NCBI GenBank assembly: GCA_011033025.1
Contig: WFMF01000022.1
Location: 434,001-498,000, forward strand
Source: Beroe forskalii
Lineage: Eukaryota; Ctenophora; Nuda; Beroida; Beroidae
Length of the DNA: 64,000 nt
Direction of reading: 5' to 3'
Positions 1 to 64,000 of this stretch are shown piece after piece; positions within the stretch are counted from its first letter, which is position 1; each line of letters begins with the position of its first letter. The translations under genes and the position numbers were made by a program. Under the pieces are notes generated by a model. It was not told where the DNA came from, made no database searches, and worked only from the letters and a program-made list of their open reading frames with translations.

Positions 1-599
1 TTATGTGCTGATGAAGGGAAGGAGTACTGGCGTTTGTTCCTCACCGCGGGACACATCATGCCTGGCAATAGTCAAAATGCGTGTCAATTGAGCTGAAGAC
101 CAAGGACAGTACCTTCATGTGGTGGATTGGTTCCATCAAGCCTAGTATTTATGTAATATGCAACTAGCATAAATATAAATGCTAGCAGGTATGATATGTG
201 TTGTGGCTGAGCCCATGTTATCACCCATCTAAAACTTTGATCTCAATTACCTGCTTTACCTATGGAACCTTGAACCTTTGCAGCAAGAGTAAAGACAACA
301 GCATGTGCGTATGGTAAGTCTGTTTAATCGGCATAGATAATCATGGATGTATGGATAGGCCCTGGCACGTAAAGAAGAAAAATTCTCATGATGAGTCAGT
401 GATCTTAAAGTTTACTTCAGAACCATTCCTCCTCACTTCCAATATTTTGTCTTCTATTTACGAGACATTTAATTTGCTTTTCAGAAGGCTAATCCCAACT
501 GAGAAATCTAATGTCACTAGCTTCAGGTAAGGTTCGGAAGGTGTTCCACATAATACTAGCCTAAAGATAAAATGAGTCAACTTGTATGGGCGCTATAAT

Positions 600-2430
600 G
601 AGAGTAGGTTTCCGGCGTGATATTTCAGTGTGGAAGGAGAGCTATTGGTGTATGGAATTTAAGGATAATGCTGATACTGAGTAGAACATGATAATTATAT
701 AGATTGTGGACAGTTAAAATGTTCTGTTCATTAAATAATGGCTTTGTATGTTCCTTCTCAAAGAAGTCGGTGCCAAGAGTTTGTAGGTCAATAGACCTAG
801 TCCTGGCAGCTGTTCGGTGCTTTTCTAGGTAAGCCTCACTATCACCAAACATTATGTGATGCAGTGTTTTTGGGCGGTAAAATATGGGTTTCATTTTACT
901 ATGTGAAACACCTCCCCATACTGTTATACCATAATAAGGTGACTTTCAAAGAGAGTGATAGAGACTTTTGTGAAGAGTTTTAGGATGTACTTTTTAATGC
1001 GATTCAGTTGGCCACTACAGCATCTAAGTTTTTTGGCAAGAGCAGAGATATGCTGTGTCCACAAAAGTTCGTCATCGATTGTTACACCAAGGAATTTGAT
1101 TTCAGCAACCTTCTTTATTTCAAAGTCATTAATTCTTACAGGCGGGCATTGCAATTGGTCTTACACTATTTGATTTTGGTTTGAAGTGCATGTAGCAAGA
1201 TTTTTCATATTTATGTGAAGCTTGTTTGCATACATGTAAGAAGACTAAAGTTAAAAGAAAGTTGTTTTTCTGATAGCCTCTTTACTATTACCTACGATAA
1301 AGATATTTGTATCATCAGCAAATAAAACGAATTTTCCTTTAGATCAGAACAGTTTGAAAATATTAACATATATTAGAACAGGTCCATGACACCAATTTTG
1401 AGGGACGCCATAAATCACTTTCAATGGGTCAGAGTCAGTTTTCAAACACCACATACTGTGCCCGGTCTGACAAGTAACTATGGAGAAGGGAGTGTGCGTT
1501 ACCTCTAATACCATAGTGATGCAGTTTATCCAAGAGAATTTTTATGATCGATTGTAAGCCAAAGGCTTTGTTGAGATCTATGAAAACACCTAAGACGTGC
1601 TGCTTTTTCTCTAAGGGCCTCTCGGATGTGGTTCACTGAGTAATTTAGCGCATGGCTGGTAGAGTGCCCTTTCGCGGAAACCGAACTGATAGGGGTTTAT
1701 TATTTGCTGAGATGATAGAAAACTATAGAGTCGTTCATAGATAACTTTTTCGAAAATTTTGCCAAATATTGGAAGTGTGGAGACAGGACGGTAGTTCTCA
1801 AACAGTTCTTTATCATCCTCTTATAAACAGGTGTTATTCTACCAACCTTAAGAAGAATATCAGGAAATGCCATTGACATTGATGTGTTGATGCTTTGAAA
1901 GAAAGGGCTTATTACACAGATCTTTTTTTATAATTTTGATAGGTATGTCACTGGATTTGTTGTTTTCTAGGCTTAATATTATCTCGTTTATCTCATCATC
2001 AGGGGAAGAAATCCTGTAGAAATACTAGAAGAATGAGAGGTCTGAGAAATACCGTGAAGGGTTGTATCGGTTCTATGTTTATAATAGAGTAGTCATCAGG
2101 TTCGTTTAATTTGGATGCAAGTGGAAACAAAGTAGTTATTAAATTCATTTGCAATGACTTAAGTAGTCAGAAACAACTTTTTGTCTATTATAAACTTAGA
2201 AGCGGAGTTTCTCTGCCTCTCAACTCATCTGGCTGCCCATGTTTTCTTTAGGGTCCCCAGCCTGGAAATTTTAGTGTGATAGTACCTGCATTTAGCTGTG
2301 ATAGCGTGTTTAAGAGTGAGCCTGTAGCTTTTGTAAGTTTGATAAGCGTGTGGGTCACCTACCCTGTCTTGTTTGCTCGTTGTAGTTTTCCATGACTGGT
2401 AGAGAGTTTCTTTTTTGTTGATAGAGGAAA
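600..2430 (-). mobile_element. Decayed non-LTR (LINE) retrotransposon, reverse transcriptase part
   Basis: Reading the minus strand from about 2430 down to 600 gives, in order and in shifting frames, the signature blocks of a LINE reverse transcriptase: an ENYRPVSTLPIFGK-like block near 1790, FIDLNKAF near 1580, a HYGIRG...SYLSDR block near 1500, a GVPQ-like block near 1400, the catalytic FADDTN near 1320, KFLGVTIDD near 1110, and an ILTVHNLYNYH C-terminal block near 720. The order and spacing are those of Jockey/CR1-type elements. Frameshifts and stops separate the blocks, so it is a pseudogene, and no endonuclease domain is seen upstream, so it is probably 5'-truncated. The upper boundary, near 2430-2470, is flanked by a repeated motif (CCTAATGCCTTCCTAACTG). 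Clade assignment is uncertain. Confidence 0.85.
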
Positions 2431-2470
2431 TCCTAATGCCTTCCTAACTGATTCCTAACTTGAAGTTAGG

Positions 2471-2720
2471 AATTCCTAATGCCTTCCTAACTGTTTCGTG
2501 ACAACTGGCCATTAACCGTCCGTCTATGTGATCCATATTAGGCCATCGACTTAAAATTACATCATAATGCTCAAGATAATTTTAAAATTTTGCACTGAGG
2601 TTATGAAAATCTTTCTGGCCTGATGGATCCAGTCGTAGGTCACCGTAAAATCTGGCATCCACTGAACACATCCAATTGAAATTGACAATAATAGGCATTA
2701 TTGGGAAATTTGGGCAAAAT
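2471..2720. repeat. 3' flank of CAP-like gene 1, duplicated copy A
   Basis: This stretch is highly similar to 6699-6935. Both start with CCTAATGCCTTCCTAACTG and run through the same order of words for about 240 bp. Each lies a little downstream of the stop of one of the two minus-strand CAP-like genes, so the gene and its 3' flank were copied together. Confidence 0.8.
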
Positions 2721-2994
2721 TAATTTTCCCCCGGAAACGAAACATACGAACAGTTCAACGAATTTTGTGCTATTAAGTGCAATATATGACCATTGACCAT
2801 TGTACATTTATAATGCCTACTTTCAAGATGTTTTTCCGAAGAATTTTCAAGATTTTCAAAAAATGAAACAATAATTATCACCAATATCATACAATCATAC
2901 AAGCATAACAATATTATCTTTAAATTTAAATCACGCTTTCGTTTGAAAAGCCAAAGTATACAAAAGTAATGTTCGAATGGCGCTTTCATCTGAA

Positions 2995-3414
2995 CTATAC
3001 CACGCCTCGGTAAAGACAACAGACTGATATCCAGTACTGATTAGCACTGATCGCGCATCCCACTTTGGGTTCTTTGTCCCTGAACCCCAGCAATATCTCG
3101 ATTCTGTTGACCATGTACTGAGTACAAGTCTCTATGTAGTGGGCGGCTAGGCGGCTGTAGCAGATCCTGAGCGGCGCATCTGCCACTTGGAGCACTATCC
3201 GGGCGGCTGGCTCGTCCACCAGCGTCTTAGACCGTCTCTCCTGGGCCTCGTCAGCGTAGCGCTGAGCGTGTCTGGCGAGGCCGTCCCGCCACGTCATCCC
3301 GTGAGTTTTGACGTGCTCCCTCTTCAAGCAGTCTACCTGGTGGTCTGCTCTCAGCCCGTCCTGCAGACTCGTCACCCAGACAAACAGGCACCATGGCACC
3401 AGTCTAGCGGTCAT
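2995..3414 (-). CDS. Small secreted CAP-like (SCP/TAPS) protein, paralogue 1
   Basis: This is an intronless ORF of about 139 residues if it starts at the internal Met at 3414. That start puts a hydrophobic signal peptide (MTARLVPWCLFVWV) at the N-terminus; an upstream Met at 3459 would add 15 residues. The mature part begins DCLKREH, followed by a W..GLA.HA..YA helix and a C-terminal VGCAIS...YWISVCCLY strand. This resembles the first helix and last strands of the CAP fold (the H..R / W...LA..A motif and the vGCg...vC.Y motif). The usual CAP active-site histidines and GEN box are not evident, and the protein is shorter than typical CAP domains, so the family call is tentative. It is clearly paralogous to 7159-7578. 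Relative to that copy it has a short insertion (about PAARIVLQVA) in the middle. Role unknown; extracellular. Confidence 0.6.
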   Translation of the reverse strand: MTARLVPWCLFVWVTSLQDGLRADHQVDCLKREHVKTHGMTWRDGLARHAQRYADEAQERRSKTLVDEPAARIVLQVADAPLRICYSRLAAHYIETCTQYMVNRIEILLGFRDKEPKVGCAISANQYWISVCCLYRGVV

Positions 3415-3644
3415 GTGGCCCTCCTGGAGTGGTACAACTTCAAACCTACTATTATACATTCATCACGGCCAGTACGGCCACGCCGAGCAACATTTCTTTT
3501 AATTTTTTATAATTATTTTCAAATAATGAACGAACCGAACTGAACGAGCGTAGCGAGTGCCGTTTGAGTTGTCAAGGTTAGATGAGTTCACGTGGCTGTG
3601 ATTTATGGTACGACCAGTTGTAAATTCATTTCCAACCGTGAAGC

Positions 3645-3908
3645 GGGGCCAACTATAGAGGACGTCCGCAATGTAGGGGGAGGGGGAGTCTGGCCAATGC
3701 GGACGTTTGCGGACATAGGGGGACGGGGTGTTTCGCCAAATGCGGACGTCCGCAGTTTACGAAAATTTTGGCTGATTTGACTAGAAAATCGTGAAATTTC
3801 ATGCCAAAAATTGATGACTGAAAGATTTCTAAGGGAAAGGCTGACGTCCGGGGGAGGGAGGGGTTTAGAATGGCCTAAATTTTGCGGACGTCCTTTATGG
3901 ATGGCCCC
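3645..3908. mobile_element. MITE with GGGGCCA TIRs and GGACGTCCGC subterminal repeats
   Basis: The left end reads GGGGCCAACTATAGAGGACG. The right end, reverse-complemented, reads GGGGCCATCCATAAAGGACG and continues TCCGCA as on the left. The GCGGACGTCCGC palindrome or its half recurs several times inside. No coding capacity is seen. I could not find a convincing target duplication, so the superfamily is not assigned. Confidence 0.65.
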
Positions 3909-5069
3909 TTATGTGACTATTCACTATTTGAGACTTTTGTAGATTGTAGGGCGTAGGTACGCATATTTTACACACGCGGCCATATCAAAGCATACCTCAC
4001 AAAGTTCTAAAAGCATATTTTCGATACATATTCTCATTGATCGCTGTGCAAACCACATCAGCTTTGAGCTTGCTTCGGCGGCTCTTAGCACAGCTCAAAA
4101 TCACAAGTTATTTATTTGTATCTATTGAATAAGTGAATACGATCTCTTTTCAGATCCGTAGTTCAGTAATCTTATCCAGTCTTATCTATGAAAGTTTCTA
4201 TATGACAAACGTATCGAACTAAAAATCGCTTTTCTATACCAAGGATCTGTAAATGACGTAAGAGGATACAGAATTAGACTAAACTATGCATCATAAGACG
4301 TTGGAGCGGTTACATTGCAGCGCCGCAACGGTAACCTTCAATAATAGCTATCGCGATTCATTGAATCATGTCAACATCGCACATTATAATGTGTACAAGT
4401 TTGCATCGGGGGACACGTGTTTTGACTTTTGGTCATAGGAATCAAAGCATTTAAACTGTCAAATGTAACTATCAAACTATCGAATATTGTGCCGTTCAAT
4501 GTGTAACTCGATATAGAATGATTTCATTTTACGGTGTCAATGTTATGTTTTGGGTGTAACCATGCAACCTCGGGAACCTCATGCAAGAAGTCTAGAAGAG
4601 TGCATTTTCATCTAGGTACATAATGCAGTACAAAGGTGCTGTTATGTATATCTATTATATTAGGGGCCTCAACATGCAGATTAGACTAGGCAAAGCCAAG
4701 GTCACTAAATTCATAGGTACTTTTTTTAAATACAGCAAAATACTACTCACGTATTTTTTTGACAAGGAGTATTTTCCTCCTCAATTTTGCTTAAATTTTC
4801 AAGTATCTAGCAACCACTATCGAAATTTTATCAAAGTTTTATCAAAATTCTATCCAAATTTCTCGTTATCATAATATGCCATTTATTTTGTAGAAAAATA
4901 CTGGTATTTTTTTCAGAAGCAAATGCGGCGTATTTTCTTGACAATTTTTGCACGTATTCAAGACCCCTGGGCGAAGCTGAGATTGATGATAAGTATACAA
5001 AGTATGCATCAAAATGATGACCTTTACTATCAAAAGGTGAACAGAATATAAGCCTGTATAAAGTATGAA
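3909..5069. other. Intergenic, no gene seen
   Basis: AT-rich sequence with only short unsupported ORFs. I see no domain, tRNA or clear repeat. Confidence 0.5.
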
Positions 5070-5077
5070 CATACATA

Positions 5078-5357
5078 CAGGCCCGTAGCTTGGGGATGGC
5101 CGTGGGGGCTGCCCCCCCCCTCGGAAAAATGGGAAATCCCTAAATTTCGCTCTAACAAATATCATAATATTCGTGTTAGGATGATGCCATGACATTTTTT
5201 GTTTGCAAACCAATGCGTGAATGATATATTTCGACCCCAGAAAACAGTCTATATCAACCTATTTTTCAAAATTTATTCGCGGGCTGCGCCGCAAACCCCT
5301 GCCGTAGCGTGCTCAATGTGCTGGGCCCTACCCGGAAAAATCGTGGCTACAGGCCTG
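5078..5357. mobile_element. hAT-like MITE
   Basis: The ends are CAGGCCCGTAGC and, inverted, CAGGCCTGTAGCCACG. They are flanked by CATACATA (5070-5077) and CATGCATA (5358-5365), an 8-bp target duplication with one mismatch. An 8-bp duplication with CAGG-starting TIRs is characteristic of hAT elements. At 280 bp it has no transposase. Confidence 0.75.
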
Positions 5358-5399
5358 CATGCATACTTTGGTCGTGATGGAAACAGTTGGATATGAAAA

Positions 5400-6690
5400 T
5401 ACTTGGGATTTGTGGCATATTGAGGTCGAATATCATGATATCAATGCCATCATATCAATGCCATCTATTGGTTAGATGAACTCGTGAAACGTTGACGCTC
5501 TGATACGTTCCTTCTGATCTCAGACTTTATACAGCATTCCTTCAAAGTGAAGCATATTGTTCTCAATTCGATCGATTATGAGCTCATGAAGTAATTAGTT
5601 GGCAAGACAATTTATATTGCTCTGATGTCGATGACAGTGATGAAATCTTAATCATCACCGATAAAAATTTGAAAGAAAAAAGGGCCTCTGAGACGTTTTT
5701 ATATAACGTTTCATATACTCTAATTCTACACTGTTTTAGACCTAAACACTTTTTAACTTAGAAAAGCTTGCAAAAGTTAAAAATAATAAAACGATAATGG
5801 CTCTGTATTGCATCACCCTTCTTCTGGCAATTATCTTTGTTCCACTTGTGAATATTAGGATAATTTAGGGCGTTAAATTCAGGCACATCAATTAAAAGCT
5901 CTGAAGTCAAAACTTGGGTCTTTCGTTGACAATACTCTGTTGTTCCACTAATGGAGGAACTTTCTACCTACAGTCCTTATTGTGACGTTCCAATGAGTAA
6001 TGGGATAATTGCTGAATTATCTGATCACAGTATTATTATTATTTGACAATTACTGGGTGTCAGGCTATGAACGATCAATTGTCGAATAATTGGCAATTTC
6101 ATTCTAATATTCCGTAGTTATATTGGTGCTAAAATGGAAAATTGTTGGCTAATTTTCAACTGTTGACCTCGTACCAATAACTAAATAACGCAATTAAACA
6201 GTCATGCTTCGGAAAAAAGGAAAATATAGAACAGTCGTTTAAATTAGTCAGTCTTCAATTAGTGGTCGGATATTAGAAATGAAGGGAAACTTACAATCTG
6301 GGTTTGTGAAGAGAAGCACAATTCCTATAACTATAAACCAACATTCGACACAATAGCCGTTCAGAATTTTTAAATGACTAAATGGTTCAAAGACAAAATT
6401 TGTCTTTTACCCAAGATGGACCTACTGACCTAATATGGGAAACATTTAAAATTCCTTGTAAAATGAATCCATTTTGAATTGATGGACTTACACAATTGAT
6501 GGACTTACACAAATTCAATTTTGTGTGAGGGAAATGTCCATCAATTTAAAATCGATTCATTTTCAATTTTCATGGACGTGATGAGGCGATTACCATTAAT
6601 TGGAGCAAATGCGGAATTCAATGCCCATCAACTGAACTGTAAGGTCTGATGGATCCATATTTTAGGTAGAATGGACAGTGCAAGCGTAGT
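5400..6690. other. Intergenic, no gene seen
   Basis: AT-rich sequence without coding signal. A short hairpin-like repeat of TGATGGACTTACACAA and its partial inverse lies near 6480-6540. Confidence 0.5.
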
Positions 6691-6698
6691 GCCTTTTC

Positions 6699-6935
6699 CT
6701 AATGCCTTCCTAACTGTTTCGTGACAACTGGCCATTAACCGTCCGTCTATGTGATCCATATTAGGCCATCGACTTAAAATTACATCATAATGCTCAAGAT
6801 AATTTTAAAATTTTGTAATTGAGGTTACGAGAATCTTCTGGCCTGGATGGATCCCGTCGTAGGTCAAATCCTGCATCCATTGAACACATCCAATTGAAAT
6901 TGACAATAATAGGCATTATTGGAATTGTGTCAAAT
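6699..6935. repeat. 3' flank of CAP-like gene 2, duplicated copy B
   Basis: Partner of 2471-2720 with the same sequence order and small indels. It lies about 220 bp past the stop of the second CAP-like gene. Confidence 0.8.
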
Positions 6936-7158
6936 TGAACCTTGTCCATTGGAATACGAGCAGCGATCGAGCTATTGGACAAGATTCAAAAGTCGTGTGA
7001 CACTTCTGACTTCCATCAAAATACAATAAATAAGCAATAAATTTAATACATAATGCATTAAACCAGTCCAGCTTTACCAGTGACCCATGTTCGTTAATTC
7101 GTTGTAGTTATACATTATGTATGTATACAATCGGCATATAATAGTCATACAATAAGCG

Positions 7159-7578
7159 TTAACGACTCCGATACAGACAACAGACCGATATCCAGTACTG
7201 AGTGAGGCTGATGCCACACCCCACTTTAGCATTTCGGTCCTTGAAATCAAGGATTTTGTCCTTCCTATTGACCATGTACCTTGTGCAAGTTTCTATGTGG
7301 TGGGCGGCTAGGCGACTGTAGCAGATTCGGAGAGGTTTGTCTACTAGCGCAGCCTTTTCTCTTCCCCTTGACTTCTTCTCCTGAGCTTTATTTGCGTAGT
7401 ATTTAGCCCATTTTGCCAGCCCCTTCTTCCATTCCATCCCGTATTCGCCATGTTGTTTCTGCAGACACTCTAGCTGAGGGTTCCCCGAGCAAAGCCCTGC
7501 CACACATAACACCAGAACACTCGTAGCGAGTAGCCACTGACTCATTATACCGCTGAGGAGAGGGGTAAACTTCATCAT
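7159..7578 (-). CDS. Small secreted CAP-like (SCP/TAPS) protein, paralogue 2
   Basis: An intronless 139-residue ORF. The N-terminus carries a good signal peptide (SQWLLATSVLVLCVAGLCSG). Translation could start at Met 1 (7578) or at Met 12 (7545), which aligns with the start preferred for paralogue 1. The mature protein has the same plan as that paralogue: ECLQKQH, then MEWKKGLAKWAKYYANKAQ, a basic linker, LRICYSRLAAHHIETCTRYMV, then VGCGISLTQYWISVCCLY. The YYANKAQ helix and VGCG / VCCLY strands recall CAP proteins, but the catalytic His/Glu set is not obvious. Six or more cysteines suggest a disulphide-bonded extracellular protein. It is a tandem duplicate of the gene at 2995-3414. Confidence 0.65.
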   Translation of the reverse strand: MMKFTPLLSGIMSQWLLATSVLVLCVAGLCSGNPQLECLQKQHGEYGMEWKKGLAKWAKYYANKAQEKKSRGREKAALVDKPLRICYSRLAAHHIETCTRYMVNRKDKILDFKDRNAKVGCGISLTQYWISVCCLYRSR

Positions 7579-7579
7579 T

Positions 7580-8305
7580 GTGTTATTTAATGGACATCAC
7601 AAATTACAAAATATGGAACATAATTCCTTAATTTCTGTACTTTATTTAGCTCAGTCTAGAATTAAAATCTTATCAAAAATTTTGCTGAAAGTGAAACATG
7701 TCAATGTTATTTCTTAGCAAATAATTTCCATCATCACGAAAATTAATTTATTTTATCAAAATAAACGTTTATACTGAAACGTAATTTAACATACTTAACG
7801 TAATTAATGGGATTTAACAGAGTTTGACTTTTATCGTTGCGAAATGCGAACTGAACTAAAAAATAAATTGAGCAAAATGAACAAGTACAATGGCAAAAAA
7901 ACGGAAGTTATCTTCAGCTGAGACGGTTGAGACTGAGTTTATAGGATTCCCATGAAAAATCACGTGATTTGATCATTTGCAGTCGCCCTCTTTGATAATT
8001 AATTTCCTGTTCGTCAAGACCGATATGAGAAGGCGTAGTAATATAATATTTATGATTCCCATCGCAATTATCAATTGAGGGCTTTGACGCGACCTGAGTA
8101 GCTCAATTCCTACTTTTAGTAGGGCTGTGGCAGAGTGAGAACCGAAGTTAGGATACGTCATGTTGCAATTAAACTTATCAATCCTTTGAGCCTAATTTCT
8201 GGGGGAGTACCATGTGATTTCGGGGAAAAGTAGAACAGTCTGGTAAAAGAACTCCCCCTCTAAAATTTATTTCAAGTCCAGCCTAGCTGGAAATTTACTC
8301 TTTCA
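7580..8305. other. Intergenic, upstream region of CAP-like gene 2
   Basis: Likely contains the promoter of the minus-strand gene at 7159-7578. No element can be assigned. A short palindrome, AAATCACGTGATTT, with an E-box core lies near 7957. Confidence 0.4.
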
Positions 8306-8308
8306 AAT

Positions 8309-8376
8309 GAAATCTTCTAGAAAGCTCTTTTTGAGTTCGTTTAAACGAACTCAAAAAGGGCTTTCTCGATGATTTC
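8309..8376. repeat. Long near-perfect palindrome 1
   Basis: The arms are about 34 nt with no spacer, centred between 8342 and 8343. The inner 32 bp (8327-8358, half-site CTTTTTGAGTTCGTTT) is perfect, and the outer arms have only a few mismatches. Confidence 0.9.
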
Positions 8377-8379
8377 ATT

Positions 8380-8417
8380 CCCACCAAATCATTTCTAATT
8401 AGAAATGATTTGGTGGG
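8380..8417. repeat. Perfect 38-bp palindrome 2
   Basis: The half-site CCCACCAAATCATTTCTAA is followed immediately by its exact reverse complement, with no spacer. It sits three bases after palindrome 1. Confidence 0.95.
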
Positions 8418-9345
8418 ACCGAATACTGAATATGCTCAAAGCAGTACATACTTCACGTGATTTCTTCATGCAGACAGCTATTTAATTATGAAATCCCCCC
8501 CCCCCGTTTATATGAAGTTTTAAAATTCCCCTCCGCAATACACTTATTTTGGCGCTCCCGCAATGTTATAATTATATTCAATTTCAATTACATCAGTGGT
8601 ATCTCATACTCGTACTGGTAGAAAATGAAATGATTTAAATGTCAATATGTCATCTTGAGGTACCTAGCTAAATTTTCAGAGATTGCCTAGAAAGTAGAGG
8701 TAGAAGTAGAAAGTCATAAGTAGAATTGGTTTTGAATTCAGAAAACATTCAATGTTTATTTTTATACGCACCGATATAGGACTGTAGCTGGAAGTCGAAG
8801 GTGCGATCTCTTTTAAATTTATCAAGTTTTTGGGACAGCACTCCCATTTGGTATTTTTCAGTGAGCTGATCACTGCAATTTCAAGGTTTTTTTTCACGTT
8901 ATCACTCCTTCATAGTAACGTCTATGTCTCGAGTTCTGAGAAGGCCTTGTGAAATTTCCACACGACCGCCATTTGTACCGTACGTTCGTTATAAATGGTG
9001 ATCAGCGCCACTCGTACCGCACAGCCCGGAAATTTCAGTAAGATTCTCATGTCATTTCTCGAATTTTCGACACCTCTGTAAGAATGTTTTTGCAGTGCAT
9101 AGGCACCAGGGCACCGTTCGTAATGAATTATTACGCACTGTAGTGCCAAAACCCGGATTTATTACGCACTGTAGTTCATAATGATTTATAATGGTGCAGT
9201 GATTTACTATGGTGCAGTGGTGCGTAATAATTTATTTCGCACGGTAGAAGTAGAACAAGTTTTATCTTCATATGATAATTCAAAACATTCCCTTGTGTTT
9301 AAAAATATCCCCATTTCACGAGTAAGGTCGGTGCATAATTCAGTT

Positions 9346-10392
9346 TAATAACTCGTAAAAAGTGCAAACCTCTGCAATAAAAAGCTCGGCCTTCGGCCTC
9401 GGTTTTGAATGCGATATTACACACGATCGGGCCTTCGGCCACTCGTGCGTAATATAGAGTTACTCAACGAATAAGTGTGAAGTAACATGATTTATGCCAC
9501 GAGCGAAGCGAGTTGCATAAATCGCATTATTCACCGAAGCCGAAGGCTGAGTTGAATAATGATTTGTTGTCAACGAGGGCGTAGCCCGAGTTGAAAACAA
9601 GCTGTTACTTCACACTTATGAGTTGTGTAACGATATTATTCACCAAGTGTACAAAACTACAAAGCCTTGAGCCTTTAATAGGCTGGGGTTTTTAGCATTC
9701 TGCACAGTTCACAGCAGAAAATGACGTTCCGTAGTATCACTTTTTTGGTGGAGAGCAATTATCTACTGATCAGGCAAATTAGCAGTGTGCCAGCTCTCTC
9801 AGCAGAAAAGGACGTTCTCTCGTATCACTAATTTGGCAAAAGTGTTGAATAACACCATAAAAATGGCAAATAACACAGTGTAAGAGTGGAATAACATGGT
9901 AAAAGTGTGAAATAATACTAAAAGGGTGGAGTAATACGACAAAAAACTCAAAATAACACGTTTATATTCAACCGGAATAACCCCAACACATGGTGAATAA
10001 TATGATGTTACTACACACTATTGAGGTGTGGATTGGTGAATATTCCTCGAGGCGAAGCCGAGTGGAATATGGGAAATCCACACCGATATCCGTGTGTAGT
10101 AACATTATTATTTAACGATCCGAAAAAAGTACGAGGCCGCTCCGTAATCTGGATTTCAAACTCGGCGAACGGGCTGTGAGTTAAATAATATCATAGAGGT
10201 GTGGATTGGTGAATATTCCTCGAGGCGAAGCCGAGTGGAATATGGGAAATCCACACCGATATCCGTGAGTAGTAACATTATTATTTAACGATCCGAAAAA
10301 AGTACGCGGTTGCTCCGTAAACTGGATTTCAAACTCGGCGAACGGGCTGTGAGTTAAATAATACCTCATTTTGCACTTTTTACTCGTTACTA
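9346..10392. mobile_element. ~1.05 kb hairpin-rich TIR element
   Basis: The left end TAATAACTCGTAAAAAGTGC and the inverted right end TTAGTAACGAGTAAAAAGTGC match for about 23 bp. The interior contains many short stable stems (GGCCTTCGGCC, GAGCGAAGCGAG, GCCGAAGGC, GGGCGTAGCCCG, GGCGAAGCC). It also holds degenerate copies of an AGTGTGAAATAACAC-like word (about 9840-9960) and a tandem duplication of a 173-bp unit. No coding capacity is seen and the target duplication is not clear. Confidence 0.65.
10024..10366. repeat. Tandem duplication of a 173-bp hairpin unit
   Basis: 10024-10196 and 10197-10366 are nearly identical. Each begins AGGTGTGGATTGGTGAATAT and contains the inverted partner ATGGGAAATCCACACC. 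It forms part of the 9346-10392 element. Confidence 0.9.
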
Positions 10393-10399
10393 AACCCTT

Positions 10400-11200
10400 C
10401 CATCTTCATTGTGCACGTGCACACCGATAAATTGAATTTGGGGATCGATAAAGACCGCACCGAAGTCATAATTTTCATCAAGTTAATTCATACATTTTGA
10501 CTTTGAGAGAGCTGTTCTGAAAACTGCCAAGCCATGGCGACTCAGTTTTTACAGCGGTCAAAGTTCAAACTGAGGATGAAATAATTTATCATTATCATAT
10601 AGTACTCGACGGTTTCATGCGGTATTTAATTTTAAACCTTATGTCGGACCTAAGAAACTGAGAAATTTGGAAATTGGTTTAATAAGCTCCAGGGTATTGT
10701 CAGATATTGTCAGGTATATCGGCCTCGCCCGGAGGGCGGAGAGGCCAGAGGGTATCGGTACATTAATTATTAGGGATTTAATTTGAAAATTGTAAAATGT
10801 ATCTGCACTCAATTACTAAGTTATACGTTTTCTCTAATATTCTGTGTTTTACTGACTCTCATTTTTGAATTGCAACCAGCGCCCCCTTTTTGCACCCGTT
10901 TTTTCCTCTTGTCCTGTACCTGCCCCAAGGGCCTCTCCCATGTCTCCATTTTTGCCATCAAATTCAAAACACTGATTTAACTTTAAAGTTTAAGGTAAGT
11001 GACAATATGAAATTCTTGCCCTGTTTTTACGCCTTTCCAGAACATTTTCTGTATCGCACTTCGCCTTTCTGATAACTATATTAAGTTTAACGTGTGATTC
11101 AAGTATGTTATTCGAGCAAGTGTGATTCAATGTTTAAATATTTAATTAAAATTTTTTAATATTTACTGAAAGGTTCTCGAAAGGTGCTAATATAATGGCC
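10400..11200. other. Intergenic, no gene seen
   Basis: Only short ORFs without recognisable domains. Confidence 0.45.
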
Positions 11201-11207
11201 TTTCAAT

Positions 11208-11460
11208 GGCCAGGTAGCGCAGTGGTTAGGGCGTCTGACTTTCAATCGCGAGGTTGGTGGTTCGATTCCCGGCCTTGCCTACCGTGCTAAGGGTGAGAAC
11301 TCTCACCTAAGCAGCCACACGGTTCACTCAGCCGAGCGTACAGGAAACTGTGCGGGAGGGTTAAATGAGGAGCTGCCCATTGCAGCGAAGTCTCGGGCGA
11401 AGAAAGTATGGATTACACTTCCTTAACCGTCACTGGCTTGATTACTTGAATCCTTCGATT
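11208..11460 (+). repeat. tRNA-derived SINE
   Basis: 11208-11279 is tRNA-like. It has an A-box TAGCGCAGTGGTTAGGG, a B-box GGTTCGATTCC and a nearly paired acceptor (GGCCAGG with CCTTGCC, one mismatch). The anticodon loop CTTTCAA would read TTC (Glu-like). The anticodon and T stems pair badly, so it is not a working tRNA. An unrelated body of about 180 bp follows, which is the layout of a SINE. The 3' end is uncertain. Confidence 0.7.
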
Positions 11461-12860
11461 CCTGTCATTGGCTGTTAGTGTTACAGCTGTTGGAATAGAA
11501 GTAAAACCTTCGAAATAAAAAAGTGCTATAAAAGATAGCACTACTATAATTCGGGGTACAAAAAACTGGTACAAAAGGGGTGTCGAAGGAAGGAGTATTC
11601 AATGACCTTAAGTCATAAGTAATTCTGGTAATGGTATGTGCTCTGTGCGAAATGCAAATCGGTTGCAGAACTGAAGTGTACGTTGTTTTGATGTAGATAA
11701 GGGTCAGATTTCCAATCTGGCAATCTTTATCTAGAAGTCGCGTCCTCCATAGCAAAAGAGACGAAGAACTAATTTTTTGGCGCGGCTCAGCGCGGCCCAT
11801 CGAATTATTGCGTGATTTCTTGCAGGCAGCGCGCGCATTTTCAAAATCTACTACGCCGCGCACATATTCAACTTTTGAAGGTTCAAGTTACTCCGCAAGA
11901 AATCAACACCTGGTGACTTTCACAGACACGTCATAATTGCATTTCACTGTTACACATTTGTCTGTGTGCTGGCTAATGTTCTCAACCCTCCAGGTCGATT
12001 GCTCGTTGTTATCGAATGTTTGTCTTGTGACATAATGTAATTTGCTGTAATATATAACGTTTCAGTCATGATCGGTTGCGATTTACCTTTCCTCTCCGAT
12101 GATTGATTTTTGTTGAATGACCTTTCTGCTCTGCATTTCTTTTCGGCAGCATCCAAGTTCCTGCTTTTCTGGAAACCTTAACCAACGGTTTATTAGACCG
12201 CACATTATACTATTATATTTTGCTCTATAAGTTAGGTAGCAAGTTTGTGTTGGGTGCCATCATGTGACAAGTAGGAGGCTGCATTATCCTTGATACCTCG
12301 ATCTTCCTTTGCACTTGCTGAGCTGATCTTCTCTGACTCAAATGAACAAGACTGCTTTTGTTGTTGTTAAACTCAACATTATCCACGTGTGCCAAGAAAA
12401 ATACCTTGAAACTTTGCGAGGCAGTTTTACTTAAACCTTGAAGATTGCCAATTTGAGTGATAATACCAGGATATCATCCTTATTCACAGTATATTCCCGT
12501 CTGTCTGGTCATCGCTCTATACTTCTATAAGACTGCTCTCTGCTCAGGCGTCTATTTCTGCAAATGATTGCTGGATGGGGAACTCCTCAGGAAACCTGAT
12601 TACCTACCTCCTGCTCTTCTGAATATGTCCTTTACTATGTCCTTTACTCTTCTCAACGTGACCGGCAAAGGGTCATACTATCATAGTACATACGATTTCT
12701 GTCGAAAATCATTGTGATAAGTGAGACCTTTGAGGATTTGAGTATCATTCAGAGTCCAGACCGATGCACTAAATGATAATTATTGTTGCATCTCTCCCGC
12801 CGTCTCTCTCGATCATTTTGCCATTTTGGGTTATGGAGCTTAGGACTTTCTCGAAAAGTT
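11461..12860. other. Intergenic, no gene seen
   Basis: Minus-strand ORFs of 132 and 68 codons are present here but show no domain or splice support. Confidence 0.4.
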
Positions 12861-12871
12861 AGGTGTACTTC

Positions 12872-12951
12872 GTCACCTGTACCGGTTTCATATGAAGTGA
12901 GAACACATGTTATATCAATAACACTTCGATTGATAAACCGGTACTGGTGAC
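12872..12951. repeat. Short inverted-repeat element (80 bp)
   Basis: The arms GTCACCTGTACCGGTTT and, inverted, GTCACCAGTACCGGTTT flank about 46 bp. Probably a small MITE. Target duplication not identified. Confidence 0.6.
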
Positions 12952-12999
12952 AAATCGGTGTCTAACATTTGTGGACTTGGTTTTACCTATGATAATTAA

Positions 13000-14730
13000 T
13001 CAGTGGTTTCATTCTGGCAGGAGCGATAGTGCTTTGAGATCTGTATGCCTGAGAGGACAAATGCAAACACATAAGCGTCAAAACTACCCTCGGCCTCGGG
13101 AGACTGCTATCATATTGGGTTTCAATAGATCGAAGTATAGAAGTATATCTCAGCTTTGAGACGATCAGATTAAGTGGAGTGCATAAGCTGGCATTTCATG
13201 CTTCCTAAAGTGAGGGGGGCCTAACATCCTGCTCCAGATATTCGAAAATAGTTTTCTTGTTTTGTTTGATACCGTACTTGTTTTTGTAACTTTTTTTGAA
13301 AAATTGAAACCAATTGTTTCTGAAATAGGTACTTATGAGAAATCTTCTCTCGGTTCAACTCTTCAAAACTACATTATCTGTTGATATATAAGGTTGCACA
13401 CTTACATATCCAGATAATTACACACTCTTTAACTCCTATACACACTCCACGCATATTTCTAAATTTAAAAATTTTGGCCATTGTTTATGCACCTGCAATT
13501 TATGTCACATTAAACCTGCTGTTGGTTTGGCAAACACCCAAATTTTGGATCAAACTTACCATGAGTGCTCTTCGAAATTTGTGACACCCTTTGGGTACTT
13601 TTTATCATATGTTCCGTGAAAAAGTTACCTGAACCCCCCCCCCCCCCATGAGTCGATAGTTTTCTAGCATATGTGTTAACCGAAAAATTGTCGCTAATTA
13701 TGCGAGGATACAATAGCAAGGTCGTATACGGACATCTTTGCCATGTCGGTAAGCATGTGCAAGCAAGTAACCCAATCGACACAATATGGATCCATATACT
13801 CATATAGGACAGTATACACTATACAGTGCTGATAGCCGGGGTGGGGCAGCTGCAGTTCCCTCCCCTAATAATACGATCAAACCCATCGCGTAAAGTACCT
13901 ACAAATAGAACAAAAGCATTTCTTGTACAACTAAATTAACGTAATAATTTAATTATCATAATTATTACCCAAGATTTGACTCCTTAACTTAATTCAGATT
14001 CTGTTCATATGCAAAATTGTCTGTGAAGTTTTCAAAACGTGGAAACAAACTTAGAAATGTCCAACCAACTCAAATTGACACCAGCTCGTAATATGGACAT
14101 AGTTATTTAAAAAACAAACTTGTACTGTAAGACCGCATATGATGTCACTAACTGTTCCTTTGGACCATTTGATCCATTGGACACCATTAACTTGTTAATG
14201 TATTATTGTTTAAGGACAATTTCGTCGATGGACATTGGACATATCAAGCCATAATTGAAAGATTGAAGATGATGTATCCATCATAAAACATCCACAGCTC
14301 CTGTGGCCCTAAATATTTCCCTGAAATAGTCGGACACTGCGGCTTTTGCTTCAAATGTTGAATTTAAAAGGTTCAAGTAAGACACCGGCGTTTCACGTTT
14401 GTGTTTTCAAAATCAATGCGCCCAAAGGGTGTTAGGGCAGGGCTAAAGCCCTCAAGATTTTTAAAATAAAATAAATTCATTAAAATTCTATCTTTTCATA
14501 CCAAACGATTTTTAGGTTAAAATTCGATTGTTTTACGATGTCTACCATGTGACTGTAGATCCACAGGAGCTTGTTATGAAGCTTTAACGACCTATAATTG
14601 TGTAATTTACTGAATATAATTGAACATTTTCACTCACCTTATCCTTCTGAAATTGGTCCCATTATTCAAAATTCACATTCAGGACTGTTTTGTTAATTTT
14701 CAAGAAGACATTTTATTATTGTTGGGATGT
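13000..14730. other. Intergenic, no gene seen
   Basis: AT-rich sequence with a C14-type homopolymer near 13635. No coding signal. Confidence 0.4.
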
Positions 14731-14738
14731 TAATGCTG

Positions 14739-16142
14739 GGGGGGGGTCGACCTATTTTTTGTTTTTTTTGTTTTTTTTGTTAAGGTAAATGTTGTTTTCT
14801 GAAAAAAAAAAAAACAAAAAACAAAAAACAAATAAAAACAAAAAAAAAATAAAAAATACAAAAAAATACAAAAAACATAAAAACATAAAAAACAAAAAAA
14901 AAAAAAACAAAAAAACAAAAAAAAAAAAACAAAAAAAAACAAAAAGTTACAAAAAACAAAAACATAAAACATAAAAACAAAAAATACAATAAAAACAAAA
15001 ACTACAATAAAAACAAAAAAATACAAAAAACAAAAACATAAAAACCAAAAACATGAAAACCAAAAAATACAAAAAATATGAAAGGAATTTGGTTTGTGCC
15101 CATTTTACTGCTGTGGTGTCGTCTTCAAAAATCAAGTGAAACCACTTAATAAAGTATTTTGCGATAAAACGCTATTTTCCCTACTCTGAACATCTGTAAC
15201 TCAGAGAGTTTTCGCCAGATTGTGTTTTACTTCGATACACATTGCTTTTAGACCTAGAGATTTAGCAATAGAGGAGTTCTCAATTTAAGGCGATCGGTCG
15301 AAAATTTTTGTCGCAGGAGGCTTCTAAAAATGTAACTGCCAAATGCTTGAAATTACGTTTAAGACCGAAACTTTAGAATGTAGCCCTATTCGGTGAATGT
15401 AGCCCTATTCGGTGACGAAGTGATAATGGTTTCTCAATGCCTCAATAAATAGGAATGAGAAATCTACGATGAAATTGTGAAGCACGTAAGTTCACGTGGA
15501 TGTTTTCTAGAAATTAGGGGATTTCAAGAAATTTATATTTGCATAGGTCATTCGACTTGATTACCTTGAAACAAGTTCAGATGCGATAGAAACACGTAAA
15601 CTTGATGTCAGTTTCTGTATCTCAGCCGTTGAGTTCACGTCGATGAGTTGAAGGAATTGATAAGAAATACGTGACCAATGTTGTTTGTTCCGAGTTAGAA
15701 TAAGGTTTGGTTATGTGGGCTCGAACTGACAAAATGAATGTGAAAATGGATTTTCCACACTCAATTCAGCAGAAGGTTACTACGCGAACCTTAATAACTT
15801 GATGTATCAATAGTATTATATTTACTCTTTTATTTGTTTTTTAATCTATTTTGTAATTTTTGTATTTTTGTATTTCATGTTTTTTGTATTTCATGTTTTT
15901 TGTTTTTCTTTTTTTGTATTTTTTGTTTTTTTGTTTTTTTTGTTTTTTTTGTTTTTTATTTTTTTGTTTTTTTGTATTTTTGTATTTTTGTTTTTTGTTT
16001 TTTTTGTTTTTTTGTTTTTTTTTTTTGTTTTTTTTTTTTTTTTTTTGTTTTTGTTTTTTGTTTTTTTGTTAAGGTAAATGTGATTTTTTTTTGAAAAAAC
16101 AAAAAAAACAAAAAAAACAAAAAAATATGTCGGCCACCCCCC
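14739..16142. mobile_element. 1.4 kb TIR element with homopolymer-rich arms and 8-bp target duplication
   Basis: A perfect 8-bp direct repeat TAATGCTG (14731-14738 and 16143-16150) brackets the element. The termini are GGGGGGGTCGACCTATTTTT on the left and, inverted, GGGGGGTGGCCGACATATTT on the right. Just inside each end is the direct word GTTAAGGTAAATG, surrounded by several hundred bp of (T/G)-rich or (A/C)-rich low-complexity sequence, all of the form T(n)G or A(n)C. About 700 bp of ordinary sequence fills the middle and encodes nothing recognisable. The 8-bp duplication points to hAT or another 8-bp superfamily. Confidence 0.8.
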
Positions 16143-16319
16143 TAATGCTGAAATTCCTCTGTTATTAAGACACTTGCAGATTCTTTTAACAAGTATATAA
16201 GATGATTTCCAATAGGTACCTATAATTTTTCCTATAGGTTTTTAACTGCATTCTTAGGTATTCTTATAAGTGACTTCCAATAGTAATCAGTCAAGTAAAA
16301 GCATCCATTTATATTTTAG

Positions 16320-17290
16320 AACTGATCCTGAGGTCCTGAGTGAACCCCAAGTGACTCGTTACAGGTCTCTCAGGGGTGTCCCCTTGTCCCTACTGACCCC
16401 TAGTTGACTTCCTGGTGAACCTTTGAAGGCTGATCCCCCAGTCAGTGATCACTGGTCACCCTCGACTGACCCACTATTTTACAACTTAAACTGGATTCTG
16501 ACCTCTTGTAAACATTGACTGACGCTACCTGGCACCTCACACGTATCACTTCAGTGATGAACTATTATAAATGGTTTGATGATGAAATTAATGAACAGCT
16601 TCAATTAAAGTTTAATGACCCATAAAAAGACCCGTTGATAAAGAAAGGCCCAATAAGTTAATAAGACCCCTGGCGAACCCTTACCAACCCCAAAGGAAAT
16701 TTGACTGACCTTTTTCTGATACCTAAATTTGATATTTCACTGACCCCTAGCAAGGAGTTAAAACTTGAGTGACCTTCTCCCCTCTTCTGACTGCAATAGT
16801 GGTCCCTTTATGACCATTGGCTGACTTCGTGCTGAACCTTGGCTGTCCCTTAATAACAACTGAATGAGTGATTATCCGATGTCTTGATTTTCCTCACTCA
16901 ACTTCTTCCCTCAAAAGCCTTTCGATCCCATAGTAGCATGGCGACCCATTGATTATTGATTAACCTTGTCTATCTCCTGGCTCCTTCTGACCATTACCTG
17001 ATATTGGACAATCATCTAGCTGGCTCCCTGGCGACCCTTGGCTATCCTTTGACATGGTGACTTTTCCAGTGCGAAACACCTTGTTAATCTCAGGTGACAC
17101 TAGTCTGAACTTTATCAGCCCTGAGCAAACCAGTGAGCCCTGAGTAACCCCCTGGTTCACTAGCACTTGGCAGTTTGCAGGGCCCCTATGTCATTATTTC
17201 AGCACTGAGTGATTTAAGTCTGACCCCTATTTACCCCCTGCTGATCCATGCTGGCTGACCCTCGGCAACTCTTGAGCTGTGCTTCGCTGA
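16320..17290. repeat. Degenerate CTGACCC-rich minisatellite-like region
   Basis: For nearly 1 kb the plus strand keeps returning to CTGACCCCT, TGACCCTTGG and similar words at irregular spacing, unlike its flanks. It looks like a decayed tandem array. No reading frame is kept. Confidence 0.6.
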
Positions 17291-17469
17291 TGGTTCACCA
17301 AAACAATGCCTTGACATACTGATTATGTCATATAAAACGCCATTCATCACCCAAAACATTGATAAAAACTGACGAATATTGTTTGAAACTATAGTAATAT
17401 CAATAACAACACTTTAATAGCATCAAAAATCCATATTGGCATGAAAAAGTCAAAATTTTTGAAAAAACC

Positions 17470-17584
17470 TAACCCAAAAAAACCAAAAAAAACCAAAAAA
17501 TACCAAAAAAAAACAAAAAAAACCAAGGTCCTACTTTTCCGATCTTTTGGCAGGCTTTTTTGGTTTTTTTGGTTTTTTTGGGCT
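17470..17584. repeat. AAAAACC inverted repeat
   Basis: AACCCAAAAAAACCAAAAAA-type sequence on the left is mirrored by GGTTTTTTTGGTTTTTTTGG-type sequence on the right around a core of about 40 bp. It is a hairpin or MITE remnant with low-complexity arms, resembling the arms of the 14.7-16.1 kb element in style but not in sequence. Confidence 0.7.
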
Positions 17585-17589
17585 TCATC

Positions 17590-18570
17590 CCTAATGATAA
17601 TGACGTATTGCTCTCACTCACCTCTTGCTATTTCCGAAGAATGTAACCATGACAACATGGCAATGCAATTAATGATCAACACAAATGCAAATTCCTAACT
17701 TTATTTCATGATATTGTATTTCATTCTCTAGTTTTTGATTTGTATTTTTTATTTCTTTCTCGAAATGATTGCTTTTACAGAATTTTACAGAATTGCTGCT
17801 ATCGCTATATCATTGCCACTGCAGTTCACTGTTTTCTGCTATTTGACTCCGACTTTGTCTACTGTTGGCCATATTTTGCTGAATATTTTTAATTATCGAT
17901 ACCTATGTTGTTTGCTGTCAATTTTATCCAATTCTATTCCAAAGTTGAACTACTTCTCATAATTTCATGATTCAGTAAGCTGCTGAACAATGATGAATAT
18001 CAGTTTCAGTGTTTTGACTTTAACTTTCCATCGCCTCGATGTTTTTGTCGATAATCAACTCACAAAATTCTTCTATTTGCCAGTTTTTTGCCTCATGATC
18101 GATATTTTGCTGCTAAAATTGTTGTTGTGGACACTTTCAATGATCTCAGCCAGTTTAGCACCAAAAATATTTTCTTCCATGAGGCGGGCTATATTGCAAC
18201 CGACGCAGAACTGCTCTCGCGGGCGGGCTATATCCGGTGGGTACTGTATATCAAATTTAGCGTACAGATATTTACCAGTCGCGCGCGCCCGCTACCTAAA
18301 ATGTCTTCAGCACGCGAGTGGATATATTTTGTACTCTAATTGAGGAGGTCGACTATAACGTTGCCAGCTGTGAGTGAACAGACACTGTGGACCTGTGGAA
18401 TGGGGCTTTTATCAAAATATCTGTAATACAGATGTCAGAATTTCAGAAAATCAGAAGTTAAGATATCAATTTTAAAAGTTGACTGAAAGGGGTGATTTTC
18501 TAAGTTTGAAATGATATTTAGGGATAAAATCGTCAAATGGATATTTTCAATTCCAAATCTGTTAGATTAA
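17590..18570. other. Intergenic, upstream of FAAP24-like ORF
   Basis: Short ORFs only. A GCGGGCTATAT word is repeated near 18185 and 18222. Upstream exons of the next gene could lie here, but I found none I can support. Confidence 0.35.
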
Positions 18571-18571
18571 A

Positions 18572-19006
18572 ATGTTTGACGCCCTATCTATCAAGCTTGA
18601 AGTTATTCTTAATCTCCACAAGAGAGCACATGATTTAACTTTATATGTTATCAAAGATCTATATGATGACAAAGACCTTCAAGAAGATCTTACTTATATC
18701 ACTTCATACTTTTTGTCAGTAATAAAGGTAAAATCTTCTGTTCAATTTGGTGAAATAGTTGGCAAATGTGCTCTGCAGACAGTATGTTCCAAAACACCAG
18801 CATCTAAGGCTAATCAAAGTCCTATCACTTGTGCCATGGTTCATAAATCAGTTCAGATAATTCCAGGGCTAGGTCCTAAGCAAGCTAAAAAATTGGTTTC
18901 AAAGTATGGAAGCTTGTATAATTTAACACATGCCACACTAGGTGAACTTGAACTTTTGTTAGGCCAGTTAACAGCTATGTCTGTTTATCAATTCCTAAGG
19001 AATTAA
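18572..19006 (+). CDS. FAAP24/ERCC4-type helix-hairpin-helix protein, possibly partial
   Basis: 144 codons without introns. Residues ~94-144 (VQIIPGLGPKQAKKLV followed by SKYGSLYNL and a GELELLLGQLTA helix) form a tandem helix-hairpin-helix of the XPF/ERCC1/FAAP24 type, closest in my recollection to FAAP24, the partner of FANCM in Fanconi anaemia DNA repair. Residues ~45-75 (TSYFLSVIKVKSSVQFGEIV) fit the end of the FAAP24 nuclease-like domain. About 70 N-terminal residues expected of FAAP24 are missing. So this is either the last exon of a longer gene, a shortened protein, or a retrocopy. A run of ten A residues starts 4 nt after the stop, which would suit a retrocopy but is short. The symbol is left empty because orthology is not proven. 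Confidence 0.55.
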   Translation: MFDALSIKLEVILNLHKRAHDLTLYVIKDLYDDKDLQEDLTYITSYFLSVIKVKSSVQFGEIVGKCALQTVCSKTPASKANQSPITCAMVHKSVQIIPGLGPKQAKKLVSKYGSLYNLTHATLGELELLLGQLTAMSVYQFLRN

Positions 19007-19009
19007 ACA

Positions 19010-19680
19010 AAAAAAAAATCAGAATTACAGTATATTTATTAGATAACAAATTATTAGATAATTAAATTGTCTTATATGTAACATTTTAAAATACTATCCT
19101 CACTTAATTTCTTGCTGAATACTATATGAACATTTCTTCCCTTGTTTGTTAATTTTAATGTTTTTTTTAAATCCTGTTTGATATTTCCTATTTCTCAAAG
19201 GCAAACGAATGCTATTCCACTGCTTTCTAATTTCACTGCTATGGGTGCTCATCAGTCTGAAAATAATGATTGAAAATGTTTGAAATGGAATTGCAGTTAT
19301 CCAAGCACTCAAAACTGTTTAAGCTTGGGCCTCATAACCCTTTTTACTACACTTTAGACAAGGTGTATTTTCTGATGAGCACACATACACACCATGGCCA
19401 TGTTGTTTTAAAATAATGATTTCTCCATAGCCTTGAATGAAGAAAGAGGTGCATTCTATACTTGTCTGATTGAAGAAGCTTCTGCATCCTAAGGAGGTGA
19501 GTTGTTATTGTTATTGTATTGATCATACTTAAATTATAATTCTTTGTTTGGATCATTATTCTTAAAACTTTAAAAACAAACATGGAATCATTACTGTAAT
19601 CATATCATGATAATATTATCTTATGTTCTAGTTACAATGAGGACTAAAATGTAGTATAGCATTATTATGTCTACTGCTAA
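19010..19680. other. Intergenic, no gene seen
   Basis: AT-rich sequence with no supported ORF. Confidence 0.4.
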
Positions 19681-19681
19681 A

Positions 19682-19856
19682 CAGGGGCTTAGCCAGATTT
19701 CTGAAAAGGGAGAGGCGAGTTACATTCAAAACCTGTTCAATATTTTATTTTGTCGGCTCAAAGCTCTCATTCTATCACAATGAACAAAATTTTCATATCA
19801 TCTGACCAAAAAGGGGAGGCAGCCGCTTGTGTCGCCTCCCCCTGGCTACGCCCCTG
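19682..19856. mobile_element. hAT-like MITE (175 bp)
   Basis: The termini are CAGGGGCTTAGCCAG and, inverted, CAGGGGCGTAGCCAGG. They are flanked by CTGCTAAA on the left and CTGCCAAA on the right, an 8-bp duplication with one mismatch. CAGGGGCGTAGCCAG ends are typical of hAT-type MITEs. Confidence 0.85.
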
Positions 19857-19869
19857 CTGCCAAACGGGG

Positions 19870-22800
19870 ATGGACCTACAAGAGATCCAAACAGAGTCCT
19901 CAGCACGGAACCTCCCGCTGCGAGGTCCCTGTTGCCAGGGCTTCTGTTGATGGGAACGAATCCCGTACCTCCCAAGGGCACAATAATGTCAGTTAGATAA
20001 GTACGTCCCTCGCCAAAGATTACCATGCATTTCACTATCTTGGTTATATTCTTGATTGAAGACAAAATCAATGTATGTAATATTGCACTATTTACCAATA
20101 GGCTAGAGCATGTTCCAAAATACTAACTTTCTAACAAGTCGGTAAAAAATTCTTGGTTTCGTAACACAATAGTTCATCACTGCACAGTACCATCGTTCAT
20201 TTATTCAAGCCCTCAGGATTTCTGTCAGTTGTTTTGGTAGCCAATACTACATTTCGAAACAAAATATAATTTTTCCACATTGCCAGAAATGAAATCTCGA
20301 TCCCCTGACTTGCCGATTTGATTCAAATGCAGTAAATGCGATACCTATTAAAGTGTTTATCATGATTTATGATATATGAAATTTATTCTCATTTGACTGG
20401 TGCCCACAGCACTGGCTTAGTCTTAGTCTTAGTAAAATGGCCAAGGTCGGTTTAATCAACCAGGCCGGTGGCAGCCATGCAGAGCATGGAGACTTCCCTA
20501 TACACTAGGCCAAGGGTGTGAACTCCTGTGTGGTTTTCAGGCCACCCGACTGCGGGGTTATATCCTGGGCTGAGAGCAGAATCCAGTCCGGACCACACAG
20601 GTCTGGGATTCCACTAGCGCCCGTGGCTTCAAGTCGGGGCTTGCCTGCAGATTAGGTCAGCTATCAGCCGAAGGTGGCTATGTACCACCTCCCTTCGTCT
20701 AGTGGATCACAGGGTGGCCTGACCCAGCCAGACTGTGTAAATCATATTCCCATCGATTGGGATTCAACTGGGCTCAATGGGCAAAGCCCAGTTCCAGGAT
20801 ACTGCCTGGAACAGAAGGAAAGTACTGTTGATATTGATTTAAATGTTGTTGTTGATGTTGTTTTGGGCAGAGCATGGGTTCTTTGACTATCCTTTGATCG
20901 GCTCAGGTAAGCCAAACATATATAAAATGGTTGAATTATATTCTTGTGTTTGAGAAAAGAGAATTTGAAAACACGTTATCAAGCTGACATTGAGGCGAAA
21001 ATATCGAAAAAATGAACATGTAGCGTTTTAAGCCTTTTTATAACTGTGAAAGCAAAGTGTAAATTGGAAGCAGCCTACTAGCTGTGTGTTTAGCGGGACC
21101 AGAGCTACATTACAAGTTACACGCATGAAAATACTCGCAGCATTATATCATGAATTATAAAACCGTTATCAGTGAAATACCTTTATAAAAGGCTGAGTGT
21201 GATACACAAATTACACGCAGGTGATTCAGAATTAAAATAGACACATAAAATCTTTTAGGAATAAGATAAGCCGTATAAAAACTTGTCATATATGTTAGTG
21301 TATAGATCCATGATGATCAACAGCTTCAAGGAATATCTTCTCAAAGACATTACATTCAAGTTCAGTTAATATTCCGCTTTTGGTATGAGATTTAGGTAGG
21401 TTGAAATTACATTTTTAAGTGAAAAGTTGATATTTTATTCTCTAAACGTCTTTTAGGAGAGTGCTAGCCAGTCTTCGATACTATGTGTATTGCTGTTTCA
21501 TTTGAACAGAATACAGGGTATAGTCTAGCATTTTGGACGTTAGAAATTTTCCTGTTTAGGGAAGATCCATGAAGGTTGTTCATTAATCATGATAACATTG
21601 CTAAATCAGATTTATTGGGGATATTATTAGGAGTTATCCTTTCCATATGGGCAGCAGTATATCATAGGCATTTAATTAAACAGTCTATAATATGTATAAG
21701 CATTTGTTGCTTGACGGATTTGGTGAGGTAATGAGACTTAGCTGGTTTGAAGTACAGAGTACCCAGCAGGTGAGGGTGATGAAAGTGGGGGAAAAGAGAA
21801 GAGTTTACTTACTGGTTCTTGCAGAAAGTTGAACAGTTAAAGGGGGTGAATAATGCAACCAGGAGTCCCCAATGTAACTGCTGCTTCCAGAAGGAAACAA
21901 AATAAATCTTACTGCAATAATGCTGAGGGACTTTGGGAGGGATTTGGACCCCTTTACTACTTAGCTGTATCTCATCAGGGGTTTTTGAGAAGCCTCTGAG
22001 AGTTGGGGGGAGGAAGTCATATTGGATGTTGTGTTGTACAAATTGAGTACTGGTCTGTCCATGTTGTTACAGTATATAATATGTATGGGTTGATAATCTC
22101 TTTGAGGATAGACTTGGTAAGTGTACCTGTATTATAATGGATTAAGTAAAAATATCAAAGCAAGATATGTAGAAAGAGTGGGCAAGGGTGGTTATAAAGT
22201 AAAATTAAAGTTATTAAATACTTACGAGGGATTGGGTAGTGAGGTTTAAATGATACTTAGCTGGTGAGTGGTACAAGAGAGTACCCAGCAGGTGAAAGGT
22301 GTGGATGATACCAACTGCATGGGGAAGTGCAGTTGGCACACTCGGGAGGGGGAGGTGTGTGAGGCCCCAACTGGAACAATCCAGGTCCCTGCCCCACACA
22401 GCACTGGCTCCCACAGCAAAAGATGAACTATGGTGTTCTATACCATACTGGCAATCAATTTCGTCGTCCTACGACATCTTACAGACCTGAAGATGTCGTA
22501 AGATGACGAATTTGATTTTCAGTATTAAGAACACCCTAGTTTATCTTGTGCCAGTACAACCGAGTCAAAGGAGAATAAACTAATCAATCTTCTCCTTGAA
22601 CTAGGTATGCGACTCTTATTCAACAATACGATCCATGAAATCATTTATGATTTAAATGAATATACCTATTATGATTTTGAGGGCCGGCTGATTTAAGATT
22701 GCAGTTATAAATGAAACTATGGGTTAAGGAATTATAACTTCATGAATTAATTATTTAAATATCTGTTAATAAAGCCTGAAAGAGGTCAAATAATATTTTC

Positions 22801-23460
22801 ATACAGCAGCAAACATAGTTGAAATAATATACGTGTACGGAGAATTTGTAAACATCTAGCAATCAGCTCTCAAAAATATTTCTCCTAATTAGCTTATTGC
22901 AAGTTCCCAATAAAGAGGATCACTTGATATCAAATTATGAATTTTAAAAATCATCACAATTTCCACAATTTTGCCAAATACAGTGATTTGGAAAATCATA
23001 ATATTAAATATTGCATCAAATACGTTGAAATCTGACAACACTTACAGCAGTATCTCCAGATCTGAAAATTTTTATGTTTTGACATTTCAAAATTACGTGT
23101 AATGCTTTATTGCCTGTTTACTTATGTATGGTAATATCACGAACAGAAAAATTGGTGCATGATACTGAAACGCCAGAAAACTTGCGATCTAAAGGTCACA
23201 TCTCTCTTTAATTCTCGAGGACTCACACGTTCTTCAAAAAACGACGACAGTCACACATTTCTGTATTTTCTGGCAGAGTAGTCCCAACTTTCAGTCCTAT
23301 CGTTAACCGTCTGCTGCCACCGTTTATATCAGACATTTTTTCACCGTCCTGGGACCCTATCGTCAACTTTTTCACAGACCTTGCCGCCCTCTTTTTCACA
23401 TACCAGCGTTTGTCAGGAACCCTGTCACCGTGTCTTAGACCACGCCCTCTCATGTTTCCG
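19870..23460. other. Intergenic with unassigned repeats
   Basis: No convincing gene. 20430-20780 is unusually GC-rich for the area and looks like a repeat or SINE-like unit that I cannot assign. 21735-21775 and 22255-22295 share TAGCTGGT...GAGTACCCAGCAGGTGA. 22450-22520 holds an inverted repeat around CTACGACATCTT / AAGATGTCGTAAG, and its left word GGCAATCAATTTCGTCG recurs at 63577. Confidence 0.4.
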
Positions 23461-23464
23461 TCAC

Positions 23465-24165
23465 CGCTTGAAAAACACCCCCATGCTCCTGATCACCGAG
23501 CCGTACACGAAGAGGAAGCGTTTCTCCTCGTGCTTGCGGACCTAGTAGGGACAAATTAGACCGGAGTTGCGAAGATTGAACTGCCCATTGAAGAGGGATG
23601 AAATAAGCTTTTGGTACACTTTTTGGTAGCTCAATTAAAGTCATCAAGGTACACAATTCTATCAAGTTTCATGAAAATCAGAGAATGAGAACTGCATAAA
23701 ACTGGCGTTTGAAAATTGTTTTAAATCCTATGATTTATCCGATTGAAACCACCCCGTAGGGGCGTTTCCTCTTTTGTGGGCAGTTCTAATACAATTTGAC
23801 AAAATTGGATGAAATATTAGCACACAAATATCAAATTATCTTCAAAATTAGTCCCAAAAACTGTACTACATCCCACACTCAATCGATCGAAATTTAGATG
23901 ATATACGAAAACAATCAAGTTTTGTATGAATCAATCAATCGAAATTTATATACGAAAACAATCAAGTTTTGAATGACTCCTCTGCCTCCCCTGCCTCTCC
24001 ACTAACCTGCATGAAGCCCCGAGGACAGGAACACCGGACACCGCCCGACAGCAGACTCCGGAGGTCAGACTTAGTGTTCGGGTACTTCCTAATCAGCTGC
24101 TCGCCTCGCTTACAGCACACCACGCAGTCCACCGACCACTTCATGTTTGCTGCGTGGCCTGACAT
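23465..24165 (-). CDS. Putative two-exon (or longer) gene, unidentified
   Basis: Exon 1 (24165-24007) opens with ATG and encodes 53 Cys-rich residues (MSGHAANMKWSVDCVVCCKR...CSCPRGFMQ). It ends at a strong donor CAG|GTTAGT in phase 0. Exon 2 (23541-23465) follows acceptor CTACTAG, continues in the same phase as VRKHEEKRFLFVYGSVIRSM and ends before a possible donor CG|GTGACG. The join is open and has coding-like composition. I do not recognise the family and no further exon is assigned. A CRE-containing hairpin lies just upstream of the ATG (24196-24280). Could be spurious. Confidence 0.35.
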
Positions 24166-24195
24166 ATTGGTATTCCTGGGGCAGTGTGTGCTCAG

Positions 24196-24280
24196 AATAA
24201 ATAGGCGGTCGCGATGACGTCATTTAAATTGTGCGCGCTGCCACATTGTTGAAAATAACCGCCTATTTTTCACGCGCGGG
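24196..24280. repeat. CRE-containing hairpin element, copy a
   Basis: The arms AAATAGGCGGT and, inverted, AAAAATAGGCGGTT flank a centre with the palindromic CRE TGACGTCA at 24215-24222 and GCGCG words. The same architecture appears at 31145-31241. It lies 30 bp upstream of a putative start codon. Confidence 0.7.
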
Positions 24281-24299
24281 GAGTTTGCTAGGAGAATGT

Positions 24300-26710
24300 G
24301 ATAGGAGAGAATTATGGGCATAAACACAAAGCCTCATAAATTTGGGTATAAGACGTTCTATATCGTACAACATGAGAGAGTAATTGTACATTGTCCCGGA
24401 TAGGACGAATAACGTTATTTGAACGGAAAAAAACAAATAAAAAGAAAAAAGAAAACGAAGTTGTGAAAATTATGAATTGAGCGAATTAAATGAACGACAG
24501 AAAGTTGAATTATCTCTTAAAAATCGGCATCAACTTTTTTCAACCTAAAATGGAATAAATACAAGGTACAATACCAGACACATCTAGGCACATGATACTT
24601 TAAAATGGCTGATGCCATCTAAATATGTGTCTTTTACTACCTCAACTCATATCATTTTAATCTAATAATCTAACACTCCTTGGGAATATATACTGGGACC
24701 CTTTAAATATTATCGATCAGCGTGTTTAATATCCCCTATAAAATTAATCTCAGAGAATAATTGCTAGATCTTTAAACAATGATTTGCCACATTATTCGAT
24801 AATAAGGTTTTAATTCTACAATCTGGTAGACAGCTGCTGGTGGCTAATCCTGGCACTAAACTGGTTTCCTTATTTAGATAATACTCAGATACATCAACTG
24901 TTAATATGATTGTGACTCTATAGTAATCATAGTCTTCAGTTAAATTTAGGTCACGCTTAAATGGCTAAAATATTTCCCTCTCAGATATTTATTTGACAAT
25001 GTCTAAGCGTGTAAGAAATGATTTAATTTATTTATTTATTATGATTGATAGTGTGATGGATACCCAAGCTATTATTAGTTAACGGTTTACCCATGGATTC
25101 ATGGAATTCCAAATTCCCAAACTCGTCTTGCTGAGTAAGGATGTACTATTAACCAATCAGAACGCGAGTTGATTGTCAACTTGTACGCTGATTGGTTCGT
25201 AAGAAAATTCTGGGATCCAAGTTACAAGCAACAACACTCAACAGCATATGCTGCCGATTATCATTTTCTAGAGCCAACTGCAATCGATCTCTATGCCTTC
25301 ATTGCATATTGATAGATTTGAAACTGAAACGATTTATGTCGGTGTAAGTATTGAAATTTCCATCCAAGTTTAGGCTACCAACGCTACTGCTGAATGTAGT
25401 ACAGATAAGCGTCCTTCTACACCTCCCAAGCTTGTTTTAGCGACCGTGCAAGTTGTGTTAAACAGTAACCACCAAATTGCTGTGCAAAAAGCTCCAAATG
25501 AAATTTTATTTTAGAAAGAAGCACTCAAAAATGTATTTAATTAAGCGTTGAATCCGGACGAGGGTCGTCAAACTGGAAATAATTAGGTAGGAACTGTTGT
25601 TTTGTCGGAAAATAGTCGGTCCCAGCTATTTTTGACGGGGTATAATGCGGTTGCATGATCTCAGCTGTGACCGTATTCCTTCGATAATGGAATTGGCACG
25701 CCTCGTCCATTATCCAACTTACACAGTCTCGGCTTCGCCTAGCCCATGTAAGTTGCGGTATACGGCCACTACTTCGACATGTTATGGCTTATTATGATTA
25801 CTGAGCAATTACTGTAAAATTAATTATTGTTATGTGCTGTTGATGAATAAAGATGTATTAATATCGTTCAAATAAGTCGAAAGATAAATTTATTAGAGAT
25901 TGAAATAGAACGGATCAGTAAAACACACCACTTCTGTACTGTTACCTTTGCATATCAAAAGAAAATGATAGTCATTGACCATTAAAATTATAATTCCAAA
26001 CCTCGAACGCACACAATTAACGTAAGCAGAGCGCCTGCTCCAGGTATACGTACTACCTACACAAACTAAAGAAATTCACGTTATTGTCCTCCTCCAAAAA
26101 GATCTCACAGCACTCAGAGTACACACAATAGCAATTATATACGGTTCCTATACACAGCACGAGCCAGCCAACCTTCATGATATATATGTAATTATAACGT
26201 CTTTTGGAATCATGCCAAATACACGACGATCATTTCCTAAATCTTTAAGAATATTGAATGTCAACCGAGACATCAAGTTCTGAGACAGCAGAGATACCTG
26301 CCTTCTTGTAATAATTATTATCAAAATTCTCGGTTATATTATGTTACTCACGGTGTTATTGACGGTTTAAGATATGTTATTGACGCAAATTAGCGGAATG
26401 TTGTGATGTGTGATAAACACGAAGCTTACGCTGAGGAGGGGAGGCTAAACACGTCGTAGGAAACTGTAATTGTTATTCTAAGTACTCTCTTCCAGACAAA
26501 TGAAACAAACACTAAGAGACTGAATATTATACTAATGCCATGCCATTTGTTTGTTTATAGTAGGTACTTAGGTATTCCATGAGTTTACAAGCTACCAAAG
26601 ATACAACCATCATGAATAGGCCATGAGGGAAATAGAGCTGAAATTTGTAATAAAGATAATTAGAAAGCTGTGAATATTATCAATTATGCTTCAATACAGA
26701 TATTAATTAC
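24300..26710. other. Intergenic
   Basis: AT-rich with no gene. 25151-25197 is a small inverted repeat (AACCAATCAG ... CTGATTGGTT). 25640-25790 shows inverted GCGGTTGCATG / GTAAGTTGCGGTATACGGCC words similar in style to the hairpin elements at 9-10 kb. Confidence 0.4.
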
Positions 26711-26714
26711 GGTG

Positions 26715-26832
26715 ACAGTTCGAACTGCAGTTTGTGCCTCTTTTGTGTGCGCGGCTTATTTTTGCGTGGCCTACAGACATGACATTCATATGTCTGCATG
26801 CCGCGCAAAGTGCAGTTCGAAGTTCGAACTGT
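26715..26832. mobile_element. TTCGAACTGC-family MITE, copy 1
   Basis: The ends ACAGTTCGAACTGCAGTTT and the inverted ACAGTTCGAAC/GTTCGAACTGCAC flank an interior with CGCGGC and paired AGACAT/ATGTCT words. The same family occurs at 28055-28178. It lies upstream of the PRPF3 start codon. Confidence 0.8.
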
Positions 26833-26943
26833 CCCTGGAAATATATTATGTGCTTACGTTATTAACTAGAATCATAATGATATCGTGATGCCCATTCTCT
26901 AACATTCCCTAACCCACCCCCTCTTTCAGCAGCATAACTCGCA

Positions 26944-29900
26944 ATGTCGCTGGAAGCACTCGACAAAACCCGTTCGGAACACCTCCGGCAGTGGGCGTCT
27001 AACAAAGTCAAAGACGTGCTCGGCTACTCCGAAAACACTGTCGTTACAGCTATCATCGCATGCCTAGGTGAGAGTTCTCTGGAAAATCTCATTAAGTGGA
27101 ATAAGTAGGAAGTGAAATGACCACGGAATGTAGTGCTAAATATATAGCCCGGCTTTGGTAATAGAGTTATTGAATGAACGATGAACTCTTCTTGTTGGAA
27201 GGGGGCCAAAAAAGCATCACAAATATTACATGAGATCGTAGACGTGTAAATTATCTTAAAGCAGTTCTTATTGATAATTCCACTACCGATTATTAAGTTG
27301 TCTACATAATAAGTTCAGATAGTTCATTAGGGTGTCTATCATGAAGTCACCACCTGTTCTCTCAAAGTCTGCTATGATAGGTCTCAGGATATTTCGTTGT
27401 TATTGAAAATTAAAAGGATAGCAAACCTATTTGTTACAATCCTAGCCAGAAACTACGTGAATTTATTACGGCAATAAGATATTAAAGTATTGACACATTT
27501 TCTGAATTTGATGTGAAAAATAACTAAATTCATCTTCCGTTCTTCCTTCCTAATCTGCTATTACTCACGTATTTACTGTTTTTTTGTATAAAAGTTCAGT
27601 GTTCACGTTATTATGAAGTTATAAATGAGTGAACTTGTTTATGCTTAAGTGGAGCCTGTCCAATGACTTGTAGCTGTCGTTCAACACATGTGTCAGCAGA
27701 TATTATCAATGTGCTGCGATTAAAATAGGTATCCTGTTTTACACCAAATAACACCACATACAAAACCGAGCATCATCACTAGCTACTTATTTCTATGATT
27801 GTTATGGTTCCAGGTATAACGCAGTTTAAACTAACGCCACTTCCACGAGAAGATATAATACTAACGCAACTAAATTCCGCCAGCAGCGATTAAAATTATA
27901 TTTCCTATTAGTTCTCCGGAAATAAACAAGTGACACCACTAACAAAACCAAATATAACTTAGTTCTATAGTTGTACTGGTTCCACTACGATGTCTGAAGT
28001 AATTTTTTTTATAATAACTAACGCGAACCTCACGAAATGGTATATTAACTGTGGCAGTTCGAACTGCAGTTTTGTGTGCGCGGCGTAATTTTGCGTGGAA
28101 TAAAGACATATTATAATTAATAAATGTCTGTACGCCGCATAAACTTACGCCGCGCACGCTAAACTGCAGTTCGAACTGGTATCGTAACACAACTTCACTC
28201 CTTCAGGTCGTAAGTTGTCGGAATCGCAGACGAAGGAGCAGCTACGACCCCTGCTGGAGGACGAGACAGACGAGTTCGTGCACCAACTCTACGTCAGATA
28301 CGAACAGTTGCTCCTTCAGTGCTCATTAACATCGCCGATAGTAGACGATAGAGCAGGAAATGGAATGGTCCTTGACAGCTCTTTGATCCCGTATAATGGT
28401 ATAGGGTCATTACAATAATCTAATAATGACTTTGATCTGTTTTATCATACCAATTAATAAGAATTTATCTCAGTTGATTGACGATAAGAAGCTCGACATC
28501 AAAGAAAATGCCACAATTCAAGCGCAACCAAAGACTAAAAAGCGAGGTACTAAATAATATAAAATGGAATTTCATCTAGTCTCCCACTTAATACCTGCCA
28601 GTATTGAAAGCTGTAGGCGTAACCCTAAATAATGATGCCATTATCGTGTCTTATCAAAAACTAAAAAAGTAAAAAACGAGGAGCTAAATTTGAACATATG
28701 ATTTCACAGTCCCCCTATAGTGCTATAATCCATGCCAATATTCAAACGCTGTAATCCTAAAATAATGAGATCATCATCGTGACCTCATCTAATCCAAGTC
28801 AATGGAATGCAATTCATCATGATGCTGACGCTAGTTTGTTATCATATCGAAGTACCGTATCATGTAGATTGTAGAGCCCCTTATTATCTCTATTAAATCA
28901 GGTTACATGTTTGTATTACTAGCCGCTTTTGCTTTTGCCTGCTTTTGCTTCACATTTCACCTTCCAGCCATTGAGGACGTGTTCGGTGATGATATTGATG
29001 AAGGAGCGGATCCTGGCATCAGGAAGATATCCAAGCTGAAGCTTCCCCATGAGCAGATGGAAGAGAGCAGACTAATCCAGACAGATCTGACACCAGCTGA
29101 GGTAGGAGGGTAATTTGCCAGGGTTGCCAGGGAATTGGAATTATTTAGTGGCAATATGTGATATCAGAGTGGAGGTGACAGTTAAATGTCAGTTTGTTGT
29201 GATTAAATGAACTGGTCTCAGGTGGTCTAGAAAGGAATGTTGCACCATAATATGAATATAACAATCAAGTTCTGATAGAATCGCAGAATGGAGTACGAAC
29301 AAAGTTCTAAACGGTTATTTTCCCAGCAACGTGAGTTTAATGAGAAGACGATGTTGCAAATCAACAAGCTCCGAGAGAAAGTCCAGAAAGACGAGGACAA
29401 AAGACGCTCAAAAGGGTCCATAGGAAAGGACTCGGCAAAAGCATACCTTACCGAAGCCATGGGTAAGTGAAATGACATCAGCAAGTAAATATTAGAATGT
29501 CGTCAAATGTTTAAAAAACAAAAGCCACAATCTGTCAACATTTATAATTTAAAGGTCACGGAAGTACTATCCATAGGGGTCTAACCTTTGAAAAAGTGAA
29601 AAGTGGCGTGCAATGACTATCAACCATTTTCATGTTGAAATTGTTTGACGGGACATCAGCGAGCCTACGCTATAAAATAATAGATATAAAATAAACAAAG
29701 AATCTCTGTCAGATAAATATATACAAACATTGCGTCATCACGTTGAACAGGCAGTTTGACAAGCTAAAAAAGCAACAGTTTCCTCGACCATTTAGGTTGG
29801 ACTAAAGATAATATCATAGTGTCATGTCATGACTCATGTCTGCGATAAAATCCATTCATTACCAAAGATAGAAAGATTGGCTCTGCGGGAGCCGATTGGC

Positions 29901-32900
29901 GATCTTTCCCAGATGTCTTGTTCTAGAATAGGACCTCTAAAAGGACTGACATTTGTGAATAATAAGACTTAAAAAAGGACTGACATTTGTGAAACCTCAT
30001 GAGAGATATTCAAATTTCACACACGATCATATCTTGCAGCTTCGAAGGACCGGGCTGCAGAACTGAAATCCAAGATAAACGAACGTATGGCTAACCTCAA
30101 CCTCCCCATCCTAACCAAAGGGCCGTGTTTGGATAAGGAAGGACGGGCTACTGATGCGTCCGGCAAGACATTGACAGTAGTTAAGCACGAACCAACCCTC
30201 AAGGTATGTTTAGTGCACATTGAATCTTTCATTTTCAAACGCGAAACGGAGATGCGTGCTACGAATTGCTTGCCCTTAATAATTCATCAAGAAATTCAAT
30301 CTCCTGGATTATCATATCTATATTTGCAAATTCACAAATATATACCATTTCCTAGATCAATCTTCGTGAATCCAAACGGAAGAACTTTAAAATAGAGAAG
30401 CCTGATGACAACCAGACGGTCACCAACCCCTACTTCGATCCTCGGATGAAGTAAGTATTCAAATACACTACCTTACGTGACATAATTAACAATTATGTGG
30501 AACGAAACTTGGGGATTTTCTTTCGAAAATTACCCATATTTGCGCACCCTATAAAATCTCAAAATGACGTCATCATCGTACGTTATCATGGGCAATATCG
30601 GAAAAATCCCTATATTTTTTAAATTATAGGGATGTCTTTATTAATTTTCATCACACATAAATAATATGTCTAGTGAAGTATTTTACTCAGAAAATATACT
30701 CAGAGAATGCGTACTATTGTACTCAAAGAATGGCCAAAATCTAAGGCTTTTCTTACAATAATATGAATAGCACACATACATATTTTGAATATCGTTTAAT
30801 TATTATGCTTAATTTAAATCAATTAATTTTAATTAGAATACGACAAAAGCCCAGAATAGTTTCACTTACTGCTCCCTCCTTTATAATACCCATCTCCGCA
30901 ACTCACTTCACTATCAGTAAAGTCTATTATCTTCAGAATCAAAGCACCACAACGTCAGTCCCGAGCCATGAAGTTCAATGAAGCTGGCAAGTTCATCCAG
31001 ATCGCCCAGAAACAGCGAGCCCAGAGCAAGCTGGAGGAACTGCAGCGGAAGATCGCAGCTACGGCAAAGAAAACGGGTATTTCAACGGTCGCTAAGCGAG
31101 TCATGCTGACAGACGATACCGTGGCGGTAGGTGTACACACTAAACTCCGCACGCTAGGAATAGGCGGTTCAACGTCATCAACTCACCACATCATGATATG
31201 ATAATGACGTCATTTCAACCGCTTATTTTTCGTGCGCGGTGGTATATTAAGTAATTAAGTGAACGAAGTGTGAGTAGTGTGGTTAATGCCTAGTGGAGTC
31301 AGGGAGTACGGATTGTGTGTGAAAATTACAGTACACAAAGCCAGCACATGCTGTAAAACAATGCGTTGTCATTAGCATAGTCACCAGTCGTAGGAGCTCA
31401 ATAAGGTTATTTTTAGAGTGAAAATATGTGAAAATGAGCCGTTGCCCACATAGAATTTTCACATTTTTGATTCAATTACGTTGTATAACTCTATTGCTAT
31501 GATGTTTTTGCGGATTGCTTTACACTTCATATAACTCTTGATATACTTGAGTTCTTGAAAGAGAGCCAAAGAATATTGTCTTTTTGGTCACCTCTTCGAT
31601 ACGGGCCCTCATTCCATTATCCAAGTTAAAGTTGTTACTTGTTGCACACAACTCAGTAACTCATCCCTTAGCAGCCAGTGCCCTCATCCAATACCATAGT
31701 TGAGTTGTAGCTCAGTAAAGCAGTGACGTGCATGATCCCCTCCCCATAATTGAGAATTTTTAACTCCTAACGCATCCCCTCCCTCGCCCAGAAAGACGAC
31801 CCAGTCCCCGACATAGAGTGGTGGGATAAGTTTATCCTTGTCCGTGAGTCGTATGACACGTACGAGCAGCCTGTGTCTGAAGAGGAGATGTTGGGTGCGG
31901 TGACGCACCCCAAGTACCGGGAGATAACGCACCTGATCGAGCACCCTGTGAGCAAGGCACCCCCCGGCAGTACTCAGACAGTGCCACCTCACTCCATCGT
32001 GCTGACGAAGAAGGAGCGGAGGAAGCTCCGGACACAGCGGCGTCTGGAGAGACAGAGGGACGAACAGGAGAAGATACGACTTGGACTCATCCCTCCCCCG
32101 CCTCCTAAGGGTATTTACTATATACTTAGTACTTGTTTATATGACAAATTGTTTCACTATTGTGCAGATGCTGAATTATGTTGTATCGAAAGATTAGATT
32201 CCTTGACATCTTGGAAAGTTTCAGGGACTTATACTCCTCTAAAATATTACTTCTTTACCTATTCAGATAGTCTAACACGCCGTATCGTTTCAGTTCGTAT
32301 AGCTAACCTGATGAGGGTGCTGTGTTCGGAAGCCGTTACACTTACCATCGTTTCAGTTCGTATTGCTAACCTAATGAGGGTGCTGTGTTCGGAAGCCGTT
32401 ACACTTACCATCGTTTCAGTTCGTATAGCTAACCTGATGAGGGTGCTGTGTTCGGAAGCCGTTACACTTACCATCGTTTCAGTTCGTATTGCTAACCTAA
32501 TGAGGGTGCTGTGTTCGGAAGCCGTTACACTTACCATCGTTTCAGTTCGTATCGCTAACCTAATGAGGGTGCTGTGTTCGGAAGCCGTTACACTTACCAT
32601 CGTTTCAGTTCGTATAGCTAACCTGATGAGGGTGCTGTGTTCGGAAGCCGTTACACTTACCATCGTTTCAGTTCGTATTGCTAACCTAATGAGGGTGCTG
32701 TGTTCGGAAGCCGTTACACTTACCATCGTTTCAGTTCGTATAGCTAACCTGATGAGGGTGCTGTGTTCGGAAGCCGTTACACTTACCATCGTTTCAGTTC
32801 GTATTGCTAACCTAATGAGGGTGCTGTGTTCGGAAGCCGTTACACTTACCATCGTTTCAGTTCGTATCGCTAACCTGATGAGGGTGCTGTGTTCGGAAGC

Positions 32901-35900
32901 CGTTACACTTACCATCGTTTCAGTTCGTATTGCTAACCTGATGAGGGTACTGTGTTCGGAAGCCGTTACACTTACCATCGTTTCAGTTCGTATTGCTAAC
33001 CTGATGAGGGTGCTGTGTTCGGAGGCTGTTACACTTACCATCGTTTCAGTTCGTATCGCTAACCTAATGAGGGTGCTGTGTTCGGAAGCCGTTACACTTA
33101 CCATCGTTTCAGTTCGTATTGCTAACCTGATGAGGGTGCTGTGTTCGGAAGCCGTTACACTTACCATCGTTTCAGTTCGTATCGCTAACCTAATGAGGGT
33201 GCTGTGTTCGGAAGCCGTTACACTTACCATCGTTTCAGTTCGTATTGCTAACCTGATGAGGGTACTGTGTTCGGAAGCCGTTACACTTACCATCGTTTCA
33301 GTTCGTATTGCTAACCTAATGAGGGTGCTGTGTTCGGAAGCCGTTACACTTACCATCGTTTCAGTTCGTATTGCTAACCTAATGAGGGTGCTGTGTTCGG
33401 AAGCCGTTACACTTACCATCGTTTCAGTTCGTATTGCTAACCTGATGAGGGTGCTGTGTTCGGAAGCCGTTACACTTACCATCGTTTCAGTTCGTATCGC
33501 TAACCTAATGAGGGTGCTGTGTTCGGAAGCCGTTACACTTACCATCGTTTCAGTTCGTATTGCTAACCTGATGAGGGTACTGTGTTCGGAAGCCGTTACA
33601 CTTACCATCGTTTCAGTTCGTATAGCTAACCTGATGAGGGTACTGTGTTCGGAAGCTGTTACACTTACCATCGTTTCAGTTCGTATCGCTAACCTAATGA
33701 GGGTGCTGTGTTCGGAAGCCGTTACACTTACCATCGTTTCAGTTCGTATTGCTAACCTGATGAGGGTACTGTGTTCGGAAGCCGTTACACTTACCATCGT
33801 TTCAGTTCGTATTGCTAACCTAATGAGGGTGCTGTGTTCGGAAGCCGTTACACTTACCATCGTTTCAGTTCGTATTGCTAACCTAATGAGGGTGCTGTGT
33901 TCGGAAGCCGTTACACTTACCATCGTTTCAGTTCGTATTGCTAACCTAATGAGGGTGCTGTGTTCGGAAGCCGTTACACTTACCATCGTTTCAGTTCGTA
34001 TCGCTAACCTAATGAGGGTGCTGTGTTCGGAAGCCGTTACACTTACCATCGTTTCAGTTCGTATAGCTAACCTGATGAGGGTGCTGTGTTCGGAAGCCGT
34101 TACACTTACCATCGTTTCAGTTCGTATTGCTAACCTGATGAGGGTACTGTGTTCGGAAGCCGTTACACTTACCATCGTTTCAGTTCGTATCGCTAACCTG
34201 ATGAGGGTACTGTGTTCGGAAGCCGTTACACTTACCATCGTTTCAGTTCGTATAGCTAACCTGATGAGGGTGCTGTGTTCGGAAGCCGTTACACTTACCA
34301 TCGTTTCAGTTCGTATCGCTAACCTAATGAGGGTGCTGTGTTCGGAAGCCGTTACACTTACCATCGTTTCAGTTCGTATAGCTAACCTGATGAGGGTGCT
34401 GTGTTCGGAAGCCGTTACACTTACCATCGTTTCAGTTCGTATTGCTAACCTAATGAGGGTGCTGTGTTCGGAAGCCGTTACACTTACCATCGTTTCAGTT
34501 CGTATTGCTAACCTAATGAGGGTGCTGTGTTCGGAAGCCGTTACACTTACCATCGTTTCAGTTCGTATTGCTAACCTAATGAGGGTGCTGTGTTCGGAAG
34601 CCGTTACACTTACCATCGTTTCAGTTCGTATTGCTAACCTAATGAGGGTGCTGTGTTCGGAAGCCGTTACACTTACCATCGTTTCAGTTCGTATTGCTAA
34701 CCTAATGAGGGTGCTGTGTTCGGAAGCCGTTACACTTACCATCGTTTCAGTTCGTATTGCTAACCTAATGAGGGTGCTGTGTTCGGAAGCCGTTACACTT
34801 ACCATCATTTCAGTTCGTATTGCTAACCTAATGAGGGTGCTGTGTTCGGAAGCCGTTACACTTACCATCGTTTCAGTTCGTATCGCTAACCTAATGAGGG
34901 TGCTGTGTTCGGAAGCCGTTACACTTACCATCGTTTCAGTTCGTATCGCTAACCTAATGAGGGTGCTGTGTTCGGAAGCCGTTACACTTACCATCGTTTC
35001 AGTTCGTATTGCTAACCTGATGAGGGTACTGTGTTCGGAAGCCGTTACACTTACCATCGTTTCAGTTCGTATTGCTAACCTAATGAGGGTGCTGTGTTCG
35101 GAAGCCGTTACACTTACCATCGTTTCAGTTCGTATAGCTAACCTGATGAGGGTGCTGTGTTCGGAAGCCGTGCAGGACCCCACTAAAGTGGAAGCTACTG
35201 TCAGGGCTCAGGCTGCAGAACGGCAGAAGAAACACGAGAAAGCTAACTCTGACCGGCAGTTGACCAAGGAGCAGCGCAGTGCTAAGAAGGTGGCAAAACT
35301 TACAGAGGACACCTCGCAGGGCGTCCACATAGCTGTCTTCAAGTGAGTACGGGATAACCGTGTGTATTGCTGTGTAAGTTCTGTCTTCAAGTGAGTACGA
35401 GATAACCGTGTGTATTGCTGTGTAAGTTTTGTCTTCAAGTGAGTACGGGATAACCGTGTGTATTGCTGTGTAAGTTCTGTCTTCAAGTGAGTACGGGATA
35501 ACCGTGTGTATTGCTGTGTAAGTTCTGTCTTCAAGTGAGTACGGGATAACCGTGTGTATTGCTGTGTAAGTTTTGTCTTCAAGTGAGTACGGGATAACCG
35601 TGTGTATTGCTGTGTAAGTTCTGTCTTCAAGTGAGTACGGGATAACCGTGTGTATTGCTGTGTAAGTTCTGTCTTCAAGTGAGTACGGGATAACCGTGTG
35701 TATTGCTGTGTAAGTTCTGTCTTCAAGTGAGTACGGGATAACCGTGTGTATTGCTGTGTAAGTTCTGTCTTCAAGTGAGTACGGGATAACCGTGTGTATT
35801 GCTGTGTAAGTTCTGTCTTCAAGTGAGTACGGGATAACCGTGTGTATTCGGGTGTATTGCTGTGTAAGTTCTGTCTTCAAGTGAGTACGGGATAACCGTG

Positions 35901-37259
35901 TGTATTGCTGTGTAAGTTCTGTCTTCAAGTGAGTACGGGATAACCGTGTGTATTGCTGTGTAAGTTCTGTCTTCAAGTGAGTACGGGATAACCGTGTGTA
36001 TTGCTGTGTAAGTTCTGTCTTCAAGTGAGTACGGGATAACCGTGTGTATTGCTGTGTAAGTTCTGTCTTCAAGTGAGTACGGGATAACCGTGTGTATTGC
36101 TGTGTAAGTTCTGTCTTCAAGTGAGTACGGGATAACCGTGTGTATTGCTGTGTAAGTTCTGTCTTCAAGTGAGTACGGGATATCCGTGTGTATTGCTGTG
36201 TAAGTTTTGTTTATTCTTCAATTTATTTGAGTATTTGCGAGAATTCCCCTATCACCATAGTTTACACCAACTCCAGCAGCCTTTTTGCTTACAGCTGTTC
36301 GTATCAAAGGTGAGTGGTGATTGAGCTCGAACCATCAATGTCAATAATATTTTAAAGGTGCTCCATGTATTTGTATTTACTATTTCACTGTATCTTATTT
36401 CACTGCATCGTATTTGGCTGTATCCCATAACCCCGACTATTTCGCAAGATTGACAACCTGAGTAACCCGCAACACAAGTACAAGGTAGAAACTAACGCCA
36501 CCCAATACATGCTGACTGGTCTCATGATGACGGGCAAGGACAATAACATTGTGGTGATAGAGGGTGGCCCCAAAGCCCTCAGGAAGTTCAAAAGACTCAT
36601 GATGGTCAGGATCAAGTGGGACGAAGACGTCCGTTCTAGCAGGAAAAGTAAGTTAAATGGAGTGATTGTTTGATGTTTCTTTTAGTTGATGTTCATTCGA
36701 TCAGATTGCTTTTATTGACAATCTACGAGAAAAGAAGATGTAGTGAGTGAATTTTGTAGAAATTCTATCATAATGGTGCTGCTGTTTAGGATGGTCAGTT
36801 GTTCTAACCTGACTAACAGCTCTTATTTCACAGATGTTGAAGACGATAAGAAGCCCAAGAATCAGTGCAAACTTATATGGGAGGTAGGTTTTGGTATAGA
36901 TGATATCGTAAATCATTTTAATCAAAATTATCTCGAGAAAAGTTATCGGAAAGGTGCAATTATTAGATGATATGATCACCAATTTGGTATGTATATATTG
37001 AACTATTTGATGTACTGTTTTCTATTAAAATCTGAGTATTTGATACCGTTTGAGCCCATATTTGAATTCTCACAACTTTGAAAATACCCACCATCCCTCC
37101 CTATCACAGGGTACTCGCAAGACACGGTACTTCTCGAAGTGGAACACGAAACACATCCTCGGAGACCCTTCCTCTGCCAAGGAATACCTCTCCAAGTTCA
37201 ACTGCCAGAACTTCTGGGACCTGGCTGTGTGTGAGAATATCGTGGCTGAAGAAGTCTGA
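26944..37259 (+). CDS. PRPF3: U4/U6 snRNP protein PRP3 (PRPF3), 13 or more exons
   Basis: Spliceosomal protein of the U4/U6.U5 tri-snRNP. Coding exons: 26944-27067, 28207-~28340 (end uncertain, 28340 or 28370), 28474-28546, 28968-29109, 29287-29462, 30040-30203, 30356-30450, 30937-31126, 31792-32110, 35129-35342, 36449-36647, 36834-36883, 37110-37259 (TGA). All junctions read are GT-AG and in phase, except exon 10 to 11, which is one base out of frame. With that base the protein would be about 676 residues, close to the roughly 680 of animal PRPF3. Family marks: a PWI-like N-terminus ([17 protein letters not shown]), [20 protein letters not shown], the PRP3 core ([41 protein letters not shown]) and the C-terminal domain ([44 protein letters not shown]). 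ATG follows an acceptor-like TTTCAG, so a 5' UTR intron is likely. Confidence 0.93.
28055..28178. mobile_element. TTCGAACTGC-family MITE, copy 2, in PRPF3 intron 1
   Basis: The termini CAGTTCGAACTGCAGTTT and CAGTTCGAACTGCAGTTTAG (inverted) are nearly perfect. The interior has CGCGGCG/CGCCGCG and GACAT/ATGTC pairs. Its right end lies only about 28 bp upstream of exon 2. Confidence 0.85.
31145..31241. repeat. CRE-containing hairpin element, copy b, in PRPF3 intron 8
   Basis: The arms CTCCGCACGCTAGGAATAGG and, inverted, CCGCGCACGAAAAATAAGCG, each followed by GGTT, flank a centre with CRE TGACGTCA at 31205-31212. It starts 18 bp after the exon 8 donor. Same design as 24196-24280. Confidence 0.75.
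32286..35170 (+). repeat. 63-bp tandem array of a 3' splice site plus first 42 nt of PRPF3 exon 10 (46 copies)
   Basis: The copies of TTCGTATNGCTAACC start at 32294 and recur every 63 bp to 35129, which is 46 copies; the last is the real start of exon 10. Each unit holds CATCGTTTCAG (the acceptor), 42 nt of exon 10 (encoding [15 protein letters not shown]) and a 21-nt linker TTACACTTACCATCGTTTCA G. 63 is 21 codons, and the array is open in the PRPF3 frame from exon 9 through to exon 10, including the 180 bp of intron before it. Units differ at a few sites (ATA/ATT/ATC, CTG/CTA, GTG/GTA, GAA/GAG, GCC/GCT), all third positions. One Val-to-Ile change (near 34806) falls in the linker. No internal donor is conspicuous. 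Confidence 0.97.
35335..36208 (+). repeat. 48-bp tandem array of the PRPF3 exon 10 5' splice site (18 copies)
   Basis: Each unit is GTCTTCAA|GTGAGTACGG followed by GATAACCGTGTGTATTGCTG and TGTAAGTTCT. It therefore repeats the last 8 nt of exon 10, its donor GTGAGT, and a second donor-like word GTAAGT. Copies start at 35335 and recur every 48 bp, with one 10-bp insertion near 35848; the last begins at 36161. In the gene frame each unit brings TGA right after Phe-Lys, so use of a later donor would end the protein. The minus strand stays open through the array but this has no coding meaning I can support. Confidence 0.97.
36261..36309 (+). other. Candidate 49-nt cassette exon of PRPF3
   Basis: Bounded by CACCATAG upstream and CAAAG|GTGAGT downstream. 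Its length is 3n+1, and inclusion between exons 10 and 11 would restore the reading frame lost in the direct canonical join, adding about 16 residues before KIDNLSNP. The added residues interrupt a conserved stretch, so the model is speculative. Confidence 0.25.
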
Positions 37260-37969
37260 AGAAGTGCTGGGTGCTAATATACCGCACAAGGGACCCTGTC
37301 AGTCCCCCGCGATGTGAGAGAGTGAGAGATCCGTGTCGCAGCAGTTCAAGAGCTCTATAACCTATGTGTGGAGGCAGGGGATTTTGCAGATAGTGAGATG
37401 TCACGTCTGAGGACTTCATGGACTACTGGAGAGGTGCCTGGAATGGTATTTCCAATATTTTGGAAATATTATGAGCTGTGTTGGGTGATTTATGGTTTAT
37501 ATAGCTGAACAAGAATGTGCTGTTTACATCGCATAAATGTAATCTGATGTACGTGATAAAAGGGAGTTTATACGCGGAGAAGTTTTAACTTTTAGTACAA
37601 ATGAACTAATTCTGTCGAATCTGTTATTGCTTCAAGATAATGAATCGTAACTATCCCGCACATTCATATTTTACTCCGGGCTAGTCATACTTTGTACGTC
37701 TACCTTTTCGTCGCTGACAACTTTTTCAGATCATACGACATACTCACGCCAGATTTATGGACAATAACGTTGATTTAAAAGAGTGTGTAATTTGTCATTA
37801 TTTTAACTTAATTTTATGTTCCACAAATTGACTATTTTAGTGTATCTTACACCCCATCTAATCTATCAATTTTACTATACGTACAAAGTAACAATATTGA
37901 CACCGAATTACCGAAAGAAAAACGCAAAATTTGTTCATAAACGAATTAAATAAGATAAAAATTGTTCAA

Positions 37970-38911
37970 CTAATAGACAAAGGGTTTAAAGTTTCTTTGG
38001 TATTCCGTTACCCACAATCCAGACTTATTTGTTTTATTGATCGTGAATAGTGCCTCTCCAAATAGTTTCATCGGGATTTGACTTTGTGTTCCGTTCGTTT
38101 TCTTGGCAGCCTTCTTTTTGCTCAAGCTCAGTTTCTCTCGGTCGTGTTTCGCTTTGAGGGCAGACTTGTGAACCCCATTTCTCTGTGCAACATTGAAAGT
38201 TTGCTTCTTGCTTCCCGTGTTCCTGCCATACATTACAAATGGCGGCTGTTTCTCGTCTTTTTCTTGAAGTGTGATGTTAACCGTTGATGGCGGGGCAGAA
38301 ATTGGGCGTTCAATCGGGGATTTGGTTTTGACACTTTTCGTGAGAACTGATTTTGGTAATTCAGGACTAAGTTTGTGTTTGGTATGTCGTTCTGGGCTTT
38401 TCTTGATCGGACTTTTGGGTTCTGGGCTCTTTTTTGTTGCAGCTTTTTCGACATTTGTTTGTTTGGTCGGATTGATATCGATGCGGACGGAATACCCCTG
38501 ATTCTTTGCTTCCGATGCGTCCTTGAAATGCGAATTTATCCTTTGAAGACAACACGACTGGGTGCTACATTGACACTTTTCATCTATTGCCGCTGTTTCA
38601 GGAACTGTCAGTTTGTCCGATGAGCTGCCTTTCAGAACGTTTTCCGTTGCAACCTTTTCTGGAGTCATCTTTCCTGTCTTTATCTTCTTCGTTTCCGTAT
38701 TCTTGTCTTCGCCATCTTCACCGCCCTGTTTTTCTCCCACTTTACCGTCTTCTGTCCCGGCAGTGGTTGCTTTCTGGTTCCAGTGGATTGGAGTGTGATT
38801 TGCACTGACCCACATGCGGTTCTTGCGTTCCTTTACCATCTGAAAGTAGTTAGATCTTGTATCCTCATCCCATAACACCCTCCCATACTTTGACTCGTAC
38901 TCAGTCTTCAT
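37970..38911 (-). CDS. KSP-rich basic protein with SEYQ-like ends (possible microtubule-associated, MDM1/SAXO-like)
   Basis: A single-exon ORF of 313 residues. The N-terminus (TEYESKYGRVLWDE) and the C-terminal WVTEYQRNFKPF both resemble the (S/T)EYQ..F motif of microtubule-binding proteins such as MDM1 and SAXO. Between them are a Lys/Glu-rich linker, a Cys cluster (KCQCSTQSCC, ~residues 112-121) and a central block with repeated KSP/SPE (KKSPEPKSPIKKSPERH), typical of proline-directed phosphorylation sites. It is low-complexity and likely disordered. The orthologue is not identified. It sits 0.7 kb past the convergent end of PRPF3. Composition and absence of stops across 940 bp support coding. 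Confidence 0.7.
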   Translation of the reverse strand: MKTEYESKYGRVLWDEDTRSNYFQMVKERKNRMWVSANHTPIHWNQKATTAGTEDGKVGEKQGGEDGEDKNTETKKIKTGKMTPEKVATENVLKGSSSDKLTVPETAAIDEKCQCSTQSCCLQRINSHFKDASEAKNQGYSVRIDINPTKQTNVEKAATKKSPEPKSPIKKSPERHTKHKLSPELPKSVLTKSVKTKSPIERPISAPPSTVNITLQEKDEKQPPFVMYGRNTGSKKQTFNVAQRNGVHKSALKAKHDREKLSLSKKKAAKKTNGTQSQIPMKLFGEALFTINKTNKSGLWVTEYQRNFKPFVY

Positions 38912-39958
38912 CTCACATATGATTTTCTCTCTAGTTGTCCTTTAAAATCATTCTTACAAATGAAATAACCCTCCTAAGGGCTCCATACAGGTGTAAAATT
39001 TCTGGGATGGAAGCTGAAAGTACTATGAAACGAAATATTGGCTCGCAATTGTATTGTGATGTGTTGCGATAGATTTGCTCCTTTATAAAGAAAATTTTAA
39101 AAAGAGCAGATAAACAAATTTTGAATTGGCCACTTGGAGCCAATGTGGACTACTGAGAATTTAAAGGACCATACTATCTTTTCGAATAACCTTGACTTTT
39201 CGAAACGGTCTTCGATTTCGGACATTTTGCTGATGTGTCAGCAGTTTGCGCACGTACGTTTATGGACATTGGCGTGTAGAATTCATATCAGTTACGCGGT
39301 TAAAACCAATAGAACGGAAGTTTTGATGACGCAATTGAAGGATTTTCTGTAATTCGTGAAATTTCGTGCCCCACACAGCCTGAAGTGCTACAAAATCTTC
39401 TATTTGAGCCAAATGCGGTGGATTATGATGAATTTCTATAATGAAGATAAATTTAATATTGATCAGGTAAGTGTAGATGTTGATCAAGAAGTCTATAATG
39501 ATAGAGTTGAAGAAGATTGTCCTCAATGTTGGATAAAAACAACTGCTGTAGCTTCCAGTAATCATATGACTTGCTAACTAACTCTCGATGCACAATTACA
39601 TCAGCCTGGCGTAGGGTTCCATAAAGATCAAACTGGAACTAGAAGCGACAGAAATCATGAGATGTAGCCTAAAGATCGGGTGTTCATGCTTTTCTCTTCT
39701 TTGTCCCACCTTCTAATGACTTGTATGAAATTGGAAAGAAGCGATTAGTAGTCCAGCTAATAAGAAACATGTGTCTCTATACAGGTTAACGTAACAATGG
39801 TATTAATTGGATTCTCCCACTTTCAGACAATATCCAAGACCACCCTGGTCTGGTTGCTATGGTAACCCACACCAGATTGCACGTTACAAATTGTAATGTG
39901 CACACATTTCAAATGTTATCTCTGTGCAGTTGATTGTTACACTGTTGTCGCCGCCACA

Positions 39959-40428
39959 ATGTCTGCCCCCGTGTCAGCTGAAGAACGTAGCTTGGAGGAG
40001 TTGTCCGGTATTCTGAGATCTAACGTATTCCCGGGTTCGTCTCACACCACTGATCGGTGGTGTCCAGTTGTCAAGAGTGTCTATTTGGACCATCAGATCA
40101 GCCCGGAGAATGAAGTGGGTATCTACATGAGACCCAAGAAGGATTATCGCAGAAAGGTAGGCTCACGCAAGACGGGCATTGGTCATTCAGTGTTCAATTT
40201 TTTGAATGATTGATGTTTCCTAGCCTCATGTATGGACCATTTGACTGAAGATATTAGATAACATAAGGTAAATCTTAGTGCACTATTAAGATACTTCCTT
40301 CATCCCACTGACCAGCATCTCGTCAGGTTCACGAGTACTCTAGATGGATGGAGAAGGACATCCAGACTAAGAACTTGGCCCGGCAGTGGAATGCCCACGT
40401 AGCAGAGAGCAAAGTCACCAAATCATAG
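39959..40428 (+). CDS. Unidentified 99-residue protein, two exons
   Basis: Exon 1 (39959-40156) starts at ATG in a strong context (GCCGCCACAATG); an upstream in-frame ATG at 39896 is less likely. It ends in phase 0 at CGCAGAAAG|GTAGGC. Exon 2 (40327-40428) follows CTCGTCAG and ends with TAG. The product is acidic at the N-terminus (SAPVSAEERSLEELSGILR), has a DRWCPVVKSVYLDHQ segment and MRPKKDYRRK, then a helical, charged tail (HEYSRWMEKDIQTKNLARQW). AATAAA at 40594-40599 suits a poly(A) signal. No signal peptide or membrane segment. I do not recognise the family; its size and composition would suit a ciliary microtubule inner protein, but that is a guess. Confidence 0.7.
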
Positions 40429-40429
40429 A

Positions 40430-43400
40430 TATGTTGTGGGTTCAGAATGGATCACAGGAAAGCTTTGTCAGAATACAGTTCGTGTAAAGGAAGGTGCCTC
40501 CTACAAATTGTACTGAAATTCATCTGTTTTATTTGACATTGAACTTCATTTCGGTGTTGTGAACGACATTTAACGAAATTTGTGACATTTTGAAATAAAA
40601 CACGAGATTTTAACACAAATTTAATCACAAAGACATAAAAATCCATGTACTTTGTCAACAATATACAGTCTAGCTGCTTCACATAAAATTATAAACAGAG
40701 CGATGCACATAGCCATAAATATATCAGCATTTTTAAGCGTTTTCTTTGTTTTAATATTTAAGTGAATCGGTGCAGCAGCGTTTGTTTATCGACAAAGCTA
40801 AAGCTCTGCAGAGGAATTCAATCCTATCTTTCTCAAATAAATTCTCTGCTCTACTTTAGAGCAGAGCCAGTGCTGCTGCAAATTACCAATTGCGCCTTGC
40901 CAATAATTTGAACACTGCTCATCGGAGAGGAAAATGATATTTTATGTTTAAGCTAATAAGTCATCATGCTAGATTGGCATGATAAAAGGGGTCTTTTAGT
41001 TCTATTCGTGTGGAAAAATATATTTTTGATTTAAATGCAAGAGTTCATTTAAAAATCACGCGGGTGTAAATACACAATTTAAACTGTTTTATCGGCGGCA
41101 TAGGTAACCCATAGAATTCCAAAATTGTATTGCAGATTGGCCAATCAATCATTGATCGTCAGCTCGCCGCATTAATTGGTCAATGTTCCATGAAACTAAT
41201 TGTTTTCAGAACCCTATGGTCACGGGTATCAATACGCCGTCGATAATAAAATATCAAATATACTTCGATGATATTCAACATTCCAAAGAATAGCTCGGTT
41301 ATTTAAACTTTCACTCTAGTAACAAACATTCAGGAATCAGCACAGCAGTCGAAAAACATGGGAAATGGAGCCCAAAACATCACAACATCTGACAAGTTTT
41401 CATTGGACATATCCATGAATAAGACTTTGAATAAGAAATTTCCTGGTATATTTTAGACAAACATGAATTTTAAGGATAAAACGAAATTGCAATTCAATCC
41501 ACTTTCTATTTTCTTTCAAATTTGTTTTGCATAAAAAGTGACTGGGTAAGGACAATTCTACCGATGCTATCACCTTGGCTGGAGCAACATTCCTACGCAC
41601 CCAGATGCAGGGAATATTGATCTGGCCAAGGTGAATCTCTCGCAATTATCATTCTTAAGACTGCAGATTTCCTAATAATCTCCACAACAACGGGTACAAA
41701 TAATGAGTAACAATTACTCGGCTACAACATCAGCAAACTCCTAATATAACAAATAATCGCAGTGCAAAGCTGCCGCTGTTTCTTCAACGGGAGGGAAATC
41801 ACCACATCACCTATTTGAAAATCACAGCGAACTTCATTCATAGCTTGTACGATGGGTAACGGCCAAACCGTTGAAGCGTACAATTTTAAAGTAAAAAGAA
41901 GACGTTGTTTTAAATTAATTCGCTGAAGCTGGGCCTGGGACTTGGGAGTATTGATTCTGATTATCTGGCATGGCAGTTTAAAAATCATTATTCGTCGGTT
42001 TCTTATCATAGTAATCCCAACTTCACCGAGAAAAGAGTATCATTAACTTGGAAATAGTAATTACAAAACATGATCAAATAAAACGGGACTCACATGCGCA
42101 AAAACTTCCGTACAATATTTGGTACCAAAATTTAAAAGATACAAAACAGTGGATTCCTATAGTTCTTTCTGACTTAGCATCTAATTAGTCAGTCATACAT
42201 AGAAATAAACAAATAATGTTGACACCAACACATCGAGAAATGAGAGCGATTTTGAAATTTACAAGTCGCGTACACCGTTTAATTTGCGTACGTGATTGTT
42301 CTTTTGAGCAAGTATCACGCGCGTACGAATGGCACACGCGTGGAAATTTAAAGATAATTCTTAGATGTCGTGACCCATTATTGTTGTGTTTTAGAATTGC
42401 GAATTATCGCCGTCTGAGGTCTCAATAAATTACAACTAACTCGTTAAAATGATAGCACGCTTACACGCTATTCATTCACTGAATTTTGATAATTATCATT
42501 TTAATGTTTGAGACGACAATCACGAAATTGTTTCATGAATTTTGCTGCTAAATTACCATCTTTAATTTTAAACAATTCGTCCATATATTGTATACTATAT
42601 ACGGTATTAATTAATTAATAGGAGTAAATGTTTAAAATAAATCAATGTTTATCAATTACTCTAAGAATCTAAGATTGTCATTTTCAAATGACTTCAAATG
42701 GAAGCAATCCGAAAATATAAACTAGCTCGGGTAACAACGTTTTTTATAGCTATAAAATAAAAAGCCAAGGATTAAAAGCACAATAGATTGACAAATAGTT
42801 CTATATAAACGTAACTAACAATCATCAGATCATATTAGAAAACCGAAGATCCTATATATTAATATTATATAGTCACATGACCAAAGCTTTGATGATGGAA
42901 ATTATGTATCTATTTTGACAACTGTTGCGTTAAACTATCTGAAGCTATGTCACCAGTCACTTCCGCAACAAATACGCAACCCCTCACACGCAGTATGTAC
43001 AATACCAAATGGAAGGTTGCTAGCAACATTTGATGAGATATGATATTGTGGAGGGCAGTGAGACCGTGGTAATTGAAGTATATGGCCACCTTCTTGAGTT
43101 AGAACCCCAAAGAAATATCTTGATTTTTGACAGTGATCCGATCATTCAGTTAAGAAATATTTTTGATTCCGCCAGACTGTTCAAAAATTTTGAATATTTC
43201 CGCCTGATTTGGACAAATGATCTTAGAGGTTCATAATAGAATTTTTAATTTCTAAGTTTTCTACTCCGGTCTGGAATTTTTAGGGCACATTGTATTAGGC
43301 CTGTTGTGACCGCTCAAAATGTCATTGCATTTTCAGTTATCTTTTGCTATTTTGTTGTAATATCAGAGTGATTAGTAAAGTATCTGCAGGGAAGTGTTCT

Positions 43401-43570
43401 AGATGTAACTGCCCTCCACTATCTAGGGCACAGAATGCGAGATAGAACCAGCCTTAATTAAATCATGTTCAACTGACATTGATTTAAACAAAGCTTCTTT
43501 CATAATATATACCACAGTGCATACAAATAAAGGATAAATAACACACGCAATGGAGAGGGAGGGGGTAGAG
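40430..43570. other. Intergenic
   Basis: No supported gene. 41100-41230 is an imperfect inverted repeat (GTAACCCATAGAATTCC against GTGACCATAGGGTTCTG, inverted). Two plus-strand ORFs of about 70 codons (42216, 43030) have no supporting features. Confidence 0.4.
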
Positions 43571-43572
43571 TT

Positions 43573-46500
43573 TCAGTTCAATATCAAGAACAGGGAAAGG
43601 ACAACAGTCGACAGACACACTGCCTGAGACCCGGCTGAGTTGGGGTTGTCTTTGATGAAGTCCGGCTCGTCGGTAATCAGGTTGTAGTTGTCCATGCTGT
43701 CGTAGATCTCTTCCAGTTGGACACTGTTCACGGCTTTGAACTGAAAGATATTCCATAATTTAAGCTTTTAAGGTAGCTCAGAAAAAAGGTGCCAGATTGA
43801 GATAACAGTCAATGTGAATTCTAGCAAAAAACTGATGCACCATAAAAACGTGGTTATCCACAATATAATGTTATAAAAGGCAATGTTATTATGTCGCGCC
43901 TACCTCAGTGTTGAAGTCGTCCAGTGCTTCGAGTGCTGCACGTAGTCCTTCAGTTACATTAGCATCGTTCAGCAGAGATATCTCCCTGGAGTTAGAAAAC
44001 TTTTTAAAACCAAGAGGAGACTGACGATGTTCCACACAGTAAGAGACCACTTAGAAAGTGGTCTCAGGAGTTAGAGTTCATTAATATACCTTCGCACTTC
44101 AAGAGCCGTGCACGTAACGCCTGAGCCGTGCGAGGGCAGGGAATTATAAATTTCTATGACATTATCATTGTTCAGAAGAGATATAACCCTAGAATCGTTG
44201 GTATACGTTCAATAAAATGATTTACCAGACAACTATACAAATATAGACATGTCATTTTAATGTGTCCGATAATGAGCAAGGAAGATATACAGTAACCGTG
44301 GTGTTGAAAGTTCACCGATGCAGTGGCAAGGAAAGGTTACTCTGTATCATACTAATAATTAGAGAAATGCTAATGTACCAGGCGTATTTATTGTAGCGCA
44401 TGCAGTTGCAAATACTGGCAAACGTATACAGACTGACTGACAAAAACTGACTGACACACACTGACTGACACACACTGACAGACACACACTGACAGACACA
44501 CACTGACTGACACACACTGACTGACACACACTGACTGACACACACTGACAGACACACTGACAGACACACACTGACTGACACACACTGACTGACACACACT
44601 GACAGACACACACTGACTGACACACACTGACTGACAGACACACTGACAGACACACACACTGACTGACACACACTGACAGACACACACTGACAGACACACT
44701 GACTGACACACTGACAGACACACACTGACAGACACACACTGACTGACACTGACAGACACACTGACAGACACACACTGACAGACACACTGACAGACACACA
44801 CTGACAGACACACTGACAGACACACTGACTGACACACACTGACAGACACACACTGACAGACACACACTGACTGACACACACTGACAGACACACTGACAGA
44901 CACACACTGACAGACACACACTGACAGACACACACTGACAGACACACACTGACAGACACACACTGACAGACAAAAACTGACTGGCACACACTGACAGACA
45001 CACACTGACTGACTGACACACACTGACTGACACACACTGACTGACACACACTGACTGACACACACTGACAGACACACACTGACAGACACACACTGACTGA
45101 CACACACTGACTGACACACTGACTGACTGACACACACTGACTGACACACACTGACTGACAAAAACTGACTGACACACACTGACGGACACTGACTGACACT
45201 GACTGACTGACACACACTGACTGACACACACTGACAGACACACACTGACAGACACACACTGACTGACACACACTGACAGACACACTGACAGACACACTGA
45301 CAGACACACACTGACAGACACACACTGACTGACACACACTGACAGACACACACTGACAGACACACACTGACAGACACACACTGACAGACACACACTGACA
45401 GACACACACTGACTGACACACACTGACTGACACACACTGACAGACACACTGACAGACACACACTGACTGACAGACACACACTGACTGACACACTGACAGA
45501 CACACACTGACAGACACACACTGACTGACACACACTGACAGACTGACACACACTCACAGACACACACTGACAGACACACACTGACAGACAAACTGACAGC
45601 ACACACTGACAGACACACACTGACAGACACACACTGACCTGACAGACACACACTGACTGACACACACTGACACACACTGACTGACACACTGACTGACACA
45701 CACTGACAGACACACACTGACAGACACACACTGACAGACACACACTGACAGACACACTGACAGACACACACTGACTGAAACACACTGACTGGCACACACT
45801 GACTGACACACACTGACAGACACATACTGACAGACACACACTGACTGACACACACTGACTGACAAACACACGTACGTTTCTCCTGTGTAGGGAGCGACTG
45901 ACTGGCCGTTCCAGCACTTCTCGTTGTCACTGTGACTGCTGAACCGCCCGCAGTGGATCTCATCCAAGTTACCCAGCATTCCTACCATGAAGTTACCGTT
46001 AAACAGCTTCTCTCGGATCTGACTGGTTTCAGCACTCCTCCGGTGTCTGGCTAGGTTGGTAGCTACGTCATACCCACACTGAAACAGACGCGATATTTGG
46101 TGAACTATTTGTTGGAGCGAGTCAACAATAGATCGAAAATTTAGGTCGAATTCCTCCTCTTTTTTCAATAAACTTCTGCAAATTCTAATTCGATGATACT
46201 ATGCAGGACCACATTCGCAGTAATATCTAAGAGTAAAGACAGAACTAAGTGTAAGAAAAAAGCGGCACCCCTCCACGGAGGGTTTTCAATCAAATCAAAA
46301 TGTAGGCTGTATTCCCATTCTACCCACCAAAACAGCAGTTTCGTTGTTGTTCAGCTTGGTAGAGATCTTCTGAATGGTTCTGGACAGGCCATCCTGGTAT
46401 ATCTTAGCGAACTTATCCAAACTGTCCATGACTTTCTCCGTCAAGTTGGCGTATTCCTCCCAAGTGTCGGCTACTTCAGCCAGGTGAGAGTAGCACTGAC

Positions 46501-49500
46501 TTGCCACCTCCATGCACAACCCATTACAAGTCCTGACCTGGGGTAGGTGAGGATCAGTAAGATTGTTGATTTATAAGCTGGTACAATAATTGTTATTTTT
46601 TGAGGCTGTTAGTAATTGTCAACTTATAATATGAGTGAGAGTTGTTTCATTTCAAGCATTAAGGAAGTAAGGTTGTATATTTGTTGGCAATGAATCGTAG
46701 GCCAGCCATCTGAATGAGCTACTCCAGCTACAAATGGCATGTAATGAGTTTATCTTGTGATGCAGATGATCTACAAGCTGGATAAGTTGTGTAAGGTGAT
46801 AATTTCAGCGCCTAAACGTGATCTCCCAATCTCATCAAATAATGAAATATCGTAGTAAATGGTAATACACAGACACGGCCATAAGGATGTACCTATTTCT
46901 TGATTACAAAGAGCAATTAACTCGGTCATGTTGATTGGTACCACCACTCGTTTGATCAGGTGATTAGCGTTGCATGCCGTTGACGTCTGATCGAAAGATT
47001 CAGGAATATTGACGCGCGCAGCACGCGCGTTTAATTTCCGTATCACTGCGCGGGATCTTAGGGAAGGTATCAACCGCGCGTTACGTCAGGTACTAAAATG
47101 GGAGTTAACACCATGAGATGATGTCATTGTGTTCCCTCATAAGTGCCGAAAGAATAATGGCTTATTATCTGAAATCACTTAGCAGTCTCAATTACCAGAC
47201 AAATCAGTACAAGTGCAGATAATAGACTTTTTGTGTGTCCATGTGGTTTTTTGAAATCAGAGGCGGGCGTTTCTAATTGAAAAGCCCAGCTAATGAGAAA
47301 TGATACATTTCAACAGAAAATTACTTAATTATCCCTTACACGAAAATAATGTGAAGCATCTTAAAAGTTTAAAGTGCTGCAATTAGCCCTCAAGTTGTAA
47401 AACGAAGTGTTTTACGGTGTAGCTTTAAACTTGCATTAGAGACGTTTACTGACGAAGTAGATAAAATGTGGTTTATTAAAAAGTAAAACACAGGTGTTTT
47501 ACAAAGTGCCTCTTTAAAAAATTAGGAGTCGTTGTAGAATATTTTTATGCAAGGAAATGCTTTCCTAGGGTAAGGAAACCAGGCAAAAAAGGTGCTCTGT
47601 AGCATCAGTCTACAGGACCGTTAAGCTTTTGGTCCTTGGTCCACTGTTTATGAACAGGGAAAGTCGCCGAGGAGCGGTCAGTGGACTGCTACTTTGCACT
47701 GGAATTATACACAAGGCATTGAGATACACATGATTGTTAAGAATCTGATACATAGATACAATTTACACACTCCTGGTATTCGATTCAACTCACCAAATTT
47801 CATTTTGGAGTACATGCTTATCGGATTCTGATTTTAATCTCCCTAATGCAGTACAGAAGTGCTATAATATAATCATCCCATGTTCAGCTAAATCTTTGTT
47901 TGTTAGTCCGTTTGTGTGTTCCTTTCTCCGTTTGTTCGTTCGTTTGTCGTTCCACATGCCACACAATAAATAATCTAGCGTGCAGCGTGTGTCGGATAAT
48001 TAGATTTAAATTCCATGTAATTACCAAAACACAAGAGTAATACTATATCCCACACGTGTGAAGTGCTGTGTGAAGTGTGAGGTCTGTACAGTGACATATG
48101 ACACACATACCAGTGGGTGAGGAGAGTGTGAAAAGGAGAGAGATAAGCATTATCTCTCATGACAGGCATCCGGTAGATGCGGACATGATGTGATATACAC
48201 AAGGAAACACTACCTGGATGGTTTGTTCAGGACAAAACACCGACACACGACACAGACACAAAAGTCAAAACAAGGAAAAGACAAACCACAGAAAAACAGT
48301 ACATACAACACACAAACAGGAAAGATAAAACAAAAGTGAATGTCATAGACACAGAAAAAGGCGTACAACAGGGACAAGTACTTCATCTCTAAGGTCATGA
48401 TGGATCTTAACATTTTATTTGATTCCCGAGCACACCTCAGCACACACCAATATTCCGTTTATCATTCGTCACACCCAAGCAGTGATAAACAATGAACGAT
48501 CTTACTAACACGGGCGAGAAATAAAACCCGAATTACGTCATCAAGGGACCATTTTAACCCGCAATCATGAGGTGACACCCTGCCACCAAGGATTACTGGT
48601 GCACGTGAACTGTACAAGGGATTAGATGAAATAGTTCATTACTCGTATGGTATGGATTATTGAGAATCCCAGTTATACTGGCTGAGAATTATCTGAACAA
48701 TTACCTAGACTAATAGTCAAATAACTTCAATAGTCAAATTACTCTCCCCCAGTATTATGTGCTATATATTGAACAATCACCCCCGTCTGAGTCATATAAT
48801 CACAGGGAATTGAGAATATTTATCAATTTTAATAGTAGAATACCCGGAATCAAATAGCAGGAGCGCGAATATAAGTTGATATTTAAAATGAGGCAATTAT
48901 ATTTTACATTCAACCACCCTAACCAGAATTTTAAAGAGCGTATGATAATGGAAAAATCGCTGCAAGGAGGTTTAATTCCCACAACACAATATAACCAGTG
49001 ACCAGCTAACTCTGAAACCAGTCTGAATGGATATCGATTATACCGGGAAAGGGAAAATACCTGTATCTGCATACCACAGTGATGGAGAAGTGCTACGATC
49101 ACCCATTTCAGCAGTAGGTAATCAAACGCACCATACACAGAGAATCATGCTTTAAGTACACTACGAAAGTTTCATAACAGATTTAATGAACATTTTAATG
49201 GAATAAAGGGTGCTTTTACTAGCCCAGTCAGAAGATTATTGGCAAGCAGCCAATGAAAGTCACAAGACAAATACCTAACATTCTCTGAGTGTATTCTACT
49301 ATTGCCACGCGAATGGGTGATGACACCGAAATTACTCTGCCGAACACACTGCTATCTCACATCATTGTTCTCCTCTTCATTCCTTCGAGTACGGAACTTT
49401 TACTTAGGAACATTTAGGTTTTAGGAATATTACAATTTTGCAAAAGTTTCACTGTTTTATTTCCTAATAACTACTTGCTATGATCTATATGTACTTTAGC

Positions 49501-52500
49501 GAAAGACCAGGAATTAACATATCTCTATTACATACGAATGAAATAGTATGGAAAAGAACTTGCTACGAAATATTTATACCTAATTTATCTTTTAAGGGTG
49601 GAGCCCATGAATGGCAGCAGAAAGACCAGAATTAACATATCTCTATTACATACGAATGAAATGAGTATGTAATAGATATAAATATTGAGTACGAAATATT
49701 TATATCTAATTTATCACGCGACACCCAAAGGGTGGAGCCGTGATAAATTTAGATATGTTATGAATGGCTTTCGCTAAAGTAATATAATAGTCGAACGTGT
49801 TTATTTTGTAGGTTATATGTAGCTGTGGTTTGGGGATGTCGGTGAATAATATTCATCTTGGGGCTATAAATTACAAGGGATACAAAGAAGAAGCATGATA
49901 AATTGGCATGTGAATTAGCAAAGATCTATTTTATATAATGTTGATGTAGTATAACATTGATGCGGTGTCAGATTTATCAAATACATGTAATAGATGGGTT
50001 TTTCATTTAGCATCCGTATGGCTAGATATCAAGGCATGTAACAGAGGAGCTATGTTAATATACGTGAGACTATTATAGTAATATAGTCGAACGTGTTCCG
50101 TATATTTGTAACACGTAGGTTATATGTTGGTTTGGGGATGTCGGTGAATAATATTCATCTTGGGGCTATAAATTACAAAGGGATACAAAGAAGAAGCATG
50201 ATAAATTGGCATGAATTAGCAAAGATCTATTTTATATAATGTTGATGTAGAGAAGATATAACATTGATGGTGTCAGATTTATCAAATAGAGCTCATGTAA
50301 TAGATGGGTTTTTCATTTAGCATGTCTATAAAGTGTATGTGAGAGACGCTAGATATCAAGGCATGTAATTCTCAGAGGAGCTATGTTAAATATACGTGAG
50401 ACTATTATAGTGACATGACTGATTGGTACTCAGTAGTATGTAGATGAAAGAACGTTAGGCTGTTAGGGAATGTACTGTGTATAATGACATACTGATTTAG
50501 AAATGACGAACCACACGTCAATATTAAATGCCACATTCTCTGGATGTAACCTTCTGAGTGTGTAGTGAGTGTACAACAAATTGTACATTATATTGTAGAA
50601 TGTACATTGATGACGTCATTCAATAAAACAGTTAGCCATTTAATCACGAGGTGCTGGTAAAACACACTAGCTGCTTATTAAGTTAATATTGCTTAATAAC
50701 TCCGTACGTATATGGCATGTAGGATTGAGATTATATTGCTGCACGTTAGGTTATATGTTTCTTAATTCAAGGAATTTATTAACATAAAACTCTGTTTATG
50801 CAGCTTTGAACAACACTCAAGTTGAATGAGTTATATGCACAATATTTTGTGAATATTATGAACTTGACTGTCAATCTCGAATCCTCGTGATGTTGACATT
50901 ACGAAGAAAACTAAAGAGAAAAAGCCCTCCTGCTTTCTGGTCGACAGGATTACGTAATTAAAATAATTTACAGATTTGATGACTTGGGTTTGCCTCGGTG
51001 GAATCTGGGATGCAATTGATAAAGTAATAGAATCTGATGAAATCACCAACTTATAAATGCATACACAAAAGCTATCATCAATCTGAAGTGTATATGGGAC
51101 AGAGATCATTGCTGGAACGTTAAAATTCTTTAAATTCAGGCCGTTATCTCTAAAGTTGGTGATGAAATGTAGTAGACACAACCACACAAGGGCCCATTGA
51201 ACACATCCACACCATATCGTCACCTAGGAGGGAGAGTGTAGACACACGCTCATGCGAGCACCAAACAACTAGTAGTCACACGAGCAATGAAAACAAATAT
51301 TAAGTCCGTGGATACACACAAATACACCGCCAATAAAGCAATAGAAGTACTGCAGACACCAAGAACCTTCAGGGACATACACAGTACACACAGACATACA
51401 CACAGACATACAAATCATAGTAGATCCACATTGCACTTGTTTATTTGAATTGGTGATCCCATGTTAAATCACCGTGTTAAAACCAGTGTTAAAACCACTC
51501 AAACCGTTACTTTAGTAATTCATTGACACACAATGTTACACAGCCCCATCGCTATCACGAGATAACAAGGTGACATTGTATCACCCTGCTATAACAGGTT
51601 ACATCTCAATAAGAAGTGTGATAGAGTGCCGTCATTATCAGAGTTTAGAATAACGAGTTGATGACATACCAAACAACAACCCACCACCACTTATCGTTGG
51701 TGACCATTAATAAATCCCATCTTATTGTGTCGTTTTGACACAATATATCATCATATATCATCATATCGTCACCTAGGGTGTAGAGTGTAGACACACGCTC
51801 ATACGAGCACCTAACAACTGGTAGTCATCCCACGAGCAATGAAAATAAATATTAAGTCCGTGGATACACACAAATACACCGCCAATAAAGCAATGGAAGA
51901 ACTGCAGACACCAAGAACCTTCCAGGACATACATGATACACACAGACATACACACAGACATACAAAGACATACACAGATCCTTAAAACGTGCACTTGTTT
52001 ATTTCACCAAAATATTTGGTTATTTGAATAATGACCCCATTGGAAATCACCGTGTTAAAACTACTCAACCAGTGTTTTAAACCACTCAAACCGTTACTTT
52101 AGTAATTCATTGACACACAATGTTACACAGCCCCACTGCTCACGAGATAACAAGGTGACATTGTATCACCCTGCTATAACGAGTCACATCTCAATAATAA
52201 GTGTCGTAGAGTGACGCCATTATCAGAGTTTAGAATAACGAGTTGATGACATACCAAACAACAACCCACCACCACTTATCGTTGGTGACCATTAATAAAT
52301 CCCATCTTATTGTGTCGTTTTGACACAATATATCATCATATATCATCATATCGTCACCTAGAATGTAGAGTGTAGACACACGCTCATGCAATCACCAAAC
52401 AACTGGTAGTCACACGAGCAATGAAAACAAATATATAAAGACCGTGGATACACACAAATACAACACCAATAAAGCAATAGAAGTACTGCAAACACCAAGA

Positions 52501-55500
52501 ACGTTCAGGGACATACACACAGGACCAGACATACATGATACACACAGACATACACACAGACATACACACAGACATACACACTTAAAAACGAATTGTACAC
52601 TTGATCCACATTTCACCAAAATATTTGGTTATTTGAATTGGTGATCCCATTGCAAATCACCGTGTTAAAACTACTGAACCAGTGTTTAAAACAACTCAAA
52701 CCGTTACTTTAGTATTTTCATTGACACAAAATGTTACACAGCCCCACTGCTCACGAGATAACAAGTTGACATTATATCACCGTTCTATAACGGCTCACAT
52801 CTCAACAATAAATGTCGTAGAGTGACGTCATTATCAGGGTTTAGAATAACGAGTAGATGACATACCAAACAACAACCCACCACCACTTATCGCTGGTGAC
52901 CATTAATATAAATCCCATCTTATTGTGTCGTTTTGACAGATGTCACGGAGTGTTTGACAGAGGCTCCTAAATTTTGGGATGTGTTTAAAACATGAGATGA
53001 GAGAACATCTGACATATTCCACCAGATCTGTAACACAATAGCAGTTAAAATCACATGTCACGCGTGTCATCTCACGTGATTGGTGGGAAAAGTCACGTGA
53101 TTGGTGGGAAAAGTCGCGTGATTGGTGGGAAAAGTCACGTGATTGGTGGGAAAAGTCACGTGACACGTCACGGGTGGGAGATCAGAACACGTCATTCTAC
53201 CAGTGGTACTGTCACTCTACACCAGCCAGGGTGTCTTGACTGACATGGGAATATGCATTATAACATGACACTTGAACACGCTGATAAGACATGAACTGGT
53301 AGGAATACATCCAAGTATTTGTGATGTTAGCATTCAACCGCTAACACTGTAGAGATACCGGGTCTTTAAAAGTGACAAAGTGGTTCACTGGTTCAGATAA
53401 GAACACATTTTAATTTACTACTTTCTGCCACACTGAAACAAAATACCATTGTCCATGTGACAGATAAGCTTCAGACTTTTAGATATATTCACTAATTGAA
53501 TATATTCCATGTTATTTCCAAAAGTGATATCTTACAACAGAAGTACTGTAACTATTTATCCGAACCACTGTCCACTTCTACTTCTTCGCTCTATTAAAGC
53601 ATTATTATCTATCACTTCTACACGAGTTCTTACAAGTTACAGCTTCTACAGCACTTCTACTCCACAGTTTACTACTGTAGAGTCTCTCCTACAACTTGAT
53701 GATACCTATTACAACCAACTACCACTCCATAAATTTCCAGAAACCAATTACAATTTACAACTCCATAACTCCAAATAGCAATTGCCACTCCACAAGTCCA
53801 GATACCAATCACCACTCCATAACTCCAGATACCAATTACCACTCCACAACTCCAGATACCAATTACCACTCCATAAGTCCAGATACCAATTACCACTCCA
53901 TAAGACCAGATACCAATTACCACTCCATAACTCCAGATACCAATTACCACTCCATAACTCCAGATACCAATTACCACTCCATAAGTCCGTTCAGATACCA
54001 ATTACCACTCCATAACTCCAGATAAACACCACTCCATAACTCCAGATACCAATTACCACTCCACAACTCCAGATACCAATTACCACTCCATAAGTCCAGA
54101 TACCAATTACCACTCCCATAAGACCAGATACCACTACCACTCCTTATAACTCCAGATACCAATTACCACTCCATAACTCCCAGGTTTACTCCATAACTGT
54201 ACCACTCCATAAGACCATCACTCCATAACTCCAGATACCAATTGAAACCCCATAAGTCCAGATACCAATTACCACTCCATAAGACCAGATACCAATTACC
54301 ACTCCATAACTCCAGATACCAATTACCACTCCATAAGTCCAGATACCAATTACCACTCCATAACTCCAGATACCAATCACCACTCCATAACTCCAGATAC
54401 CAATTACCACTCCACAACTCCAGATACCAATTACCACTCCATAACTCCAGATACCAATTACCACTCCATAAGTCCAGATACCAATTACCACTCCATAAGA
54501 CCAGATACCAATTACCACTCCATAACTCCAGATACCAATCACCACTCCATAACTCCAGATACCAATTACCACTCCACAACTCCAGATACCAATTACCACT
54601 CCATAAGACCAGATACCAATTACCACTCCATAACTCCAGATACCAATTACCACTCCATAACTCCAGATACCAATTACCACTCCTCAAGTCCAGATACCAA
54701 TTACCTCCTGACACTACGACCGCTGACACACTACACACAGAAGCCACATCAAAGGGCGTGTGTAGGCGAGTAGAGGGAAGCTCAGCGTCACAAACCAACC
54801 GTTTCTAAGTTTGGAAATGACGACACTCAGAAGGCCGTACTATTGAGGCGCGCGCTACAACTAATTAGACGAAGACTCCATGAAATGAGTGTGAAGTCCG
54901 AGGAGAGGAACATCGTATCCTGTGCTTGCCTAATAACCGATATATCTCTCAGAGCATGAGTCTGGCAGCCAATATATAATATGATGAAGAAGAGGAAACA
55001 TTATGAAATCATCAAATTGCAGCTCGCTTCTACAGAGTTTGGTAAGATCGAAAACACCGTACAAGAGTCCTTACTAAGACCACACACACAAACACACAGA
55101 TGACTTATCAAAGCCACACACATACATGCATACTGATTGCTGATATACCTACAGAAACACAATCAATCATACGGAGTTATACAAGGTTTAGACACACGGA
55201 CATACGAATTTACAAACAGTTAACAAACACAGTCATCCAGTGTCAAACGCACCGTCATACGAACAGCCATAGAACACGCACACAGTCATACACACACACA
55301 CACACACACAGTCATACAAACAGTCATACGCACAGTCATACATACATACAAACATGATACACAAGTAAACCTGAACATTTTCCAATAAACTACTGCTACA
55401 CGACCACACTCATACACCAACGTATGAACATTGGTCTACTTTACTTAGACCGAGTATAGAGCTCCTATACTCTACGCATTTTAGTGTGTTGGCTTGGTCA

Positions 55501-58500
55501 CCCCAAGCTTTCAACTGACCTGGGGCAATAGCTGAAACACTTACAGACTTGAAACTTCCAGTTCATACAATATGGAGAAGACTCTCCGTGTACTGAGTGT
55601 TTCAAGTCAACCGTTGTTTCAGTTATACTGCCCCAGGTCAGTTCAAAGTTTTGGGTCACGTGACCGAAAGCCGATATGTGCGTGTGGTACACTTTCCATC
55701 TTAGGGTACTCAAAACGAGGTGGCGTGATTGAGTAATGTTTTTCATCTGCAATTGGCGTGATAGTAGCGTGCTATTTCCAGCTTTTGGCGTGAAAGAATG
55801 ATCTCAATAAGTTATTCTGCTATGGCGTGACAGTAAGATGTTGATATATATGAGCAATTGTGGCGTGACATGCCTCAACAAGGCCATGGCGTGACATGCC
55901 TCAACAAGGCCATGGCGTGATATTTAACAAGGCCATGGCATGATATATTCCTCTCAATACAAGGTGGAGTAGGCTGAATGTTGATGATAGCTCATTCAGA
56001 GTTTGCTATACTACTACAGCACTGTGAGCCGATAACTAATTAGCACTGTCGTAAGAGTCGCTTTTCAGTTTCCAAAGTGAACAACGTAATTAGTAAGAAC
56101 TGTTACGTGCAGTAGCTAGAATCAGGTCTACAGTTAATTATACAGACGGGCTTTCCTTGTAAGAGTGTGAGTTGAAATCTTATAGCCTGTGCTCCTATAT
56201 AGCTATATGGGTGAATAGATTACGATAATTATTCATGTGGGACCAATGGCCAGTGGGACAATAATTTTGTAGACCATCGAAATATCAGGGTTTAGAAAAT
56301 ATGGCGATTCTCTTTCAATATTAATCTTGTTCACGTTACATGATGACGTCATAGTAAATTTTATGGGGTGCGGAAATATGGGAATATCTTTCGTTAGATC
56401 CTCAGTTCCGTTCCACATAAAATGTCTCGTAAGAAAGGCACCCTATCGATGCAGATCCAGGGCCTGGAGATACCTGGGGAACACTGGAAATGTTCTCCCC
56501 AGTCAATTCACCTGACGCATACAATATCTATGCATGTATGGTCGATGATAGTACGTTGAAATTCATTTATTGGGTATCAGTTATAGTGGACAATGTCCAA
56601 TGTCCATCCAGTATACAAGTATACATTCAGTACACGGTTTACGCATAGCAGGCAAACCAATAGGTCTATACATAGACCTAACTCCTACACACATACACGC
56701 AGATAGAAAACAGATTAATTAGTGCAGTGTCTGGACACCTGGTCAGTTCTTGTACTGTACACTAGACTGTTCAGACTTAGATACTGTACACTAGCGACCA
56801 GTCCAGTGCGAATTGTGGTCTTTAGTAGATGATTTCCCAAATTAGGCCCTGGATCGATCACAACATTACAAGATTGGAAATATTTACTCCATTTTGTACT
56901 TGGAGTTTGAGAATTTATAAATTCATGCCAGAAAAACACTGGTTTTATTTAAGCATAAAAACGCATCTCTCAACCTCCGGCTGTCATGGCTGATAAAGGC
57001 TGGTTCATGACACCATTGTACTATGTTAATTGCTGAAAATTCCGGATAATTTCTGCTCGAGATAGAGAGGCGTATATCGCATGTCATCAGTGAACTAGAA
57101 TTCAAACGATGGAGCTGTGAGGGAGCCGAGATAGGCGAGTCTATACTGCATGTACTTGAATACATACCAAGCACAGTACAATGGGTTTTAAAATGATTAG
57201 TGATATGTGGCGGGATACAAGGCAGTAGGTGAGATCATCGTCCGTGTAATGGTAGATGTGTGTTTGTGTGTGTGAACTACACACACTGTGTGTATACTGC
57301 GTGTAAAGTGTACATTGTCGAGCACTGTCTCGTACTTAGTTCCAGCTCCTATTAGTACATTGTGTACTTTACACACTGTGTGGATACTGTACATAGCGTT
57401 TCCTGGTACATGGTGTACCGCAGAATACATCGTATTCTGCACTACAGTAGTACATCGGGTTCCGCCACATAACAGGGGTTCATGATGAATTAAAACAGAA
57501 TCAACCCGGTTGTATTTTTTGTTCTATAAAATATCTTGTATAATATCTTATACAAGTATAATATCTTGTACGGTAGAATGTTAGGATACGAGAAGTCAGG
57601 GCCGTAATTGTCAATTTCGAGTTGGGGGGGCTGGGCGAGGGAAGCGAGCCCAGGGAATGGGTCCAGGGGCGGAGCCCCTGGCGGCAGGTCTGGGGCGCAG
57701 CCCCATGGGGTCCAGGGGCAGAGCCCTGGGGATAGGGGGCAGAGCCCCGGAAAATTCCCAGGTTTTCAATGTCTGAGAATGAATTTTGGGCTACAGAAAT
57801 GGGTAAGAATCGTGAAAATTATGAGTCGTATAAAATGGTACCTTAACAAGTCTTGAGCAATTTTTCATGTTAAAAAACCGTGTGCAGACATATTGTGCCT
57901 CATAATCACCCTTATCCAACTGATGACCCATTGTTAGCCCAGAGCACTTGCTTGTTTTATTAAGGCGTTAAATTATTATGAACATCATTGAATCTTTTTG
58001 ACTTCCCCAACATATCCCTGAGGCTGAAGGAGTCCTTGATTATTGAGAGTGAGCTCCAGATGGTGGACAGAGTGTCTCCTAACCATTGGGCGAAACGGTC
58101 TGCCCAAAGTACACAAGCAAGGCACCCCACTCCGCCCCATCATTAGCATGACCAGTGCATTCAGCCACCATTTCGCCCAATGGTTAGAAGACACTCTATC
58201 CTCCATCCGGAGCTCGCCCTCAATCATTGAATCTTTTTTATTCATTCGAGTTTGTCACTTGCATAAATCTATGAGCATGTTATGAGCATGATATGTCGAT
58301 ATGAGCACGATATTTAGTTATTCCTTTCCTTGTTATTATTATTTTTGCCTACTTACTATGGAGACATGGATTTATTACAGCACTTCTGTACTGTGGTTTG
58401 TAGATAAAAAATACCATGATGAACCTACAAACTAGCATACATGAAGAGTTGATATGATGTTGAAACCTTCACAATTGCGAATGATGCATCAATATCATTC

Positions 58501-59200
58501 CCCATTCAATGAGCAAACTGTTAAGATCAGTAAATTTGGAAATTTTGATAGGGAGTTAGAATTTTTTTTGAGTCAGTTCAAAAATCTTGGGGGGGCTTCA
58601 GCCCCCCTAGCCCCCCCGGGAATTACGGCCCTGCGAGAAGTGTCAACTGGTGCTCATTACCACGATACTATTATATTATCAATGAGTGTACTCGCGGTAA
58701 TTTGCGGAATTTGCACACTGCCAATTATCAGTGTGGTATTTGTCCTGTCCAATGTATAATACTGTGCGGCAAGTCAACTATGTGCATTGTGCATCAATCA
58801 CTCGCATTGCATGTGAAGCGCATTGTACGTTTGCGGTAAATCGTCCTTCAAATTTCGCTTGAGATTCATTAGAATAGATTACCAATCGTAGTCAGAGTCA
58901 AACCGAAGTACCGAGCCTTCCGCCAAACTGATAACCGGGCCATACCAAAATACCGAGTCAAACCGAACTCCGAAGGTGGTGCCCGTGAACCGAAAGTAAA
59001 CGTCAAGACGATGACCATGAAGGAACTGAAGGTGTGTTTTAGGATGATATGTGACTGTATAAAGTGTTATAACTAACCTTGATAGCGGTAGAGTCTTTAC
59101 AGAAGTTACACCTGTGCGCCTTAACCAGTTCCCTCAGGCACTGATCTGAGAGACTCTGATCCTTCATCTCCTCCAACACTGCTACTCCCTCAGGGATAGC
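43573..59200 (-). CDS. Glypican, C-terminal part (six exons), GPI-anchored heparan sulphate proteoglycan core
   Basis: Minus-strand exons in transcript order: 59200-59078, 46537-46328, 46078-45876, 44188-44090, 43985-43904, 43740-43573 (TGA). All have GT-AG borders and phases agree throughout. The first two give [16 protein letters not shown] and [20 protein letters not shown], matching the conserved glypican pattern of paired cysteines before a helical W..Y..L segment. The third contains RHRRSAE and the diagnostic EKCWNG. The last ends with [10 protein letters not shown] followed by a hydrophobic tail of about 17 residues, a GPI-attachment signal. Glypicans act at the cell surface as Wnt/Hh/BMP co-receptors. 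Upstream exons with the N-terminal Cys domain are not in the window or not found. Only one Ser-Gly (HGSGV, exon 44188-44090) is a candidate sugar site, fewer than usual. Paralogue group not determined. Confidence 0.88.
44090..44188 (-). CDS. Glypican exon similar to the next exon (internal exon duplication)
   Basis: Begins after TTCTAG, encodes [20 protein letters not shown] plus [12 protein letters not shown] and ends at CGAAG|GTATAT in phase 2. Its first 40 nt resemble the start of exon 43985-43904 ([13 protein letters not shown]). Phases let both exons be used one after the other. Counted within the glypican entry. Confidence 0.7.
44430..45868 (-). repeat. 1.4 kb array of CTGAC(A/T)GACACACA units in a glypican intron
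   Basis: Plus-strand 14-mers CTGACAGACACACA and CTGACTGACACACA alternate with 12-mers lacking one CA. The array begins only a few nt past the donor GTACGTGTG of exon 46078-45876 and nearly fills that intron. All three minus-strand frames are open for most of it (Ser/Val/Cys/Gln repeats), a property of the unit, not evidence of coding. Confidence 0.97.
46540..49490. other. Glypican large intron, proximal part
   Basis: Inside the ~12.5 kb intron between glypican exons 59078 and 46537. No nested gene that I can support. Confidence 0.5.
49492..49781. mobile_element. MITE with TACTTTAGCGAAAG ends
   Basis: TACTTTAGCGAAAG at the left is exactly inverted at the right (CTTTCGCTAAAGTA). If the outer TA is the target duplication it is Tc1/mariner-like. 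The interior repeats GAATTAACATATCTCTATTA twice. Confidence 0.7.
49791..50415. repeat. Tandem duplication, ~296-bp period
   Basis: TCGAACGTGTTTATTTTGTA at 49791 and TCGAACGTGTTCCGTATATT at 50087 open two copies that share GGTTTGGGGATGTCGGTGAA, GGATACAAAGAAGAAGCATG and GAGACTATTATAGT in the same order, with small indels. Confidence 0.9.
51190..52945. repeat. Three tandem copies of a ~0.55-0.58 kb unit
   Basis: GTAGACACACGCTCAT occurs near 51239, 51788 and 52372. Each copy continues through CGTGGATACACACAAATACA, CCAAGAACCTTCAGGGACAT, an ACACAGACATAC microsatellite of variable length, and CATCTTATTGTGTCGTTTTG. Satellite-like, in the glypican intron. Confidence 0.92.
53073..53164. repeat. 21-bp array with E-box and CCAAT-box motifs
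   Basis: Four full copies and one partial copy of CACGTGATTGGTGGGAAAAG T. Each carries CACGTG (one copy CGCGTG) directly joined to ATTGG, the inverse of CCAAT. The last copy reads GTCACGTGAC. A regulatory role is possible but unproven. Confidence 0.9.
53713..54705. repeat. 27-bp minisatellite
   Basis: CCAGATACCAATTACCACTC + CATAACT, about 35 copies, with alternatives CATAAGT, CATAAGA and CACAACT. The start is degenerate and there are a few indels. Because 27 is a multiple of 3 and no frame holds a stop, long ORFs exist on both strands; I do not call them genes. Confidence 0.97.
55285..55345. repeat. CA-rich microsatellite
   Basis: Runs of CACACACA and CAGTCATAC repeats. Confidence 0.85.
55491..55672. 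mobile_element. Long inverted-repeat MITE
   Basis: GGCTTGGTCACCCCAAGC, then AACTGACCTGGGGCA and CTGAAACA on the left, are all mirrored on the right (GGTCACGTGACC, AACTGACCTGGGGCAG, CTGAAACA when inverted). It would fold almost end to end. Confidence 0.8.
55708..55945. repeat. TGGCGTGA-motif array
   Basis: TGGCGTGA or a one-base variant occurs about eight times. Spacing is loose at first and then tight, with the unit ACATGCCTCAACAAGGCCA duplicated around 55870-55915. It looks like a young array growing from an older scattered one. Confidence 0.75.
55950..57590. other. Glypican intron, no feature
   Basis: AT-rich with repeated short words near 57290-57430 (GTGTATACTG, GTACATTGTG). No gene seen. 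Confidence 0.4.
57597..58633. mobile_element. hAT-like non-autonomous element (1,037 bp)
   Basis: The ends CAGGGCCGTAATT and AATTACGGCCCTG are inverted. The flanks are a perfect 8-bp duplication CGAGAAGT (57589-57596, 58634-58641). Subterminal stretches are rich in paired GGGGGGCT / AGCCCCCC and GGGGC(G/A)GAGCCCC stems. No transposase. It contains a Penelope-like fragment. Confidence 0.88.
58030..58245. pseudogene. Penelope-like reverse transcriptase fragment in inverted duplication
   Basis: The plus strand at 58100-58245 reads [18 protein letters not shown], then [11 protein letters not shown] and SSPSIIESF, the RT1-RT2 region of Penelope-like (GIY-YIG) elements. 58030-58105 is the same region ([10 protein letters not shown] part) in opposite orientation, so the two arms could pair for about 75 bp. 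It is a fragment only, captured inside the hAT-like element. Confidence 0.65.
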
Positions 59201-59821
59201 CTGCAATGGAGCATGGGATTAGGTTTATATTAAGAGTTAAAAAACATTGTCTTGTATATTAATTTACGCATTTTCCTACCCTTTTCTCTCCTTTTTGCTG
59301 TTTACACTACTAACAAATAACAATTGTTATGACAAATCACGGTGGCAGCAACTCTGTTGTTTGTTTTTTTTGAAATATTACATAACAAACTTCTCTAAAA
59401 TTTGTTTCCTCAATATATCGATCTGTAAAAATTCATGCCTTGACCCTGTGGTTTGTAGATTAAAATACCAATATCGGGTGAAAGTCAAAATGCAGAGCTT
59501 GTATTTATGTTTGTACTTGAGTTTGTTTGTTTGTTTGTGTGAATGACACATGCAGGCATCCCTATTTAGTTGATATATACAGAACACAGACAAACAAACA
59601 CCATATACTCGACACGGTACAAACATAAAACCACCATGACGCATATTGAACGTAAAACAGAGTCCATTAAACTTACAACTTGTGTAAAGTCATGAACCCC
59701 ATGACCATTACAAGACATGACTCATCAGCACACGAGTCCGTATAATTATAACATGGATGACATACGTCACTGCGTAATAATACATCTATATATATATATT
59801 GAGTGAAACAGACACCACTTA

Positions 59822-61448
59822 GGGCCGGATTACACAATTTTCGTGTTAGGTCGACCTAAGAGGCCCTAAGTTTAAGGAGGAGCTCTAAGGCCCGTATTCA
59901 CCAATCGAAAAGTTCATACTTAAACGGCCTTGTAAGGGTGAGCTCATCCTTAAAGTGGAGTTAAGTGGCAGCTTCCGTTTTCGTATTCACCAAATCTGTG
60001 TTTAAGTGTGAGGTCATACTTGTTACTTTAACTTAAAGTACGACCTTTAAAAATTAAAAAATTGGTATTCACCAAATTAAATTGGGATCAGGTGGCACTT
60101 TAGCTCGTCCTTAAACCGGCTTTTTGTAAGGTACCTCAACGTCAACCTTTAACTTACGACCTGCCACTTTAACTTAAAAAAAGTGGGAGGTCGCACTGAA
60201 AAATTAAGTCCGAGATTTCATCGTTTTGGCGAATACGACTTTTGTTTAAGTGGCAACTTTAAAACTGATACTTTAATGTGCTACTTTAATTCGTCCTTAA
60301 AGTTCCCACTTAACGCAAATTTGGTGAATATGGGCCTAAGGAGCACCTCCTGAAGGTCCTCCTTTAGCGAAATTGGTATTACCCAATTCGTAAAGGTCGA
60401 CCTAAACCGTAAAGGAGGAGGTCGTCCTCAAACGCTAAGGAGCATCTTAGGAGCAGCTCCTCCTTTGACACTTTCTGCGATTACCCAAATTGAAAGGAGG
60501 AGATCCTCCTTAAATGTTAAGGAGCAGGTCGTAAAGGAGCAGCTCACTTAAGGAGCAGCTCCATATATGGTAGAGACTACCATATAAGGAAAGTCATATG
60601 GAAGTGAAATTAAATTTAGAAATTAGATGCAGATTGAATCTGTTAGCAAATGCAATTATAGATGGGTTTGAATGAGCTCGGTGCCAGTGAAATGGAGTTC
60701 ACTGCTGTAAGTAAATATCTTGCAATGATAGCAGATAGGGCTCGTTGAAAAATAAACATGCCTTATCAGTCAATCAAACACAGTTGCTAGATAATTGACT
60801 TTTTTCAATTTGATTGATTGAAGCCCACGGTGGGGCACTCACACAGTTCCCAAAAGCATGAGAGCTATCACTGCCCGCTCTGTTTACCCTCATTCTTGAA
60901 TTAAAATTGAATATAATTGAAAATTTTGGATACAAATTCCAGAGGTTATTATCGGATCTACCGTTTATGAATTTTAACGTTTACGAATTCCAATGAAACA
61001 TAACACATTATGGAGGTAAATTGTTAAAAGATTTTGGCTGCTTTTGCTTTTTGAACCGATCACAAGAGGACTACAAACTCGGCTAACAGCAAATTGAATC
61101 AATGAATCATTGATATTTATCTGCTCTCTTTTGACAACGATGTTACTCCATATTATTATCACATATAACGTGTGGTTTAAGGAGCACCTACTGGTTTTAA
61201 GGACGAGCTGGAGGTACCTTAAAAATTCGCTGTTTAAGGAGCAGCTAAAGGACCAACTTAAGGACGAGGTGGATTGGGTAATACCGATTTTTCGGGAATT
61301 TTAAGGTCGACCTAACTCGCTAAGGAGCACCTTAAAATCGCCTCAAAGGAGCACATTGGGTAATACGGAATTTTAAGGTGGACCTTAAACTGCAGTTTGG
61401 GCCGTTTTAAGGAGCACCTAGGGCTAAAGGTCGACCTTAAACGGTTGT
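59822..61448. mobile_element. Harbinger-like TIR element, copy 1 (right end damaged)
   Basis: Starts GGGCCGGATTACACAA after TTA and matches copy 2 (61474-62660) almost throughout, but its right end stops at CGGTTGT and lacks the terminal TGTAATCCGGCCC. It is interrupted by a 448-bp nested element (59889-60336). Both arms are filled with TTAAGGAGCACCT, AAGGTCGACCT and AAGGAGCAGCT words. Confidence 0.85.
59889..60336. mobile_element. Nested MITE with TAA target duplication
   Basis: GGCCCGTATTCACCAA and, inverted, GGCCCATATTCACCAAAT are the ends, with TAA on both sides (59886-59888, 60337-60339). Copy 2 of the host element has the unoccupied site GCTCTAAGGAGCACC at about 61541, which proves insertion and the 3-bp duplication. 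Internal TTCACCAAAT words repeat. A TAA duplication suits PIF/Harbinger. Confidence 0.92.
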
Positions 61449-61473
61449 ACCCTAAGTCTATGCAGACGCCTTA

Positions 61474-62660
61474 GGGCCGGATTACACAATTTTCGTGTTA
61501 GGTCGACCTAAGAGGCCCTAAGTTTAAGGAGGAGCTCTAAGGAGCACCTCCTGTAGGTCCTCCTTTAGCGAAATTGGTATTACCCAATTCGTAAAGGTCG
61601 ACCTAAACCGTAAAGGAGGAGGTCGTCCTCAAACGCTAAGGAGCATCTTAGGAGCAGCTCCTCCTTTGACACTTTCTGCGATTACCCAAATTGAAAGGAG
61701 GAGATCCTCCTTAAATGTTAAGGAGCAGGTCGTAAAGGAGCAGCTCACTTAAGGAGCAGCTCCATATATGGTAGAGACTACCATATAAGGAAAGTCATAT
61801 GGAAGTGAAATTAAATTTAGAAATTAGATGCAGATTGAATCTGTTAGCAAATGCAATTATAGATGGGTTTGAATGTGCTCGGTGCCAGTGTAATGGAGTT
61901 CACTGCTGGAGAGTAAATACTTGCAATGATGGGGCTCTTGCCTCGTTAAAAAATAAACATACCTATCAGTCAATCAAACACAGTTGCTGGATAATTGGCT
62001 TTTTTCAATTTGATTGATTGATGCCCACGGTGGGGCACTCACACAGATCCCAAAAGCATGAGAGCTATCACTGCCCGCTCTGTTTACCCTCATTGTTGAA
62101 TTGAAATTGAATATAATTGAAAATTTTGGATACAAATTCCAGAGGTTATCATTTGATCTACCGTTTATGAATTTTACCGTTTACGAATTCAAATGAAACA
62201 TACCACATTATGGAGGTAAATTGTTAAAAGATTTTGGCTGCTTTTGCTTTTTGAACCGATCACAAGAGGTCTACAAACTCAGCTAACAGCAAATTGAATC
62301 AATGAATCACTGAAATTTATCTGCTCTCTTTTGACAACGATGTTACTCCATATTATTATCACATATAACGTGTGGTTTAAGGAGCACCTACTGGTTTTAA
62401 GGACGAGCTGGAGGTACCTTAAAAATTCGCTGTTTGAGGAGCAGCTAAAGGACCAACTTAAGGACGAGGTGGATTGGGTAATACCGATTTTTCGGGAATT
62501 TTAAGGTCGACCTAACTCGCTAAGGAGCACCTTAAAATCGCCTCAAAGGAGCACATTGGGTAATACGGAATTTTAAGGTGGACCTTAAACTGCAGTTTGG
62601 GCCGTTTTAAGGAGCACCTAGGGCTAAAGGTCGACCTTAAACGGTTGTGTAATCCGGCCC
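61474..62660. mobile_element. Harbinger-like TIR element, copy 2 (intact ends)
   Basis: GGGCCGGATTACACAA ... TTGTGTAATCCGGCCC flanked by TTA on both sides (61471-61473, 62661-62663), 1,187 bp. The 3-bp TTA duplication and GGGC ends fit PIF/Harbinger. A central ORF of 72 codons at 61799 (MEVKLNLEIRCRLNLLANAI...) is broken in copy 1 and has no known domain. Confidence 0.88.
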
Positions 62661-62663
62661 TTA

Positions 62664-64000
62664 TTGAGCTACCCTGTGAAATACAAGTGCAACACACCGC
62701 TCCCTCATACGTCATGCTCAACTGAAACACCAGCTGCTTTATACCATTGCAATGTGTGGTATTACACACTTTGTATGTGTGAAGTGAGATAAGTTACGAG
62801 AATCTTTGATAATTCGCAGGACACGCCGATACTTCGTCATCAGAGTTGTTGATGACGAAGAGTTAAAAGGAGGAGCTGGTTAAGTTGTGTGTAAAGAGAG
62901 GGAAAATAACGAGATTATGGGAGAGGAGGGTCGGAGTGAGGCCATAGATAAGAAATAATATTCGCTTCGGTTTTTGAGTGCAAAATTACCGGCTTAGAAT
63001 ACAAATTACGTTTATTGTGTTTTTTTGTATAATGAGGAATTGGCCCGGCAGGTCCAGGGTTAGATTCAGACGCTTTGTAAATTACGTAGCCGAATTCTGT
63101 TTTCCTGACTACAAATCCATAACATTATTACAAATCGGAGATTTTGCTTTTCATTTTGATAAATATCGGTTTGGATAATTGGATTATCTGAATTAATGGT
63201 CAGTATCTACAGTAAACTTTTCCCAGTTGAGAGTGAGGCCTCTACTTACAAGCCTCGCAAACATCCGCTCATAACGCACAGTTCAAGGGTGATTTGAGAG
63301 TGTGCTGAATACCGGACAGACTGGAATTGAAGGATTTAGGATGTTTGTGTAGCTTGATCAAGGAAATAGTACAACACTTGATTATATTGTTTCAGTTATC
63401 AGGTGATGGTGTACACATTACTCTTATCGCGATTATTACGAGAATATTATGCTTAGATTGAACGGTAAGATTGAACACATGGTATAGAGCATACTATGAA
63501 GATTTGAGGAGTGATTAATTTCCTCTCTTGACTTGGTTGTCTTGGTACAAGGTAAACAATCATGGTGGTCTTCTCTGGCAATCAATTTCGTCGGTCGACG
63601 ACTTCTTCCCAAATTTGATTGCATACAGAAGCATGACCTCTGTTGTCTGCTGAGGTCAATGAACAGTGTGTGCCTAAAATTGTTTGTGCTAAAATTGCCT
63701 AAAATTGTTTGTACTCGCATATATACATTTACATAGCTAAAATCCTAAGAAGAAGCCCGTACACGGGAACGTCATTTCTATACACAGTGGTACACAAGGT
63801 GATTTAGTTTCAGATGTCACACACCCCATGACACCGGATGACACATGAGATCATTTTTGGTTTTGGCTTAAACTAGAACCACTTTGTTGCTACCAGAGAA
63901 TTGAATTTCTTCAGTGTGGTTTAACGGGTTATGAATTTGTGCATTCACATTATTATCATTACATCATCAGAATCTTACGAAAATACTGTGTCTAGTTCAC
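62664..64000. other. No gene seen
   Basis: AT-rich, with a palindrome-like ATCAATTTCGTCGGTCGACGACTT-type hairpin near 63583. No glypican N-terminal exon was recognised. Confidence 0.4.

Follow-up and report, generated by a model that had tools for sequence, protein, structure and literature searches.

Within the window, the whole 64,000-nucleotide (nt) stretch of Beroe forskalii DNA analysed here, the PRPF3 gene carries a minisatellite in which an acceptor and the head of the following exon are repeated together. The locus offers a natural experiment on which of dozens of near-identical 3' splice sites the spliceosome selects, the first one made or the one nearest the exon.

Anatomy of the acceptor array

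The identification of the gene as PRPF3, made in an earlier note on this DNA, is supported by PF08572, PF06544 and alignments to human hPrp3 (3jcr_K), and searching the 216-Mb assembly with the exon protein returned one match. Both the PF08572 and the hPrp3 numbering run unbroken from exon 9 to copy 46 of the array (Table 1), and therefore the product without an insert is the conserved one. TRF confirmed a period of 63 bp with 45.8 copies, 97% matches and 0% indels, while a script listing the units found 46 successive TTCGT copies at a spacing of exactly 63 nt. CAG precedes TTCGT in 46/46 copies, and these positions are invariant across units 1-45, giving acceptors of the form CAG|TTCGT. Each unit consists of 43 nt of PRPF3 exon head and ~20 nt that stem from the terminal part of the preceding intron, and copy 46 shares the 43 nt with the array unit before running on into the exon proper. 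The linker and the last 22 nt of the intron before copy 1 agree at 15 of 22 positions; among the other stretches of the plus strand of the window that end in CAG (n = 935), the maximum was 14 and none reached 15. By this comparison, the linker descends from the upstream-intron end and has since diverged. The composition of the unit proposed in the earlier note (acceptor, exon head and linker) is thereby borne out, as is its proposal of an open period that keeps the reading frame, since all 45 full units, 63 nt apart, are open in the frame of the gene, with VTLTIVS as the linker peptide. Such a frame-keeping open array says little for a ladder of alternative acceptors, because the unit is two-thirds coding in any case; by our own arithmetic, about a quarter of such arrays should combine a period divisible by 3 with an open 7-codon linker.

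Splice sites were scored using an approximate weight matrix, by which copy 1 scores -2.1 and the other array copies 1.8-2.0. The 46 acceptors announced in the earlier note are thus present as CAG|TTCGT sites, but they are not equivalent, as copy 1 scores lower than the rest. By the same approximate matrix, an AG at 32265-32266, upstream of the array, scores 7.5 and exceeds every array copy. No stop interrupts the frame between any of three starting points (this AG, copy 1 and copy 46) and the first donor, and the resulting exons would measure 3076, 3049 and 214 nt, respectively. The high approximate score of the upstream AG, whose use would make the whole array coding, is a point against removal of the array with the intron.

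Table 1 Features of the PRPF3 locus (positions in the window).
Feature	Position	Strand	Remarks
PRPF3 exon before the array ("exon 9")	31792..32110	+	Ends AAGG, phase 1; PF08572 positions 71-174; hPrp3 residues 377-475
Intron end upstream of copy 1	32267..32293	+	Best-scoring acceptor compared is AG 32265-32266
Acceptor array	32284..35171	+	63-bp unit, 45.8 copies; 46 acceptors CAG|TTCGT, 32294 to 35129; TRF and unit listing
PRPF3 exon proper ("exon 10"), 214 nt	35129..35342	+	Continuous with copy 46; PF08572 positions 175-220; hPrp3 residues 476-547
Donor array	35333..36210	+	48-bp unit, 18 copies; TRF and unit listing; frame end 35346
Predicted 49-nt exon bridging exon 10 and the next conserved exon in frame	36261..36309	+	Best in-frame path, approximate matrices
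Next conserved PRPF3 exon (Prp3_C)	36449..36647	+	Splice-site positions; PF06544 positions 4-66 in the tested 36446-36655

A donor array at the other end of exon 10

A second array, absent from the earlier note, was found on the far side of exon 10. Its unit comprises the last 10 nt of exon 10, the donor GTGAGT and 32 further intron bases, with the junction reading CTTCAA|GTGAGT, and CTTCAAGTGAGT is present in 18/18 units. Thus the same exon is flanked by repeats of its acceptor on the left and of its donor on the right. Translation continued beyond the first donor would run straight into an in-frame TGA (AAG TGA), which overlaps the donor itself, and therefore an uninterrupted protein can be obtained from the first donor only. 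The donor of exon 10 is in phase 2, whereas phase 0 is needed by the next conserved exon, so no direct in-frame join is available. When paths were enumerated with donors above 0, acceptors above -6 and at most one extra exon, seven in-frame paths were predicted, the best of which (sum 8.8) runs through the 49-nt exon. The second-best (7.7) would use a predicted donor inside exon 10, at 35290, and would lose conserved residues. This need for an extra predicted exon is a further point against the view that the arrays are simply removed as intron.

Precedents and probable origin of the arrays

Published work on amphioxus describes "mirages", which are tandem repeats spanning exon-intron boundaries, many of them with a splice signal (PMC3087553), and whose units range from 10-72 bp in Adh3 to 150-160 bp in the globins (PMC3087553, PMC3902484). 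The BflGb6 mirage consists of the 3' end of an intron and the 5' part of an exon (PMC3087553), while PGBD5 and TnC were later added as amphioxus mirage genes (PMC3902484). The term was coined in cephalochordates, but a host from this group is no structural part of its definition. The earlier note had considered a repeat unit holding an acceptor and coding sequence of its host gene to be an arrangement not yet described, a claim refuted by these mirages and by that of BflGb6 in particular (PMC3087553). In PRPF3, the repeat unit likewise spans an exon-intron boundary of the host gene, on both the acceptor and the donor side, with splice signals in all units (CAG in the acceptor array, CTTCAAGTGAGT in the donor array), and BflGb6 resembles the PRPF3 acceptor array in being acceptor-sided. 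However, BflGb6 has 6 or 3 units depending on the haplotype, whereas PRPF3 has 46 and 18, and the PRPF3 arrays differ from amphioxus mirages in lying at both ends of one exon and in having an acceptor unit of 63 bp that is in frame and open. The PRPF3 arrays are a large two-sided mirage minisatellite. They extend exon-boundary minisatellites to what is apparently another animal lineage, on a larger scale, and flank both ends of one exon in a splicing-factor gene. In a literature survey that relied mostly on listings, no junction-spanning array was noticed outside lancelets and human.

A donor minisatellite in human IFI6 (6-16, G1P3) was reportedly described by Turri et al. in 1995, and potato RdRp is said to be a case of internal tandem duplication. 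The IFI6 minisatellite is reported to provide multiple donors, with two of the units further downstream in the repeat being used to produce isoforms (PMC4526556). IFI6 and PRPF3 are alike in that a minisatellite supplies multiple splice sites, yet IFI6 concerns donors only, with downstream repeats in use, whereas the main feature of PRPF3 is its series of candidate acceptors. Work on human tandem repeats treats gene change and intron gain by internal tandem duplication (PMC2812944); here the likeness is a duplication within a gene that touches exon-intron boundaries, but the PRPF3 array lengthens an existing intron or exon, and no new intron is shown. In plants, especially two green algae, intron tandem repeats are reported to be concentrated near intron-exon junctions (PMC3887541), which is related to the PRPF3 case but not the same claim. 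DDX3Y/MSY2 was rejected as a parallel, as the source places this minisatellite on the promoter side (PMC3039753) and the PRPF3 array lies at a splice junction.

Both PRPF3 arrays are probably mirage minisatellites that grew from junction duplications and are normally removed as intron, leaving an ordinary PRPF3 protein. On the left, we infer that ~20 nt of intron end and 43 nt of exon head were tandemly duplicated across the junction, and on the right 10 nt of exon tail and 38 nt of intron, after which both arrays may have expanded by unequal exchange. Copy 46 and the first donor would then define the ordinary 214-nt exon, with the array normally leaving with the intron and the protein presumably staying as it was. 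Splicing to a different acceptor now and then would insert 21 residues for each copy without shifting the frame, while a stop codon would come into frame with every donor beyond the first. For amphioxus, it is reported that Adh3 data and globin RT-PCR suggest undisturbed regular splicing, yet that some mirage copies could still serve as cryptic sites and that mirage length is unstable (PMC3087553). That the array is tolerated since splicing invariably goes to the last or the first acceptor, one of the outcomes proposed in the earlier note, accords best with the amphioxus precedents.

Comparison arrays and competing readings

Two similar donor arrays occur elsewhere in the genome, one with a 46-bp unit where a citrate synthase exon ends (C110, Pfam E 1.3e-8; PF00285 in the stretch beyond the array reached only 15.9 of 27 bits, below cut-off) and one with a 49-bp unit at the end of a WWE-domain exon (C67, Pfam E 2.2e-16). 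Their periods are not multiples of 3, and therefore neither array can be an in-frame ladder. The search with AGGTAAGT gave at least 10 separate array places among the matches listed; of five places examined (C1 twice, C67, C110 and C122), two are at the Pfam-supported exon ends just described, and no exon was identified at the remaining three. In the genome-wide pattern search, spaced AGGTAAGT triplets numbered 347 versus 49 for the reversed control, the AGGTGAGT pattern 1132 versus 3626 for its control, and the acceptor pattern 3076 versus 2026. Donor-array enrichment across the genome was thus not reproducible, as the AGGTAAGT and AGGTGAGT counts disagree in direction, and no enrichment is claimed because long arrays match many times and dominate the counts.

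It is rather unlikely that PRPF3, a core splicing factor, comes in a range of lengths through ~46 almost equivalent in-frame acceptors in its own pre-mRNA, or else with up to ~950 translated repeat residues that selection keeps open. For translation, the whole array would have to be exonic through use of AG 32265-32266 or copy 1, giving PRPF3 ~945-954 extra residues in a 21-residue repeat, which we regard as unlikely. The frame is open throughout, the best approximate score belongs to the upstream AG, and 6 of the 7 substitutions in the acceptor array are synonymous in the gene frame (P 0.003-0.005, with site 8 counted as two changes). However, the citrate synthase array is also rich in synonymous changes (5/7, P 0.004-0.012), and with its 46-bp period, a stop and one 1-base deletion it cannot stay in frame. 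The synonymous excess is therefore no mark of translation, and the bias was rejected as proof of it. In the WWE array, 6/12 changes are synonymous (P 0.06-0.15), and PRPF3 at 6:1 does not differ from the pooled controls at 11:8 (P 0.36), where the control counts (citrate synthase 5:2, WWE 6:6) were taken by eye from the unit listing with each distinct change counted once, and the WWE count omits one change in the final base of the exon (a split codon) and one third-position change in a 40-base unit. The excess could possibly arise if the units record the synonymous history of the exon through exchange with it. Indels are absent from all 45 units of the acceptor array versus 5 in ~38 units of three comparison arrays (P 0.017), these being citrate synthase (9 units, the exon's own copy included), WWE (11 units, the exon's own copy excluded, three of them 40 bases long) and the PRPF3 donor array (18 units). 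The acceptor array is also the least diverged by TRF matches, at 97% versus 96, 94 and 90, and the comparison arrays differ in divergence and so perhaps in age. The lack of indels and the 6/7 synonymous changes could both be compatible with translation, yet translation of the array would interrupt the conserved PRP3 domain, with the break falling between positions 174 and 175 of the profile, and would require an internal exon of 3049 or 3076 nt.

Use of several copies as an acceptor ladder, with PRPF3 lengths differing by 21 residues, seems more doubtful still. The acceptors after copy 1 are practically equal in score, the period keeps the frame, and the IFI6 minisatellite is reported to yield isoforms through two downstream units (PMC4526556), but amphioxus mirages are reported to splice regularly (PMC3087553, PMC3902484), and the matching donor array cannot be a ladder owing to the in-frame TGA. 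An assembly artefact, whether in the length of the array or in its very existence, is highly improbable. The globin mirage paper does mention a draft assembly that was aberrant at one mirage, but units 1-45 in PRPF3 differ at six sites (8, with three bases, 17, 26, 38, 41 and 57) and form eight haplotypes over three of the sites in irregular order, a pattern that looping over a single unit would not produce. The comparable arrays at the citrate synthase and WWE exons also speak against an artefact. The idea that each unit holds a 22-nt micro-intron (GCC|GT...CAG) was abandoned, as such introns are not known in animals.

Tandem arrays occur commonly both in the window and in eight further stretches that were inspected. 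Beside a 14-bp array in the window lies an open frame on the minus strand (46198-45872), which by eye we took to resemble glypican; this reading was rejected, as the longer frame matched no Pfam family and three PDB matches had E values of 0.22-0.28. The sole COX1 match in the assembly reads TGA as W and is divergent by eye, looking unlike amphioxus COX1, which speaks against an amphioxus source, whereas a compact, divergent mitochondrial genome with TGA=W would fit a ctenophore. A calcareous-sponge origin, suggested by a mitochondrial chromosome with a single gene, was dropped because the contig that carries the COX1 match, C1134, also holds an ND-type match at 6316-6960.

The donor end of PRPF3 exon 10

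The acceptor array before PRPF3 exon 10 is accompanied by a second array that repeats the donor end of the same exon, and reading beyond its first donor leads into an in-frame TGA. The donor of exon 10 at window position 35343 is in phase 2, while the next conserved exon, beginning at 36449, is in phase 0, and a direct junction of the two would be out of frame. A predicted exon of 49 nt (window 36261-36309) would restore the frame between them.

Donor arrays at other exons

Tandem arrays whose unit spans an exon end and its 5' splice site are also found elsewhere in the assembly, at the ends of a citrate synthase exon, where the unit combines ~39 exonic with 7 intronic nt, and of a WWE-domain exon, where three 40-bp units are included.

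Tandem arrays in the window and on other contigs
Feature	Location	Strand	Unit (bp)	Copies
Array repeating donor end of PRPF3 exon 10	window 35333-36210		48	18
Donor array, citrate synthase exon end	C110:82982-83310 (L034-L036)	minus	46	
Donor array, WWE-domain exon end	C67:11143-11613 (L030-L033)		49	
14-bp array	window 44428-45869		14	104

Other arrays and neighbouring sequences

Numerous tandem arrays were observed in C50 and in neighbouring stretches of contig C270 (L011-L018). Among those with a period of at least 9 and at least 2.5 copies, none of the listed arrays reached the match percentage of the PRPF3 acceptor array (97%). The 14-bp array begins ~6 nt from a donor-like GTACGTG, which itself follows a minus-strand open frame. 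Adjoining PRPF3, a minus-strand frame (window 37970-38941) matches, with E 2.1e-14, the Pfam family CCSAP (centriole, cilia and spindle-associated). Finally, contig C1134 carries a COX1 match (L009), divergent by eye, with TGA translated as W, and an ND-type match at 6316-6960.
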